In this document: in pieces, positions 1-40,817 of the stretch
Numbering within the stretch: position 1 is the stretch's first letter
Layout: the number at the start of each line of letters is the position of its first letter
Origin: a virus
Virus record (IMG/VR): IMGVR_UViG_3300028666_000012
Coordinates: 1-40,817 of that record
Direction: 5' to 3' (one strand)
Length of the DNA stretch: 40,817 nt
Made by a program: the position numbers and the translations under genes
Notes under the pieces: generated by a model
Databases searched by the model: none
What the model saw: the letters and a program-made list of their open reading frames with translations, nothing else
Told to the model about the DNA's origin: nothing

Positions 1-127
1 AAGTCAACCAAGCAATCAGAATCAACAACAGAATCAGCAACAAAACTCTTCTCAGAATATGATGGCGATGTTATAAGGTTATAATTAAACGAGGCTAATA
101 ATGCCTCTAAAAAAATGGGGTGTATTA
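1..127. repeat. Direct terminal repeat, left copy (circular closure)
   Basis: Bases 1-127 are identical to 40691-40817. The repeat covers the last 25 codons and stop of the portal gene and the start of the next gene, so it is ordinary coding sequence seen twice. The length of 127 matches the largest k-mer often used by de Bruijn assemblers, so this is most simply the overlap left when a circular contig is written out linearly. The unique circle is then 40,690 bp. A genuine terminal redundancy cannot be excluded from sequence alone. Confidence 0.95.
2..76 (+). CDS. Portal protein, C-terminal end (partial; continues from window end)
   Basis: This is the 3' tail of the portal gene, cut by the arbitrary linear start. 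It encodes the Gln/Asn-rich end of the protein and stops with TAA at 74-76. The same sequence appears in full context at 40692-40766, so this is not a second gene. The first complete codon begins at base 2. Confidence 0.93.
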   Translation, partial: SQPSNQNQQQNQQQNSSQNMMAML

Positions 128-345
128 TGGGCGGTCAACGAATTGATGATCATTCCTTTTGGGCAGGCAAAGGGGCAAATGGCTCTGTATTCCCAATGGG
201 TGCAAAGACTAAAAACGAATCTAGCGCCGAAGGTGCTGGTGCAGTTTCTAAGTATGAAGATACCACAGAGACAATCAAGTCTCAGCAACAAATGGGTATT
301 AGCAAAGCTAAAGCTCATCCGATGAAGCCTGGATATCGTAATTAA
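127..345 (+). CDS. Small head-associated hypothetical protein (72 aa)
   Basis: I do not recognise this protein by name. It begins MGGQRIDD and is short, polar and Gly-rich with no membrane segment. The start at 127 is chosen because a GGGG ribosome site lies just upstream; an in-frame ATG at 115 has no comparable site. It lies directly after the portal gene and before two other small Gly-rich proteins, a position where podoviruses often carry minor virion or assembly proteins. A role in the head is inferred only from position. A longer-looking overlapping frame starting at 101 gives a less plausible protein. Confidence 0.7.
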   Translation: MGGQRIDDHSFWAGKGANGSVFPMGAKTKNESSAEGAGAVSKYEDTTETIKSQQQMGISKAKAHPMKPGYRN

Positions 346-452
346 TTTTGGGTTATCAAACAGCTGAGTGAGATCCACTCGGAATGTGATTATAAATACG
401 CCCTCTCGGTTTTTGGTGACACTGGGTAGGAACCATCTTTAAAGAGGAAATC

Positions 453-734
453 ATGAAAAGAAATAAAGAACAGATAAATGCTAAATCTGGTTTCAAAGAT
501 CCTATTGCTCTAAAAGAGCAAAGAGAACTAGACCAACCAGTTGATGGAAAGAAATCTCCCTGGGATTTTCGTTGCCCTCAATATGATCAAAGATCTAGCA
601 ATTTCGTTAATGCTGGAACTCATTACGGTGTTGGTAGAACACAGCCCGTCGGTCATGAAGGAAATCCTAAAGACAAAGTCGATGTACTTCCTTTTGGAAG
701 ACCAACAACAATGAGAGTAGATGATAGAGGATAA
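453..734 (+). CDS. Small hypothetical protein of the head module (93 aa)
   Basis: The start is supported by AAAGAGGA ending 5 nt before the ATG. The protein is hydrophilic, with a Lys/Gln-rich N-terminus and a Gly/Pro-rich C-terminal half containing THYGVGRTQPVG. It resembles in style, though not clearly in sequence, the later product at 884-1096, which also has a repeated Tyr-Gly-x-Gly pattern. No enzyme motif is visible. The preceding 107 nt (346-452) hold no gene; a small hairpin (GAGTG/CACTC) is present there. It is probably cotranscribed with the portal as a late gene. Confidence 0.7.
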   Translation: MKRNKEQINAKSGFKDPIALKEQRELDQPVDGKKSPWDFRCPQYDQRSSNFVNAGTHYGVGRTQPVGHEGNPKDKVDVLPFGRPTTMRVDDRG

Positions 735-915
735 AATAAACCATATAGATTCTGATGTGATTATAACAAATTGCCAATTTGGAGAATGTAAATCACTATT
801 AGAATTATGCCCCGGTTATTTTCCTTGGACAACAGATCATTTAATCTGTCCAGAATGTGGATCAACATATATTCAGGAAATTCATGGCTATAGCATTTCA
901 AGCAAATCAACCTAA
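721..915 (+). CDS. Small zinc-ribbon-like hypothetical protein (64 aa)
   Basis: The start overlaps the end of the previous gene by 14 nt and the end overlaps the next gene by 32 nt. The protein has cysteines near residues 18, 23 and 30 and a CPECG knuckle near residue 44, the look of a small zinc-binding fold. The upstream ribosome site (GAGAG) is weak and close to the ATG, so the start is uncertain. The cysteine spacing and the coupled overlaps argue for a real gene, but it could be a chance reading frame between two accepted genes. Confidence 0.45.
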   Translation: MIEDKINHIDSDVIITNCQFGECKSLLELCPGYFPWTTDHLICPECGSTYIQEIHGYSISSKST

Positions 916-1096
916 TCGCACTCAACCTAAACACAAAAAGAATGAGTTTGCCCACACAGCAAATACTAAATATGGAATGGGTGATAACTATGGGACTGGT
1001 ATTCGTCAGAAACTAGGAAGAGTAAGAGACGATAGCGTTGGAATGGCAAGTCTATCTAAGAAACAACTTAGAACTCCTCCGAAATCGGTTGTTTAA
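884..1096 (+). CDS. Small basic head-module protein (70 aa)
   Basis: The start at ATG 884 is preferred over an in-frame ATG at 857 because CAGGAAATTC precedes it. The protein is basic with a central segment HTANTKYGMGDNYGTG and a C-terminal TPPKS. From memory, similar short proteins occur beside portal genes in podovirus-like genomes, but I have no name for the family. It is the last plus-strand gene before a block of minus-strand genes, and its TAA overlaps the opposing TAA of the next gene by two bases plus flanks. A structural or assembly role is inferred from position. Confidence 0.65.
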   Translation: MAIAFQANQPNRTQPKHKKNEFAHTANTKYGMGDNYGTGIRQKLGRVRDDSVGMASLSKKQLRTPPKSVV

Positions 1097-1362
1097 TTTA
1101 TATTCATCCAATGCGTAATTTCATCATCATTTATATATTCATCTAATGTTGGATGCCACCAATGGGGGGTACCTATTATTGGCGCAAATAAATATATTGC
1201 CTTTGAAACTTTATCATTTATTTTCACGTAAAAAACATTAGACTCTTCAGGTGTATTTTTAGATGTTGAAATCCATTTGTCAGAATCTATATCACAATCA
1301 ATCTCCTTCTCTATTTCATCCTTCATGAATAATCTAATTACTTTAAGTCTTCTTGGAGACAT
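1093..1362 (-). CDS. DUF551-like small protein (89 aa)
   Basis: The protein carries the pattern typical of the DUF551 family of small phage proteins: an N-terminal W-I-S followed by a Pro about nine residues later (DKWISTSKNTPEE), a central beta-rich stretch, and a C-terminal THW that replaces the usual W-x-P-L-P. The function of DUF551 is unknown. It is the last gene of a four-gene minus-strand block and overlaps its upstream neighbour by 20 nt. Three other genes in this genome share the same architecture (2248-2577, 22556-22795, 23262-23507). Confidence 0.7.
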   Translation of the reverse strand: MSPRRLKVIRLFMKDEIEKEIDCDIDSDKWISTSKNTPEESNVFYVKINDKVSKAIYLFAPIIGTPHWWHPTLDEYINDDEITHWMNIN

Positions 1363-1693
1363 ATTTTGACCTTACTCCTTCTTCAATCCTATTTCTTTCC
1401 TGGATTAATTCTAAATCGACCTCTTTCTGAATGTGAATTTCAAAATAATCTCTCATTCTCTTTTTTGATAAATTTAGATTTTTCACACCTTCTTCAGTAT
1501 CTAAATCAGGAATTTTAGCATCTATAAAACCTCTCCCACATCCTGAACACATAGGACATTCTCCAGGATCTTTACTCAATATTCCATTCTCATCAAAATG
1601 AAAGAAGCTTGAATCATATTCTTTTTTAAATTCCTCTATAGTTTTCTTTTGTGAAAAAGGTGAATTGTCGATAAATCTCTTATCATTACTCAT
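1343..1693 (-). CDS. Hypothetical protein with CxxCxGCG knuckle (116 aa)
   Basis: This gene is not recognised. The protein is highly charged. Around residues 46-53 it has CPMCSGCG, which looks like half of a zinc-binding site, followed by a Lys/Glu-rich helical C-terminus. It overlaps both neighbours on the minus strand, by 8 nt upstream and 20 nt downstream, so translation is likely coupled. Its location inside a block with two DUF551-like genes suggests accessory early function, possibly host modulation, but nothing in the sequence fixes a role. Confidence 0.65.
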   Translation of the reverse strand: MSNDKRFIDNSPFSQKKTIEEFKKEYDSSFFHFDENGILSKDPGECPMCSGCGRGFIDAKIPDLDTEEGVKNLNLSKKRMRDYFEIHIQKEVDLELIQERNRIEEGVRSKYVSKKT

Positions 1694-2258
1694 ATAGTCT
1701 ACCCATCATTTTGTCATTTCTAGCATTGAATGATATCGCCATATAAATTTCTTTAGCCATTTCTTCGCTTACATCATCATCTTCGACTCTTTCCAACTTA
1801 CCCTTATTATTCCTAAAATCATGTATGCTTTCGCACACAATTTGATTCTCTGTTAGGTTATCCTTAATGTATTGTCCCCACATACTTCGATCAGGAATAA
1901 TCCACATTATCTTGATATGATCAAATGAAGGATAATATTTAAATAGCATAGAGTTTTCTTGTGCTGTAGGCTTTGTAAGTCTTGGAGCCCATATCAATCT
2001 ATGCGTTGGAACCTGCTCTATCTTTGAATATTTTCTTTTATAACCAATGTTAACCAAACTGTCTTGTAAATCCTGATTATAAATAGAGATTTTTTCATCT
2101 TCACCGATTTCTCTTTTGTGTGCGAATATATAAAATGGATGCGATCCGAACTCATTTGGCCTTGATTTAATGCAATCTTGACAACCCTTAGAGATATAAT
2201 CCGACTGTTTCTTGAATTGTAAGAGCCTATCGTGAGCATCTAGGATATTAACTTTCAT
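1686..2258 (-). CDS. Hypothetical protein (190 aa), accessory block
   Basis: A 190-residue soluble protein with no motif I can name. It has a CQDC pair near residue 26, conserved-looking aromatic and Pro residues (PTHRLIWAPRLTKPT) and an acidic stretch EDDDVSEE near residue 160. The start is supported by AAGGAAAT upstream on the minus strand, inside the 3' end of the preceding gene, which it overlaps by 11 nt. It is the largest member of the minus-strand block set between head genes. A role cannot be assigned. Confidence 0.65.
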   Translation of the reverse strand: MKVNILDAHDRLLQFKKQSDYISKGCQDCIKSRPNEFGSHPFYIFAHKREIGEDEKISIYNQDLQDSLVNIGYKRKYSKIEQVPTHRLIWAPRLTKPTAQENSMLFKYYPSFDHIKIMWIIPDRSMWGQYIKDNLTENQIVCESIHDFRNNKGKLERVEDDDVSEEMAKEIYMAISFNARNDKMMGRLYE

Positions 2259-2577
2259 TTATTATTTCCTTTGGAAGATTTGGAAGTGGTAGATAATATA
2301 AAACATCATAGATATGATCGCCTTGTAAGTCAAAAAACCCCCATTCTTTTTTGTAAATAACGTGATCTTCTGTTACGTTTTCACAGATCTCTTCATATTT
2401 CCATGTAGCCCATCTCATTTTCTTTTCATCATTTGATTTAAGTATGATTTTACCTGCCTTATTTGATGAATAATCGTCTAAATATATATCCTTTTTTTTA
2501 GAATGAGAAAATACAACGTAAATTCCAGTACATAACGGGGGAGTAGTCGAAAAATTAATCCATTTATATTTACTCAT
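2248..2577 (-). CDS. DUF551-like protein (109 aa), first gene of minus-strand block
   Basis: It begins MSKYKWINFSTTPP and ends with YYLPLPNLPKE, matching the DUF551 layout (Trp-Ile near the N-terminus, Pro-Pro, then an aromatic-LPLP-x-P ending). It has about 30 more residues between these landmarks than the short paralogue at 23262-23507. AAGG lies about 7 nt before the ATG. A sigma70-like promoter is visible immediately upstream (2590-2618), so this block can be transcribed independently of the late genes around it. The biochemical function of the family is not known. Confidence 0.7.
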   Translation of the reverse strand: MSKYKWINFSTTPPLCTGIYVVFSHSKKKDIYLDDYSSNKAGKIILKSNDEKKMRWATWKYEEICENVTEDHVIYKKEWGFFDLQGDHIYDVLYYLPLPNLPKEIINES

Positions 2578-2589
2578 TCATTGCCTTTA

Positions 2590-2618
2590 ATATTAATAAA
2601 GATTTTAATACCTAACAA
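2590..2618 (-). promoter_or_regulatory. Candidate sigma70 promoter for the 1093-2577 block
   Basis: On the minus strand a TTGTTA box (2613-2618) and a TAATAT box (2590-2595) are separated by exactly 17 nt. Each matches the consensus at four of six positions. It lies about 13 nt from the first start codon of the minus block, giving a very short leader. Confidence 0.5.
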
Positions 2619-2652
2619 CCAACGTATCTCAGCGTAAAGGAGATTTTTTACT

Positions 2653-3306
2653 ATGACAGAAAATCAAGTTGCAAATCAAGCACAAGATTCACGATCTAAT
2701 GACAAGGAATTAAATTTCAGAGCATTGGAAGCAAAATATAGAAGAGAGCTTGAGCAAGAGCGAGCAGCAAGAGAACAAGCAGAAAGAAAGGCACAGGAAC
2801 TATCAACAAGAAACGTTCCTGAAGTTGACGATTCAGATGATGAGCCATATGTTAATGATAAGAAATTGAATAGAAAACTATCAGACTTTGAAAAAAGAAT
2901 GGAAGAGCGTATTGAAAAAAAAGCAGAAGAGAAAGCCTATTCAATGATGAAGCAAGATAAGCAAGAAACATGGCTTAGACAGAATTCAGATTTCTATGAT
3001 GTAATGCAACATGCAGAGAAATTTGCTCAAAGAGACCCAGAATTAGCAGAGACAATATTGCAAATGCCGGAAGGTTTTGAAAGACAGAAATTAGTCTACA
3101 AGACTATTAAATCAATGGGTATTCACAAACCAGAAGAAAGACAACCGACCATTCAAGATAAGATTGATGCTAATAAGCGTAGTCCTTATTACCAACCAAC
3201 TGGAATTGGAACCTCTCCTTATATGTCGCAAGGTAATTTCTCTCCTACAGGACAGAAAGAGGCTTATGCTAAGATGAAAGAACTTCAGAATAGACTAAGA
3301 GGATAA
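2653..3306 (+). CDS. Probable capsid scaffold protein (217 aa)
   Basis: Scaffold proteins template procapsid assembly and are usually encoded just before the major capsid protein, as here. The protein is hydrophilic and strongly helical: residues about 24-55 and 75-105 are rich in Glu, Arg, Lys, Ala and Gln and look like coiled coil, with an acidic linker (VDDSDDE) between. The C-terminal third is Pro/Gly-rich and ends in a short basic helix (KMKELQNRLRG), a feature often used for capsid binding. AAAGGAG lies 8-9 nt before the ATG. No protease motif is visible. The call rests on composition and position, not on a specific family match. Confidence 0.65.
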   Translation: MTENQVANQAQDSRSNDKELNFRALEAKYRRELEQERAAREQAERKAQELSTRNVPEVDDSDDEPYVNDKKLNRKLSDFEKRMEERIEKKAEEKAYSMMKQDKQETWLRQNSDFYDVMQHAEKFAQRDPELAETILQMPEGFERQKLVYKTIKSMGIHKPEERQPTIQDKIDANKRSPYYQPTGIGTSPYMSQGNFSPTGQKEAYAKMKELQNRLRG

Positions 3307-3544
3307 TTAATCCCTCATTTCTACAATGAGAATCCTACGGGTTCAGGCTCGTAGGACTTTCAATGTAAATCCGCTTTACATTGAAATCAAATAATTGCTA
3401 TAAAGAAATTTCGCAAGTCCTGCGTTATGGACAAATCAGCGTAAGAAAGCATCGCACCTTTCATCAAGATATGATCGAAAATACGCGTAGTTAGGTTCGC
3501 ATACCGATCATCATATCATATTAATCTCATTTAATGAGGTTATC
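3307..3544 (+). other. Hairpin-rich leader of the major capsid gene
   Basis: This 238-nt stretch has no convincing gene. It holds two strong hairpins: TCCTACG/CGTAGGA (3333-3339 with 3350-3356) and a perfect 12-bp stem (3358-3369 with 3375-3386) with a TCCGC loop. Neither is followed by a run of T, so they do not look like intrinsic terminators. A small CTCAT/ATGAG hairpin (3527-3540 region) sits next to the capsid ribosome site GAGG. The region may be a 5' untranslated leader controlling capsid mRNA stability or processing. Confidence 0.55.
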
Positions 3545-5487
3545 ATGCAGATTACCAATACAGGGAATTTAGGCCCTATGATTTTGCAGAGCTTAGCTCC
3601 GGCGATGTTATATGTTCCTACGCCCACAATGAATTACATTACTATCTGTGACAAAGTTTCTATGCCTGCTAATGGCGGAACTACTTGCAGATTTATGCGC
3701 CCACGCGCACTACAACCTCCAACGATTCAACTTGGTAACTCGGGAATTGACCCCCCAGCTCAAGTTCCTCAGAGGGATATCATAGATGCACAAATGGCAT
3801 TCTTCGGTAATTATGCCAGTGCCGAAGATGACTTGTCTCAATATAGACTGGCTGCATAATCAACGAGCAAGTTATCCTGCAAGACCAAGAAGGAGTCTTG
3901 GCATGGGTATCTGAAAGACTCGCTGTTGCAATGAGACAAGCCGAGGATTAAGATTAAGTCCTCGATAAACCTTTTCTGATTGACTTGGAAGTCTAAGTTG
4001 AATCAGATTTGTGTCATAATTAATATGATACAAATATGAGTCAATATGACGACAGGGGGCAAGATTATGAATGATCAAATTATGAAACATTTTGAAATGA
4101 AACTTTTATGGGAAAATAAAAGGATCATGAATGAAAAAGGTGATATAATTGATGTTTATATTCAGCCTGAGAGAACAAGCGAAAAGGATCAATCATCTGG
4201 AAAAACCGGAAAGTTGATATGCGATGTTCCGAACACTCCAACGAAAGGGAGTGAATCTAGCAGAAATGACTAGGTCACGTCGAAAGACGGGGTAACAGGT
4301 TGTTAATTTTACGTGATTACATCGTCTCCGCAGCGTCAGAAATCAACGCAGGGGGTGGTTCTAATGCTGATAATCCCACAAATTTGGGTGTATCAGATTT
4401 TAGTTTAGTTGCTACGACTTTGGATACTAACAATGCCTACAAATTTATGTCAGGTATTGAAGGAATGGATAGATTCGGTAAAGTGTGTGCCGAATTAAAA
4501 CTTTGGGTAATTGACTTGGAGTGCCTTGCTGCATGATAAAAGAAAAATTCGCTCTAATTGGTGGAGATATACATAAACTAATTAGAATAAAGAAATATGA
4601 CCAGTGGGATAAATATTCTTGGAGAGTTCATTATAAAGGAAATTTATATTTTGTTCCTGTAAAAGATGAATGCAAACATGATTTTGAACCTAAAACAACT
4701 GGTTATATTCGAAGAAGAGTTTTTAATAATAAAATGTAGAAGGTTAACAAGGGGCAAGATTATGAAAGAAGAATTGATAGATTATGTAATGGGAAAAGCT
4801 GATCAATATTATTCGGATGATTTCCCTATATATTCTATAGAAGTATGGATAAGAGAATTCTTTGATCAATATCAGCCTGAGAGATCAAACCCTGAAGAAG
4901 CTAGAAAACCATTAAAAGAAGATATAATAAAACTTTTAGATAGAAAGTTTATAAATTCTCCAAAAACTAGCTTATGCGATGATCCGAACTCGGAATATAA
5001 ATAAAATCCGAGAAGTAGGCAGAAATGACCTACTCGCCTCTATGAGGTGGTAACAGAATTGACAGGCCCAGTAAGAAGTGCATACTTCATGTTGTCTAAT
5101 ACAGAATTGCAGACAGATTTCGACGCCTTGACTGGTAGCGGATTCTTGTCTCAATGGAACTATCCTACAAATGCGAGCGCATTGACTTCAGAATACGGTT
5201 CTGTATTTAACATCCGTATTTTGACAAGCTCTGAGGCTCCTGTAGCTCGTGGTGCTAGTGCTAATGGTAACGACGTGTATTACAATACAGTTGTTGGAAA
5301 ACAAGCCGTTACGCATATTAACCAAGATGGTTATAGCATGAATTTGATTTATAGAGACCCATACTACAGTGGTATGTTGGCCCAAAATGCGACTCTTGCA
5401 GTTAAGTTTGCGCAAGCGCAAGCAATCACTCAAGATACTGCTATCCGAAACCTTTTAAGCACTCGCTTAGCGAACTTAAACCCATAG
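3545..5487 (+). CDS. Major capsid protein, N4-gp56-like, split gene (join of four pieces)
   Basis: Coding pieces are 3545-3814, 3853-3948, 4303-4479 and 5062-5487, giving 322 residues when joined. The joined product reads smoothly across junctions (NY/CIINEQV, AED/LILRDYIV, DRFG/TGPVRS). It fits the N4-gp56 family pattern as I recall it, including the conserved R-D-(Y/V)-(I/L) helix after the second junction and Gly-rich loops. Junctions 2 and 3 are removed as group I-like introns; junction 1 is a 38-nt hairpin insert whose removal is unexplained. Read without processing, the gene stops at 3859, after only 104 residues. The start has GAGG about 6 nt upstream. The gene lies between scaffold and decoration genes. 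Exact placement of junction 1 is uncertain by a few bases, but all placements remove 38 nt. Confidence 0.85.
3815..3852 (+). other. 38-nt hairpin insert interrupting the major capsid frame
   Basis: The insert begins with GCCAGT and ends with ACTGGC, a perfect 6-bp inverted repeat, and the flanks ATTAT and ATAAT can extend the stem imperfectly. Its length is not a multiple of three, and reading through it reaches TAA at 3857-3859. Removing 38 nt joins TAT to TGC and restores the capsid frame. It is far too short for a group I or II intron, lacks a guide sequence for its own 5' edge, and has no slippery heptamer. Possible readings are a translational bypass signal, a nuclease/ligase-processed insert, an intron relic, or a lesion in this isolate. 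Confidence 0.6.
3949..4302 (+). ncRNA. Group I-like self-splicing intron in capsid gene (354 nt)
   Basis: The upstream exon ends CGAGGAT. Inside the intron at 3958-3964 lies GTCCTCG, pairing perfectly with it except for the expected U-G wobble at the splice site (P1). The bases before that guide (ATTAA) pair with the start of the downstream exon (TTAAT), giving P10. The intron ends in G at 4302. Splicing restores the capsid frame. It shares boxes with the intron at 4480-5061: GGGGCAAGATTATGAA, CAGCCTGAGAGA, ATGCGATG-T-TCCGAAC, a hairpin with loop CAGAAATGA, and a final GGTAACAG. I could not assign P3-P7 confidently, so the subgroup is open. Confidence 0.82.
4067..4273 (+). CDS. Small intron-encoded ORF (68 aa), function unknown
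   Basis: The ATG follows the conserved intron box GGGGCAAG, which doubles as a plausible ribosome site. The N-terminal half (MNDQIMKHFEMKLLWENKR) looks like a protein. The C-terminal half, from IQPERTSEKDQ onward, is read through the intron's conserved RNA core, so it is probably constrained by RNA structure. It has none of the HNH, GIY-YIG, LAGLIDADG or His-Cys motifs of homing endonucleases. It may be a decayed endonuclease remnant, a small splicing accessory protein, or no gene at all. Confidence 0.4.
   Translation: MNDQIMKHFEMKLLWENKRIMNEKGDIIDVYIQPERTSEKDQSSGKTGKLICDVPNTPTKGSESSRND
4533..4739 (+). CDS. Intron-encoded hypothetical protein (68 aa)
   Basis: This ORF lies entirely within the second capsid intron, before its conserved core, in the part that makes this intron longer than the first. 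The protein (MIKEKFALIGGDIHKLIR start) is basic, with Trp/Tyr-rich strands and one Cys-x-His pair (ECKHDF), ending with Arg-rich GYIRRRVF. The composition could fit an RNA- or DNA-binding protein. No homing endonuclease signature is visible and no strong ribosome site precedes the ATG. I do not recognise it. Confidence 0.45.
   Translation: MIKEKFALIGGDIHKLIRIKKYDQWDKYSWRVHYKGNLYFVPVKDECKHDFEPKTTGYIRRRVFNNKM
4762..5004 (+). CDS. Intron-encoded hypothetical protein (80 aa)
   Basis: The ATG follows GGGGCAAG, exactly as in the ORF of the first intron. The protein is acidic and helical (MKEELIDYVMGKADQYYSDD). Near residue 43 it has YQPERSN, equivalent to IQPERTS in the first intron's ORF because both are read through the same conserved RNA box. 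The remainder, ENDING in SEYK, runs into the 3' RNA core. No nuclease motif is visible. The shared start context in two diverged introns is the best argument that these ORFs are translated. Confidence 0.42.
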   Translation: MKEELIDYVMGKADQYYSDDFPIYSIEVWIREFFDQYQPERSNPEEARKPLKEDIIKLLDRKFINSPKTSLCDDPNSEYK

Positions 5488-5497
5488 GAGGCGTATC

Positions 5498-6658
5498 ATG
5501 GCTGAATATTCAAGAATTGCAAAAGGACATGTAACTACCTTAACAGGTGGTGGAACAGCTCCAATTAATTTACCATTTCAACCTCAAACGGTAAAATGGT
5601 GGAACCTTACAGCTTCAACTTCTGGTGGTGCAACCGGATATGTGACTAAAGGTTATTGGGATGTTTCAATGGGTCAAGGAGCTGGTGTTTATGATGTAGT
5701 TACAGTTACTACATTAGCTCAAGTAGCAGCATCTACTTTAACAGGTGGGATTACTACTTATGCTGGTGGATTATCACTCCAATATGGTCCTCAAGTTCAA
5801 ATTGTTTCTATTTCAAAAGCAAGTCCTGCTTCTGTTATAGCAACTGGACACGGTTTGGTTTCAGGAGATGTTGTAGTTTTAAGTGGATTGTATCAGTCAA
5901 CAACAACAGGTATGCAGCAAATTGCAGGAATGCCATTTACTGTAACCGTTAGTGATGCTAATACATTCACTATTCCTTGGGATACATCAGGTTCTAATTA
6001 TACTGCTTTGAGTGCATCTCCAACAGGAGCATTTCTCAAAAAAGTTCTTTATCCTTATTTGTATTTTCCAGGTACAGCAATAATTAGTGCAATTACTGCA
6101 CCCAATGGAACAACAATTCCAACAGGTACAGTTTCAGTTGACACAACAACTGCTCATAATTTTGTTGTAGGTCAAGAAGTAGCTTTTAGAATTCCTCCTA
6201 TTTGGGGATCTTATCAGCTAAATTCTTTACCAGATTTGTTAATCCCAGGTTCTCCAATTTATGGATATGTTGTTTCAGTGACTGACTATAATACAGTTAT
6301 TGTTAAGATTGCGGCATCATCTTCATTTACAGCATTTGTACCTAACCAAGTATTTGCATCATTCCCAGGGGAATTTTTTCCTCAGATCGTTGCAGTTGGT
6401 GACGTTAATACTGGTGGAGTTCAGATTAGTGTTGGTTCCCCATTGTATCCATCTCCTTATACAGTAGCATTAGGTGATGGTAATGCTTTGACAAATGGTA
6501 TTTACGCAAATCGTGCAAGTACTATTAATGGACCAGCTATTCAGGGTGCTTATGTGAATAACACAAGCCAAGGTTTCATGTTTGGTACTACAGTAGCTCC
6601 AACAGCTGCTCAAGTAATCTACTATGAAGCTATGATTCCTGATCTTAGTATTAATTAG
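5498..6658 (+). CDS. Head/virion structural protein with FCCH-like beta module (386 aa)
   Basis: AGGAG lies close before the ATG, 10 nt after the capsid stop. The protein is rich in Gly, Thr, Ser and Val and almost all beta, as expected for a decoration or spike protein. Around residues 105-160 it contains ATGHGLVSGDVVVLSG followed by an N-x-FTI strand, the layout of the small beta module annotated in phages as FCCH-like (after the E1 ubiquitin-activating enzyme domain). The second half (about 195-320) is repeated as a separate gene immediately downstream (6725-7147). Cytoplasmic early roles are unlikely given its late position. The exact virion location is unknown. Confidence 0.7.
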   Translation: MAEYSRIAKGHVTTLTGGGTAPINLPFQPQTVKWWNLTASTSGGATGYVTKGYWDVSMGQGAGVYDVVTVTTLAQVAASTLTGGITTYAGGLSLQYGPQVQIVSISKASPASVIATGHGLVSGDVVVLSGLYQSTTTGMQQIAGMPFTVTVSDANTFTIPWDTSGSNYTALSASPTGAFLKKVLYPYLYFPGTAIISAITAPNGTTIPTGTVSVDTTTAHNFVVGQEVAFRIPPIWGSYQLNSLPDLLIPGSPIYGYVVSVTDYNTVIVKIAASSSFTAFVPNQVFASFPGEFFPQIVAVGDVNTGGVQISVGSPLYPSPYTVALGDGNALTNGIYANRASTINGPAIQGAYVNNTSQGFMFGTTVAPTAAQVIYYEAMIPDLSIN

Positions 6659-6724
6659 TGAATTAAAGGGTGGGGATATTTGTCCCCTCCCTTTTGCGTA
6701 TTATATGCAATAAATAGGTAATAA

Positions 6725-7147
6725 ATGGCGTTTCCTTACCCATATGTAGGCCCGATAGCTTTATATAATAATTTACCTATCCATACAGAATATTATACTC
6801 CACAGTTTTTCTTTATATCAGGGATAACACTTGGTCAAACAACTCTTGTGACTACAACCGTTAATCATGATTATGTCATAGGACAAGAATGTAGGCTAAT
6901 TATCCCTCCATCAAATGGGTGTAGGCAACTAAATGAAGTAAAAGGATTTGTTATTTCAATCCCACAAGCCGATCAAGTTCTATTAACGATAGATTCTTCA
7001 AGGAATGTCGATCCGTTCCAAACATCTTCAGCTACTACACAACCACAGATTTTAGCTATTGGCGATGTAAATACAGGTGCAATTAATAGTGGAAGAACAA
7101 ATAACATAACGTATATACCTGGATCATTCCGAAATATCTCACCATAG
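6725..7147 (+). CDS. Structural protein, paralogue of the preceding gene's C-terminal half (140 aa)
   Basis: The segment VTTTVNHDYVIGQECRLIIPPSNGCRQLNE parallels VDTTTAHNFVVGQEVAFRIPP in the upstream protein, and ILAIGDVNTGAIN parallels IVAVGDVNTGGVQ, in the same order and spacing. This is a partial gene duplication. The Cys-containing version is shorter and lacks the N-terminal FCCH-like module. It is presumably another virion surface or decoration component. AATAGGTA precedes the start. Confidence 0.68.
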   Translation: MAFPYPYVGPIALYNNLPIHTEYYTPQFFFISGITLGQTTLVTTTVNHDYVIGQECRLIIPPSNGCRQLNEVKGFVISIPQADQVLLTIDSSRNVDPFQTSSATTQPQILAIGDVNTGAINSGRTNNITYIPGSFRNISP

Positions 7148-7154
7148 GTTAATT

Positions 7155-7766
7155 ATGACAGAAAACAAAAGACCAAAAGTAAATAGTGAAGGACAAAGAG
7201 AGCTAGATAAAGCAGCAGAGCAATTTGAGGCTTTTGATTCTCAAGTCAAAGAAATGACCTTAGATAGAATGAATCAAGCGCCAAAAAAAGAAGTGGAACA
7301 ACAAACAAGACTGTCTCAAAGTGAACTAGAAAAGTCTAAAGAAATCTATCTTAAACCTAAAAGAAGTTTTCCTCCTGGAGTCAATCCAAAAACTGGTGAA
7401 AGAGAGAAGTTTAATGAGAAATTTAGAGAGGAATATAACTTTCAAAAGGAGTATGTTAGATTCATTGCACAAAACAACGAAGTTATCGGTGAATCTATTG
7501 AGTTTTGCTTGAAAAAGTTCCCTGGGACTACATGTGACGAGTGGGTTGTTCCTGTTAATAAACCTGTATGGGCTCCTAGAATGGTTGCAGAAAGAATCAG
7601 AAGTTGTAAGCACCATAAACTAGTGATGCAAGATAAGCAAACGACCGGATCAGACCATGCAGGACAATATTACGGAACAATGGCAGTTGATACAACAGTT
7701 CAAAGGCTAGATGCATATCCAGCTACAGAAAGAAAATCAGTATTTATGGGCGCAGTTAACTTTTAG
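7155..7766 (+). CDS. Conserved-type head module protein (203 aa), function unknown
   Basis: The N-terminal 70 residues are charged and helical (coiled-coil-like, with KEVEQQTRLSQSELEKSKE). The C-terminal half is globular with a CxxxxxxxTxC pattern (FCLKKFPGTTCDEWVVPVNK) and ends with SVFMGAVNF. It lies 7 nt after the previous gene and 8 nt before the next. No enzymatic motif is recognised. The position between decoration and adaptor genes suggests a minor head or assembly protein. Confidence 0.62.
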   Translation: MTENKRPKVNSEGQRELDKAAEQFEAFDSQVKEMTLDRMNQAPKKEVEQQTRLSQSELEKSKEIYLKPKRSFPPGVNPKTGEREKFNEKFREEYNFQKEYVRFIAQNNEVIGESIEFCLKKFPGTTCDEWVVPVNKPVWAPRMVAERIRSCKHHKLVMQDKQTTGSDHAGQYYGTMAVDTTVQRLDAYPATERKSVFMGAVNF

Positions 7767-7774
7767 GGGTAAAA

Positions 7775-7954
7775 ATGGCTAAAGAATCAAAGAAAGCAGA
7801 GAAGAAGATCGGAAAGGTAATGAGAGAATTTAAAAAAGGTGATCTTCATAGCGGTTCTAAAAACGGACCAAAAGTTGAGAGTAAACCACAGGCGGTTGCT
7901 ATCGCAATGTCTGAAGCTCGTAAGAAAGGCATGAAAGTCCCTAAGAAAAAGTAG
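7775..7954 (+). CDS. DUF6496-like small basic protein (59 aa)
   Basis: The protein is very Lys-rich. Its core, KVMREFKKGDLHSGSKNG followed by KPQAVAIAMSEARK, matches the pattern I know for DUF6496 (VMHEFK-x-G-x-LHSGS ... QAIAIALSEAR), a family of small, probably nucleic-acid-associated proteins of unknown function in bacteria and phages. AGGGGT is well placed before the ATG. It may be packaged or bind DNA in the head; that is inference from charge and location. Confidence 0.75.
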   Translation: MAKESKKAEKKIGKVMREFKKGDLHSGSKNGPKVESKPQAVAIAMSEARKKGMKVPKKK

Positions 7955-7963
7955 AGGTGGGTT

Positions 7964-9376
7964 ATTAATCTCCTAAGCGACATAATTACATACATCAGAA
8001 GAATCATAAAGACACCCAACAACCAGGTTATAACCGATAATTTGATTATCGATTATATAAATCGGTTTTGGTTGATGGATGTTGATGCTAGGATGCAGTT
8101 ATTTGATTTAAAAACTACATATCAGTTTCAGACAATTCCTGGAATAGATAGATATAACATGCCTTTATATGATATTCAGACACAACCAGGCGCGCAATCA
8201 ATCGCCTGGTATCCTGTTTATCAGGGATTCATGAATCCTGTTCGCATTAATGGAATAATGATTCCTTTCCATACACAAACAAGTAAATTCTACAGTATAT
8301 GGCCAGAATATATTCAACAGCAATTTCAAGTTGGAACAGGAGACGGATCGGCTGGACCATATAATTTTAATTTACCATATTTCCCAGCTGTACCTGGACA
8401 TGTTGATTTAACGGGTATCATATCTTATGCTAATGAGTTTGGAAGTTATCAAGACCCAATATTCATTACAGACAATCAAATCGAAAACAATGATAACTTT
8501 ATTCAGACTGTCCCCACGACAAGCGCATTTCCAGGCGTTTATTTTATTGCTACAAACGATAACGGTAAAAATATAACTGTTACCGATAGTGGTCAGTTTT
8601 TAGAAAGTGCTACTGGAGGGGATTTATATGGTCTTCTAATGACTCAAGGAAATGCACCAAATGGAAATCTACCCATTGGAAATGGATATGGTAGATCTGT
8701 AGCAATAACAGGAGCTACTCAAGCAGCTCAATGCGTACTTACAACTACTGCTCAATTCCCAGATGATGTTACCGTTTATATTAGCGGTGTAAATGGAATG
8801 ACTGAACTAAATGGAAATTCATATGTGGTTGTTTCCTCGACAGCTACAACAATGACCATAGATGTAGATTCTACAGGATTCACTCCATATATAAATGGTG
8901 GACAAGTTAAAAGTTATTATAACCTTGTAAACTATAATACTGGTGTTGTTCAAGATATATTCTTTCCTTCTCCGATCCCATCAGGAACTCCTATTCAAGC
9001 GCAATGTTACTATTATAATCCAGGTATGCCTAGAGCGGTTCTTTACTATAACAACACTTTGACATTTAGAAGTCCTCCAAATACACAGTATCTTGTAGAA
9101 ATCGAATGTTATTTGACCCCTGCTGCATTTCTTAACTCTTCTAACGCTATTCCTTTTGGTTACATGGCAGAATACATTGCAAGGGGAGCTGCAAGAAAAA
9201 TACTCTCGGATACGGGAGATGTAGAACAGTTTAATTTCTATGAACCATTATTTAGAGAACAAGAAACTCTTGTTTGGAAAAGAAGTCAAAGACAATGGAC
9301 GTCTACACGTACGGAAACCATTTATAGTAACAATGGTTTTAATGCAAATAACAACCAATCATATACAGGTGTTTAA
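7964..9376 (+). CDS. Head-tail adaptor / tail accessory protein (about 470 aa), non-ATG start
   Basis: The reading frame is open from just after the previous stop, but the first standard start (TTG at 8042) lies inside what looks like coherent protein (LLSDIITYIRRIIKTP before DNLIIDYINRFW). AGAGGT at 7953-7958 sits 5 nt before ATT 7964, so I propose an AUU start; the 5' end is therefore uncertain. The protein has an N-terminal helical adaptor-like part, then a beta module about residues 245-310 (VTVYISGVNGMTELNG ... TMTIDVDSTGF) of the FCCH-like type, and a C-terminal helical segment. Size and place before the nozzle gene fit a P22 gp4-like adaptor, an inference from order. Confidence 0.62.
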   Translation: MNLLSDIITYIRRIIKTPNNQVITDNLIIDYINRFWLMDVDARMQLFDLKTTYQFQTIPGIDRYNMPLYDIQTQPGAQSIAWYPVYQGFMNPVRINGIMIPFHTQTSKFYSIWPEYIQQQFQVGTGDGSAGPYNFNLPYFPAVPGHVDLTGIISYANEFGSYQDPIFITDNQIENNDNFIQTVPTTSAFPGVYFIATNDNGKNITVTDSGQFLESATGGDLYGLLMTQGNAPNGNLPIGNGYGRSVAITGATQAAQCVLTTTAQFPDDVTVYISGVNGMTELNGNSYVVVSSTATTMTIDVDSTGFTPYINGGQVKSYYNLVNYNTGVVQDIFFPSPIPSGTPIQAQCYYYNPGMPRAVLYYNNTLTFRSPPNTQYLVEIECYLTPAAFLNSSNAIPFGYMAEYIARGAARKILSDTGDVEQFNFYEPLFREQETLVWKRSQRQWTSTRTETIYSNNGFNANNNQSYTGV

Positions 9377-9972
9377 TGGCATCAATTCCTTATACTCAAA
9401 ATACACCAGTTGCAACAAATTCCCCTTCTCAAGACGTCAATAATATGACTCAAAACACAAACTCTGTTTATTCAATATGGAATATTGATCATAAGACATT
9501 TTCAGATAATTTAGCAGGTGAGCATAGACAAGTTACTATGACAACACAATCAAATCCAGGTGCTCCTGTTGGACAAGGTGCATTATACGCAGACAATGTC
9601 AGAGGAGATGGAGTTGCTTGGCCAGTTTGGGCATATAATTCAGGTGGTTTACAACAAATAGAAATGATTAGTTTTCCTGTGACATTAAATGCACAAGGTG
9701 TAGTTCCTTTAGCTGGAAAAATGATCATGCAATTTGGAACTGCAACTATAAATACAGGGGTTAACTTCGTTAATTATAATGTTGCTTTTCCTAATGAAGC
9801 ATTTGTGGTTATTGCAAATCCTGCAAGCCTGACTCTTTTAAATAACAACCAATATTATACCGCACGTGTAAGACCTAGTAGTCCAGCTGATAATAAAGCC
9901 TCTTTTAGATTAGAAGCTGGAACAAATATCCCAAATGGAACAACCTTTGGTTGGGTAGCAATAGGTTATTAA
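9376..9972 (+). CDS. Virion structural protein (198 aa)
   Basis: The ATG shares one base with the preceding TAA (TAATG), indicating coupled translation. The protein has a Thr/Asn-rich N-terminus, then a beta-rich domain with repeated Asn-Pro-Gly turns and ends with GTTFGWVAIGY, an ending often seen on phage neck or fibre domains. No name can be assigned. It lies between the adaptor and the nozzle-like protein, so a neck or tail-knob location is likely. Confidence 0.62.
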   Translation: MASIPYTQNTPVATNSPSQDVNNMTQNTNSVYSIWNIDHKTFSDNLAGEHRQVTMTTQSNPGAPVGQGALYADNVRGDGVAWPVWAYNSGGLQQIEMISFPVTLNAQGVVPLAGKMIMQFGTATINTGVNFVNYNVAFPNEAFVVIANPASLTLLNNNQYYTARVRPSSPADNKASFRLEAGTNIPNGTTFGWVAIGY

Positions 9973-9973
9973 A

Positions 9974-12900
9974 ATGTCAGAAACATTAGTAGTAGGACCT
10001 TTTGAGCAAGCGAGAAGAACAAACCGACTCCCATTTGCTATTGACAATGATAATTTCCCTGTTCTGACTAATGCTTACCAATGGAGAGGAAGAGTTAAGA
10101 GAAAAAGAGGAACTTCTTTTTTAGGAAGATTGCAATGGACCATCGGGGCAACTGATGGTAGTGGAAATGCAGTTATAACAATTGATCCTCACCCTATTTT
10201 ATCAGGAATTGTTTCTTTTGTTGTAGGTTCTCAAGTTTTTTATGATCCAGGAGGAGCAAGTCCAGTTGCTCTAATCACAAATGGCCTTGGAACAGCATCA
10301 CTAAATAGATCTACAGGTGTTTTAACAATCACAGGATCTAATTTATCAACAAATATAATCTATTATCCTACATTGCCTGTTATGGGCCTTGAAGATCTTT
10401 TATTAGATCAAACAAGTTATGCAGGTACCATTGGTTTTGATACAACTTACGCCTATAACATACCAACTACTCAACCATTTACACCATATAGTATAAGCAA
10501 ATACAAAAACCCATCTACTGGAACCTATACAAATTATGTAGATAAAATTACGGGTGGTAATACACAAACACCTCTTTGGTGGAATGGAGAAGATTATCAG
10601 CAATTTTGGACAGCCAATTATCAAGGAGCATTTTGGGCAACAAATGGTATTCAAACAAATCCTATACTTTTATCAAGTATAGGAATGCAATTTTCTCCTC
10701 CTGCTGATATAACTGCTGTAACAAGACCATCCTCAACAACCCTTCAAATGACAATAGCAAGTTGTCCGTTAGTAATTGGGGATTTTGTGTTTCTAAATGA
10801 ATGGACTGCTGCAACACCTGCAAATGCGGGGGGGATTAACTTCCAAACGGGATATATAACTGCATGCGCTCCTAATACTCCCGCTTTAGCCGCTAAAACA
10901 GTTACAATTACATTTCCTAATGCAACGATTGCAGCAGATACCTACACCCCAGGGATCGTTCAATATCTAACTACACGTAAGGATACAACTAAAGATTGTA
11001 TTAGATGGTATGATGGAGATCCTACAACCCCAGGGTCAACTTTGGGTTGGGTTAACTTTACACCTCCTTTGTTTTCTTCAAGTACTCCACTTGTAAGTCT
11101 AGATGGTCTTGAAAGAAAGCAATATTATCTTGTGCAAGCACGATTAATTTTAAATTTCAAAGACAGATTAATGTTCTTTGGGCCTGTTGTTCAAGCTTCA
11201 ACTGGCTCACCAATATATTTACAAGATACTGTGATATATAGCCAAAATGGAACACCATTCTATACAGCTTCATTTACAGGTAGCGTTACATCGCCTAAAA
11301 CGTTATTTAATCCGATATTAGTTCCTACAAACGAAACAGGTACGCCAAATGCGTATTTTTCAAACGTTACGGGATATGGCGGTTTTGTAGTTGCAGGTGT
11401 TCAACAACCTATAATTACTGTTGGAGCAAACCAAGATTCACTTGTATTAGGGTTTGGAGGAAATCTTCAAACCAAAATGATTTATACGGGTAATGATATT
11501 TTACCATTTGAAATTTATATAACAAACTCCGAGATGAGTTCTGCAAGTACATTTTCAATTGTTGTTATGAACGAAGGAATAATTACTCGTGGCAACCGTG
11601 GATATATTGTAACAGACCAAGTAGGTTCAAGAAGAATAGATCTATTGAACCCTGACCAGGCATTTGAAATTAAATTACCTAATAATGGCGCTGAAAGATT
11701 CACAGCACAAAGGGATTTTATAAATGAATGGATATATTTTACATATCCTAGCAACTTAGATTCCCATATATATCCTACCAGGACATTTCTATATAATTAT
11801 AGAGATGAAAGCTGGGCTGTATTTAAGGAATCTTATACTACATATGGTCAATTTAGGGTTTCAAGTGGTTTCACATGGCAAACGCTTTCTGTTACATGGA
11901 ATTCTTGGAATGATCCTTGGGATTCTGGTGATATTACATTGCTACAACCTCAGGTAATTGCTGGAAACCAACAAGGATTTATTGTTTTTAGAGCTGATGA
12001 AAGCACTACAGAATCAGAATCATTAACCATACAAAATATTGTAGCTCAGGTGATATCTTCACCAAATCATTGTTTAAACATAGGTGATTTTATTATCATT
12101 GAAGGATGCTTGGGAGATATTGGAGATGAAGTTAATGGGAAAATATTTGAAATAGTTGCCATTACAATTGATACTGTAACGGTTGGTGGATTTGTCATCA
12201 CAGAAACATATATTGGAGGAGGAACAATTAAAAGAATGTATGTTCCTTTAATTCAAACTAGACAATTTCCTCCAAGTTGGGGATTAGCTAGAAAAACAAG
12301 AATAGGGACACAACAATATTTACTTACAAAAACACCTAAGGGGCAAATAACAGTTCAAATTTACCTGAGTCAGAATGATAATAATGTATATAACAATGGA
12401 TCTATTGTCCCTTCTACATCTCCATCGCCAGAAAACAATTCATTGATATATTCTCAAGTGGTTTCAACATCTCCTGATTTCTATAAGAACAATGTTATCA
12501 GAGCATCTCTTGGAACTATAGGAAATGGTATTACAACCAGCTTTTCATTCGATTATCCTGCTATTTTTTCATATGAAAATGAGGGTTTGGTCCCAGGTAG
12601 TGTAACTTTAAGAATTGGAACAATTGCAACATTTACAGACGATGGATTAGGGGGATTCACAGCAACAGGAACAGGAACATCAGTTGGGTCTTCAATAGAT
12701 TATTCAACCAGTATTGTTACAATAGCTTTTTCAGTGGCTCCAAGCAATCAATTAGCATTAACGAACTTCCAATATTATTACGAAGACATTCAGAATCCTA
12801 CAGCCTCACAACAACAGCAGATATGGCATAGAATGAATACATGTTTGTTAGGGGATACCGTACAGTTAGGATTTACCCTGTCTGACGAACAGATGACACA

Positions 12901-12994
12901 AACTGATTTAGACGGAGAACCAATCAATGGATTTTCAGAAATTGAATTGCATGGTTTTATAATGGATTTATCGGAAAGCTCTTTATTGGCATAA
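9974..12994 (+). CDS. Large tail nozzle/hub-like protein (1006 aa)
   Basis: This is the largest gene here, one base after the previous stop. It starts MSETLVVGPFEQARRTNRLP and then RGRVKRKRGTSFLGRLQ, a basic N-terminal segment that I associate with podovirus tail nozzle proteins. The middle is beta-rich and the segment about 500-620 (GNRGYIVTDQVGSRRIDLLNP, then WIYFTYP and FLYNYRDESWAVF) looks like beta-propeller blades as in P22 gp10 and T7 gp12. Another FCCH-like module lies near residues 690-740 (CLNIGDFIIIEGC). The C-terminus (DGEPINGFSEIELHGFIMDL) is a beta cap. Role: terminal part of the tail tube through which DNA leaves. Assignment is by size, layout and order. Confidence 0.65.
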   Translation: MSETLVVGPFEQARRTNRLPFAIDNDNFPVLTNAYQWRGRVKRKRGTSFLGRLQWTIGATDGSGNAVITIDPHPILSGIVSFVVGSQVFYDPGGASPVALITNGLGTASLNRSTGVLTITGSNLSTNIIYYPTLPVMGLEDLLLDQTSYAGTIGFDTTYAYNIPTTQPFTPYSISKYKNPSTGTYTNYVDKITGGNTQTPLWWNGEDYQQFWTANYQGAFWATNGIQTNPILLSSIGMQFSPPADITAVTRPSSTTLQMTIASCPLVIGDFVFLNEWTAATPANAGGINFQTGYITACAPNTPALAAKTVTITFPNATIAADTYTPGIVQYLTTRKDTTKDCIRWYDGDPTTPGSTLGWVNFTPPLFSSSTPLVSLDGLERKQYYLVQARLILNFKDRLMFFGPVVQASTGSPIYLQDTVIYSQNGTPFYTASFTGSVTSPKTLFNPILVPTNETGTPNAYFSNVTGYGGFVVAGVQQPIITVGANQDSLVLGFGGNLQTKMIYTGNDILPFEIYITNSEMSSASTFSIVVMNEGIITRGNRGYIVTDQVGSRRIDLLNPDQAFEIKLPNNGAERFTAQRDFINEWIYFTYPSNLDSHIYPTRTFLYNYRDESWAVFKESYTTYGQFRVSSGFTWQTLSVTWNSWNDPWDSGDITLLQPQVIAGNQQGFIVFRADESTTESESLTIQNIVAQVISSPNHCLNIGDFIIIEGCLGDIGDEVNGKIFEIVAITIDTVTVGGFVITETYIGGGTIKRMYVPLIQTRQFPPSWGLARKTRIGTQQYLLTKTPKGQITVQIYLSQNDNNVYNNGSIVPSTSPSPENNSLIYSQVVSTSPDFYKNNVIRASLGTIGNGITTSFSFDYPAIFSYENEGLVPGSVTLRIGTIATFTDDGLGGFTATGTGTSVGSSIDYSTSIVTIAFSVAPSNQLALTNFQYYYEDIQNPTASQQQQIWHRMNTCLLGDTVQLGFTLSDEQMTQTDLDGEPINGFSEIELHGFIMDLSESSLLA

Positions 12995-12995
12995 A

Positions 12996-13463
12996 ATGAA
13001 TAACTTTACAAACGATGTTTCCTATTTAAGAACTTCCCGACAATTTCCTCCTGACTTGAATCAATTGGTGATACAGGTAAATCGAAGTTATATTGATATT
13101 TCAACAGCCGTTAACAATAGAATTGTTGGAATATTTACGGTAAATTATCCGGCTGTTACTGGAGAAAGTTGGTATATCGATGAAAACCAAAAGCAACAAA
13201 CATTAAGACAAGTATATACATTTACCTCCACATCAACTATAGATCATGGTATAACTGATTTAACTCCTGATCAATTTACAAGGTGTTGGGGATCATATAC
13301 AGATGGCACAAATGGATATGGTTTGATATGGGGAACAAATGTTGCTGTGGCTGGTTTAATAACATTTTATCTTACAGCTACACAAATAATATTTGTATCT
13401 GGTGCAGGAGCGCCTGCACTTACAAGTGGAAAAATAACACTTGAATGGTTAAGTTCACCTTAA
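12996..13463 (+). CDS. Tail-associated structural protein (155 aa)
   Basis: The start is one base after the nozzle stop. The N-terminal helix-like region (FPPDLNQLVIQVNRSYIDISTAVNNRIVG) is followed by a beta domain with many Thr/Gly residues. The segment DHGITDLTPDQFTRCWGSYTDG and the final GKITLEWLSSP resemble the small receptor or fibre-base proteins that sit beside tail knobs in podoviruses, from memory. No enzyme motif is present. Confidence 0.6.
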   Translation: MNNFTNDVSYLRTSRQFPPDLNQLVIQVNRSYIDISTAVNNRIVGIFTVNYPAVTGESWYIDENQKQQTLRQVYTFTSTSTIDHGITDLTPDQFTRCWGSYTDGTNGYGLIWGTNVAVAGLITFYLTATQIIFVSGAGAPALTSGKITLEWLSSP

Positions 13464-13472
13464 GAGGTTTAT

Positions 13473-14147
13473 ATGAATCCTTTTTCTAGTCTAACAGGCG
13501 ATCTGCAAGGTCAATTGGATAATTTCTCTAATAGATTAAGATCTTCACGCTCCTCAAAAAATCAAAGTCGAATGAGAGGCGGTGATAAAGGAGATGTAAT
13601 TCCTTCCGGTTATCGAGTTGGAAAACTCGGTCAATTTGACAAAAGGCAAAATAGATTATATCGACAATCATTTGAGGATGTCGGACCTGATAGCTATTTA
13701 TCAAAATTAGCTAGAGGAGATGAAGATGTTTACAATGAGATTGAAGCCCCTGCTTTTCGTCAATTTAATGAATTGCAAGGAGGATTAGCATCTAGGTTTA
13801 GCGGAATGGGTGTAGGGGCCAGAAACAGCAGTGGTTTTCAAAATACATCAAATCAATATACCTCTGACTTTGCACAGGACTTAGCAGCTAAAAGACATGA
13901 ACTAAAGAGACAATCTATTTTAGATCTTCAAGGACTATCAAGAGAATTGTTAGGTCAAAGACCTGATAAGAAATTCTTAGTTAAAAAAGACTATCCTCAA
14001 CAACAACCAGATCAAAGTGGTGACTTGTTAGGTGGACTATTGAACGGTTTAGCTGGTGCAGGTGCTGGATATGCAACAGGTGGTGTTCCTGGAGGAATAA
14101 CAGGTGGTGCATCAGGTTTCTATAGAGGGTATACTGGAGGTTATTAA
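13473..14147 (+). CDS. Probable DNA ejection/internal head protein, Gly-rich C-terminus (224 aa)
   Basis: AAGAGGT precedes the ATG. The N-terminal half is basic and polar; residues about 90-150 are helical; the last 45 residues alternate Gly and Ala (GGLLNGLAGAGAGYATGG), a membrane-active or flexible segment seen in P22 gp7-like pilot proteins. It is the first of three adjacent genes whose sizes (224, 411, 824) and order fit a podovirus set of ejected internal proteins that form the trans-envelope channel. The stop overlaps the next ATG. Confidence 0.6.
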   Translation: MNPFSSLTGDLQGQLDNFSNRLRSSRSSKNQSRMRGGDKGDVIPSGYRVGKLGQFDKRQNRLYRQSFEDVGPDSYLSKLARGDEDVYNEIEAPAFRQFNELQGGLASRFSGMGVGARNSSGFQNTSNQYTSDFAQDLAAKRHELKRQSILDLQGLSRELLGQRPDKKFLVKKDYPQQQPDQSGDLLGGLLNGLAGAGAGYATGGVPGGITGGASGFYRGYTGGY

Positions 14148-15382
14148 TGATACAGATTATTGATGAGAATAGAAGACCAGAAAAAATAAAACCTCCATCT
14201 ATGACCGATAGATTTAAGAACGCTTTTGCTACGGCTGTTGATGTTGGATCTAAGACATATCTTTCCGAATATGAGAAGAAATTAACAAAGGAAAAAAAGA
14301 GTAAAGAGGATCAACAAGTAAAACAACTTACTGGTTTAGATATTTCAGGTATTCAAGACCCAAAAATAAGACTAGAAGCTGTTAAAGAAGGGATGAAATT
14401 TCCACGAGAAAGTCAAAATCAATCAATCTATGCAAAAGGATTGAGGGGAGAAGAACTTTCCGAACAAGAAATTAGTCAGCTTCCAATTAATGCTCAAACT
14501 CAACTTCATAAAGCCAGAAATCCAAAAGAACTTAAAAAAACTCAAGCTTCGCAGCCTATTGATGAGGATCAATTAAGAAGAATTGGAGAAGTAAGACAAA
14601 AACCAGATTTTGAAAAAGCACCACCATCAAAAAAATACCAGATGTTTACAGATGCAGGCGTTTCAAAAGAAAATGCGAAAGCTGAATCCGATATTTACGC
14701 CGAAGAAGAAAAAACATCTTTAGATAGATTAAAAGAAGAATCCAGGAAAAACGAAAAACTATCAGATCAAGAATTCAAAGAAAAAGTAAGAGTGCATAAG
14801 GAAAGCGAAGCGTTTGACAAACAAGTTTTAGAACGTGGAAGAATAGCTAAAAAAACAATTTCTAGTGTAAAAGAAGCTGAAAAAATTCTTGCAAAAGGTA
14901 ATGTTAAACCAGCGTCTGCCGTTAATGTATTAAATTTATTTGGAGAAGTTGGAAAAACATTAGCAACCGCTATTCAAAATAAAGATCAAGCAGCAATAAA
15001 AGCCTTAATGCCAGAATTTCTAGAGGGTAAAAAAGAGGTTTTTGGAGTTAGATTGTCTGATGCCGATCTTAAACTATTACAAGATAAATCTATTGATATT
15101 GGAAAATCACCCGAGGCAAATAGAGCTATTCTTGGTCTTATAAAGAAATATGCCGATCAATCTATTTTAAGATCGGATATAGCACTTGAAATGTCTAAGA
15201 AAAATGGAGGTTACAGACCATTAGGTTACGAAAGAATGGTTGATGAAGAATTTGATAGACAAATCTCTCCCGTTATGATGATTGATCCTAAAAGTGGAAT
15301 GACTTTATCTGTTCCAGCTTATAGAGTAAGTGCAGCAATTTCTAAAGGTGCTAAAGTTCTTAAGGAAGATGAAAATGAATAA
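14147..15382 (+). CDS. Probable ejection protein, coiled-coil rich (411 aa)
   Basis: The protein is Lys/Glu/Gln-rich and largely helical, with coiled-coil-like stretches around residues 45-75 and 180-245. No enzymatic signature or membrane helix is visible. The start overlaps the previous stop (TTAATGA) and the end overlaps the following gene by 8 nt, so the three genes are translated as a unit. By position and composition it is comparable to middle-size internal virion proteins such as P22 gp20. Sequence identity to those was not recognised. Confidence 0.58.
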   Translation: MIQIIDENRRPEKIKPPSMTDRFKNAFATAVDVGSKTYLSEYEKKLTKEKKSKEDQQVKQLTGLDISGIQDPKIRLEAVKEGMKFPRESQNQSIYAKGLRGEELSEQEISQLPINAQTQLHKARNPKELKKTQASQPIDEDQLRRIGEVRQKPDFEKAPPSKKYQMFTDAGVSKENAKAESDIYAEEEKTSLDRLKEESRKNEKLSDQEFKEKVRVHKESEAFDKQVLERGRIAKKTISSVKEAEKILAKGNVKPASAVNVLNLFGEVGKTLATAIQNKDQAAIKALMPEFLEGKKEVFGVRLSDADLKLLQDKSIDIGKSPEANRAILGLIKKYADQSILRSDIALEMSKKNGGYRPLGYERMVDEEFDRQISPVMMIDPKSGMTLSVPAYRVSAAISKGAKVLKEDENE

Positions 15383-17804
15383 ATATGAATCAGATTTCGA
15401 TTTATCAGATTATTATATTCATAACGAAGAACCTAATGAAGAACATATTAGCAAATCAAACCCTATAGAATTTAAAAAAAACAAGGATAGAAATTTAAAA
15501 GATAATGACTTTCAACTTTCTGAATATCAAATACAAAATTCAGAAGAAAAAAAACCTAAACAATTAGAATATGTTACAGAAAAATCTCCTGAAGAAACAA
15601 AGAAGATGTCCGTTTCTGAAAGGCTTCAATATGCAAAAGATTTAGTAACACAAAGAGAATACGATCAAAGCAAGGGATTTGTTAAGGGTGCATTGTCTGG
15701 AGCAACTCTAGGACTATCAGAAAAAATACCTGGATTACAAAAAGAAGAAACGGATTTATTATCTGGATTTGGAGAGTTAGCAGGGGTTACAGCTCCCATT
15801 GGATTAATTGGTAAAGCTATTTCAATTCCATTTAAAATGTCTGGTCTAATGAATTATGCAGCTGGTAGAATAGGTTTATCAGCATCTACAGGAGCCGCTT
15901 ATAGTACAGGGAAACAGTTGGTAAAAGGGGAAGGTATAGATCCTGTAGAAGTGGCAACTGAAGCAGCTGAATTTGGTGTCTTGCATGGTTTATTTGAAGC
16001 AGCTCCTAAAGCCTACCGGTGGTTAAAATCATTAAATACACAGCAACAAGCAGACATGTTGTTAGAAGGGGTAATTCCAAAAAATCTAAATCCAAATCAA
16101 TATAAGTTCTATGAAACAGAAGTTGTTCCCGAGATTCAAAAGGCCGCGCAAATGGAATATGAGCAATCTTTAAAACAAGCTACAGAGGATTTGAATAAAG
16201 AATTTTCTCAGAAAATGCAGAATGTAAAAGCTCAGCATGAAAACGATCTTATAAAACAAGCTCAAGAAAAACAACTTTCTCAACAAGAATTCCAAAACGC
16301 TCAACAAGAATATCAGAATAAACTTAAACAGGTAGCAGCTGAGCATGAATCTAAAGTTATAGAGATTGAAGAAGCAAACAAAATAGCCCAACAGGAATAT
16401 CAGAGTAATTTAGAAGCTTTTGAGGACATGAAAATACGTCAACAGAATGTAAGTGATGCTATTGGAGACAATTTTAGTCCGGAAGAAGTTAAAAGTTATC
16501 GAGAAGCAGGACAAAAAAATGTCGAAGCTATAAGATCAAACGATGCTCATGATTATAATGAAGTCAAAGAAGCATATAAAATAAGTGAAAATCTAAATAG
16601 TTCAGTTACAGTTGAACAACCAAACTTAGTACAAGATTTAATAACCTCTAAGAATAAATTAACTAAAGTCCCTAAATTATCACCTCCTCAAGAACAACTA
16701 TTATCTGCAATAGATTCTATCTTGGAAAATACTGCTATTTTAAATAAAAATGGTGATGTAATTGGGTATAAACCAATTAACAATAATGTTTTGGCTGAGC
16801 AAGCTAAAGCCTTAAGATATTTTATGGATTTTAATTTTCAGCATGGAAATACCAGAGGAATATTTACTCCAACAGTAAACCAAATAGAGAATGCTATAGA
16901 AACTGGAGCAATAAATTCAGGAAATGCAGAAGCCGCAACAGCTGAGAAAAGAGCTAGAAAACTATATAGTAACTGGGCAAAAGATTATGACAATGACTAT
17001 ATTAGGCCTTTTAGGGATACATCTAACGAAGATTACATCAAGTTATTCAATAGCGTGACTGAACCAGACAATTTGATGGTTGTTAATCGGATACTAGAGA
17101 AATCAAATGCCGGACAGCAAGTTTCAAAAATGAATAAGAGAGCTTTGATAGAAAAAAACACAAATCAATTTGTAAAAAACCCAGGTAAAATAGATAAAAA
17201 CGCATTAGAAGATACTTTCAAAAAGATAAGAGGAGTTGTCTCAACTGAAGAAGAGCAGTTGATAAGAGATCAATTATCTACTTTAAGTGAAGTGAAAGAA
17301 CCTTCAAAACCAAAACTCAAAGAACTTCCAAGGGGGGAAATTCCATTATTCAAAGGTAAATCGAAAGAAGTTCCTGAAATAACAGAGGTAAAAATACCAA
17401 TAAAGCCAGAACTAAAACCAACTTCCTCAATGAAGGCATCTTCCAAGTTAATGAAAGTTACTCCTGAACAAGCAATAAAAATGTCAAACACTCCTACGGG
17501 GTTAAAACAGTTAAAAGAAAAACTGCCTAAAAAACTATATGAAAAAATAGGTAAGGATAAGGTTAAAGACGTATTTTATAAAGGAAAAGTAGAGAAAAAA
17601 CTAACCGGTTCTGATATTTATGAAGTGATAAATGAGGGAGAAAATTACTCAATCTTATCTGAAATATTGGGGGAAGATGTTGTCGATGAATTATTAGTAA
17701 ACTCTAAAGAACTATCATCAAAAAAAATAACATTAGATAATATGAAAAAGCTTGGAATGAAAGCAGGAGCCTTAAAAACACTATTAGTTTTTGGAATTAT
17801 TTAG
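15375..17804 (+). CDS. Large internal virion/ejection protein with long coiled coil (809 aa)
   Basis: I choose ATG 15375 because AAGGAAG lies about 5 nt upstream; ATG 15369 is too close to it and an earlier in-frame ATG (15330) lies inside the preceding gene. Features in order: acidic N-terminus (YESDFDLSDYYI), a Gly/Ala-rich hydrophobic segment (KGALSGATLGLSEKIPG through about 190), a long Gln/Glu/Lys coiled coil about residues 240-365, and a Lys/Pro-rich C-terminal third. The amphipathic segment plus long coil suits a protein that leaves the head and spans the envelope during DNA entry. I see no clear muralytic motif. The last 8 nt overlap a convergent minus-strand gene. Confidence 0.6.
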   Translation: MNKYESDFDLSDYYIHNEEPNEEHISKSNPIEFKKNKDRNLKDNDFQLSEYQIQNSEEKKPKQLEYVTEKSPEETKKMSVSERLQYAKDLVTQREYDQSKGFVKGALSGATLGLSEKIPGLQKEETDLLSGFGELAGVTAPIGLIGKAISIPFKMSGLMNYAAGRIGLSASTGAAYSTGKQLVKGEGIDPVEVATEAAEFGVLHGLFEAAPKAYRWLKSLNTQQQADMLLEGVIPKNLNPNQYKFYETEVVPEIQKAAQMEYEQSLKQATEDLNKEFSQKMQNVKAQHENDLIKQAQEKQLSQQEFQNAQQEYQNKLKQVAAEHESKVIEIEEANKIAQQEYQSNLEAFEDMKIRQQNVSDAIGDNFSPEEVKSYREAGQKNVEAIRSNDAHDYNEVKEAYKISENLNSSVTVEQPNLVQDLITSKNKLTKVPKLSPPQEQLLSAIDSILENTAILNKNGDVIGYKPINNNVLAEQAKALRYFMDFNFQHGNTRGIFTPTVNQIENAIETGAINSGNAEAATAEKRARKLYSNWAKDYDNDYIRPFRDTSNEDYIKLFNSVTEPDNLMVVNRILEKSNAGQQVSKMNKRALIEKNTNQFVKNPGKIDKNALEDTFKKIRGVVSTEEEQLIRDQLSTLSEVKEPSKPKLKELPRGEIPLFKGKSKEVPEITEVKIPIKPELKPTSSMKASSKLMKVTPEQAIKMSNTPTGLKQLKEKLPKKLYEKIGKDKVKDVFYKGKVEKKLTGSDIYEVINEGENYSILSEILGEDVVDELLVNSKELSSKKITLDNMKKLGMKAGALKTLLVFGII

Positions 17805-17886
17805 AGGAGAGAGCTTCCCAACATAATGCCAAAACTGTAGCTTTGAAACCAAATATAGCAATAAAAATCATAAAAGCACCAAACAT
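17797..17886 (-). CDS. Tiny one-helix membrane peptide (29 aa)
   Basis: It begins 2 nt after the stop of the upstream repressor gene, with a very strong GGAGGTTGAGT ribosome site formed by that gene's last codons. The peptide MFGAFMIFIAIFGFKATVLA followed by a short tail is a single hydrophobic helix. Its stop overlaps the end of the convergent ejection gene by 8 nt. Because it is cotranscribed with a ribbon-helix-helix repressor it could be a toxin-like or lysis-related peptide held in check by that repressor. This is inference; no family match is known to me. Confidence 0.55.
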   Translation of the reverse strand: MFGAFMIFIAIFGFKATVLALCWEALSSK

Positions 17887-17888
17887 AC

Positions 17889-18053
17889 TCAACCTCCAAT
17901 CAACCTTTCATTTTCTTCCTGTATCTCAACGAATTTCCTAATCAATTCCGCAGTCTGTTTGCATATAGACAAGTCATTCTTAGCACAAAGGATCTTATAC
18001 CTTTTGTACAAATGAGGGTTTATCCTAATGCGTATCGATTGATTAGTATTCAT
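17889..18053 (-). CDS. Ribbon-helix-helix DNA-binding protein (54 aa)
   Basis: The N-terminal strand (NQSIRIRIN), a first helix (PHLYKRYKILCAKND), a turn and a second helix (SICKQTAELIRKFVEIQEE) match the Arc/MetJ ribbon-helix-helix fold, which binds DNA as a dimer through its strands. The start at 18053 has AAGGT eight bases upstream; a longer frame to 18083 lacks this. It stands alone on the minus strand between ejection and fibre genes. A perfect palindrome covers its promoter (18071-18085), implying autorepression. It could also affect the fibre promoter that faces the other way. Downstream is a 29-residue membrane peptide. Confidence 0.8.
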   Translation of the reverse strand: MNTNQSIRIRINPHLYKRYKILCAKNDLSICKQTAELIRKFVEIQEENERLIGG

Positions 18054-18070
18054 TAAAAGTACCTTGATCC

Positions 18071-18100
18071 AATTGTGCCACAATTCTTGTTTAAATTCAA
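18071..18100 (-). promoter_or_regulatory. Promoter with overlapping 15-bp palindromic operator
   Basis: On the minus strand TTGAAT (18095-18100) and CACAAT (18072-18077) are spaced by 17 nt, with an extended -10 TG one base before. The palindrome AATTGTG-C-CACAATT (18071-18085) is perfect over 7 bp per arm and covers the -10 box. A repressor bound there would block the promoter. The ribbon-helix-helix gene just downstream is the obvious candidate. Confidence 0.65.
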
Positions 18101-18136
18101 GATAATCGATGATTAAAATACTGTCTAGTAATAGAT

Positions 18137-18142
18137 TATAAT
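18137..18142 (+). promoter_or_regulatory. Candidate -10 box for the fibre gene cluster
   Basis: A perfect TATAAT lies 34 nt before the first fibre start codon. The -35 position (TTAAAA-like) is weak. The divergent repressor promoter and palindrome lie about 50 bp upstream, so the two directions might be co-regulated. Weak evidence overall. Confidence 0.3.
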
Positions 18143-18175
18143 TTTAAAACTGTGTTAAATCACAAGGAGTTTACC

Positions 18176-19189
18176 ATGACATTCCAGCCAGGAGCTAATT
18201 TATACACACAGGGATTTGGATCAAGACCTGAAAACGTAGAAGTACCCCATTATGACACAAGAATACCAACGACAACGGATGTAAATTTCCCAGTTGGTAA
18301 AGAATGGATCTACATAGGAAATTCAATTTGGAAGCTACTTAGCTTATCATCTTCTCAGGGTATTACTACAGCGCTATGGGTAGAACTAAGTAATGCAACA
18401 GGAGATGTTTTGTCAGTTACAGGTACTGCAAGCCAAATTCTAGCAAATCCAACAGTTGGAAACGTTGTTTTATCTCTTATTGGTCCTTATACACCTGCAA
18501 CATATACCGCTCATGGGGTTTTAATTGGCGAAGGAAGCTCTTCTATTGTTGCAACATCCGCAGGAACAGCAGGACAGGTTTTAACTTCTGGCGGTGCTGG
18601 TGCAGATCCAACATGGACGACCGCGACATTTCCAGCAACGGCAGGAGCTACAGGAACTATTCTACGTTCTAATGGAACTAACTGGGTTGCATCTACTGAT
18701 ACATATCCTAATACTTCGACAGCTGGTGCTTTAATTGCAGCAACAGCAACAAACGTAATAGGTGAAATAGCCGATGTTGCAACAGGACAAGTTCTAATGA
18801 GTGGAGGAGTAGGTGTAATACCCGCTTATAGCGGTTCTCCTTCCGTTAGTGGATCTATAACTGCTGGAACATCAATTACAGCAACACTTGGTAATATTAC
18901 GGCAACTAATGGTAATTTATCTCTTGGTACGGCCGGTAACAAGATTGTAATTGCAACAGGATCTAATGCATCTGTTGGAACATCTTCTGCAATGTCAGGA
19001 AATCCCGGGGCAGTCGTTGTTGCTACTACTGCGTGCTCTGCAACAGCTAAAGTTTTTTATTCTAGAGCAACAGCAGGCGGAACTTTAGGAAATGTTTCTA
19101 TTACTGCTCAAGATGGTACAGGTTTTACCTTAACATCTACTTCTACCAATGAGACATCTACATTTAACTGGTGGATCATTAACGCATAG
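18176..19189 (+). CDS. Tail fibre/adhesin-like protein (337 aa)
   Basis: The ATG at 18176 has AAGGAGT 6-7 nt upstream, which decides it over an in-frame codon at 18152. The N-terminus (FQPGANLYTQGFGSRPENVEVP) and a PVGKEWIYIGNSIWKL strand look like a particle-attachment domain. The rest is low-complexity Thr/Ala/Gly/Ser beta sequence with repeated GQVL-S/T-GG motifs (GTAGQVLTSGG, ATGQVLMSGG), typical of trimeric beta-helical fibres. It is the first of four fibre-type genes in a row. The C-terminal domain ends TSTFNWWIINA. Confidence 0.68.
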   Translation: MTFQPGANLYTQGFGSRPENVEVPHYDTRIPTTTDVNFPVGKEWIYIGNSIWKLLSLSSSQGITTALWVELSNATGDVLSVTGTASQILANPTVGNVVLSLIGPYTPATYTAHGVLIGEGSSSIVATSAGTAGQVLTSGGAGADPTWTTATFPATAGATGTILRSNGTNWVASTDTYPNTSTAGALIAATATNVIGEIADVATGQVLMSGGVGVIPAYSGSPSVSGSITAGTSITATLGNITATNGNLSLGTAGNKIVIATGSNASVGTSSAMSGNPGAVVVATTACSATAKVFYSRATAGGTLGNVSITAQDGTGFTLTSTSTNETSTFNWWIINA

Positions 19190-19197
19190 AGGTTTAT

Positions 19198-19542
19198 ATG
19201 GCATATACTAATAGAATCACATGGGAACCATTACGATCTTTGGATACTGCAACGATGGTTAGTAGTTCTACATATTATAATGTTGGAACAGCACTTACAC
19301 ATGCTTCATATAAGCTAAAACTGGTTAACAATAGTAATGTTCTTGTGACTGTTTCAATTAACGGAACATCTGACATTGATGTAGCTCCAGCAAATTCATT
19401 TTGGCTTTATGATGAAACGCAGGCTCAAATTTCAATCTCTAATTGTCCTGCTATTCCGGCAGGGACACAAATTAGCGTTAAATCCGCAGCTGCTGGTGTT
19501 GGATTGGTATATCTTGTTTCGCAATACCTAATTACAAACTGA
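19198..19542 (+). CDS. Small fibre-associated beta protein (114 aa)
   Basis: GAGG lies 6 nt before the ATG and the gene follows the first fibre gene by 8 nt. It is an all-beta domain (YKLKLVNNSNVLVTVSINGTSDIDVAPANSFW) with no low-complexity stretch. From memory, small proteins like this occur between fibre genes in podovirus genomes, possibly as a fibre joint or decoration. No specific family recognised. Confidence 0.6.
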   Translation: MAYTNRITWEPLRSLDTATMVSSSTYYNVGTALTHASYKLKLVNNSNVLVTVSINGTSDIDVAPANSFWLYDETQAQISISNCPAIPAGTQISVKSAAAGVGLVYLVSQYLITN

Positions 19543-19551
19543 GGTTAAACC

Positions 19552-20313
19552 ATGTCGCAAGCGGGTATTATTAGTGTATCTGGAGGTGGGGGCGGTGGAT
19601 CTCCTATTGAAGATATTATTGTACAAACGGGTATATCTCCGGTAGTCCCAACAGCTAACGCAATCACATTTAATGGATCAGTTGTTGCAGCTGGAACAAA
19701 TCCAGTAAGAACGGATGGAACGGGTGTTTCTACGATGGCTTTAGAGGTTCAAATCTCTCAAGCAGTGGCATCGACGGATGCAACAAAGATCGGATTAAGT
19801 AATTTCGATAGTGCAGATTTTACAGTAGATGCAAATGGTTTTGTTGCTTTAAGTGGAGCAGGTGCAGCACAGACATTTACAACACAATCAGGGGTTGCCA
19901 CACCATCAGCAAATAATATCAATATATTTGGTGGTACAGGAGCAACAACCTCAGCTAGCGGAAGCACTGTAACTGTTACCGTTGTCAATGATAGTTTTGC
20001 ATGGTCGGAACAAAATCTTAGCTTTGCAGCAGCTGTACAGAATGGATATTATTGCAATGCCGGTCTTACGGTTACATTACCTGCTACAGCAGGACTAACA
20101 ATAGGTAATACTATTATTATTTACGTTGATACTTCAAGCACTGTTACTATTCAAGCAAATACAGGTCAGATGATACAAGTCGGTGATATAGTATCAATAT
20201 CGGGAGGATCTACGGTTTGTAGTACACAAGGTGGTCTATTAGAATTAAACTTTAAGCCCTCAGATACTACGTGGCACACAATTGCGTCGATGGGATCTTG
20301 GGCGACTACATAA
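19552..20313 (+). CDS. Tail fibre-like protein (253 aa)
   Basis: It starts MSQAGIISVSGGGGGGSPIE, a Gly-run motif commonly found at the start of phage fibre or spike proteins. The middle is Thr/Ala/Gly-rich beta sequence. The C-terminal 100 residues (LTVTLPATAGLTIGNTIIIY and GQMIQVGDIVSISGGS) form a compact beta domain that could be a receptor-binding or capping head. The start is 9 nt after the previous stop, with GAGGT upstream. Confidence 0.66.
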   Translation: MSQAGIISVSGGGGGGSPIEDIIVQTGISPVVPTANAITFNGSVVAAGTNPVRTDGTGVSTMALEVQISQAVASTDATKIGLSNFDSADFTVDANGFVALSGAGAAQTFTTQSGVATPSANNINIFGGTGATTSASGSTVTVTVVNDSFAWSEQNLSFAAAVQNGYYCNAGLTVTLPATAGLTIGNTIIIYVDTSSTVTIQANTGQMIQVGDIVSISGGSTVCSTQGGLLELNFKPSDTTWHTIASMGSWATT

Positions 20314-20322
20314 GGAATTTAC

Positions 20323-21918
20323 ATGACAGCAAGTAATTCGCTAAATATATCACAAGCAGGCGTCGTCTCATTTGATGGAACAGCAACATTTACGGGGTCT
20401 GTTCTAACACAACATGACGTGTTAGTTGGAGGTACAAGCAATGCTGTTGTCAGCGTAACACCAGGAACAGCAGGACTTGTTTTAACAAGTAATGGTGTTT
20501 CTTCAGATCCTTCTTTCCAGTCCGTTTCAGCAGCCGGAGGAATTACTCAGGTAAATGGTGATACAGGGAGCGTCATTCCAACATCTGGTGTCATTACATT
20601 AACAGCCGGAACCACAGGTTTTTCTTTTACCGGTTCAGGCTCTACAATGACAATGAGTAGCCCAGAATTGAATTTACCCGATACATCTTCTTCTTCCGTT
20701 GGTGTTATAAATGTCAATAGCAACCCTTTCATGCATAAGTTTGGCGATGCAAATAACGTGTTCGTTGGGACTAATGCCGGTAATTTTACAATGACATCAT
20801 CTATTGCCAATACCGCTTTGGGTAGTGGGGCTTTAAGTGGATTGACAACGGGAGATAATAACGTTGCAATAGGTAATTTATCTGCAAATGCAATAACTAC
20901 TTCTAGCAATGTCATATCAATTGGAAAAAGTGCAATGGCTCTTGCAACTACGGCATCAGGTTCGACTGTTGCTATTGGTACAAGTGCAATAGGAGCTGTT
21001 ACGACAGGTAATGCAACCAATAGCGTAGTGATTGGTCATACAGCTTGCCAGAATTTTACATCATGTCAAAGTAACGTATATATAGGTTCATTATCCGGCT
21101 CAACAGGTGTAGGAACTGGAGCGAATAATGTAGGAGTTGGGGTTAATACTCTTAAGGCAATTACATCCGGAAGTTTGAATGTTGCTATTGGTGCTGGTGC
21201 AATGTCTACAGGAGTATTGACAGGAAGCAGTAACGTTTCTATTGGAGTAAATAATCTATCTGCAACTACATCAGGTGCAGGAAATGTATCAATCGGTCAA
21301 TCATCGATGAATGCTAATACTACTGGACAAAGCAATACTGTGGTAGGAAACAATAGCATGATTAATGTAGCTGGAGCAGCTAATTTTAATATTATTTTGG
21401 GTGATACCGTCGGAAATGCTTATACAACAACCGAATCAAGTAATATTTTAATTAATGGTGGTAGTGTTATAGGTGAAAGTAATACTTTAAGAATAGGCGT
21501 AGGCACTGGTACAGGTAATCGCCAATTAAATGCAGCATTCATTTTTGGTATATTTGGAAAAACAGTAGGTGTTAGCGGTATTCCTGTTGTAGTAGATAAC
21601 ACAGGTCAATTTGGAACTGTCGTTTCATCTTTGAAGTTCAAAGAGAATATCGAAAATATATCTGACATCACATCTAGAATTAGAATGCTTAGACCTGTTG
21701 TATTCAATTACAAAGGAAAATCAGATAAAGAAAAGTGCTATGGATTAATTGCAGAAGAGGTTAACGAGATATTTCCTGAATTGGTTGTACGTGATTTAGA
21801 AGGTGATATTTTATCAATAAAATATCAAGAATTGCCTATATTACTTCTTAAAGAGCTTCAGAAGGCATTAAAGAGAATAGAATTTTTGGAATCTAAGATT
21901 TGTGTTGATCAAAAATAA
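20323..21918 (+). CDS. Trimeric adhesin-like tail fibre with C-terminal S74 intramolecular chaperone (531 aa)
   Basis: The N-terminus is fibre-like with AGLVLTSNGVS. Residues about 160-355 carry at least ten short repeats of the form N-x-(A/V/S)-I-G (NNVAIG, SNVYIG, LNVAIG, GNVSIG), like the head of YadA-type trimeric adhesins. Residues 435-531 match the Peptidase S74 intramolecular chaperone: Ser435 and Lys440 have the dyad spacing of the family (SSLKFKENI), followed by LRPVVFNYK, YGLIAEEV and a terminal coiled coil. In that family the domain drives trimer folding and then cuts itself off just before the Ser. Likely the receptor-binding fibre. It ends before a strong terminator. Confidence 0.82.
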   Translation: MTASNSLNISQAGVVSFDGTATFTGSVLTQHDVLVGGTSNAVVSVTPGTAGLVLTSNGVSSDPSFQSVSAAGGITQVNGDTGSVIPTSGVITLTAGTTGFSFTGSGSTMTMSSPELNLPDTSSSSVGVINVNSNPFMHKFGDANNVFVGTNAGNFTMTSSIANTALGSGALSGLTTGDNNVAIGNLSANAITTSSNVISIGKSAMALATTASGSTVAIGTSAIGAVTTGNATNSVVIGHTACQNFTSCQSNVYIGSLSGSTGVGTGANNVGVGVNTLKAITSGSLNVAIGAGAMSTGVLTGSSNVSIGVNNLSATTSGAGNVSIGQSSMNANTTGQSNTVVGNNSMINVAGAANFNIILGDTVGNAYTTTESSNILINGGSVIGESNTLRIGVGTGTGNRQLNAAFIFGIFGKTVGVSGIPVVVDNTGQFGTVVSSLKFKENIENISDITSRIRMLRPVVFNYKGKSDKEKCYGLIAEEVNEIFPELVVRDLEGDILSIKYQELPILLLKELQKALKRIEFLESKICVDQK

Positions 21919-21969
21919 AAATAATTTTTAAATAAGGATGCTAAATTCAACATTTTAGCCTCCAATTTG

Positions 21970-22000
21970 AGCATCAGCTTTTATCGGCTGGTGCTTTTTT
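21970..22000 (+). terminator. Rho-independent terminator after the fibre genes
   Basis: The stem AGCATCAGC (21970-21978) pairs with GCTGGTGCT (21987-21995) with one G-U pair, followed immediately by T run to 22000. It lies about 50 nt after the last late gene and marks the end of the late transcript. The next 139 nt (22001-22139) hold no gene on either strand that I can support; only a small CTGTT/AACAG hairpin is seen. Confidence 0.85.
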
Positions 22001-22139
22001 ATTCATATATTCACTCAATTTTGTGTATAAACGTCTGATAATAGACATTCTGTTCCAAATTAACAGTATTTGTTAAGAACTGATTTACAATACATACTAA
22101 ACTATTTAATATAGCATAAATTAGTTACAAATGTTGGTA

Positions 22140-22262
22140 TTACAATTCCCCAAACTCACTAAAATCAGCACCAAAACAAAACATCTCTCTGAAATACGAC
22201 CTAGTCTTTATATCTTTTAAATTGGACAGTTGACGACGAAGTAGATAAACGGGATCTTTCAT
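22140..22262 (-). CDS. Short ORF or frameshifted end of the preceding gene (40 aa)
   Basis: Starting at ATG 22262 inside the 3' end of 22201-22515, this frame gives MKDPVYLLRRQLSNLKDIK and then a natural-looking ending (FCFGADFSEFGEL). By contrast the last 20 residues of the other frame (SRLSTSSSTVQFKRYKD) look like non-protein sequence. So either this is a separate overlapping gene, or the real protein shifts frame near 22255-22275. No good ribosome site precedes 22262. Confidence 0.45.
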   Translation of the reverse strand: MKDPVYLLRRQLSNLKDIKTRSYFREMFCFGADFSEFGEL

Positions 22263-22515
22263 GAGCGTCTTTAATCTTTGTTTCATAGTTCTTTTCTTCA
22301 GTTTTCTTCCGCTCATATTCCTCGTAGTATTCTTTAATGAGTTTATCAAATTCTTTTCTTTTTCCTAAATCCTGTGTCCGTATCTTTATGCGCTGCAATT
22401 TTAAAATCTTAGTTTCAACGTTTTTCTTGTTCCTATCAAGAATGGATATCAAAAGATCGGGTGAAAATGAGGATAATATTTTAGGTGCTACAATTGATAT
22501 TGTCGTTGATTTCAT
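22201..22515 (-). CDS. Charged helical hypothetical protein (104 aa), last early gene
   Basis: GGAAG lies 5 nt before the ATG. The first 80 residues have a short hydrophobic N-terminal part (TTISIVAPKILSSFSPDLL) and then a long Lys/Glu helix (KLIKEYYEEYERKKTEEK). The C-terminal 20 residues look like an out-of-frame tail, see the overlapping 22140-22262 entry. It is promoter-distal in the long minus-strand operon. Not recognised. Confidence 0.58.
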   Translation of the reverse strand: MKSTTISIVAPKILSSFSPDLLISILDRNKKNVETKILKLQRIKIRTQDLGKRKEFDKLIKEYYEEYERKKTEEKNYETKIKDAHERSRLSTSSSTVQFKRYKD

Positions 22516-22555
22516 AATTACTTCCGCTAATATTTCTGAATAAAGTCTAAGTCAA

Positions 22556-22795
22556 TCATTCTTTTACCATAGGAATAGGAAACCAGTACAAAACTCTATC
22601 TTGAATTGGAGTTAAAGAATCACATTCATAGTCTTCTTTATGTGTAAAAGAATGAAACTTGCATTTTCTAATCTTTTCATCAGAAAATATTTCTCCATGA
22701 TGAATTGTTTCATCTCCTGTCATGAAAAATATATCTGTATTTCTTGGAGGTTCTTCTTTCCAAATATTTTTCCAATAAAATTCCTGGTCAATCAT
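22556..22795 (-). CDS. DUF551-like small protein (79 aa)
   Basis: The layout follows DUF551: W-K-N-I-W with PPRNTDIFF near the N-terminus, a central variable region, and YWFPIPMVKE at the end in place of YW-x-PLP. Its start overlaps the end of the upstream gene by 4 nt (ATGA-type coupling). One of four members of this family in the genome. Function unknown. Confidence 0.66.
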   Translation of the reverse strand: MIDQEFYWKNIWKEEPPRNTDIFFMTGDETIHHGEIFSDEKIRKCKFHSFTHKEDYECDSLTPIQDRVLYWFPIPMVKE

Positions 22796-23091
22796 AATTT
22801 ACTGCATCCAGTACAACAAGTTTCTTTAGTCAATATAGATTCAGGATTCTCGCAAAATCTGCACGTTTGATTAGGTGAATAATGCGACATCTCCTCATCA
22901 TTTCTTCTTTGCATATCCCAAATCAAATACTCTCTCCACTTGAACTTATCTACTTTGTTTTCATGTCCTATTTTTCTAGTTTCTTCTTCGAATATAGAAA
23001 ACCCTTTCCAAGCTAGAGCAGAGAATGCTATCCAGTGTTCATTTAGATTATATTCCCAAGTAGTTGGGACATCTTTTGGATTTTTCATCAT
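22792..23091 (-). CDS. Hypothetical protein with C-terminal zinc-ribbon cysteines (99 aa)
   Basis: The first 70 residues are Trp-rich and soluble (YNLNEHWIAFSALAWKGFSIF). The last 30 carry CRFC and CCTGC, a CxxC...CxxC arrangement typical of a treble-clef or ribbon zinc site. The start overlaps the preceding stop (ATGATG/TGA). Not recognised as a named family. Confidence 0.62.
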   Translation of the reverse strand: MMKNPKDVPTTWEYNLNEHWIAFSALAWKGFSIFEEETRKIGHENKVDKFKWREYLIWDMQRRNDEEMSHYSPNQTCRFCENPESILTKETCCTGCSKL

Positions 23092-23255
23092 TTCCCCTTA
23101 TAATTCTTCTCGTAAAAAACCTTCATTTTATCGCATCTTTGAAATCTGCAAATAAAAGAATCGTTTTTTTTGGTATTAACATCAAAATTGATTAAATTAA
23201 AAGTAGGAATAGGAATCCTTTTATATTCATGACCAAAAAAACATCTAATATTCAT
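23088..23255 (-). CDS. Small Cys-containing hypothetical protein (55 aa)
   Basis: A short gene: MNIRCFFGHEYKRIPIP, then FICRFQRCDKMKVFYEK and a stop that overlaps the next start. One Cys pairs with a Gly-His (CFFGHEY) and a second pair is C-x4-C, resembling the short zinc-finger proteins common in phage early regions (CxxxGH motif). The gap it fills would otherwise be the only 170-nt hole in this part of the operon. No strong ribosome site (AAGAA) is visible. Confidence 0.62.
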   Translation of the reverse strand: MNIRCFFGHEYKRIPIPTFNLINFDVNTKKNDSFICRFQRCDKMKVFYEKNYKGK

Positions 23256-23261
23256 TTCTTA

Positions 23262-23507
23262 TTATAATCCTTCCTCAGGTGGTTTTGGAAGAGGCATCCA
23301 ATAATTTGCATGACAAGACCTTTCTCCATAATAATCGCCTGGACAAGCACCGACCTCAAACGAAGTAAAACCTTCATATACTCCAACATGAAATTTCTTC
23401 ACATTGAATTGTGAAAACTCATCGAAAACCAAACACCACTGATTTATCTCTGGCGGATTATCTTTAACACTTATCCATTCATTTTGCTGTCCTGATATTT
23501 TTTCCAT
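23262..23507 (-). CDS. DUF551 protein (81 aa)
   Basis: This is the clearest DUF551 member here: NEWISVKDNPPEINQWCLVF at the start and YWMPLPKPPEEGL at the end. The function is unknown; the family is widespread in phages and prophages. The first eleven residues are unusual: in another frame the same DNA begins MNKETDDLWKKYQDSK directly coupled to the upstream stop, so the true N-terminus may differ or involve a frameshift. The assigned ATG lacks a good ribosome site. Confidence 0.78.
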   Translation of the reverse strand: MEKISGQQNEWISVKDNPPEINQWCLVFDEFSQFNVKKFHVGVYEGFTSFEVGACPGDYYGERSCHANYWMPLPKPPEEGL

Positions 23508-23522
23508 AAATCATCTGTTTCT

Positions 23523-23837
23523 TTATTCATAAATTCCACACCTCATACATGCTCTATGATCTTTTGGCATCCAAGTCCACATATGATCATTTTCATCGCA
23601 TTTTGTTTTAAATTTCACATCATCAGGATTATAGAACGGAGAAATATATTCCCTTCCAGCTGTAATATTCTTCTGAGCACGAATATCTTTGTTAGACCAT
23701 GTCCAGCATTCACCTGTATTGTCCTGAAAGCATACCCAAAGAATATCATTTTCTATTCCATTGTCTATCAAGAAATGCGCTAAACATGGGCCTTTGGGGC
23801 TATTTAGTGGTATTGGAGGATCTATTCTAGTTATCAT
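23523..23837 (-). CDS. Hypothetical protein with terminal CxxC (104 aa)
   Basis: A beta-rich protein. From about residue 35 the pattern WVCFQDNTGECWTWSNKDIRAQKN ... YISPFY is typical of small phage proteins of unknown function; the C-terminus HRACMRCGIYE adds a CxxC. Starts by ATGA overlap with the upstream frame and ends just before the DUF551 gene. No function can be assigned. Confidence 0.62.
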   Translation of the reverse strand: MITRIDPPIPLNSPKGPCLAHFLIDNGIENDILWVCFQDNTGECWTWSNKDIRAQKNITAGREYISPFYNPDDVKFKTKCDENDHMWTWMPKDHRACMRCGIYE

Positions 23838-24028
23838 TTTATACCTATATGTCTATAACCATTTTGTTGTCCTGAAGCATAAGCATATGCAATTTCTCTT
23901 ATGGGATCTAGTATGATTTTTTCACACATCCATTTTCTAAGTTTATCCAATAAATATTCTAAATCTGGATTGTCTATGATAAATGACTCTGTGAACTCCT
24001 TCTCACTTATTTTATTTACTTTGTAAAT
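23834..24028 (-). CDS. Coupled ORF without standard start codon (about 64 aa)
   Basis: The frame ends with TGA overlapping the next ATG (ATGA), the usual arrangement in this operon, and encodes protein-like sequence (EKEFTESFIIDNPDLEYLLD, then YAYASGQQNGYRHIGIK). Upstream it stays open to a TAA but contains no ATG, GTG or TTG before the internal TTG in LEYLLDK. ATT at 24026-24028 is the best-placed candidate start. It may use an AUU start, or may be a gene that lost its start. Confidence 0.42.
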   Translation of the reverse strand: MYKVNKISEKEFTESFIIDNPDLEYLLDKLRKWMCEKIILDPIREIAYAYASGQQNGYRHIGIK

Positions 24029-24200
24029 ATTCTGATTTTATTTTATTAAATTCGTATCTTTCATTTCGTATAAGTCCACTTTCATAACCCATTGATACAG
24101 ATGATATTTGTCTATATTTATTAAATTCTTCTTGAGTCATATGACACATGAAATAATGAACACTGTCTTTATCTTCACATTCTTCTCTTTCACATTCCAT
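24012..24200 (-). CDS. Small acidic hypothetical protein (62 aa)
   Basis: AAGGAG sits 5 nt before ATG 24200, which shares one base with the preceding TGA. It begins MECEREECEDKD with Cys at residues 3 and 8, then HYFMCHMTQEEFNKYRQ; the C-H and C-H pairs could bind a metal. It ends with a charged helix. Not recognised. Confidence 0.6.
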   Translation of the reverse strand: MECEREECEDKDSVHYFMCHMTQEEFNKYRQISSVSMGYESGLIRNERYEFNKIKSEYLQSK

Positions 24201-24562
24201 CAAAACTCCTTCCCATTCTGATTACTGTCTTTCCAAGCATAAACCCCTCTATATCCCATATAATTGTCATCATATACAATTTTCCAGTGAGAAATAGCCT
24301 GATTTGTAAATTGTCCCCAATTTTTCTTTATGATAGAAAATTCACTTTCGGTTTCATCATCATCACCATCTTCAAAAATCCTAACTTCATAAACCCCATC
24401 TTTATCAGGAATTTCTTTAACAGGTACATCAACAGGTATAGAATGGATATCTTGTCTTTCTTGTTTCCAACATAAAAACCATCCCTCCCAATTGCATTGG
24501 CATACCCAACCATCTCTTTTCTTTACTCCACAACAACAATACATTCCCATCATAATTCTCAT
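24200..24562 (-). CDS. Hypothetical protein with N-terminal Cys/Trp cluster (120 aa)
   Basis: The first 35 residues hold a dense cluster of Cys and Trp (YCCCGVKKRDGWVCQCNWEG), possibly a zinc site. The remainder is an acidic beta domain (GVYEVRIFEDGDDDETESEF) followed by Trp-rich strands (NQAISHWKIVYDD). Three Met codons near the start (MRIMMGM) leave the exact start open. It lies 9 nt after the upstream gene. Not recognised. Confidence 0.62.
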   Translation of the reverse strand: MRIMMGMYCCCGVKKRDGWVCQCNWEGWFLCWKQERQDIHSIPVDVPVKEIPDKDGVYEVRIFEDGDDDETESEFSIIKKNWGQFTNQAISHWKIVYDDNYMGYRGVYAWKDSNQNGKEF

Positions 24563-24571
24563 TGATTACAG

Positions 24572-24772
24572 TCAAAAATAAATATCCCGCTTCTTTGACA
24601 ATTCATCATATTTAGTCATCATAAGACAACAAACTTGATATGTAATACCATCAATTTCTCTTTCACAGATATCAGCATAACCGCTATTAAAATCATCGTG
24701 ACAAGAATCACAGCAATTTAAAGGAATTTTAAATTTAGATGAAAATTCCTCGCAAAAACAAATGTCTATCAA
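24572..24772 (-). CDS. Cysteine-rich small protein (66 aa)
   Basis: Nine-odd percent Cys: ICFCEEF, NCCDSCHDD, CEREI and VCCLMM. The pattern CxC...CCxxCH suggests a metal-binding minidomain, with the rest helical. The start overlaps the upstream PNKP-like gene by 4 nt, so they are translated together. No family known to me. Confidence 0.62.
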   Translation of the reverse strand: MIDICFCEEFSSKFKIPLNCCDSCHDDFNSGYADICEREIDGITYQVCCLMMTKYDELSKKRDIYF

Positions 24773-25281
24773 AACTCACCCCCACTTTGGTTACAGTCAA
24801 AAACGAAAACCCCTCTACTCTTCCACATCTCAATAGACTTTGGGTCGCTTTCGAATACGAATTCGATTTTTTTTCCTTTTGACAATTCTTCATCAAGCCA
24901 TTTCTCTTTCAATTCATCGTCAGGTGTGTTGTCTCCGATGGGACGCATTTTTAATTGATCTCTCCAATTGATATCTCTTGTAAAATTTATCTGTAGCCAA
25001 TCAATAGTCTTTTCTTTTACAGATTCGCATCTCCCAGACCATATTTGAATGGGATGATTTATTCCAAATTTTTCTTTTAATGAATGAAATTGAAATGCAA
25101 CGGGAAATATTATTTTATCTTTATCGCACGCATCGTTAAATGATTTCCAATCAGGTTGCCATTTTCTACCATCGGAATACTCGAATTCCATTATCTGTCC
25201 AGCATGTCTGTATTTATCTAAATCAACAAAATGCCGTCTATGATCGCAGTCTGCTAATGTGTCTAAGTCAAATATGATCAT
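24769..25281 (-). CDS. Polynucleotide kinase 3'-phosphatase-like HAD hydrolase (170 aa)
   Basis: HAD phosphatases remove phosphate using two Asp in the first motif. Here FDLDTLAD gives Asp5 and Asp7 (the usual Gly after DxD is missing). IWSGR (80-84) is the motif II Ser region, Lys125 in DDELKEKW is the motif III Lys, and FESD (143-146) stands for the acidic motif IV. The ending SIEMWKSRGVFVFDCNQSGGEF closely parallels the end of T4 Pnkp (VVEMWRRIGVE...SGDF), as I recall it. The N-terminal kinase domain of T4 Pnkp is absent, so this would be a stand-alone 3'-end-healing phosphatase. It shares an operon with an RNA ligase and a metallophosphoesterase. Confidence 0.75.
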   Translation of the reverse strand: MIIFDLDTLADCDHRRHFVDLDKYRHAGQIMEFEYSDGRKWQPDWKSFNDACDKDKIIFPVAFQFHSLKEKFGINHPIQIWSGRCESVKEKTIDWLQINFTRDINWRDQLKMRPIGDNTPDDELKEKWLDEELSKGKKIEFVFESDPKSIEMWKSRGVFVFDCNQSGGEF

Positions 25282-25427
25282 GATTTCTCTAATAATTTTG
25301 GCAATTCTTTTAATTTAATAGGTATCAATTGACCCTCTTTTGATATGTGAATAGGCCCTTTTTCTGAAAACCATGTTGCTCCGTGCTGTGATTGCTTTGC
25401 TAATTCAATCATTTCGAAGATATTCAT
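25278..25427 (-). CDS. Small hypothetical protein (49 aa)
   Basis: MNIFEMIELAKQSQHGATWF, then PIHISKEGQLIPIKLKELPK, coupled at both ends by ATGA overlaps to its neighbours. Its compact mixture of one helix and two strands looks like a genuine small protein. The gene fills the space between the phosphatase and the next ORF. No family recognised. Confidence 0.62.
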   Translation of the reverse strand: MNIFEMIELAKQSQHGATWFSEKGPIHISKEGQLIPIKLKELPKLLEKS

Positions 25428-25621
25428 AAAACAACCTCTTCATCTATCCAAGATTTACCAACATCACAAAAACAAGCATCTGTTGATTTATCTCTTTTTT
25501 CCTTTATATCTAATGCTTTTTCGTTACTGGAATAACGACCCAAAATTTCGGTTATTAATCCCATGCTATTTCCCCATCCATCAATCGGATTCATTCTTAC
25601 TTTGTGAACGTATATAATCAT
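25424..25621 (-). CDS. Small hypothetical protein (65 aa)
   Basis: A short soluble protein, MIIYVHKVRMNPIDGWGNSM at the start, with one CFC pair near the C-terminus (DACFCDVGKSW). Starts and ends by 4-nt overlaps within the operon. It sits between the metallophosphoesterase and a 49-residue ORF. No function can be assigned. Confidence 0.6.
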   Translation of the reverse strand: MIIYVHKVRMNPIDGWGNSMGLITEILGRYSSNEKALDIKEKRDKSTDACFCDVGKSWIDEEVVL

Positions 25622-26325
25622 AAAGAAATCCTCATAACCTTATTCACTGGCTGATATCTTTCGTTAACATAGCTGCAATTGATAACTTTAGTCATCACAA
25701 GATCGATTTCTTTTCCGCCTTGTTCATGTATATGAGAGCATATTAAATATTTTGGTTTAACTCTAAACATTGTTTCTCTCAATGAAATGCTTCCGCAATG
25801 CTCACCATGTTTATTCATATCTAGAATTCCATAAGGAGGAGTATGAGAAATCAATATGTCTATTCCTTCAGGGATTTTATCATATTCTTTTTTCAACTCT
25901 TCTTCCGTTCCCATGAAAGCATTGCATCTTGGATTAACACCTTCGAATAGTAATGAGTGTGGAGTTCCCCATATCTTTAATGATTTATCAACAGTTGGAT
26001 GAATTCCGCACTCTTCTAATTCAATATCATCTTCTTCGTATTCGAATTCTGTTCCTGAGTTGCAGAGATAGTCACAAGAAGGATCAATAATAACTGTGTT
26101 ATCTTGTGGATCATTTATGTCAAATACACCCATTTCTAAAATATCGTCATGGTTACCTGCGATCAGGATTTTTTTTCGATATCTTTGATTAAATATCCAA
26201 TTATTAAATTCGTCTATTTCATTTATTGTATGCCTAGCAGTCAAATCGCCAGTAACAATCAATAGATCTCCACCTTCAAGTTTTGGATACTGACCATGCA
26301 AACAACCAATGCAATCTATAATCAT
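25618..26325 (-). CDS. Calcineurin-like metallophosphoesterase (235 aa)
   Basis: Metal-binding motifs of the family appear in order: GDLT (26-29), GNHD (57-60), SHTPP (160-164) and SHIHE (197-201). The first motif, normally D-x-H, reads C8-L9-H10 (IGCLHG), so one metal-ligand Asp is replaced by Cys. The layout IVTGDLT...IAGNHD...ISHTPPYGILD resembles the MPPED/YfcE-like branch, which cleaves phosphodiesters including cyclic nucleotides. With an RNA ligase and a PNKP-like phosphatase in the same operon, a 2',3'-cyclic phosphate or other end-processing role is attractive but inferred. The start overlaps the upstream stop by 4 nt. Confidence 0.82.
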   Translation of the reverse strand: MIIDCIGCLHGQYPKLEGGDLLIVTGDLTARHTINEIDEFNNWIFNQRYRKKILIAGNHDDILEMGVFDINDPQDNTVIIDPSCDYLCNSGTEFEYEEDDIELEECGIHPTVDKSLKIWGTPHSLLFEGVNPRCNAFMGTEEELKKEYDKIPEGIDILISHTPPYGILDMNKHGEHCGSISLRETMFRVKPKYLICSHIHEQGGKEIDLVMTKVINCSYVNERYQPVNKVMRISL

Positions 26326-26621
26326 TTATCGACTCCATATTTTTCCAACCTTTCCCATAATTTAGGAAACTTAATCTTAAATCCTAGTAATGCACCAGAG
26401 TGGTTCTCTGCAATCCTAGAGATTAAGTAAACTGTACGCACAATTCGTACGTTTATTTCATTCTCTTCTCCTACAGCATCCTTAACCCAATTGTCTTCGT
26501 CGTCAACGTCATATAACTCATAGAAATCAGTTAAATCTAATATCAATCTTCGGAATTTGTTGAAGTCGAAAAACTTAAATGCTTCTTCAATTTCATGTTC
26601 TAGGAATTCGAATTTAGCCAT
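26322..26621 (-). CDS. Acidic helical hypothetical protein (99 aa)
   Basis: The protein is helical and acidic (FLEHEIEEAFKFFDFNKF, then DLTDFYELYDVDDEDNW) and ends KLWERLEKYGVDK. It lies between the RNA ligase and the metallophosphoesterase with overlaps at both ends, so it may belong to the same functional set. Its second half (VRIVRTVYLISRIAENHSGAL) resembles the helical small proteins common beside phage recombination genes. Not recognised. Confidence 0.6.
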   Translation of the reverse strand: MAKFEFLEHEIEEAFKFFDFNKFRRLILDLTDFYELYDVDDEDNWVKDAVGEENEINVRIVRTVYLISRIAENHSGALLGFKIKFPKLWERLEKYGVDK

Positions 26622-27631
26622 TATTTCTCATAGTTAAGGTTAATCACTTTGAAGCTAATTGGCTTGTGTCCTAAAACGTTATCTTGAGATCTAACAATAA
26701 CTCCTTCCCTTTGTTTTCCATTTGTGTATGTTCCCTCTCCAAGCTTATCAATATTTTCAGAAGAAAACCTGGATTTATGTTCTAGAATAGCAACCATTGG
26801 AAATCGCAATTGGGTGCAAAAATAGATGAATTCATGGAAATTAAGATATCTTTTTTCATTTATATTATATGCAGAAAAAGCGAGACCAATAACGTCTGTA
26901 AATCCCATTGGGTTACCCTGAATCTTAGGACCACATGTCTCCCATTGAATAGCAAATCCATCAGGCAAACGCTCTTCCAATTTATGATTAATAGCCACTT
27001 TCCAATATCCATTCTTCTCATCTCTTTCGAGTTCCCAATTTCTAGAACATAATCCAAATTTACCTTTATATTTATATGCAGTAGTCGAAGAACCATCAGC
27101 CTTTTCAGTTATGTAATATGGTTTACCATCGAGTAACTGGATGTATTCTTGACCAATTGAATTTTGATAATTCGGCTCATCAGTCTTAGGAATGAATCCA
27201 GGGAACTCTCCTTTTGCTTTTCCTTGTAAATTTGCTGGTACTGGCTTATGGTATTTCTTAACTTCTAAATCAGATGTAACGTCTAAACCAATATCCCATA
27301 ACTGTTCTGTAGAGTCATTATAGGTATGTGAATCGCATTTAGTGATTAAAACTTCACTTGGAGCTCCTTTAAAACGGCACATCCTAACTCGCCATTTTGT
27401 CTTCTCCATATAAGGAAGATAAGAATGCTTGTCTTTGTCTAATAGAGAATCAGGTAAGAATACAGTGCAGAAGCTTCCTACAACGAAATCACTTTTACGA
27501 ACTACTCCACGCCACTTTCCACCTTTACCGCATATTACAGTTGCAGAAACGATTAATTCAGCTCCTTGAATGGGTTCTAAAGAAATTATCTTGCCAATAT
27601 ATACTAATCCTTCATCTATTGAATCAGACAT
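26621..27631 (-). CDS. ATP-dependent RNA ligase with N-terminal OB-like domain (336 aa)
   Basis: Nucleotidyltransferase motifs are in order: motif I EKADGSS with Lys177 as the AMP acceptor, motif Ia/near FGLCSRN (192-198), motif III region IQWETCGP (228-235), motif IV REGVIVR (308-314) and motif V SFKVINLNY (326-334, Lys328). The first 120 residues form a separate beta-rich domain (GLVYIGKIISLEPIQGAE), and the two-domain layout with an N-terminal OB-like module is that of the Rnl5/DraRnl type. It seals nicked RNA. Next to end-healing enzymes it likely repairs host-cut tRNA or other RNA. Length fits this family. Coupled start with the upstream small gene. Confidence 0.85.
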   Translation of the reverse strand: MSDSIDEGLVYIGKIISLEPIQGAELIVSATVICGKGGKWRGVVRKSDFVVGSFCTVFLPDSLLDKDKHSYLPYMEKTKWRVRMCRFKGAPSEVLITKCDSHTYNDSTEQLWDIGLDVTSDLEVKKYHKPVPANLQGKAKGEFPGFIPKTDEPNYQNSIGQEYIQLLDGKPYYITEKADGSSTTAYKYKGKFGLCSRNWELERDEKNGYWKVAINHKLEERLPDGFAIQWETCGPKIQGNPMGFTDVIGLAFSAYNINEKRYLNFHEFIYFCTQLRFPMVAILEHKSRFSSENIDKLGEGTYTNGKQREGVIVRSQDNVLGHKPISFKVINLNYEK

Positions 27632-27815
27632 AAATCTTACCTTTACAAAGATTCATTGTTAAAAAGTCCATTTCTGCTCTCAATTCCTTTATCTCCTTTT
27701 GAAGGTAAGATATTCGTGAATGAGTGCTTTTTCTTAGATTGTCATACTTCACTAAAAGCTCGTCGAACTTTATAGAATCGTCTTTGTCAATCTCTGGAAA
27801 TAATAAAAGTTGCAT
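27624..27815 (-). CDS. Small coiled-coil protein (63 aa)
   Basis: It begins MQLLLFPEIDKDDSIKFDEL and continues as a single predicted helix with heptad-like Leu/Ile spacing (RISYLQKEIKELRAEMDFL). The MQLxLF start is a motif I know from short proteins ahead of phage DNA-processing genes. The last 8 nt overlap the RNA ligase start. A 76-nt gap (27816-27891) upstream holds no gene and could house a secondary promoter or RNA processing site. Confidence 0.62.
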   Translation of the reverse strand: MQLLLFPEIDKDDSIKFDELLVKYDNLRKSTHSRISYLQKEIKELRAEMDFLTMNLCKGKIYV

Positions 27816-27891
27816 AATGCTACCTTGGGTTAATTTTTACTAAGGTATTTTGCACTTTGTCAAAATAAGTTTCAATAAATATCAACTTAAG

Positions 27892-28737
27892 TCACTCATT
27901 TTCTATGATTATTTTCCAATATTCTGAACTAGGTTTTCGATATGGTTCCAAGTCCAAATTGGTTATAGCTTCTATCTTCGAATAGTCGATAATACCTTTT
28001 CTTACTACCTTTGACAGTTTTATACCTCCTCCCATCGAAGAATGTGACCCACTCAATGAAATTAACTCTTGTTTTAGGGTTTCCTCCAGCTGTTCGGCGC
28101 GCTTTCTGTCCAGGTATGCGTTCCGATAACTCTCGGCTAAGTTGTTCCATTCGGGCTCTGACCTCTGGTGATAATCCTTCGTAGTCATCATAGGTGGGGT
28201 GTACTTTAATAAGCATTCGTAAAACTCTGTCAGTTTTGGTAACATTTGGTTTATAAATTCATCGTCTCTTGCAACAGGAATCATTACTCCTTTTTTCCCA
28301 TTAAATGCTAAATACCATGCCAGTTGTACGTTAGAAACGTACATCTGATGTTGCATTTGACAAATATAAATTGGGTTTATTTCACCTCTTTGAGCTTGTT
28401 CAAAAGATTTTGGGCCGCATTTTATTTCTAGTATCTCTCTTGCATCTGATGATATTCCATCTAATGAAGCCATCATGAAATCTTTGAACACAACTTTTGG
28501 TTGAAATTCTTTCATAAAATAATCTTCACACCATTTTCTAGCTAAAGGCTCAATCCTTGTTCCTTCACGCATACGTTCTGTTTCTTCATCGGGTGGGTCT
28601 AAGTCCATCTTTTGACGAAATAGCTTATACGGAGTTTTCCAAGGGCTAAGACCTAAAATTACCGCTGAATCTGTTGCCGTTACATGTTGCTTTCTAATTT
28701 CAAGCCAATCGCTTGAACCCTGTTTAAGTTCATTCAT
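27892..28737 (-). CDS. YqaJ-like viral recombinase, 5'-3' exonuclease (281 aa)
   Basis: A lambda exonuclease-fold nuclease. Seen: QGSSDWLEIRKQHVTATD (6-23) with the typical TASD-like turn, G-T-R-I-E-P (59-64, Glu63), SLDG (91-94, Asp93), EIK (104-106) and the QMQHQMYV helix (127-134), the YqaJ catalytic set. It resects dsDNA ends to provide 3' single strands. The partner annealing protein is encoded in the same operon at 29900-30715. Length is normal for the family. The C-terminal 80 residues are a helical tail. Confidence 0.92.
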   Translation of the reverse strand: MNELKQGSSDWLEIRKQHVTATDSAVILGLSPWKTPYKLFRQKMDLDPPDEETERMREGTRIEPLARKWCEDYFMKEFQPKVVFKDFMMASLDGISSDAREILEIKCGPKSFEQAQRGEINPIYICQMQHQMYVSNVQLAWYLAFNGKKGVMIPVARDDEFINQMLPKLTEFYECLLKYTPPMMTTKDYHQRSEPEWNNLAESYRNAYLDRKRAEQLEETLKQELISLSGSHSSMGGGIKLSKVVRKGIIDYSKIEAITNLDLEPYRKPSSEYWKIIIENE

Positions 28738-28739
28738 AT

Positions 28740-29099
28740 TTAAATCTTTTCAAAATAAACACTTTCAGAATAAAATCCATTGGATGAACCATACCAACGT
28801 ATGGTTACAGATCCTTTAATTGTTGATAACTCGTAGAATGTCCATGTAAATGAATCATTATATGAATCATATTGTTTTTTTGGATTATCTTCACAATTTG
28901 TTCTTTCTTCAGCTATAAGTATAGGGCTACCAATTAACCAATCCAATTCACCGCAAATATCCTCTATTTCAACACTTTCACAACAATCTTGATGATGATA
29001 CATTTTGTATACATCACCATCATTAGTATGAAAGAAAATTTCATCGTCGAATCTTTCAATTTTTGTTAAAACTTTTCCTTTTAATAAATCTATGTCCAT
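28740..29099 (-). CDS. DUF7448-like hypothetical protein (119 aa)
   Basis: The protein starts with [20 protein letters not shown], then [20 protein letters not shown], then a Trp-rich beta portion ([20 protein letters not shown]) ending SVYFEKI. The H-x-DCCE-x-V-x-I-E motif with a final TIRWYGxSNGYYSE matches my memory of DUF7448, a phage/bacterial family without known function. Ends 2 nt before the exonuclease start, in the recombination part of the early operon. Confidence 0.65.
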
Positions 29100-29102
29100 A
29101 AT

Positions 29103-29342
29103 CTATCCTTGCGATTCTTGTTTAATTCCATTTCTTTCATTCCATCTTTCAACACATTTTTTATATATAGTTTCTTCATCATCATCAACATTCCAAGCCC
29201 AGGGCCCCCTTGTTCCGCAAACTTTGCACCAACAATAAGTATATAAGGAATCCTTCAACAATCCATCGTCTTTTGGACATTCAATTACTCTAATATTATG
29301 CCATGCGCAAAATGGGCATGGCAAAGGCTCTATTTCATTCAT
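29103..29342 (-). CDS. Lar-like restriction alleviation zinc-ribbon protein (79 aa)
   Basis: It has PLPCPFCAWHNIRVIE at the start, a second pair CWCKVCGTRGPWA, and a C-terminal ERWNERNG. This is the Lar/zinc-ribbon pattern (CPFC ... CxxCG ... WN-R). Some Lar proteins relieve type I restriction of incoming DNA, but many members of this family are only similar in the zinc site. It is coupled to neighbours in the recombination segment of the operon. Confidence 0.72.
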   Translation of the reverse strand: MNEIEPLPCPFCAWHNIRVIECPKDDGLLKDSLYTYCWCKVCGTRGPWAWNVDDDEETIYKKCVERWNERNGIKQESQG

Positions 29343-29572
29343 TTTGTACCTGGTAAGTTAACAATATTACCTATCACATTAATTTCATCTTCATATACTT
29401 GTGTGTTCCATTCTTTTGGATGTACGGACCTTAAAGGACTATTTTCTATAAATTTTGGTGTAATCACAGAAAAGATAAACTCCCCATTTTCTGCGTAGTA
29501 ACCCACTCCGTAAAAATCCTCGGATATCTCTTTGGTTTTTGGTAATTTTACTAATTTCAAATCGTATTTCAT
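29339..29572 (-). CDS. Small beta-rich hypothetical protein (77 aa)
   Basis: A soluble protein of alternating strands (KYDLKLVKLPKTKEISEDFY, then GYYAENGEFIFSVITPKF) with no Cys. Starts right after the membrane protein's stop and overlaps the Lar-like gene by 4 nt. Not recognised. Confidence 0.6.
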   Translation of the reverse strand: MKYDLKLVKLPKTKEISEDFYGVGYYAENGEFIFSVITPKFIENSPLRSVHPKEWNTQVYEDEINVIGNIVNLPGTK

Positions 29573-29573
29573 A

Positions 29574-29720
29574 TTATTTCACACCTCTTGAGATTATGAA
29601 CCCAAATGTCATGCTTACGAATGTTCTCATGACCCATTTGTATTCAGGGAAAAGAGGATATATTAAAAACAAAAACATTCCAAATAAAGCTATTATAGTA
29701 GGCCAATTTCTAAGCATCAT
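29574..29720 (-). CDS. Small membrane protein, two helices (48 aa)
   Basis: AAGGAAAT precedes tandem ATG codons. The peptide has one strong hydrophobic helix (TIIALFGMFLFLIYPLF), a short charged turn (PEYKWVMR) and a second weaker helix (TFVSMTFGFIIS). It is coupled by TGATG to the zinc-ribbon gene upstream. Small two-helix proteins in early operons may be holin-like or exclusion factors; neither is shown here. Confidence 0.6.
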   Translation of the reverse strand: MMLRNWPTIIALFGMFLFLIYPLFPEYKWVMRTFVSMTFGFIISRGVK

Positions 29721-29896
29721 ATTATTTCCTTAAGTACTAATTTCCTTGGTTCCTCAATAGGGGACTTAATGTAAAATGAGCAATCATAAATAAATCCATC
29801 TATTCCGCACCCTTCGCATTCAAAATTAATCTGCCCATTTTCTTCAAATTGAGATGTTATGTAAAATATATCTCCGCAAGCGCATTTAATTTTCAT
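29717..29896 (-). CDS. Zinc-ribbon small protein (59 aa)
   Basis: MKIKCACGDIFYITSQFEEN, then CEGCG and one more Cys form a CxC...CxxC ribbon. The ATG follows the end of the preceding gene (AGGATAGACT) and its stop overlaps the next ATG. It resembles the many single-ribbon proteins of this operon without being clearly paralogous to the Lar-like one. Function unknown; nucleic acid binding is possible. Confidence 0.65.
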   Translation of the reverse strand: MKIKCACGDIFYITSQFEENGQINFECEGCGIDGFIYDCSFYIKSPIEEPRKLVLKEII

Positions 29897-29899
29897 AGT

Positions 29900-30715
29900 C
29901 TATCCTTGCGATTCTTGTTTTTTCATCTTCAATTCTCTATATGCGGAAGCCTTATTGATAACCTTGGTTAATTCTGCATTAGGGATGCCATCGATATTCT
30001 TAATCTTGTAATGCTCTAGGATTATATTTTCGTAATCCATTCCGCACTCTTCCAAAATATCACCAAGCAATATGATTAAATCTTCTCTATTTTGTGATGA
30101 ATCTGTGTCAGGTTTATTTTGTTTCGGTGCTGTGTCAACTTTGATGTTAGGTTGAATAATCTCACATTTAGTTACAGGCAATTTATACTCATCAACCTTT
30201 TCAATCTCTTTTAATTCATCTTCAACATAACCGGCTCCCATACTTAAATCAGGAAAGAGCTGACGGAATAACATAGACATGCATCGATTATAAAGCATAA
30301 TCGCAGGGTATTTCTTCCAAGTAGGACCATTCCAAAGACCTGCCGCCTCTGCATCTGTTCTACTAAAAGAACAAGTCCAAGTGTCTCCGCTATCTGCGCG
30401 TTTACCATGCAATATCACACATTCATTATTAGATTTAGGGTCCTTTGTAATGGAATGACCACGTTTTCTTACCAATGCTGCCATCATTTCTGTAGACATG
30501 CCCACCTTTCCATTAATGCAATGGAAACCTCCATTAAGTGCTTCAAATGGATGAATTCCTAATGCCTTTGATCTTGATATAATGGCATGTATTCCAGCTT
30601 CTCCAATACTTGCATAATGTTTAGTAGATAGTAGTTTCTTGCATGTATCTTGAATTTTATCTAGTTCTGCTAATTGTTTTGCGAAGTCATCTTGTATTAC
30701 TAATTCGTTAGCCAT
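29900..30715 (-). CDS. RecT-like single-strand annealing protein (271 aa)
   Basis: The central region (about 45-175) carries family features: SRSKALGIHPFEALNGGFHC, INGKVGMSTEMMAALVRKRG, a F-SRTDAEAAGLW segment and WKKYPAIMLYNRCMSML. This matches the RecT/Bet-type recombinases used with YqaJ exonucleases. It anneals the 3' strands produced by the exonuclease in recombination-dependent replication. After about residue 185 the sequence turns polar and a small helical C-terminal domain follows. ATG overlaps the previous stop by 8 nt. Ends in KKQESQG, like the Lar-like protein's end (KQESQG), perhaps a shared DNA segment. Confidence 0.85.
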   Translation of the reverse strand: MANELVIQDDFAKQLAELDKIQDTCKKLLSTKHYASIGEAGIHAIISRSKALGIHPFEALNGGFHCINGKVGMSTEMMAALVRKRGHSITKDPKSNNECVILHGKRADSGDTWTCSFSRTDAEAAGLWNGPTWKKYPAIMLYNRCMSMLFRQLFPDLSMGAGYVEDELKEIEKVDEYKLPVTKCEIIQPNIKVDTAPKQNKPDTDSSQNREDLIILLGDILEECGMDYENIILEHYKIKNIDGIPNAELTKVINKASAYRELKMKKQESQG

Positions 30716-30869
30716 TTTTCACCTCTTCATTTAATTTAATTATGTCTATATATAATTTCTTTCTTTCATCATTTGAAAGTATCCATTTCATATTTTCACT
30801 ATCTGAAATCCTAATAGTATCTTGCAAAACACTCATCAATAATAATTTATGTTGATCATTCAATTTCAT
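30708..30869 (-). CDS. Small helical protein (53 aa) before the annealing gene
   Basis: A 53-residue mostly helical protein (MKLNDQHKLLLMSVLQDTIR ... LYIDIIKLNEEVKNG), overlapping the RecT-like gene start by 8 nt. Its size and placement match the many small coupled genes of the operon. No motif is recognised. Confidence 0.6.
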   Translation of the reverse strand: MKLNDQHKLLLMSVLQDTIRISDSENMKWILSNDERKKLYIDIIKLNEEVKNG

Positions 30870-30871
30870 GA

Positions 30872-31162
30872 TTAAACCATTTCCTCTATATTTTTAACCT
30901 TAATGTATTCCTCTGTGAACCAATCCAAATGATCCCATATCGCGAACTTGTCTAAGTCATCCAAATCAAAATATTCAACGAATTCCCCTGAATACATGCA
31001 ACATTCACTTTCTGCACTTAATATCATTTTGGCAAACTTCTCTTGAATATCTTCATCTTTTGAAATAAATGACAATTTATTCAATGCTTTCTCTTTTTGC
31101 TTCATCATTTCTTTCTGAAAGAAATTGAATTTAGCTTCTTTATCTTCTGTGTATTTATCCAT
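30872..31162 (-). CDS. Acidic hypothetical protein (96 aa)
   Basis: An acidic protein with a helical N-terminal half (FFQKEMMKQKEKALNKLSF) and an aspartate-rich end (FDLDDLDKFAIWDHLDWF). Two adjacent Cys (ECCMYSG). The start is 2 nt after the upstream stop. Not recognised. Confidence 0.62.
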   Translation of the reverse strand: MDKYTEDKEAKFNFFQKEMMKQKEKALNKLSFISKDEDIQEKFAKMILSAESECCMYSGEFVEYFDLDDLDKFAIWDHLDWFTEEYIKVKNIEEMV

Positions 31163-31164
31163 GA

Positions 31165-31344
31165 TTAGCCTACATATTGTTGTATTTGAATAAGATCATC
31201 GCTAAAACGTAGCATCTCCCAAGACATAATTTCGAATTGGGATTGTATATCAATGCAAAACTCTCTTTCTTGTCTAGATGCTTCGTCTAGTCTATCGCTT
31301 AATTTCTTTGCTGTGTCTATTAATTCCTGTAAGTCTGTTTTCAT
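31165..31344 (-). CDS. Small helical protein (59 aa)
   Basis: The start at 31344 is chosen over an in-frame ATG at 31374 because CTGGAGATAAA precedes it and the preceding zinc-ribbon gene ends there (TAATG). The protein is helical (KTDLQELIDTAKKLSDRLDE) with no motif. It is the third gene from the operon's promoter. Confidence 0.6.
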   Translation of the reverse strand: MKTDLQELIDTAKKLSDRLDEASRQEREFCIDIQSQFEIMSWEMLRFSDDLIQIQQYVG

Positions 31345-31475
31345 TATTTTATCTCCAGTAATTTTTCGTAGCATCCTTCACACACACACACTAATTCTTT
31401 AAATGGGTGTTCTTCAACACCCTGAAAATCTGCATCGTAATAATCATCACAATTTTCACATCTGTATACGCTCAT
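31344..31475 (-). CDS. Very small zinc-ribbon protein (43 aa)
   Basis: MSVYRCENCDDYYDADFQG, then VCVCEGCYEKL gives CxxC and CxCxxC pairs, a minimal ribbon or knuckle. Its start overlaps the end of the upstream gene and it ends on the next ATG, so it is translated in the chain. The DNA coding VCVC is a short CA/TG repeat. Confidence 0.62.
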   Translation of the reverse strand: MSVYRCENCDDYYDADFQGVEEHPFKELVCVCEGCYEKLLEIK

Positions 31476-31681
31476 TATATCACCATTGATTTTATGTGTG
31501 ATTCAGTCCACCCTTTAATATAAGCTTTGTACATTTTTACTCTTAACTTACACCCTTTATCATCTCCCAATTGACAATTAGGAACAGTTTTCATGAATTC
31601 AGGGTTTAAAGCTGGAGCATTCATATATTTTGGGAAAGATTCTAGTCCCATTTGATAAGATTGATTGATTAATGTTTTCAT
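31475..31681 (-). CDS. First gene of the leftward early operon (68 aa)
   Basis: The first gene after the leftward promoter. MKTLINQSYQMGLESFPKYM ... CQLGDDKGCKLRVKMYKAYI ends with WTESHIKSMVI. Two Cys flank a charged loop. The leader between promoter and start is about 95 nt. Not recognised; genes in this position often act early on host or phage regulation, which is general expectation only. Confidence 0.6.
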   Translation of the reverse strand: MKTLINQSYQMGLESFPKYMNAPALNPEFMKTVPNCQLGDDKGCKLRVKMYKAYIKGWTESHIKSMVI

Positions 31682-31771
31682 ACTTTTCTCACTCTGTAAT
31701 TTTTAAGTCTTTTGTTAATCAAGCACCGCTACGACTTGCTAAACGAAGTTAGGTAAGGAGACTTGCGCTTT

Positions 31772-31824
31772 GATGTAAACAAATGTAGCATAACAAAACA
31801 TTTCATGCAACATATTTGTTCATC
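31772..31824. promoter_or_regulatory. Paired inverted operators in the divergent control region
   Basis: GATGTAAACAAATGTAGC (31772-31789) is matched on the opposite strand by 31807-31824 (reverse complement GATGAACAAATATGTTGC), an imperfect 18-bp inverted pair 17 nt apart. The first covers the -10 and the second overlaps the -35 of the leftward promoter. A shorter inverted pair, CAAATGTA (31780-31787) and TACATTTG (31830-31837), reaches the -35 of the rightward promoter. The region is very likely bound by the Cro-like protein at 31888. Confidence 0.6.
31782..31810 (-). promoter_or_regulatory. Leftward early promoter
   Basis: On the minus strand TTGCAT (31805-31810) and TACATT (31782-31787) are spaced by 17 nt, with a TG extended -10 dinucleotide (TGC before the box). 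It would drive the operon from 31681 down to about 22140. Confidence 0.55.
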
Positions 31825-31834
31825 AAAATTACAT

Positions 31835-31863
31835 TTGCCTAAAAACCTAACATAAGTTATTGT
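31835..31863 (+). promoter_or_regulatory. Rightward early promoter
   Basis: TTGCCT (31835-31840) and TATTGT (31858-31863) are spaced by 17 nt, about 24 nt before the Cro-like start codon at 31888. Each box matches the consensus at four positions. Confidence 0.52.
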
Positions 31864-31887
31864 GGTTGCGTTAATATGGAGGATTCA

Positions 31888-32088
31888 ATGACAAAACTTA
31901 AAGAATATTTATTTTATAAAAGAATAAGCATCACTTCATTTGCTCAAGAAGTAGGAGTAAATAGGGGATATATGAACCTAGTTGTATTAGGTAAATGCAC
32001 ACCTTCTAGGTTATTGGCGGAAGAAATTGAAAGAAAAACAAATGGTGAAGTAAAAGCAATAGATTTATTGGAGAAAAAAAATGAGTAA
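31888..32088 (+). CDS. Cro/CI-like helix-turn-helix repressor (66 aa)
   Basis: GGAGG lies 5 nt before ATG 31888, which decides it over ATG 31876. The pattern LKEYLFYKRISITSFAQEVG, then VNRGYMNLVVLGKCTPSRLLAEEIE is a lambda-repressor-type HTH: helix 2 TSFAQEVG, turn, recognition helix VNRGYMNLVV. It is the first rightward gene, next to two promoters and matched operators, so it likely represses one or both early promoters. No second, larger CI-type repressor and no integrase is seen, so a lysogenic switch is not established. Confidence 0.8.
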   Translation: MTKLKEYLFYKRISITSFAQEVGVNRGYMNLVVLGKCTPSRLLAEEIERKTNGEVKAIDLLEKKNE

Positions 32089-32350
32089 AACTGAAAAATA
32101 TTTAAACTTATATTGCATGTTCCTTGCATTAACGTTGGGAACATTCATGATAAATCAGTATCTTTTTATCAGAAATATGCAAGAGGAAATTAAGGAATGT
32201 TTCAACGATATGGATATGCAAATGAATCGGAAATTTAAAGCAATGGACAAAGTAAATACCGAAAGATTCACTCAGTTAGTGGATTACAACTCGGAATTAT
32301 GCCATGTTTTGATTACTGGAATATATGATAAACACCCAGAAAATGAATAG
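32081..32350 (+). CDS. Membrane protein with N-terminal helix and coiled coil (89 aa)
   Basis: GGAG is 8 nt before the ATG, inside the end of the repressor gene. A single membrane helix (LYCMFLALTLGTFMINQYLF, residues about 11-30) is followed by a charged helical region (EEIKECFNDMDMQMNRKFKA). The layout fits an inner-membrane anchored protein with a soluble coil, as seen in spanin-like or exclusion proteins; neither is demonstrated. Confidence 0.62.
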   Translation: MSKTEKYLNLYCMFLALTLGTFMINQYLFIRNMQEEIKECFNDMDMQMNRKFKAMDKVNTERFTQLVDYNSELCHVLITGIYDKHPENE

Positions 32351-32446
32351 GTTAAGTTCTTGTTAAGAAATTATTTAGAATTACCTGGAAAAATTATCAA
32401 TCCGGGCGTAATGTGGATTCTTTATTTTAGGACTTACATAAGAATA

Positions 32447-32471
32447 AGTCGGTTACAGAAATTAACCGACT
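32447..32471 (+). other. Hairpin AGTCGGTTA / TAACCGACT
   Basis: A 9-bp perfect stem (32447-32455 with 32463-32471) with a 7-nt loop, followed by an A-rich segment rather than T run. On the minus strand it would be followed by T-rich sequence from the preceding bases only weakly. It forms a tandem with the terminator just downstream. Confidence 0.6.
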
Positions 32472-32479
32472 GAAAAAGA

Positions 32480-32506
32480 AAAACCGCTGAGTGGTTCAGC
32501 GGTTTT
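32480..32506 (+). terminator. Strong, possibly bidirectional terminator
   Basis: AAAACCGCTGA (32480-32490) pairs perfectly with TCAGCGGTTTT (32496-32506), an 11-bp stem with a GTGGT loop, A run on one side and T run on the other. It should stop rightward transcripts after the repressor and membrane genes unless antitermination occurs. Replication genes lie beyond it. Confidence 0.78.
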
Positions 32507-32706
32507 CGACAACAATTCAATCCTTTTCAACAGGAATACAACCCTCAACAAGAAATATGTCGCTATGCTACTAACAACAACGCTTATAAAGGCAAACAAC
32601 AAACAAGGAATATAACCATGCTATATTGCTATGTCACTATGTTACCAACCTTTACAGTTTTAATCAAACTGTTTCTTTACGCACTGAAGATAAGAGAGGT
32701 GCAATC
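32507..32706 (+). promoter_or_regulatory. Non-coding leader before the replication gene
   Basis: About 200 nt with no supported gene. It is A/C-rich with repeated AACAACA-type words and ends with a hairpin ACAGTTT/AAACTGT (32654-32660 with 32666-32672) 35 nt before the replication start. A promoter or antitermination leader is expected here; I could not identify consensus boxes with confidence. Confidence 0.4.
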
Positions 32707-33531
32707 ATGACAATACAAAGATGTCCTCATGATAGGCAAAATCCTTATGCTCAAATTAACAGAAAAATATTTACCGATCCTGATTTATCTTGGGAAGCAA
32801 AAGGGCTTCTTGCTTACTTCATAAGCTTACCTGATGATTGGAAAATAAAAGTTCCTCATTTAGTCACTCTGTATGATAAAAGAGGAGGTGGCGAAAAGGC
32901 TATTTATAGGATTATAAATGAGCTAATTGAAGCAGGATATTGCACTCGAATTCGAATTAGCCATGAAAATGGTCATTTTGGAGAAACCATATATAACATT
33001 AGTGAATTCAAAAAAAGTTTACCACACAGCCGAGAAGGAGACGCCGAGAACGCACGTGCCGAGAAGGGCGACTATAATAAAGAAGAAGTGTTACAAAGAA
33101 ATAAGAACAACAAACAAGACCCTGTTGTTGTTCCTTCATTCATTCAAGAAATTGAAGACCTCACAGATGAAGAAAAGAACTCTCTTTCCAAACATCCACC
33201 TGACCGAGTTAAGTTAGCTCTAGAATTTAACAAGAAAGTCAAACCCACTCATTCCAAGATTCAGCAACTTATTTGGCATTGCAAGTCTTATATTCCTCCT
33301 AAGCCTTCAAAAAAGAGTGAGCAGGACAATTTATATGAATATTGCGTAGACTTCTTTAAATCAAACATATCGAAAACCTGTGAGGTTAAAATTCATAAAG
33401 AAGGTATATTCTTTATTCCTACTCAAGGTGCAAATACAAATCCTATAGAAATTAAGTTTAATCAAGAAAACTGTGCAGAATCGATTAAAAATCTTTGCAA
33501 CCACTACAACTTCACGAAGAAAAAGATGTGA
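32707..33531 (+). CDS. Replication initiator-like protein with N-terminal winged helix (274 aa)
   Basis: GAGAGGT lies 7 nt before ATG 32707. The N-terminal domain (NPYAQINRKIFTDPDLSWEA, then KGLLAYFISLPDDWK and GGGEKAIYRIINELIEAGYC) is the winged-helix found in phage replication proteins of the lambda O/DnaD-related type. The middle is a charged linker, and the C-terminal 110 residues are helical with no visible ATPase motif. It probably binds the phage origin and recruits the host replisome, as no phage polymerase or helicase is present. Its gene may contain the origin, but I see no iterons. Confidence 0.72.
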   Translation: MTIQRCPHDRQNPYAQINRKIFTDPDLSWEAKGLLAYFISLPDDWKIKVPHLVTLYDKRGGGEKAIYRIINELIEAGYCTRIRISHENGHFGETIYNISEFKKSLPHSREGDAENARAEKGDYNKEEVLQRNKNNKQDPVVVPSFIQEIEDLTDEEKNSLSKHPPDRVKLALEFNKKVKPTHSKIQQLIWHCKSYIPPKPSKKSEQDNLYEYCVDFFKSNISKTCEVKIHKEGIFFIPTQGANTNPIEIKFNQENCAESIKNLCNHYNFTKKKM

Positions 33532-33589
33532 GATTCTAGGGGTGTTTCTATGCGTTTAAAGCTATATTTAAAAACAACAAGGATATCAT

Positions 33590-33760
33590 ATGAAAAATCA
33601 GTCTAATGATTTATCCGATTTAATAGATTTAATGGATAAAGCTTGTAGATCTTTAATTGACGAGGACGACAAAGCTAAATGTTCCTATTTTCTAGGTAGA
33701 TGCTCTCAAATTATAAAAAATATTTATGATGAATTTGAAAAAAAGGAAAAATCGATTTAA
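33590..33760 (+). CDS. Small acidic helical protein (56 aa)
   Basis: MKNQSNDLSDLIDLMDKACR ... SYFLGRCSQIIKNIYDEFEK. AAGGA lies 6 nt before the ATG and the stop overlaps the next ATG (TAATGG). Two Cys are present but no ribbon. Not recognised. Confidence 0.6.
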   Translation: MKNQSNDLSDLIDLMDKACRSLIDEDDKAKCSYFLGRCSQIIKNIYDEFEKKEKSI

Positions 33761-33933
33761 TGGAAAACAATGAAAATTATGGAAAAATGATCTTTTTGTC
33801 GGAAGACGCAAAAGAAAAAGTTAGACAAATGGATGATCAGGAACTTGATATTTTATCTTCGTTGTTGGCTCATTCGATTAGAAATACACAAATCAAAATA
33901 CAAGAGGAATTTAATGAACGACGTGACCAATAA
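33760..33933 (+). CDS. Small helical protein (57 aa)
   Basis: MENNENYGKMIFLSEDAKEK then ELDILSSLLAHSIRNTQIK and a charged end EEFNERRDQ. The start shares a base with the previous stop, and its end overlaps the following gene by 20 nt. The pattern suits a short regulatory or recombination accessory protein; nothing specific can be said. Confidence 0.58.
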   Translation: MENNENYGKMIFLSEDAKEKVRQMDDQELDILSSLLAHSIRNTQIKIQEEFNERRDQ

Positions 33934-34363
33934 AATGATCTTTGACGGATACCGATCTTTGTCCGATAAACTAGATTGTCATCGGGAACTGATCCACTTG
34001 TCTCAAGCAAAGTTTCGTGAGCTTGAAGATGAGCTTAGGAAAATAAATAGTAGAGTCGATTCTTGTCATGAGAGAATTACGGAATCAACGTTGAATAATT
34101 GTGATGAAGAAGTTGAAGATGACATTTGCGATGATTGTCAAGGTAATGATATGTCAGCAGAACAAATCGTTGGACAACTTTTTGATTTACTTGATCATAA
34201 CCATCTGGATTACAATGATGTACTAACAAATATAATTGGAGCGCTTTTTGCTTTATGCGCTTCAAAAGAAATGAATAAACAGGAATTTAAATTGGTTTTA
34301 ATGAACCTTCTCAAACATTATTCAATATATTTGAAACAGGTTAAGAAAGATCTGGAAGGTTAA
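33914..34363 (+). CDS. Hypothetical protein with CDDC (149 aa)
   Basis: ATG 33914 is chosen because AGAGGA lies 6 nt upstream; the frame is open earlier but without such a site. An N-terminal coiled-coil-like helix (LIHLSQAKFRELEDELRKIN) is followed by an acidic loop with CDEEVEDDICDDC and a helical C-terminal domain (IIGALFALCASKEMNKQEF). No known family. Its place after the initiator suggests replication or recombination accessory function. Confidence 0.6.
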   Translation: MNDVTNKMIFDGYRSLSDKLDCHRELIHLSQAKFRELEDELRKINSRVDSCHERITESTLNNCDEEVEDDICDDCQGNDMSAEQIVGQLFDLLDHNHLDYNDVLTNIIGALFALCASKEMNKQEFKLVLMNLLKHYSIYLKQVKKDLEG

Positions 34364-34365
34364 AT

Positions 34366-34650
34366 ATGACTATTGAAGTTATAAAATATCACAAGATCAA
34401 TGGATCAACTTTCATGATGGGTAAATTCTCTTTGAAAATACCTAAGTGGGGTAACTTCATCATTCATGATATGAGCTATTTTCAAAAGGGACATCAACGT
34501 TGGGTATCTTTTCCTTCTAAGCAATTTGAAAAGGATGGAGAGAAGAAATATATGCCATATAATAAATTTGAAGATGATAAGACATTGAAGGCATTTCAAG
34601 AGCAAGTATTGAAGGCATTAGATGAATATTTCAAGTTAAATGGAAATTAA
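34366..34650 (+). CDS. SpoVG-like small beta protein (94 aa)
   Basis: A compact domain with MGKFSLKIPKWGNFIIHDMS, then HQRWVSFPSKQFEKDG and KKYMPYNKFEDD, ending with an amphipathic helix. The strand order with R-W-V-x-F-P-S resembles SpoVG-like nucleic acid-binding proteins, which have F(V)-x-(M/F)P-S at the same point. This is memory-based and moderate. Likely a DNA-binding accessory in replication. The following 92 nt (34651-34742) contain no gene. Confidence 0.5.
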   Translation: MTIEVIKYHKINGSTFMMGKFSLKIPKWGNFIIHDMSYFQKGHQRWVSFPSKQFEKDGEKKYMPYNKFEDDKTLKAFQEQVLKALDEYFKLNGN

Positions 34651-34742
34651 AAAATGGACTTTAAAACTGTGCTAAAGCCCATATGGATCAACAGAACCTT
34701 AACTTAACCTGAAACAAATATGCGTTTTCACATTATGAAAAT

Positions 34743-34970
34743 ATGGGATTAATTGCAATGAGGATAAAATCATATTTGATGGATTTTCGATATTATTTTT
34801 TTGAATGTAAACTTAGATTTCTCATGTATTGGATACATAGAAAAAAAATAATCCTAAAGAATAAATATTTAATTCAATGGGATGATTTAACATATATTCA
34901 TCGAGCCGGTTGGTGGGATGAAATTGATCTTGAGAATTTATTGCAAGAACTTGAAAAACTAAAGAAATAA
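34743..34970 (+). CDS. Aromatic-rich hypothetical protein (75 aa)
   Basis: MGLIAMRIKSYLMDFRYYFF ... LMYWIHRKKIILKNKYLIQW. The first 40 residues are rich in Phe, Tyr and basic residues, perhaps membrane-associated; the end is acidic and helical (EIDLENLLQELEKLKK). Start uncertain: ATG 34758 is an alternative, and neither has a strong ribosome site. It runs into the resolvase gene directly. Confidence 0.55.
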   Translation: MGLIAMRIKSYLMDFRYYFFECKLRFLMYWIHRKKIILKNKYLIQWDDLTYIHRAGWWDEIDLENLLQELEKLKK

Positions 34971-35342
34971 ATGAAAAAAACAACAACCTTTGATATTCAG
35001 GTAAAAACTGTTAGTGAGGCTAATTGCTCTGAGCATTGGATTAAGAAATCTAATCGTCATAAAGTGCAAAAATGGCATGTGAAAAGTGTATTTCGTAATA
35101 ATAATTTCAAGTTTAACTTACCCGTTGAAGTTACTTTGATTCGTATTTCACCTAGATTCTTAGACAAGGATGAAAACCTACCAATGAGCATGAAATACAT
35201 CAAAGATTATATTGCCGATCAATTGATTCCTGGTAAAGCACCAGGAAGAGCCGATGATAGTAAAGAAATTACTTGGAAATATGACCAGAAAAAAGGTATG
35301 GTAAAACAAAACTATGTACAAGTAATCATTGAGGAAAAATGA
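34971..35342 (+). CDS. RusA-like Holliday junction resolvase (123 aa)
   Basis: RusA family members cut four-way junctions using acidic residues. The protein reads PRFLDKDENLPMSMKYIKDY, then IADQLIPGKAPGRADDS and ITWKYDQKKG, matching the family layout D-x-D-N-L...K.i.Da...D-D...i. The usual DLDNL is DKDEN here. Length (120) is typical. With the YqaJ/RecT pair this completes a recombination set able to resolve concatemers before packaging. Starts one base after the previous stop. Confidence 0.68.
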   Translation: MKKTTTFDIQVKTVSEANCSEHWIKKSNRHKVQKWHVKSVFRNNNFKFNLPVEVTLIRISPRFLDKDENLPMSMKYIKDYIADQLIPGKAPGRADDSKEITWKYDQKKGMVKQNYVQVIIEEK

Positions 35343-35419
35343 CGTTTCTTATCTACTTGTGGAATAAGTTTGTTGATTTCGTTGAGAGATACACAGGCCC
35401 CAGAGAACCTTTTATTTAG
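35339..35419 (+). CDS. Very short coupled peptide (26 aa)
   Basis: MTFLIYLWNKFVDFVERYTG followed by PREPFI. ATGA overlap with the resolvase stop and GAGG close upstream. Its first 18 residues form an amphipathic or membrane-seeking helix. Could be a genuine micro-protein or a translation-coupling device for the next gene. Confidence 0.42.
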   Translation: MTFLIYLWNKFVDFVERYTGPREPFI

Positions 35420-35426
35420 GAATTTT

Positions 35427-35582
35427 ATGTATTTAATCTTTTGTTTTCTTGCTTTAGTATCTTGTCAATCTATTGCTAAGCATAAGGATGATTTCAAGCC
35501 TATTGCTCATGATATGATTGATGAAGTGATTGATGATTCTATTCAAGATCCTGATAAAGATAGAGAAGAGAAGAGGGGATAA
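35427..35582 (+). CDS. Small lipoprotein (51 aa)
   Basis: AGGAA precedes ATG 35427. The signal MYLIFCFLALVSC has a lipobox (LVSC), so Cys would be lipidated after cleavage at residue 13. The mature part is acidic and helical (HDMIDEVIDDSIQDPDKDRE). The stop overlaps the next lipoprotein start. It could be an Rz1-like outer spanin or a surface lipoprotein modulating the host envelope; no Rz partner is obvious. Confidence 0.65.
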   Translation: MYLIFCFLALVSCQSIAKHKDDFKPIAHDMIDEVIDDSIQDPDKDREEKRG

Positions 35583-35740
35583 TGAAAATTGTCATCATCT
35601 TATTATTACCTTTCATTCTATGCGCATGTACTTATTCTATCAATATGGTTCATACTCAAGGTTTGGCTAGTGATGTTATAGATGAAACGCAATCAGCTGA
35701 CCCAGATATTAAGGCTGATGTTTCAGTACCTGCTATATGA
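35582..35740 (+). CDS. Small lipoprotein, CTYSINMVHTQG type (52 aa)
   Basis: Signal MKIVIILLLPFILCAC gives a C-A-C lipobox variant, followed by TYSINMVHTQGLASDVIDET. I recall this C-T-Y-S-x-N-M-x-H-T-x-G sequence from short lipoproteins in many phage genomes, always without known role. Translation is coupled to the previous lipoprotein. Mature length is only about 36 residues. Confidence 0.72.
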   Translation: MKIVIILLLPFILCACTYSINMVHTQGLASDVIDETQSADPDIKADVSVPAI

Positions 35741-35838
35741 TTTGCGAATGCGGAAAACGGGTTCATCCTACAGAAATATATACAACTTTCTATTATTGTT
35801 CTCATTGCAATATGACATATTCTTACAAAAGGAAATAA
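35737..35838 (+). CDS. Zinc-knuckle micro-protein (33 aa)
   Basis: MICECGKRVHPTEIYTTFYY then CSHCNMTYSYKRK: a CxC pair and a CxxC pair 16 residues apart. It starts inside the lipoprotein stop (ATGA). This is the smallest of the Cys-pair proteins here. The regular spacing argues for a true gene. Confidence 0.55.
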   Translation: MICECGKRVHPTEIYTTFYYCSHCNMTYSYKRK

Positions 35839-35847
35839 TAGGTTCAT

Positions 35848-36255
35848 ATGGCTTTAACAATGTCACAGTTGGCTAAATCCTATAATGTTACCAGGCAAGC
35901 TATTTATCTTAAAATAAAGCAGGGTCGCCTTAAGGCTGAAAAAAGATATGGCCGTTGGTTTATAGAGGAAAAGGATTATCTTAACTTCATTAAAACGAAA
36001 TATACACGGATTCATGATGAAGATTTCTTATACTCTGAGCAGCAGGGTTTTTTCTCTGTTAAAAAGACTTCTCAAATTCTAGATTGTCCTGAGCAGTGTT
36101 TATATTACAGAATTAGAAGCGGATTCATTAAATCCTTTAGGCATAAATCATCTTTGTTTATGCATATTAGCGATATCATGAAGTTTAAGGATTATCTTCT
36201 GGCTAAGAATTATCACCAAAGACCTGCGGTTTTAAATAAAATAATGGTAACTTAA
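35848..36255 (+). CDS. Tandem helix-turn-helix DNA-binding protein (135 aa)
   Basis: Two excisionase/MerR-like HTH units are seen: residues 3-52 (MSQLAKSYNVTRQAIYLKIK, ending FIEEKDYLNFI) and 65-118 (GFFSVKKTSQILDCPEQCLY, with the variant SDIMKFKDYL). Such tandem DNA-binding proteins may act as late-gene regulators or terminase partners. Position just before the packaging genes suggests control of late expression or DNA recognition. AATAGG precedes the ATG. Confidence 0.65.
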   Translation: MALTMSQLAKSYNVTRQAIYLKIKQGRLKAEKRYGRWFIEEKDYLNFIKTKYTRIHDEDFLYSEQQGFFSVKKTSQILDCPEQCLYYRIRSGFIKSFRHKSSLFMHISDIMKFKDYLLAKNYHQRPAVLNKIMVT

Positions 36256-36257
36256 TC

Positions 36258-36446
36258 ATGGTTTCTGAATTATGTGTTGCGATCAAGGATGATGAAAAGA
36301 CGCTTCGAAAGAAGTTTTTGATTTATGAAGATTATCAAGTAAATGAGCTAGACCCAATGATTACGAAATGTATCAATGAAACGCTTGAGAATTTCGATGG
36401 GGAACCGGCTTCAGTTAAAATAACTATTACAATGGAAATGCAATAA
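36258..36446 (+). CDS. Small hypothetical protein (62 aa)
   Basis: MVSELCVAIKDDEKTLRKKF ... PMITKCINETLENFDGEP and ends VKITITMEMQ. The mixture of two strands and one helix resembles small phage proteins placed before terminase genes. Its stop overlaps the next ATG (TAATG). No family assigned. Confidence 0.6.
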   Translation: MVSELCVAIKDDEKTLRKKFLIYEDYQVNELDPMITKCINETLENFDGEPASVKITITMEMQ

Positions 36447-36640
36447 TGAAATTTCCTAGCGATAAAGAAGTTATTGAAATGTATGAATCAGGAATGTTTG
36501 CTAACGAAATAGCTAAAAAATACAATTCATATTGCGACAAAGTAACCAGAATATTGCGAAAAAATGGAATTAAACTATTTCACGAAAGAGAGAAAAAGGA
36601 TTTACCAATATCCCTGAAGGTGAAATATGGCTTCGAGTAA
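36446..36640 (+). CDS. Small HTH protein (64 aa)
   Basis: The segment PSDKEVIEMYESGMFANEIA, then KKYNSYCDKVTRILRKNGIK is a homeodomain-like HTH (as in transposase/resolvase and small terminase N-termini). It overlaps the following small terminase by 14 nt, so it may act in site recognition for packaging or late regulation. Confidence 0.65.
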   Translation: MKFPSDKEVIEMYESGMFANEIAKKYNSYCDKVTRILRKNGIKLFHEREKKDLPISLKVKYGFE

Positions 36641-37145
36641 AGGACATGCACCATATTTAGGTTGCGAGAAGGGCGCTCCGTATGGATTTTTAGGTAAGCC
36701 TGAAAGCTCCTGGACAGAAGAAGAAGCTATCCAATTAGGAATAGATCTTGTTCAATGGCATTTCTTGAGTAGAAAGAATATCTGGAGAAATGTATTTTTC
36801 ACTGAAATTGCTCAAATAGATCTTCGATTAGTTGCAGATTTAGAAAAAAGATATTCCGGATTTAAGAAGTTTACGGATAGGTCTAGACAGATTCAGGAAT
36901 CTAGATTAGTAGATTTGCCTTTGGATAAATCACCTAAAGGAATTGATGGCTATCATTCTAGGTGGATTCTTGCTCGACACCATAAAGGAGAATGGGAAGA
37001 TAAGCCATTAATCATAAATGAAGAGCAAGAGACAAAGATCACTCAGTCTATGGATGCGGTATCATTCTTGCAATCTAAAGCTGCGGAGGTTGCCTCTGAT
37101 TTAAATAATGCTGATAGCAATATCAATAGTGCTGAGAAATCATAA
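36627..37145 (+). CDS. Probable terminase small subunit (172 aa)
   Basis: GAAGGTG lies 6 nt before the ATG. The protein starts MASSKGHAPYLGCEKGAPYG and has a helical core with FFTEIAQIDLRLVADLEKRY and FTDRSRQIQESRLV, then a basic/acidic C-terminus ending NSAEKS. Size and place right before the large terminase fit the DNA-recognition subunit, as in P22 gp3. No direct family signature is certain. About 100 bp of its 3' end is overlapped by a minus-strand gene. Confidence 0.65.
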   Translation: MASSKGHAPYLGCEKGAPYGFLGKPESSWTEEEAIQLGIDLVQWHFLSRKNIWRNVFFTEIAQIDLRLVADLEKRYSGFKKFTDRSRQIQESRLVDLPLDKSPKGIDGYHSRWILARHHKGEWEDKPLIINEEQETKITQSMDAVSFLQSKAAEVASDLNNADSNINSAEKS

Positions 37146-37258
37146 TGAGATATGGGTGAAACTAATGCATATGCTGGCATCTTCTCAATGTTAAGATTCA
37201 TTTCGTCCAGCATTTCAATTAGATCTTGTTTCGTTGGCTTCTTAACTTCTTCTGTCAT
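37043..37258 (-). CDS. Antisense small protein between terminase genes (71 aa)
   Basis: GGAG lies 5-6 nt before the ATG on the minus strand. The protein (VKKPTKQDLIEMLDEMNLNI, then EKMPAYALVSPISHYDFSAL and a hydrophobic helix LLILLSALF) has normal protein character up to about residue 53. The last 18 residues lie opposite the small terminase gene. From memory, similar proteins (PTK-x-E-L...LDE...NIEKLP...YDL) occur near phage packaging genes. It sits so that its ribosome site occupies the bases just ahead of the large terminase start. Confidence 0.58.
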   Translation of the reverse strand: MTEEVKKPTKQDLIEMLDEMNLNIEKMPAYALVSPISHYDFSALLILLSALFKSEATSAALDCKNDTASID

Positions 37259-37267
37259 TTTATCTCC

Positions 37268-38548
37268 ATGAATAATAAAGAGCCATTCTCACCGAAACAG
37301 CTAGATTTTATCAAGAATTCTACAAAGAAATGGAATTTAGCTCATGGATCAGTCCGAACGGGAAAAACAGTATGTACAGTATTTGCTTTTATGCACGCTG
37401 TATATAACTGTCCTGATTCTCAAATTTACATTGTTGGTCATACTTTTGACACGGCTTACCGCAACGTCGTAAGGATGTTGATGGAAAGTCCGGAGATGGA
37501 GATCTTCCGCCCGTTTTGTACATGGTCAGGAAAGAAACTATACTTCAGAGATAAAGTTATTACTATATTAGGTGCCAAGGATACCGGGTCTATCGGTAAT
37601 TTTCAGGGCCTGACAATTTCTTTAGTTTATTGCGATGAGATGACATTGTATCCGGAAAGCATTATAGATATGATTGACTCTCGTTTATCCCTTCCTCATA
37701 GTAGGGGATTTGCTGCAATGAACCCTAGCCATCCTAAACATAAAGTTAAGCAATGGATTGATAAATCCGAACAGGGAGATCCAAATTATTATTCATTACA
37801 CTTTACGCTCGCCGATACTCCTTATGTTACAGAAGATTATAAAAACCGTATTCGTGATAGTTCCACTGGTATTTTTCATAAGCGTAATTACCTTGGTTTA
37901 TGGTGTCTTGCTGAAGGGGCTATTTTTGATTTCTTCGAGCCTAAAATCTATGTTAAACAAAAGCCCCCTGCTGCTGCTGAGTATTGGGTTGCCGGTATTG
38001 ATTACGGGGCATCTAATCCTTTTGCCTGTCTCCTTATTGGCGTATCTACTGGAAAGTATACTCAATCGGGTAAAGTGATGTGGGTTGAGAAAGAATATTA
38101 TTGGGATCATAAGAAGCGTGAGAAGCAAAAGACAAACAGTGAATTGGCTGATGATGTACAGAATTTCTTGCAGGATTACGATGTTAAACAAATCTACATT
38201 GACCCAAGTGCCGCCTCTTTTAAGACAGAGTTGAGACGTCGTGGCATGCATACCGTAGATGCTAATAACGATGTCGAGGATGGTATTAATATCATGACCT
38301 CAGAAATGAAACGTGGTGTCTTATTTGTTTGTGCTGAATGCAAGAATCTAATCAAAGAGATAGAATCCTACGTATGGGATAATAAGGCATCTGAAAGAGG
38401 ATATGATGAGCCGGTTAAACGAGATGACCACGCTATTGATGCTTTGAGATATGTTATAGCAACACATAAAGTTGCAACCTATGAGCCATACAAACACAAT
38501 CCCGTCGAATATCAAAACAATAGATTTAAATCTGTTTTTGGTCGTTAA
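37268..38548 (+). CDS. Terminase large subunit (426 aa)
   Basis: It packages DNA with an ATPase and cuts it with an RNase H-like nuclease. Walker A is GSVRTGKT (27-34), Walker B LVYCDE (119-124), and the nuclease acids are Asp245 (GIDYG), Asp312 (YIDPS) and Asp387/Asp391 (RDDHAIDALRY). Domain order is complete for the family. The start ATG at 37268 has no Shine-Dalgarno on the plus strand; the bases ahead are the antisense gene's ribosome site. A TTG at 37226 in frame is an alternative but gives an atypical N-terminus. Confidence 0.93.
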   Translation: MNNKEPFSPKQLDFIKNSTKKWNLAHGSVRTGKTVCTVFAFMHAVYNCPDSQIYIVGHTFDTAYRNVVRMLMESPEMEIFRPFCTWSGKKLYFRDKVITILGAKDTGSIGNFQGLTISLVYCDEMTLYPESIIDMIDSRLSLPHSRGFAAMNPSHPKHKVKQWIDKSEQGDPNYYSLHFTLADTPYVTEDYKNRIRDSSTGIFHKRNYLGLWCLAEGAIFDFFEPKIYVKQKPPAAAEYWVAGIDYGASNPFACLLIGVSTGKYTQSGKVMWVEKEYYWDHKKREKQKTNSELADDVQNFLQDYDVKQIYIDPSAASFKTELRRRGMHTVDANNDVEDGINIMTSEMKRGVLFVCAECKNLIKEIESYVWDNKASERGYDEPVKRDDHAIDALRYVIATHKVATYEPYKHNPVEYQNNRFKSVFGR

Positions 38549-38568
38549 ACGTTAATAAATCATATCAC

Positions 38569-38593
38569 TAGACATAACCTAAAGTTTTGTCTA
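38569..38593. promoter_or_regulatory. Palindrome between terminase and portal
   Basis: TAGACA (38569-38574) and TGTCTA (38588-38593) pair, with inner AAC/GTT extending the stem past one mismatch. The T-rich end with a TATATT just after could also provide a -10 box. It is either an operator for a late promoter or a weak terminator of the terminase transcript. Confidence 0.4.
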
Positions 38594-38624
38594 TATTGTA
38601 TTTATTCAATTTAGAGAGGTAATC

Positions 38625-40766
38625 TTGAGCTTCTACGCCCCACCTTGGAATAATAATCTAGAGCCTAATCAAGGTAATGTTAGACAGTGGCTTGATAACT
38701 TATACAGCAAGTTTCAGCCTATTGAACAATCTCGTTGGAATCAATCTAACATTGATACTCTATTCTACGCTGGTTCTCAAGAGTTCATTAACCGTAACTT
38801 CAGTTTCACGGGAAATAACACCGCAAGCAATTATCAGTTTAATTTGATAGCCCAGCCAATTAACATGATAACCGGATTTGAGAGACAAAAAAGAAAGAAC
38901 TTTTCATATGTACCCTGCGAAGGTTCTGACCCTCAAACTACAGATCAATATACAAAGTTAATTACTCATTGCGCTAATATGGGCGATATTCATGAAATTA
39001 AGTCTAAAGCAAAAGAGCTTGCAGCTATTTCAGGAATGGTATTACTTCAACCATATTTAGACTACTCAGGAGATGATCAGGCACAGGGTGATCTTAAGGT
39101 TAAGGTGTGGGAATACAACTCGTTTCTAATGGACCCATATTGGAGAACTGACATTAACAATGCTCAGTACATATGGTGTCAGGAATATATTAGCAAGAAA
39201 GAGGCTGAGGATAGATTCCCCGATAAGTTAGAATCTATTGGCCCTATGTCAGGTACACCACAAAGATATGGTAATTTCTATTTCCTTCCAGAGAATTACA
39301 ATATGAGCCGTAATGACCTCATGGTGTTGTCTTACGTATGGTACAAATGGAAGAAAAAGAAGCAGCGTCTTTACAGTAAATCTAGGAATCAATTCTTCGA
39401 CTTTGGTAAAGAGGCTAATATAGAAGAGATTATTTATAATATTCCTGATATGGAAATTGTAACTGTAGAGGTTCCATGCTGGAAATTAGCCACAGTTCTT
39501 AACGATCAATTGATGTTCCAAGGAGATAATCCACTTGGATTTGATGGATGTCCATTTATCCCTTACTTCTGGAACTACGACCCTCATATTCCTCAGTTTG
39601 ATTTACGCGTGAGGTCTCTAGTACGCCCAATGAGATCTGCTCAATTCTTATTTAACCATAAGATAATCAACAATGCAGATATCACAGAAGCGACTATCAA
39701 TGCAGGTTGGAAGAGAAAGGTTGGAGCTGTAGCCAATGAAGATAATCTTAAGAAGTCTGGCCAAGGATATGATGTTATAATCAATGAAGGTTATGAGCTT
39801 ACAGACTGCGAAAAGATTATTCCAAGTGGTGTTCCTGAATCTGATTTAGCGTTAGCTGATCAATTCATGAACCTAATCTATTCTACTTCTGGGATAAACT
39901 TAGAAAACTGGTCTGCTCAACAAGAGAAAGGGGTTTCAAGTTTAACTGTTCTATTGAAGCAAGCCGCTAATCTAATGGTGTTCCAGAAGTATTTTGATCA
40001 GTGGGACTATTCTGATAAAATGCTAGGTTCAATATTACTTCAGATAGTCCTTAACAATTGGAACGCTGAGAAAGTTAAACTAATGATTGGGGAAGAGCCT
40101 TCACCATTCTTCTATAGCAAGATATTCTCTAAGTTTCAGGTATTGGTTGAAGAGTCTGATTTAACGCCTACTCAACAGAACTTGCAAGCTCAGCAAATGA
40201 TGGATATTAACGCAACATTCGGTAGAGAAGTATTCCCTCCTTCAATGATAATTCCTAAACTGAATATTACCGGTAAAGGCGAGATCATACCATACCTTGA
40301 AGAGCAAGAACATAAAGCGGCAGCAGTTGAATCAGAAGCGCAGAACATCCAGCATACTGTCGAAGAGATGAAAATCAAACAACTTATGGCTCAGATACAT
40401 AACCAATTGTCTCAAGCTCGTGAACGCGATTCTAGATCTGAATCTAACGTCGGTCTATTCGAAGAGCGTATGTCAATGATCAGTAAAAACCATAGCCTAG
40501 CAACTAAAGAGAAAGTTGAGGCATTAGGTAAATTGCTTGAGACTATACAGAAATTCGGTGAATTAGAGACATTTCTACAGGCTAATAATCTTGATGCTGT
40601 TAAATACGACGAAGAAGAGCAAGAAAAGATAACCCGTCAACAAGTAGAAAGAAACGAAGCATCTAAGAGATTTATAGAGCAATTGATGGGAAGTCAACCA
40701 AGCAATCAGAATCAACAACAGAATCAGCAACAAAACTCTTCTCAGAATATGATGGCGATGTTATAA
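38625..40766 (+). CDS. Portal protein, P22-like (713 aa), TTG start
   Basis: The portal is the dodecameric DNA entry ring. The protein begins with TTG at 38625, preceded by AGAGAGG at 6-7 nt; no ATG gives a complete N-terminus. The length (713) is close to P22 gp1 (725). Features: QFNLIAQPINMITGFERQKR (70-90), NSFLMDPYWR (wing/clip), long stem helices around 390-470 (FDLRVRSLVRPMRSAQFLFN; SGINLENWSAQQEKGVSSLT), then a coiled-coil barrel-like C-terminus with Gln/Asn-rich tail (NQNQQQNQQQNSSQN). The gene crosses the join of the circular genome. Confidence 0.88.
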   Translation: MSFYAPPWNNNLEPNQGNVRQWLDNLYSKFQPIEQSRWNQSNIDTLFYAGSQEFINRNFSFTGNNTASNYQFNLIAQPINMITGFERQKRKNFSYVPCEGSDPQTTDQYTKLITHCANMGDIHEIKSKAKELAAISGMVLLQPYLDYSGDDQAQGDLKVKVWEYNSFLMDPYWRTDINNAQYIWCQEYISKKEAEDRFPDKLESIGPMSGTPQRYGNFYFLPENYNMSRNDLMVLSYVWYKWKKKKQRLYSKSRNQFFDFGKEANIEEIIYNIPDMEIVTVEVPCWKLATVLNDQLMFQGDNPLGFDGCPFIPYFWNYDPHIPQFDLRVRSLVRPMRSAQFLFNHKIINNADITEATINAGWKRKVGAVANEDNLKKSGQGYDVIINEGYELTDCEKIIPSGVPESDLALADQFMNLIYSTSGINLENWSAQQEKGVSSLTVLLKQAANLMVFQKYFDQWDYSDKMLGSILLQIVLNNWNAEKVKLMIGEEPSPFFYSKIFSKFQVLVEESDLTPTQQNLQAQQMMDINATFGREVFPPSMIIPKLNITGKGEIIPYLEEQEHKAAAVESEAQNIQHTVEEMKIKQLMAQIHNQLSQARERDSRSESNVGLFEERMSMISKNHSLATKEKVEALGKLLETIQKFGELETFLQANNLDAVKYDEEEQEKITRQQVERNEASKRFIEQLMGSQPSNQNQQQNQQQNSSQNMMAML

Positions 40767-40817
40767 GGTTATAATTAAACGAGGCTAATAATGCCTCTAA
40801 AAAAATGGGGTGTATTA
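40691..40817. repeat. Direct terminal repeat, right copy
   Basis: Identical to bases 1-127. It contains the portal gene's 3' end (stop 40764-40766) and the first bases leading to the gene at 127. Together with the left copy it allows the contig to be closed into a 40,690-bp circle. Confidence 0.95.

What the first reader, a model, noticed from the sequence alone, without database searches (positions are those of the whole stretch)
3545..5487. Major capsid gene carries two group I-like introns with fully consistent P1 and P10 pairings
The capsid coding sequence is broken into pieces with stops between them. At both larger gaps the 5' exon ends in T, a perfect guide sequence lies 9 nt inside the intron (GTCCTCG against CGAGGAT; GCCGAA against TTCGGT) with U-G at the splice site, the bases before the guide pair with the start of the 3' exon (ATTAA/TTAAT; TGT/ACA), and the intron ends in G. 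The predicted splicing restores one capsid frame at both places. Two introns in one structural gene is uncommon.
Basis: partly seen in the sequence, partly recalled or inferred. Interest (0 to 1): 0.85.

Follow-up and report, generated by a model that had tools for sequence, protein, structure and literature searches.

The report
Coreless introns that borrow a ribozyme
A phage coat-protein gene is interrupted by two ordinary self-splicing introns plus a 38-letter intron with no catalytic part, which related phages suggest is cut out by the neighbouring intron, while a protein-destruction tag marks products made from uncut messages.

Summary
The capsid gene rejoins at 3948|4303 and 4479|5062, and both inserts are group I introns. 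The "smaller gap" is a third intron: 38 nt (3809-3846), with perfect P1 and P10 pairings and a terminal G, but no room for a catalytic core. In the joint P1+P10+G scan it is the only such site in the window. Uncultured relatives carry the same kind of coreless element at four capsid sites and two portal sites. Forms of 950-990 nt carry a homing endonuclease but still no core. Wherever downstream sequence was available, a full-length intron came next (61 of 61 cases). A covarying helix (Px) joins the coreless element to exon bases just upstream of that next intron. Best reading: the neighbour's ribozyme splices both. In addition, the first in-frame stop of coreless elements (41/44), and of core introns past residue 32 that do not follow one (49/53), is preceded by an ssrA-like -AA ending; core introns directly after a coreless one lack it (2/42). 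Truncated capsid from unspliced mRNA therefore appears tagged for proteolysis. No RNA was assayed. Nine literature searches found no precedent for either trait in natural group I introns.

The parts
3545..3808 (+). capsid exon 1 (residues 1-88)
   Evidence: tblastn and spliced alignment to 80 relatives
3809..3846 (+). 38-nt coreless mini-intron (site 88)
   Evidence: absent in uninterrupted relatives; P1, P10, final G; same-site inserts in 26 other unique capsid genes
3816..3826 (+). internal guide of the mini-intron: CCAGT (P10, pairs 3847-3851) then GCCGAA (P1, pairs 3803-3808)
3832..3840 (+). Px 5' strand CTTGTCTCA
3932..3940 (+). Px 3' strand TGAGACAAG, in exon 2, ending 8 nt upstream of the intron 1 splice site
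3809..3859 (+). in-frame read-through tail NYASAEDDLSQYRLAA and stop (ssrA-like ending) made from unspliced mRNA
3847..3948 (+). capsid exon 2 (residues 89-122)
3949..4302 (+). group I intron 1 (site 122, 354 nt): P10 3953-3957, IGS 3958-3964, P3 3970-3976/4181-4187, P7 4173-4177/4225-4229; proposed ribozyme for the mini-intron
   Evidence: model R1 hit 4086-4237 E 9e-5
4303..4479 (+). capsid exon 3 (residues 123-181)
4480..5061 (+). group I intron 2 (site 181, 582 nt): P10 4486-4488, IGS 4489-4494, P7 4883-4887/4980-4984; read-through tail ends ...DLECLAA, stop codon ending at 4536
   Evidence: weak partial R1 hit 4499-4591 E 0.041
5062..5487 (+). capsid exon 4 (residues 182-322) and stop

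Best explanation
The capsid pre-mRNA contains two complete group I introns and one coreless group I intron. The 38-nt coreless intron keeps what a group I substrate needs: a 5' splice site in P1 with a U.G pair, a guide that also binds the 3' exon (P10), and a terminal G. It has no P3-P9 core. It is most likely spliced by the core of the next intron (intron 1). The helix Px pairs the mini-intron just after its guide with the exon stretch that abuts P1 of intron 1. This puts the mini-intron's P1 at the junction where intron 1's own P1 joins its core. The core would then excise the mini-intron first. Px is destroyed when the mini-intron leaves, and intron 1 then splices itself out. Shown by sequence: inserts, joins, P1, P10, terminal G, Px covariation, strict co-occurrence, absence of a core. 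Inferred: the catalysis, the order and the docking. A linked trait: ribosomes that translate the unspliced message reach an in-frame stop preceded by an ssrA-like ...LAA ending encoded in the mini-intron or intron, so the truncated, possibly assembly-poisoning capsid fragment would be degraded (selection for the ending shown by sequence; degradation inferred).
For: Co-occurrence: among 149 unique capsid genes covering residues 60-165, 37 of 37 with a coreless element have a core-sized intron at sites 89-150, against 10 of 112 without one (Fisher 3.7e-26). The next element downstream is a core-sized intron in 42 of 42 capsid cases with sequence available, 6 of 6 in the separate genome contigs set and 13 of 13 portal cases (12, L221); nine arrangements in the capsid, plus 91->120. 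35 of the 42 next introns have an R1 core hit (34 at E<0.01, the window's). P1 covaries: TTCGGT/GCCGAA 21, TTTGGT/GCCAAA 6, none discordant; the variable P10 base matches in 26 of 27. P10 is longer in coreless elements, 5.2 vs 2.6 Watson-Crick pairs, n=44 and 118, p=5e-15. Px: the exon window of the actual next intron beats windows of other sites in the same gene in 31 of 42 (mean 18.4 vs 10.2); own partners beat swapped ones in the four classes large enough to test (p 0.002, 0.0005, 0.001, and 0 of 2000). Six site-104 elements of 325-987 nt have the guide only about 24 nt from the 3' end and no R1 hit. Degron: -AA/-VA endings in 41/44 coreless and 49/53 other core introns beyond residue 32, 2/42 core introns right after a coreless one, 0/23 introns at residue 32 or less; in the other two frames 0 or 1 in each group; 36 codon sets. 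Engineered group I ribozymes can remove 64-100 nt introns from an mRNA in trans (PMC4094466, passages read).
Against: No transcript, cDNA or activity data. Co-occurrence could partly reflect co-inheritance of linked elements, although it recurs at several site pairs and in two genes. Not every Px is strong: only 29 of 37 beat shuffled tails at p<=0.05 and in 28 of 37 the best helix lay 7-14 nt from the next splice site; in L082, L107, L084, L088 and L100 a local or other helix scores higher than Px, which is 5-7 pairs there. L096 lacks P10. Seven of 42 next introns gave no R1 hit, and R1 also gave a probably spurious window hit at 22705-22803 (E 0.0041). The three site-114 elements carry no tag, and four core introns expected to carry one do not. 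The host, and hence its real ssrA tag, is unknown.
Confidence: 0.72

Rival explanations
1. The mini-intron is skipped by ribosomes (translational bypass, as in T4 gene 60), not spliced from the RNA.
For: Size of tens of nt; in-frame stop; structures around the gap.
Against: In the site-88 listing no insert ends in the triplet GGT that precedes the gap, so there is no matching landing codon; universal T before and G at the end, guide covariation with both exons, and dependence on a downstream intron are not features of bypass. The site-104 forms reach 987 nt.
Confidence: 0.06
2. The mini-intron is spliced in trans by any group I ribozyme in the cell (for example excised intron RNA), and the neighbouring intron is only a linked passenger.
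For: P1 and P10 would suffice for a trans substrate; engineered trans-excision is known.
Against: Always followed by a core-sized intron (61 of 61) and Px targets the exon abutting that very intron.
Confidence: 0.12
3. The mini-introns are dead remnants in defective or misassembled genomes.
For: They look like internal deletions of a group I intron; all data are metagenomic.
Against: Found in 26 other unique capsid genes at site 88 alone from different metagenomes, with covarying guides, and with Px and tags maintained at different lengths.
Confidence: 0.04
4. The -LAA endings are a by-product of conserved intron core sequence, not selected tags.
For: In some introns the stop lies in a conserved core strand (GCAGCGTGA).
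Against: The ending is also encoded in P1 loops of mini-introns, in P2 regions and partly by exon bases, with 36 codon sets, and it is lost exactly where an upstream element supplies it (2 of 42) or where the product is short (0 of 23).
Confidence: 0.08

Closest known systems
Group I self-splicing introns (phage introns such as T4 td; recalled)
   Same: P1 with U.G, P10, terminal G, P3-P7 pseudoknot with P4, P5, P8 in the full-length introns here
   Different: The 38-nt element and its relatives have only P1, P10 and terminal G; no core
Engineered trans-excision and spliceozyme ribozymes (PMC4094466; passages read)
   Same: A group I core removes a core-free 64-100 nt insert from an mRNA, with extra pairing to position a splice site
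   Different: Here the guide lies in the insert, the extra helix joins it to the exon next to another intron's P1, and it is natural and in cis
Group III introns of Euglena chloroplasts (PMC4424553; passages read)
   Same: About 90-120 nt degenerate introns that keep only part of the parent structure
   Different: Derived from group II introns; here group I, in phages, tied to the next intron by covarying helices
Twintrons, side-by-side group I introns and trans-spliced group I introns of organelles (PMC8393795; passages read)
   Same: Two intron units cooperate or lie side by side
   Different: Here one unit lacks a core and a coding exon lies between the two
ssrA/tmRNA proteolysis tag (recalled)
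   Same: C-terminal ...LAA or ...LVA ending; e.g. NEAQAEQYALAA in L160 and L168
   Different: Encoded in the intron itself and reached by reading through unspliced mRNA, not added by tmRNA

Membership tests
Group I intron (inserts 3949-4302 and 4480-5061) | P1 with U.G at the 5' splice site and G at the 3' end | tested here: met
   T before the insert in 127 of 130 and G at the end in 130 of 130 called inserts of at least 190 nt, noting that the aligner rewarded T and G
Group I intron (inserts 3949-4302 and 4480-5061) | P3-P7 pseudoknot with P4 and P8 | tested here: met
   22 relatives: 95.1% paired, 20 of 26 pairs with double changes; window intron 1 hit E 9e-5, intron 2 only a partial hit E 0.041; P7 strands of both and P3 of intron 1 read off the sequence
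Group I intron (inserts 3949-4302 and 4480-5061) | match to Rfam RF00028 at gathering score | tested here: not met
   no hit in the window or in 17 loci; L083 18.2 bits against 50. The curated score is a practical cut-off, not a structural definition
Group I intron (insert 3809-3846) | P1, P10, terminal G | tested here: met
Group I intron (insert 3809-3846) | own catalytic core P3-P9 | tested here: not met
   38 nt has no room; six long relatives have no R1 hit. Hence filed as a coreless derivative, not as a full member
Self-splicing | excision shown in RNA | not testable with these tools
   no RNA data
ssrA-type degron | small hydrophobic C-terminus ending -LAA or similar | tested here: met
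ssrA-type degron | recognised by ClpXP of the host | not testable with these tools
   host unknown
Translational bypass element (T4 gene 60 type) | matching take-off and landing codons | tested here: not met
   take-off GGT; inserts at site 88 end TAG, AAG, TTG, GCG, ACG and similar

The most novel reading that the evidence does not exclude
A natural, mobile class of coreless group I introns in phages. Each carries its own guide, usually an -LAA degron and sometimes a LAGLIDADG-type endonuclease, and is excised by the ribozyme of the next intron through a docking helix. [quoted passage not shown]
Probability: 0.62. Interest if true: 0.93.

Novelty: new variant of a known kind. Interest (0 to 1): 0.88.

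Why it matters
If true, this would be a natural group I counterpart of group III introns: introns that have given up their catalyst and depend on a neighbour. It makes the step from self-splicing introns to introns served by a shared catalyst testable in a small RNA. The intron-encoded -LAA tags suggest how a parasitic intron can sit in an essential capsid gene without poisoning assembly, and they give a sequence sign by which phage introns may be found.

Tried and rejected
Rfam at gathering score found nothing in the window or in 17 related loci; with permissive settings the window region gave six unrelated weak hits, L013 gave none, and L083 gave a sub-threshold group I match among other weak hits. 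AlphaFold of the uninterrupted capsid of L001 (first row of A2) failed (mean pLDDT 27.9), so no fold search was made; a profile search of solved structures gave nothing (best E 0.93). Capsid identity rests on phrog_1357 (E 2.4e-14), with a P22-like portal and a terminase in the window. No isolate phage matched the capsid. Paper searches found no report of coreless group I introns or of intron-encoded ssrA-like tags; this library holds only open-licence papers. Bypass was considered and rejected for the mini-introns (no matching codon). The 130 full-length inserts include the six long coreless ones and six with doubtful boundaries (L161, L192, L223 at 81; L105 at 49; L144, L216 at 123), which were dropped; one search also dropped L142 (69, 81), L088 (216), L218 (190), L157 (191, 270) and L166 (173, 270) as aligner artefacts or contig-end fragments, and all inserts past residue 268. 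In one search one of 20 portal loci (L248) was not resolved and L241 was placed two residues off.

Full report
Check of the observation. The capsid gene of the window reads in four pieces: 3545-3808, 3847-3948, 4303-4479 and 5062-5487, joined to 322 residues. Eighty uncultured relatives in IMG/VR encode the same protein, and 67 of them align in one piece, so the joins at 3948|4303 and 4479|5062 are right. A chance control found such a P1 at 32 of 12,688 T positions of the + strand, and the only three between 3500 and 5500 are 3808, 3948 and 4479.

The third insert. The small break near 3850 is a 38-nt insert, 3809-3846, between FFG and TGCIINEQ. Its guide CCAGT-GCCGAA pairs with both exon ends (ACTGG and TTCGGT) with the U.G at the splice site, and it ends in G. 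The joint pattern of P1, P10 and G occurs once on the + strand and not on the - strand.

Group I identity of the larger inserts. Rfam does not score them, so I aligned 22 short introns from relatives. The P3-P7 pseudoknot, P4, P5 and P8 are paired in 95.1% of cells, with double changes in 20 of 26 pairs; no shuffle of 500 reached this and slid controls fell to 34-40%. The model built from it hits window intron 1 (E 9e-5) and part of intron 2 (E 0.041). It also gives one probably spurious hit at 22705-22803 (E 0.0041).

The family. A spliced aligner on 229 sequences (window included) gave 155 unique capsid genes; 75 have no insert and 80 have at least one call. Forty-four elements at sites 88 (27), 104 (14) and 114 (3) have P1, P10 and a final G but no core: 38 of 30-75 nt and six at site 104 of 325-987 nt. 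Five of the six long ones are 950-987 nt; I read LAGLIDADG-like motifs by eye in their sequence (not scanned with a library). L170 (325 nt) carries a shorter frame. Their guide lies about 24 nt from the 3' end and the core model finds nothing in them. Guides covary with both exons: TTCGGT/GCCGAA in 21 and TTTGGT/GCCAAA in 6 of 27 at site 88, and the variable P10 base fits in 26 of 27 (L096 is the exception). P10 is longer than in core introns (5.2 against 2.6 pairs).

Dependence on the next intron. In 149 genes covering residues 60-165, all 37 with a coreless element have a core-sized intron at sites 89-150, against 10 of 112 without one. The next element was such an intron in 42 of 42 cases; two further elements (L092 at 114, L223 at 104) run into the end of the stretch. 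Of these 42 next introns 35 have a core hit; seven insert-rich ones (L076, L079, L089, L091, L095, L096, L102) do not. A separate set from bacterial genome bins, not chosen for inserts, gave six of seven loci with a coreless element, including a new site (91), and all six are followed by a core-sized intron. In the portal gene, 12 of 20 loci fetched by a pattern for inserts of 24-53 nt have a coreless element at residue 36 followed by an intron of 201-228 nt at residue 50 (L094, L101 and L247 share one mini-intron sequence, and so do L243, L245 and L252), and L221 has one at residue 7 followed by one at 25.

The Px helix. In the window CTTGTCTCA (3832-3840) pairs with TGAGACAAG (3932-3940), which ends 8 nt upstream of the intron 1 splice site, next to the stretch that forms P1 of intron 1. 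In one search the best helix ended 7-14 nt upstream of the next splice site in 28 of 37 mini-introns and beat shuffled tails at p<=0.05 in 29 of 37. In most others a shorter helix sits at the expected place, and in two pairs of relatives it changes on both sides (CTCATT/AATGAG in L084, CTCATC/GATGAG in L088; GAACC/GGTTC in L082, GATCC/GGATC in L107). With other sites of the same gene as controls the true next site ranks first in 31 of 42, second in 8 and third in 3. Swapping partners lowers the score in the four classes large enough to test. In the six genome-bin loci Px ends 7-10 nt from the next splice site, with shuffle p of 0.11 or less. In the portal gene eight different mini-intron tails keep the pairing.

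Proposed mechanism. Px brings the end of the mini-intron's guide next to the joint between P1 and the core of intron 1, with 2-5 nt between guide and Px as a rule, similar to the short joint of the full-length introns. The mini-intron's P1 can thus replace intron 1's P1 in the active site, the strong P10 aligns the exons, and the terminal G enters the G site. After excision Px is gone and intron 1 splices itself. The geometry and order are inference.

Degron. Reading on from the 5' exon into the insert, the peptide ends in -AA or -VA before the stop in 41 of 44 coreless elements and in 49 of 53 core introns beyond residue 32 that do not follow a coreless one. It does so in 2 of 42 core introns directly after a coreless one and in 0 of 23 introns at residue 32 or less; the two other frames give 0 or 1 per group. 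The ending is spelled with 36 codon sets, and in some mini-introns the exon supplies it (window...QYR-LAA). This is what selection for a tag on truncated capsid would produce. In the portal set most mini-introns put a stop at once, at residue 36, where the fragment is short.

Relation to known systems. A natural group I insert without a core, tied to the next intron, is closest to engineered spliceozymes (PMC4094466, passages read) and, by analogy, to group III introns (PMC4424553, passages read). A review of organellar introns describes twintrons, side-by-side group I introns and trans-splicing, but in the passages I read nothing like this (PMC8393795). Searches gave no report of either trait. 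This is limited to open-licence papers.

Limits. All evidence is comparative; no RNA was assayed. The host is unknown: genome bins with relatives carry names from Chlamydiia to Patescibacteria, which is weak evidence.

Noticed in passing
L240, L241, L157, L173, L206, L218, L244 (portal gene, residue 36): A different insert at the site used by portal mini-introns: 48-53 nt, a hairpin of about 17 pairs (-30 to -35 kcal/mol in the six folded) containing a stop, no P1/P10, flanked by CGG and, in five of seven, CGN codons; it resembles a translational bypass element.
   Followed up: partly
L161, L192, L194, L201, L223, L234 (capsid site 104): Homing-endonuclease-sized ORFs (LAGLIDADG-like motifs read by eye, L234 not read in full) carried in the P1 loop of a coreless intron, with the ribozyme in a separate intron of about 200 nt downstream.
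   Followed up: partly
window 4067-4273 and 4763-5004: Small ORFs inside introns 1 and 2, behind AGGGG-like ribosome sites, sharing YQPER-like and ICD-PN-like stretches where they cross the intron core; no Pfam match, one weak PHROG match for the second.
   Followed up: no
window 3809 and 4480: Capsid sites 88 and 181 share the target TTCGGT|AC-GG and the guide GCCGAA, which suggests that one was seeded from the other.
   Followed up: no
L093, L222 and others: Capsid genes with up to six inserts and about 30 insertion sites across the family, an unusual density for one phage gene.
   Followed up: partly
L233-L239: Relatives of the capsid in genome bins labelled Nitrospiraceae, Bacteroidales, Chlamydiia, Simkania, Patescibacteria, Pseudomonadota and Peregrinibacteria; host unresolved.
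   Followed up: no

What the first reader, a model, noticed from the sequence alone, without database searches (positions are those of the whole stretch)
3815..3852. A 38-nt hairpin with exact 6-bp inverted ends interrupts the capsid frame
Between TAT and TGC codons lies an insert starting GCCAGT and ending ACTGGC. It shifts the frame and leads to TAA at 3857. It is too small for any known self-splicing intron, has no slippery heptamer, and no matched take-off/landing codons at its edges as in T4 gene 60. The capsid protein is essential, so some mechanism must remove or bypass it, or the sequenced genome is defective. Options: a new type of translational bypass, cleavage and re-ligation at the RNA level, or a mini-element.
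Basis: partly seen in the sequence, partly recalled or inferred. Interest (0 to 1): 0.88.

Follow-up and report, generated by a model that had tools for sequence, protein, structure and literature searches.

The report
Tiny coreless introns in phage capsid gene

Summary
The insert is real, but its true edges are 3809-3846, not 3815-3852: all 80 uninterrupted relatives read AFFG^TG[C/V]. No ribozyme core is present. I found 39 contigs with such 'minis' (29-79 nt) at this site and more at three other capsid sites. Bodies vary widely, but P1/P10 covary with the exons (96% paired), 34/34 distinct site-88 minis end in G, and 33/34 read in frame to ...AA* or ...VA* (mostly LAA/LVA, ssrA-like); where exon 2 makes that stop, 20/20 use TGC-NTA codons versus 1/78 in intron-free relatives. 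Wherever enough sequence is held, a full group I intron (core shown by covariation, LAGLIDADG endonuclease in many) follows 9-55 codons later. Best reading: guide-only group I introns excised by the neighbouring core, carrying a stop plus degron that keeps ribosomes off the ribozyme and destroys unspliced products. Splicing itself is inferred, not observed.

The parts
3545..3808 (+). capsid exon 1 (residues 1-88, ...MAFFG)
   Evidence: PHROG 1357 major head protein for the spliced protein
3809..3846 (+). 38-nt mini-intron: AATTAT-GCCAGT-GCCGAAGA-TGACTTGTCTCAATATAG, ends in G
   Evidence: edges set by 80 uninterrupted relatives and by P1/P10
3801..3808 (+). 5' strand of P1 (UCUUCGGU); U3808 at the 5' splice site forms U.G
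3815..3828 (+). internal guide sequence: GCCAGU (P10 strand, 3815-3820) + GCCGAAGA (P1 strand, 3821-3828)
3847..3852 (+).
3809..3859 (+). frame-0 read-through of unspliced RNA: NYASAEDDLSQYRLAA* (LAA codons 3848-3856, TAA 3857-3859), ssrA-like C-terminus, made jointly by insert and exon 2 (TGC ATA)
3847..3948 (+). capsid exon 2 (residues 89-122, TGCIINEQV...MRQAED)
3949..4302 (+). full-size group I intron I1 (354 nt), P1 GAGGAU/GUCCUC, P3, P4, P6, P7; candidate helper core; contains 75-aa ORF 4046-4273
4303..4479 (+). capsid exon 3 (residues 123-181)
4480..5061 (+). full-size group I intron I2 (582 nt), P1 UUCGGU/GCCGAA; frame-0 read-through ends ...DLECLAA*; contains ORFs of 72 and 112 aa
5062..5487 (+). 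capsid exon 4 (residues 182-322, stop)

Best explanation
The insert is a guide-only ('mini') group I-type intron. Its 14-nt internal guide holds the end of exon 1 (P1, U.G at the cut) and the start of exon 2 (P10) side by side, and its last base acts as the omega-G. It has no P3-P9 core, so the two transesterifications are done by the core of the full group I intron that follows in the same transcript (in the window I1 at 3949-4302, or I2), which takes the mini's P1/P10 helix as a second substrate. Until that happens, ribosomes reading exon 1 enter the mini and stop after ...LAA, giving a truncated capsid with an ssrA/ClpXP-like degron. The mini thus works as a gate: it keeps ribosomes out of the downstream ribozyme until the core has folded and acts, and it marks products of unspliced RNA for destruction. 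SHOWN from sequence: edges, P1/P10 pairing with covariation, terminal G, absence of a core, co-occurrence with a downstream full intron, the ...AA* rule and its exon recoding. INFERRED: splicing, catalysis by the neighbouring core, degradation of the product, the gating role.
For: (1) Edges predicted from P1/P10/omega-G before homologues were seen were confirmed by all 80 uninterrupted relatives. (2) 34 distinct site-88 minis: 34/34 end in G, 34/34 have G opposite the splice-site U, the P1 column opposite the Phe wobble base is Watson-Crick 34/34 (two types), the P10 column opposite the Thr wobble base 32/34 (four types); permutation 0/100000. 31 gap-free rows: 96.2% of cells paired versus 23-47% when slid. 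(3) Minis with the same logic at three more capsid sites: residue 91 (L158-L160), 105 (L091, L102/L104, L107, L112), 109 (L105, L109). (4) Dependence: every mini whose downstream exon is held is followed by a full intron 9-55 codons on; 18/18 capsids fetched for an intron at residue 97 or 101 carry the mini; full introns without minis exist, so the dependence looks one-way. (5) The full introns are group I: P3/P4/P6/P7 pseudoknot, 98.6% of cells paired, one P7 pair with four types; core model hits 34/37 mini/full records versus 9/50 uninterrupted relatives. (6) Frame-0 tails of site-88 minis are LAA, LVA, QAA, QVA, IAA, EAA in 33 of 34; where exon 2 supplies the stop, 20/20 use TGC-NTA versus 1/78 (Fisher 6e-20). 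(7) Full introns directly after a mini lack ...AA* (1/29 have it) while others carry it (16/22), p=1.5e-7: the mini takes over that job. (8) Chemistry precedent: an engineered group I 'spliceozyme' removes 64-100-nt introns in trans, in vitro and in E. coli (PMC4094466).
Against: No RNA or protein data exist here. No contact between a mini and a specific core was found. Weak cases: L098 has a mismatch at the first P10 pair and tail LII*, L085 has only scattered P10 pairs, L101 has a first-pair mismatch; L102/L104 at site 105 read TK*; L158 and L112 keep ...AA* in the full intron too. Co-occurrence could partly reflect co-transfer by homing: the downstream introns carry LAGLIDADG endonucleases. 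The controls were chosen for uninterrupted capsids, so that contrast is biased.
Confidence: 0.72

Rival explanations
1. Programmed translational bypass (as in T4 gene 60 or mitochondrial byps): the ribosome hops over the 38 nt with the RNA left intact.
For: Size is in the range of known bypassed gaps; both flanks contain a Gly codon (GGT before, GGN in ACN GGN after), so a Gly-to-Gly hop losing two residues is conceivable.
Against: No codon just before ACN matches the take-off GGT: the inserts end TAG, AAG, GCG, TTG and so on. Bypass does not need a terminal G (34/34), a U.G at the junction (34/34) or pairing to both flanks, nor a nearby group I intron. Frame 0 is open through the insert in 20 of 34 minis, whereas the T4 gap starts with a stop (own knowledge).
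Confidence: 0.06
2. Dead remnants of group I introns: internal deletions that left P1 and the last G; the sequenced phages are defective or minority variants.
For: A 712-nt full intron sits at the very same site in L082; the mini keeps only the ends.
Against: Compensatory changes in P1 and P10, minis at four sites, exon recoding and spread over the capsid tree no more clustered than chance (28 changes, shuffled mean 29.7) demand ongoing selection in viable phages. Descent from full introns by deletion is still a likely origin.
Confidence: 0.05
3. Spliced by protein enzymes: endonuclease plus RNA ligase, or host tRNA-type splicing. The window phage encodes an RNA ligase (PF09414, 26621-27628, minus strand).
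For: RNA ligase domain present in the window.
Against: The domain passes the cut-off in only 3 of 22 mini/full records and 2 of 23 others, so it cannot be a general requirement; U.G and terminal G are group I marks. A host ligase such as RtcB was not tested.
Confidence: 0.07
4. Same excised mini-intron, but its role is to occupy (and so immunise) a homing site used by another intron's endonuclease, as residue 88 is itself a full-intron site in L082; the ...AA* tail is secondary.
For: L082 has a full intron at site 88; LAGLIDADG genes are common in the downstream introns.
Against: Does not explain the ...AA* tails, the exon recoding, or the lack of ...AA* in the full intron when a mini precedes it.
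Confidence: 0.1

Closest known systems
Group I self-splicing introns of phages (e.g. T4 td, Twort introns)
   Same: P1 with U.G at the 5' splice site, P10 with the 3' exon, terminal G; in-frame stop near the 5' end; LAGLIDADG genes in the partner introns
   Different: the mini has no P3-P9 core at all and is 29-79 nt; it appears only with a full intron just downstream; P10 is unusually long (4-9 bp in most)
Engineered spliceozymes / trans-splicing group I ribozymes (PMC4094466)
   Same: a group I core removes a short intron that has none
   Different: designed, works in trans with guides on the ribozyme; here the guide lies in the mini and the core in the same transcript, naturally
Exon skipping between tandem group I introns (Twort, cited in PMC3073962; engineered in PMC10136302)
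   Same: elements of one group I intron act on sites of another in the same transcript
   Different: there each intron has its own core and exons are lost; here a coreless intron is proposed to be removed and the exon kept
T4 gene 60 bypass and Magnusiomyces mitochondrial byps
   Same: short non-coding insert in an essential gene
   Different: no matched take-off/landing codons; pairing is with both exons and the insert ends in G
ssrA/tmRNA tag (LAA; variants such as LVA), ClpXP degrons
   Same: C-terminus of the unspliced product ends LAA or LVA in most cases
   Different: encoded in the intron or across the splice site, not added by tmRNA; degradation untested

Membership tests
Group I intron (autonomous, self-splicing) | U.G pair at the 5' splice site inside P1 | tested here: met
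   34/34 distinct minis
Group I intron (autonomous, self-splicing) | terminal (omega) G | tested here: met
   34/34
Group I intron (autonomous, self-splicing) | P10 pairing of guide with 3' exon | tested here: met
   93.5% of cells paired with covariation; a few weak members (L085, L098)
Group I intron (autonomous, self-splicing) | catalytic core P3-P4-P6-P7-P8 inside the intron | tested here: not met
   38 nt, nothing but P1/P10 strands, a 6-nt leader and an 18-nt tail; Rfam and own core model do not match it. So it is filed only as a group I-type splice substrate, not as an autonomous group I intron
Group I intron (the neighbours I1, I2 and relatives) | P3/P7 pseudoknotted core | tested here: met
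   missed by Rfam
Group I intron (the neighbours I1, I2 and relatives) | self-splicing in vitro | not testable with these tools
   needs an experiment
Programmed translational bypass | matched take-off and landing codons at the gap edges | tested here: not met
   bases before ACN are TAG/AAG/GCG/TTG..., take-off is GGT
Programmed translational bypass | gap retained in mRNA | not testable with these tools
   needs cDNA
ssrA-like degron | C-terminal LAA (or LVA and similar) directly before the stop | tested here: met
   LAA 22, LVA 5, QAA 3 and singles among 34 site-88 minis plus the second L105 mini
ssrA-like degron | degradation by ClpXP or similar of the host | not testable with these tools
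   host unknown; GTDB hits are in MAG contigs of six unrelated groups

The most novel reading that the evidence does not exclude
A natural one-enzyme, two-intron system: non-autonomous, guide-only group I introns, removed by the ribozyme core of a neighbouring intron, which serve as removable stop-plus-degron gates that couple translation of an essential capsid gene to activity of the ribozyme downstream.
Probability: 0.6. Interest if true: 0.95.

Novelty: new variant of a known kind. Interest (0 to 1): 0.9.

Why it matters
Group I introns are understood as self-contained ribozymes. A widespread class that keeps only the substrate half and borrows a neighbour's core would be a natural case of an intron separated from its catalyst (the step usually invoked for the origin of spliceosomal introns, known so far for group II descendants), here in viruses of bacteria. 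The ...AA* rule adds a second surprise: introns that encode a quality-control tag for the product of their own unspliced RNA. Both are directly testable with short transcripts in vitro, and standard intron finders miss both the minis and their partner introns.

Tried and rejected
Rfam at gathering and relaxed thresholds found no group I intron in the window or in L068-L082; group I nature was shown by own alignment instead. Exact copies of the 38-mer and of its tail: none in other capsids (the two tail hits, L118/L119, are unrelated DNA). Annotated phage records: no DNA or protein relatives. Group II reading rejected on sight (no GUGYG start, no domain V-like motif; not tested with a model). 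Slippery frameshift: the -1 frame is closed by TGA and TAG inside the insert, so a single slip would have to occur after 3846, and relatives have no extra residues. The first bracket string for P10 was off by one column; corrected. A blind scan for P1+P10+G gives 226 hits per 3.09 Mb versus 117 per 3.01 Mb of shuffled DNA, so signature hits count only inside an interrupted capsid frame. The capsid 5' leader was considered as a helper ribozyme but occurs also in intron-free relatives. An idea that mini tails derive from J8/7 of full introns (GAUUAUGCGA-like strings) was not pursued.

Full report
What was checked. The capsid ORF starts at 3545, runs into TAA at 3857-3859, and continues in another frame as CIINEQVILQDQEG...MRQAED. 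The inverted hexamers GCCAGT (3815-3820) and ACTGGC (3847-3852) are there. The gene is interrupted twice more downstream: joining 3545-3808, 3847-3948, 4303-4479 and 5062-5487 gives an uninterrupted 322-residue protein that matches PHROG 1357, major head protein.

Edges. Reading the sequence, GCCGAAGA in the insert complements the end of exon 1 (TCTTCGGT) with a U.G pair at its last base, and GCCAGT just before it complements ACTGGC. That is the P1 plus P10 layout of a group I intron, and it predicts an insert of 3809-3846, ending in G (note). The relatives then settled it: 80 viral contigs carry the capsid with FFG directly followed by TG[C/V].

Not alone. Scanning IMG/VR for capsids interrupted directly after MAFFGGT gave 36 contigs, 35 of them with a short insert and one (L082) with a 712-nt full intron; with the window and two more found later (L150, L152) there are 38 contigs, 34 distinct, with a short insert of 29-79 nt at this exact site, plus one GTDB MAG contig (L161). 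The bodies of the inserts are very different from each other. What is kept is a guide that pairs with both exons, and a final G. P1 is 6-9 bp; P10 is 4-9 bp in most. In 34 distinct cases the base opposite the splice-site U is always G; the pair opposite the wobble base of the Phe codon is C-G 28 times and T-A 6 times, never broken; the pair opposite the wobble base of the Thr codon is T-A, A-T, G-C or C-G in 32 of 34. On 31 distinct gap-free rows 96.2% of cells pair, against 23-47% when the partner is slid by 1-3 columns, and no shuffle of 500 reaches the covariation score. This is pairing kept by selection. The mini label is scattered over a tree of the far half of the capsid as much as shuffled labels are (28 changes, shuffled mean 29.7), so descent within one clade does not explain the pattern.

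Other sites. The same kind of element occurs at residue 91 (L158, L159, L160; 32-38 nt), 105 (L107, L091, L102/L104, L112; 33-48 nt) and 109 (L105, L109; 43 and 36 nt), again with P1, P10, U.G and a final G.

The partner. Downstream of each mini, in the same gene and 9 to 55 codons away, is a full-size intron of about 200-1150 nt, wherever the contig continues far enough to tell (not assessable in L113, whose near-twin L107 shows it). In the reverse direction, scans for capsids interrupted at residue 97 or 101 returned 18 true capsids, all with the mini. But full introns at other positions occur without minis (L068, L071, L074, L076 at 29-31; the window's I2 at 181), so minis seem to need full introns rather than the reverse. 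In L094 and L088/L089 a single core is found in the record held, so one core would have to serve both introns.

The full introns are group I introns, although no Rfam family matches them. On seven of them P3, P4, P6 and P7 are paired in 98.6% of cells, 12 of 20 pairs change on both sides, and one P7 pair occurs as C-G, G-C, A-U and U-A. P3 and P7 interlock, which defines the group I core. A covariance model of this core hits 34 of 37 records of the mini/full set (the three without are fragments of 6.9, 15.6 and 24.7 kb) and 9 of 50 uninterrupted relatives (these controls were chosen for uninterrupted capsids, so the contrast is biased). Many partners carry LAGLIDADG endonuclease genes, some on the opposite strand, so the unit is probably mobile.

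The tail. Read without splicing, frame 0 runs from exon 1 into the mini and stops after ...AA or ...VA in 33 of 34 site-88 minis: LAA, LVA, QAA, QVA, IAA, EAA. This is reached in two ways: with the stop inside the insert (14), or with a stop made from exon 2 in the shifted frame (20). In the second class exon 2 always has TGC-ATA or TGC-GTA, giving GCA-TAA; among 78 intron-free relatives such a codon pair occurs once (Fisher 6e-20). The exon itself is recoded so that the unspliced product ends in this tag. LAA and LVA are C-termini of ssrA-type tags recognised by ClpXP (own knowledge). Minis at sites 91, 105 and 109 mostly do the same (AAA*, MAA*, LIAA*, VAA*, RLAA*; exception TK* in L102/L104). 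Full introns that are not directly preceded by a mini also mostly end in ...AA* (16 of 22 beyond residue 45; e.g. the window's I2, DLECLAA*), but those directly after a mini do not (1 of 29; Fisher 1.5e-7). So roughly one stop-plus-tag is kept per unit, and where a mini is present it carries it.

How it most likely works. Reviews state that most group I introns in phage genes have an in-frame stop just inside the intron to keep ribosomes out of the ribozyme (PMC3073962; PMC3984707). The mini moves that stop, with a degron, well upstream of the ribozyme. Its guide aligns both exons; the neighbouring core supplies catalysis; its last G takes the place of omega-G. When the core is active the gate is removed, and ribosomes go on along a mature message. 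That a group I core can remove a coreless intron of 64-100 nt has been shown with engineered spliceozymes in vitro and in E. coli (PMC4094466). What is not shown: that the mini is excised, that the neighbour does it, and that the tag is read by a protease.

Rivals. Bypass lacks matched codons and does not explain the terminal G or the guide. Decay does not explain covariation and recoding. An RNA ligase is encoded in the window (26621-27628, minus strand), but the domain passes the cut-off in only 3 of 22 mini/full records. Protection of a homing site could be an additional benefit.

Novelty. In the paper library, searches for degron-bearing or mini group I introns of phages returned nothing matching; most subscription papers are not held, so this is weak evidence of absence. 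I file it as a new variant of a known kind (group I splicing), not as a member of the autonomous group I introns, because the core was tested for and is absent. If the helper mechanism is proven it would deserve a category of its own.

Noticed in passing
window 3390-3540 and the same place in relatives (e.g. L002-L008, L083, L103): The capsid 5' leader holds a conserved, apparently structured element (GCGTTATGGAC ... GATATGATCGAGAAC-GACGTA ... GGCTCGTC-ACCGATCATCATATC), present with or without introns; no Rfam family matches it. Possibly a new regulatory leader.
   Followed up: partly
window 3949-4302 and 4480-5061; L068, L071, L074, L076, L082: Compact group I introns (down to about 210 nt) of this phage family are missed by Rfam even at relaxed thresholds.
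   Followed up: yes
L082, reverse strand, about 790-1501: The 712-nt intron at residue 88 contains two tandem near-identical core halves (repeat of TTGACTTGGAACTCCTCGCTGCAT...), perhaps an intermediate of duplication or of intron shrinkage.
   Followed up: no
window 4046-4273, 4521-4739, 4666-5004: Small intron-encoded ORFs (75, 72 and 112 aa) without Pfam match.
   Followed up: partly
L084, L086, L087, L096, L102, L109, L111, L115 partner introns: LAGLIDADG-like endonuclease genes lie antisense to the capsid gene inside the partner introns, sense in L095, L103, L108, L110, L157.
   Followed up: partly
L106, L114, L102: Capsid genes with four to six introns each within about 960 coding bases, an unusual intron density for a phage gene.
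   Followed up: no
window 26621-27628 (minus strand): RNA ligase domain protein (PF09414) present in few relatives.
   Followed up: partly
L156-L161 (GTDB MAG contigs): Phage contigs of this family were binned into MAGs of Nitrospiraceae, Bacteroidales, Chlamydiia, Patescibacteria, Pseudomonadota and Peregrinibacteria; likely mis-binning, host unknown.
   Followed up: no

Follow-up and report, generated by a model that had tools for sequence, protein, structure and literature searches.

The complete genome of a small tailed phage (40.8 kb; the whole stretch of 40,817 nt analysed here is referred to as the window) carries on its minus strand an operon which, as read from its sequence, consists of an RNA ligase plus a phosphodiesterase and not of a complete healing-and-sealing set. 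According to the interpretation preferred here, to which a probability of roughly 0.45 is assigned, an intact ligase would act on cut tRNA in the company of a phosphodiesterase with a cysteine active site and of a passenger HAD protein, and the capsid mRNA would be left untouched. The initial annotation had described a set of three RNA-repair enzymes. All three folds are indeed encoded in the operon, but only the ligase and the metallophosphoesterase (MPE) recur as a pair in other genomes. A search of the window against named phages at the DNA level returned no match, and a search for tRNA genes detected none in the window.

The operon is made of seven minus-strand ORFs in which each neighbour overlaps the next by 1 to 4 nt, a tighter arrangement than the shared operon first described; the ligase, MPE and HAD genes lie at the positions and on the strand given in the initial annotation. 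The order is as follows: an ATP-dependent RNA ligase of DRB0094/Naegleria (Rnl5-like) type (336 aa, 26621..27631); g99, a 99-aa protein with no family assigned and no match in Pfam, PHROGs or NCBIfam (26322..26621); the MPE, of MPPED2 fold (235 aa, 25618..26325); g65, a 65-aa ORF overlapping both of its neighbours and likewise unmatched in these three collections (25424..25621); a 49-aa ORF read from the operon overlaps, which shares 4 nt with g65 and with the HAD gene (25278..25427); the HAD protein, of PNKP-phosphatase fold (170 aa, 24769..25281); and g66, a 66-aa ORF with a TTG start which overlaps the HAD stop and is the last of the chain (24572..24772). The g99 protein has matches at 11 loci and adjoins the ligase in several relatives. 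A recombinase of YqaJ/lambda-exonuclease type is encoded upstream on the same strand (27892..28737; Pfam, PHROGs and NCBIfam) and is found in the same block as a RecT-like single-strand annealing protein, also on the minus strand (29900..30715; PHROGs). These genes constitute an early DNA-metabolism block beside the ligase operon.

The ligase is matched by Pfam RNA_ligase (1.4e-20), by phrog_968 'RNA ligase' (2.4e-42) and by the structure of the Naegleria gruberi RNA ligase 5cot (4e-30), which bears out its earlier designation as an RNA-type enzyme. It also matches NCBIfam TIGR02306 (5.6e-25) and misses the equivalog cut-off of that family (87.9 vs 151.15 bits), of which it is a related subgroup that is not filed as an equivalog. 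Upon alignment to 5cot, EKADGSS supplies the motif I lysine (K177) and is followed by SRN (Ia), ETCGP (III), REGV (IV) and SFKV (V); the full complement of nucleotidyltransferase motifs, with Lys177 as given in the initial annotation, is thereby confirmed. Motif I, SRN, REG and SFK are invariant among the relatives, in which the ligase is conserved down to 47% identity. The N-terminal OB-fold domain falls just below the cut-off of PHA02142 (1.5e-5, 25.8 bits for a cut-off of 27) and the same domain exceeds it in a relative (L005, 52 bits). The enzyme is assigned to the nick-sealing ligases of DRB0094/Naegleria (Rnl5-like) type and appears to be catalytically intact. Sealing of DNA nicks by this predicted RNA ligase is also possible.

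In the preferred interpretation the ligase, expressed from an early operon, would re-join RNA breaks bearing a 3'-OH and a 5'-phosphate, and its likely substrate would be host tRNA broken in this manner by a nuclease of a defence or toxin system, for instance a two-metal nuclease (AriB of PARIS, PIN-type VapC). The AAA_33 kinase profile gave no match in the window and nothing above cut-off in 23 ligase carriers. The lack of a kinase in the window, already pointed out in the initial annotation, had been taken to require a host enzyme for 5' phosphorylation. A kinase would however be dispensable after the action of certain anti-phage tRNA nucleases, whose cuts can be sealed directly: the tRNA ends produced by AriB of PARIS carry a 5'-phosphate and a 3'-OH (PMC12409363). 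Ends of this nature would explain the absence of an encoded kinase.

The MPE is matched by Pfam Metallophos (1.9e-11) and by MPPED2 (9e-20), and its predicted structure is superimposed on MPPED2 (Z 28.2, 31% identity) and on Dbr1 (Z 15.3, 25% identity). The class III phosphodiesterase motif, D-(X)n-GD-(X)n-GNH[E/D]-(X)n-H-(X)n-GHXH (PMC4222275), is departed from at two positions: the motif-I Asp is replaced by Cys8 (GCLHG) and GHXH reads SHIH, the remaining motifs, GNHD included, being present. In Dbr1 an invariant and essential cysteine, Cys14, occupies the same motif-I position (PMC4176325), and this feature is shared by the MPE. The lariat recognition loop and C-terminal domain of Dbr1 are absent, the 235 residues of the MPE being of MPPED size with no C-terminal extension. 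The triad C8/T25/S197 was found in all eight Cys-type phage homologues, and the 89 others all display D8, a residue other than Thr at position 25 and G197. In this MPPED-type phage phosphodiesterase family the change to a cysteine active site of Dbr1 type has taken place several times. A search of genome contigs for the Cys-type MPE returned nothing, and hence neither a bacterial host nor a prophage was found. The co-inherited MPE would be a phosphodiesterase combining the MPPED2 fold with the Dbr1-type site, and would most likely hydrolyse an RNA linkage that the ligase is unable to use, either a 2',3'-cyclic phosphate, as in the MPPED class, or a 2'-5' bond, the linkage of Dbr1. The preferred substrate of MPPED enzymes is 2',3'-cAMP (PMC10547211), and the same preference is displayed by Rv0805 (PMC4222275).

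An MPE is present in 18 of the 23 near-full-length genomes with the ligase and in 13 of 50 related genomes without that ligase type (Fisher p=3.7e-5, a value which overstates independence as the genomes are related to one another). Overlaps of 4 nt such as those of the window are also found between the ligase and MPE genes of L048, L052 and L015. The ligase is usually accompanied by an Asp-type and not a Cys-type MPE, and seven of the eight Cys-type genes, borne by related phages, have no ligase in the same locus; the pairing seen in the window may therefore be incidental. These seven phages, together with the Dbr1-type residue set and the early operon position next to recombination genes, are consistent with two independent counter-defence genes devoid of a common substrate, in which case the ligase would mend tRNA and the Cys-type MPE would destroy a 2'-5'-linked or cyclic alarm nucleotide or act on branched RNA. 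This alternative is held to be unlikely, given the statistical support for the MPE-ligase association across genomes and the translational coupling of the two genes in the window and the three relatives named above.

The HAD protein is matched by Pfam HAD_PNKP (PF25109, 1.2e-11) and by phrog_415/505 'polynucleotide kinase', and the top Foldseek match of its model (pLDDT 86) is the T4 Pnkp 3' phosphatase 5uj0. The PNKP-like 3' phosphatase of the initial annotation is thus upheld as to group and fold, the profiles placing the protein inside the PNKP group, but not as a working phosphatase. Nucleophile D5, acid D7, R84 and D121 are retained. Motif I reads DLD-TL, the Gly of DxDGT being deleted in the window protein only, and motif IV (FESD) displays E144-S145-D146 in the place of D-D-R, Ser145 being the equivalent of T4 D278, a residue which we take from the mutational literature to be essential. 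Both losses, as well as that of the motif-I Asp in the MPE, had been overlooked in the initial annotation.

Relatives of the HAD protein were retrieved from viral contigs at 16 loci with an alignment as the query, the single window sequence having retrieved nothing, and a search in plasmids gave no match. Matches in L006 and L007 were discarded as false, being due to a DUF551 segment that in L035 forms a fusion with the HAD protein. In members of the clade the nucleophile itself is changed from D to E, V or N. Since two active-site elements are gone and catalytic residues have been lost repeatedly in the clade, a working 3' phosphatase appears unlikely, and the protein is probably inactive or repurposed. 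The x-S-D pattern of motif IV is also found in relatives L296 and L305 and Asp146 could serve as the motif-IV acid, so that some residual activity is possible. An active but altered phosphatase, employing Asp146 for the lost aspartate and directed to another substrate, would agree with this common pattern, with the four retained residues and with the confident model. It is nevertheless considered quite unlikely in view of the glycine deletion peculiar to the window protein and of the loss of the nucleophile elsewhere in the clade.

With key active-site residues of the HAD protein lost, the operon would encode a ligase-phosphodiesterase pair with the HAD protein as a passenger beside it, and not a three-step pathway. 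In a complete healing-and-sealing process, the MPE would open 2',3'-cyclic phosphates, the HAD protein would take the 3' phosphate, a host kinase would act on the 5' end and the ligase would seal tRNA cut by anticodon nucleases. The occurrence of all three folds in one overlapping operon favors such a scheme, as does phage G042 (L052/L057/L301/L302), where an MPE, a ligase and an intact HAD are found within 5 kb. It is judged improbable, as the active site is degenerate in the window, the kinase search was negative in the window and the 23 ligase carriers, and the HAD proteins mostly occur without the ligase (0/11 records with one). The window, G014, G030 and G042 are the only cases in which HAD and ligase occur together, and the ligase-MPE linkage is associated across genomes whereas the ligase-HAD linkage is not.

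The major capsid gene (phrog_1357; 3545..5487, plus strand) is split into four exons (3545-3808, 3847-3948, 4303-4479 and 5062-5487), as established with the uninterrupted relatives L105 and L104. The 38-nt insert reported initially was recovered at 3809..3846, where it disrupts the reading frame. It is followed in the same gene by two full-size group I-like introns delineated with relatives and model R1, one of 354 nt after codon 122 (3949..4302, core 4118-4302) and one of 582 nt after codon 181 (4480..5061, core 4938-5060). The internal guide of the insert, GCCAGU|GCCGAA, forms a P10 of 6 bp with the 3' exon ACUGGC and a P1 of 8 bp, including a U.G pair, with the 5' exon UUCUUCGGU. Comparison of 24 mini-inserts reveals a 5'-exon U, a terminal G and guide pairing to both exons in every one (24/24), with a mean of 12.6 bp for P1+P10 vs 2.4 in shuffled sequences, and a larger intron downstream of each. 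With model R1 a core is detected in each of the two full introns of the window and none in the mini-insert, and the same holds in 20 relatives. Rfam gave no intron match on the window and relatives even at E<=1 to 5, and detected T4 nrdD at 1.7e-26; the capsid introns therefore fall outside RF00028.

Ribosomal bypass of the insert appears unlikely in view of the junction FFG|TGCIINEQ, which fits the relatives exactly, and of the covarying P1 and P10. The initial annotation had also suggested that the repair enzymes might act on capsid transcripts, and excision of the insert by cut-heal-seal would be in keeping with its disruption of the frame and its presence in the ligase genome; this can be dismissed, as an RNA_ligase gene is missing from 20 of the 21 relatives that bear mini-inserts (ten of these 20 are 37-43 kb long) and the guides, 5'-exon U and terminal G are a signature of group I chemistry. 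By all appearances the insert represents a group I mini-intron devoid of a core and of a kind recurrent in related phages without the ligase, and the ligase pair would have no part in its removal.

We consider it reasonably probable that the mini-inserts represent a new class of introns, either 30-93 nt long or of about 950 nt and ORF-bearing, core-less and guide-only, which would depend for their splicing on the core of a full intron nearby, in most cases the first one downstream, one ribozyme serving two introns. This by-product of the analysis is more surprising than the ligase cassette. If this is true, nature possesses a ribozyme that also serves a second intron devoid of a core, and shared-core splicing would bear on intron degeneration, on gene calling in phage metagenomes and on the manner in which parasitic introns might come to rely on a common splicing machine. 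The cassette ties a phage RNA ligase, for which neither a kinase of its own was found nor a credible phosphatase, to a phosphodiesterase family that switches to cysteine, whose site makes the question of the substrate testable (2'-5' bonds vs 2',3'-cyclic ends). The operon also calls for caution, as three neighbouring folds need not mean a repair pathway.

Several known systems can be compared to these genes. Group I introns are known in the capsid genes of phages (LittleE, PMC3706429; crAss-like MCP genes, PMC7886860), which share with the window the split capsid gene, the 5'-exon U, the terminal G and small internal ORFs; the 30-93-nt inserts differ in being guide-only with no core, and the core-bearing introns in being unrecognised by Rfam RF00028. 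The window ligase resembles the DRB0094-family and Naegleria gruberi enzymes (TIGR02306; PDB 5cot, 6vt-) over residues 18 to 327, with all nucleotidyltransferase motifs and an N-terminal OB-type domain, but is under the NCBIfam equivalog cut-off and belongs to a phage group distinguished at the N terminus by the signature CGKGGKW. The MPE shares with the MPPED1/MPPED2 class III phosphodiesterases the fold, the GD, GNHD and H motifs and the core-domain length, and departs from them by the motif-I Cys and by SHIH. With Dbr1 it has in common this cysteine and a metal/catalytic set matched by motif order (C8 H10 D27 N58 H59 H161 H198 H200), although in the absence of the loop and C-terminal domain it is nearer to MPPED2 overall. 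The HAD protein retains from the T4 Pnkp 3' phosphatase domain (5uj0, 1ltq) the fold, the nucleophile and acid Asp, SGR, the DD in TPDDELK and the C-terminal MW...F pattern; it differs by the Gly missing from DxDGT, by Glu/Ser at D277/D278 and by having no kinase domain. The T4 Pnkp-Rnl1 system, which repairs tRNA against PrrC (reviewed in PMC3400036), likewise associates a phage RNA ligase with a PNKP-fold partner, whereas the window combines a degenerate phosphatase, and no AAA_33 kinase found, with a ligase of another family and an extra phosphodiesterase.

The genome is 40,817 bp long and is probably complete, since bases 1-127 are an exact copy of 40691-40817, forming a terminal repeat of 127 nt. 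Terminase, portal and capsid genes are present, and named phages gave no match at the DNA level. The genes of the RNA ligase (26621-27631), of a metallophosphoesterase (MPE, 25618-26325) and of a PNKP-phosphatase-type protein (HAD, 24769-25281) are located on the minus strand in a chain of ORFs overlapping by 1-4 nt. The chain is headed by the ligase and followed by g99 (99 aa), MPE, g65 (65 aa), an ORF of 49 aa, HAD and g66 (66 aa); the initial annotation of these three genes as members of one operon is thus confirmed. Upstream of the operon, the same strand encodes an exonuclease of the YqaJ/lambda type together with a RecT-like protein.

The ligase matches Pfam RNA_ligase (1.4e-20) and phrog_968 (2.4e-42), as well as TIGR02306 (5.6e-25), yet below the equivalog cut-off in the latter case. 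Residues 18-327 could be matched to the Naegleria RNA ligase in the PDB (4e-30). An alignment-based search of IMG/VR retrieved 206 relatives, and Lys177 and the remaining ligase motifs are kept in relatives down to 47% identity. The protein falls into a phage subgroup of an already described type of nick-sealing RNA ligase. Two genomes, G014 (locus L018) and G043 (L053), each encode two PF09414 ligases of ~330 and ~247 aa.

The three proteins had been proposed to form an RNA-repair set devoid of a kinase. This proposal is partly supported. It stands as regards the RNA type of the ligase. The ligase also recurs with the MPE, which is encoded in 18 of 23 near-full-length ligase genomes (as a fragment in one of them) versus 13 of 50 relatives that lack a ligase of this type (p=3.7e-5, a statistic that ignores kinship). 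A working HAD phosphatase as part of the set is not supported: motifs I and IV of the protein are degenerate, and it mostly occurs without the ligase (0/11 records with HAD carry it). The HAD protein was found in 3 of the 45 records of the first set and in none of the 50 related genomes without this ligase type. No AAA_33 kinase was detected in the window or, above cut-off, in the 23 ligase carriers. On the basis of these genome counts, the recurrent unit is composed of the ligase and the MPE, the HAD protein being an occasional neighbour.

Both profile and fold assign the HAD protein to the group of the T4 Pnkp phosphatase. Its motif I reads DLD-TL, missing the Gly present in every relative compared, and its motif IV reads FESD instead of the D277-D278-R of T4 Pnkp. 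Relatives have lost the nucleophile (replaced by E in L294, V in L303 and N in L304) or share the Ser in motif IV (L296, L305), so catalytic degeneration is frequent among the stand-alone PNKP-type HAD proteins that these phages encode. The window protein is unlikely to be a working 3' phosphatase; some chance of activity is left since Asp146 might stand in for the lost aspartate. At L035 (6604-7401), a HAD protein is fused behind a DUF551 domain.

The suggested link of the cassette to the capsid transcript was not borne out: removal of the capsid insert by the ligase is ruled out because the RNA_ligase gene is missing in 20 of the 21 relatives with mini-inserts (ten of the 20 being 37-43 kb), the single exception carrying a different ligase of 227 aa. 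The mini-introns met while testing this link are the surprising part for a specialist. By comparison with uninterrupted relatives, the capsid gene of the window consists of four exons separated by inserts of 38, 354 and 582 nt. The first one (3809-3846, plus strand) is core-less and contains a guide pairing with the 5' exon (P1) and the 3' exon (P10). In total, 24 distinct inserts of 30-93 nt were collected at capsid codons 88, 92, 104 and 114 from 22 capsid loci, window included. All 24 display a U ending the 5' exon, a terminal G, a single guide forming 7-8 bp with the 5' exon with U.G at the site, a guide part directly upstream forming 4-7 bp with the 3' exon, and a full-size insert 8-57 codons downstream. 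Guide pairing averages 12.6 bp versus 2.4 (sd 0.55) in shuffled sequences, and the pairings covary (GCCAGU/ACUGGC, CCUGU/ACAGG, CCGGU/ACCGG, ACAC/GUGU). These core-less mini-introns of group I type, each followed in its capsid gene by a larger intron with a core, are located in the window and in L215, L219, L224, L225, L227, L230, L232, L233, L236, L238, L240, L242, L244, L254, L259, L262, L263, L270, L273, L274, L282 and L283. Core-less mini-introns were absent from the literature searched, where capsid introns themselves were found.

Compact group I-like introns occupy many capsid sites (window 3949-4302 and 4480-5061; L205-L212, L215-L293), are ~200 nt long when ORF-free, end in GTAACAG..G and covary strongly. 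Rfam RF00028 does not recognise them, though T4 nrdD scores 1.7e-26. A covariance model was built on the compact introns, with double changes in 116 cells versus 38 for shuffles. It detects a core in each of the two full-size introns of the window and, in the 20 relatives searched, in the intron following the mini-insert, and never in mini-inserts or in five uninterrupted capsid genes. Small ORFs inside the two full introns (4046-4273, 4521-4739 and 4666-5004) display no homing-endonuclease domain recognised by eye. At codon 104, L250, L251, L257, L281 and L284 carry inserts of 946-987 nt. Their guide lies 23-24 nt before the 3' end, and they do not end in the way typical of core-bearing introns; the covariance model finds no core in the insert of L251. 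They look like mini-introns with ~900 nt in the P1 loop.

In the simplest reading of the ligase-MPE unit, the ligase would rejoin RNA ends that need no healing, such as those produced by the two-metal tRNA nucleases of defence systems. Such 5'-phosphate/3'-OH ends are expected from PIN toxins such as VapC. Cleavage by AriB of PARIS likewise leaves a 5'-phosphate and a 3'-OH (PMC12409363). The MPE would handle a linkage unusable by the ligase, either a 2',3'-cyclic phosphate or a 2'-5' bond.

The closest structure to the MPE, both by sequence and by fold, is MPPED2 (Z 28.2). The window enzyme reads GCLHG where most relatives read SDLHG, Cys8 replacing a metal-binding Asp. Among 97 distinct homologues, C8 is always accompanied by T25 and S197 (8/8) and D8 by another residue at 25 and G197 (89/89), the three positions swapping jointly between D-A/G-G and C-T-S with about five changes of state on a rough tree. 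The C-type (window, L006, L008, L009, L012, L330, L341, L382) is a coherent subtype rather than a product of decay, and it seems to have more than one origin. MPPED enzymes (PMC10547211) and Rv0805 (PMC4222275) favour 2',3'-cyclic nucleotides. The window MPE is devoid of the recognition loop and C-terminal domain of Dbr1 and is therefore not a Dbr1; the C-type residues nevertheless resemble those of Dbr1 and, by analogy, the active site may work like that of Dbr1.
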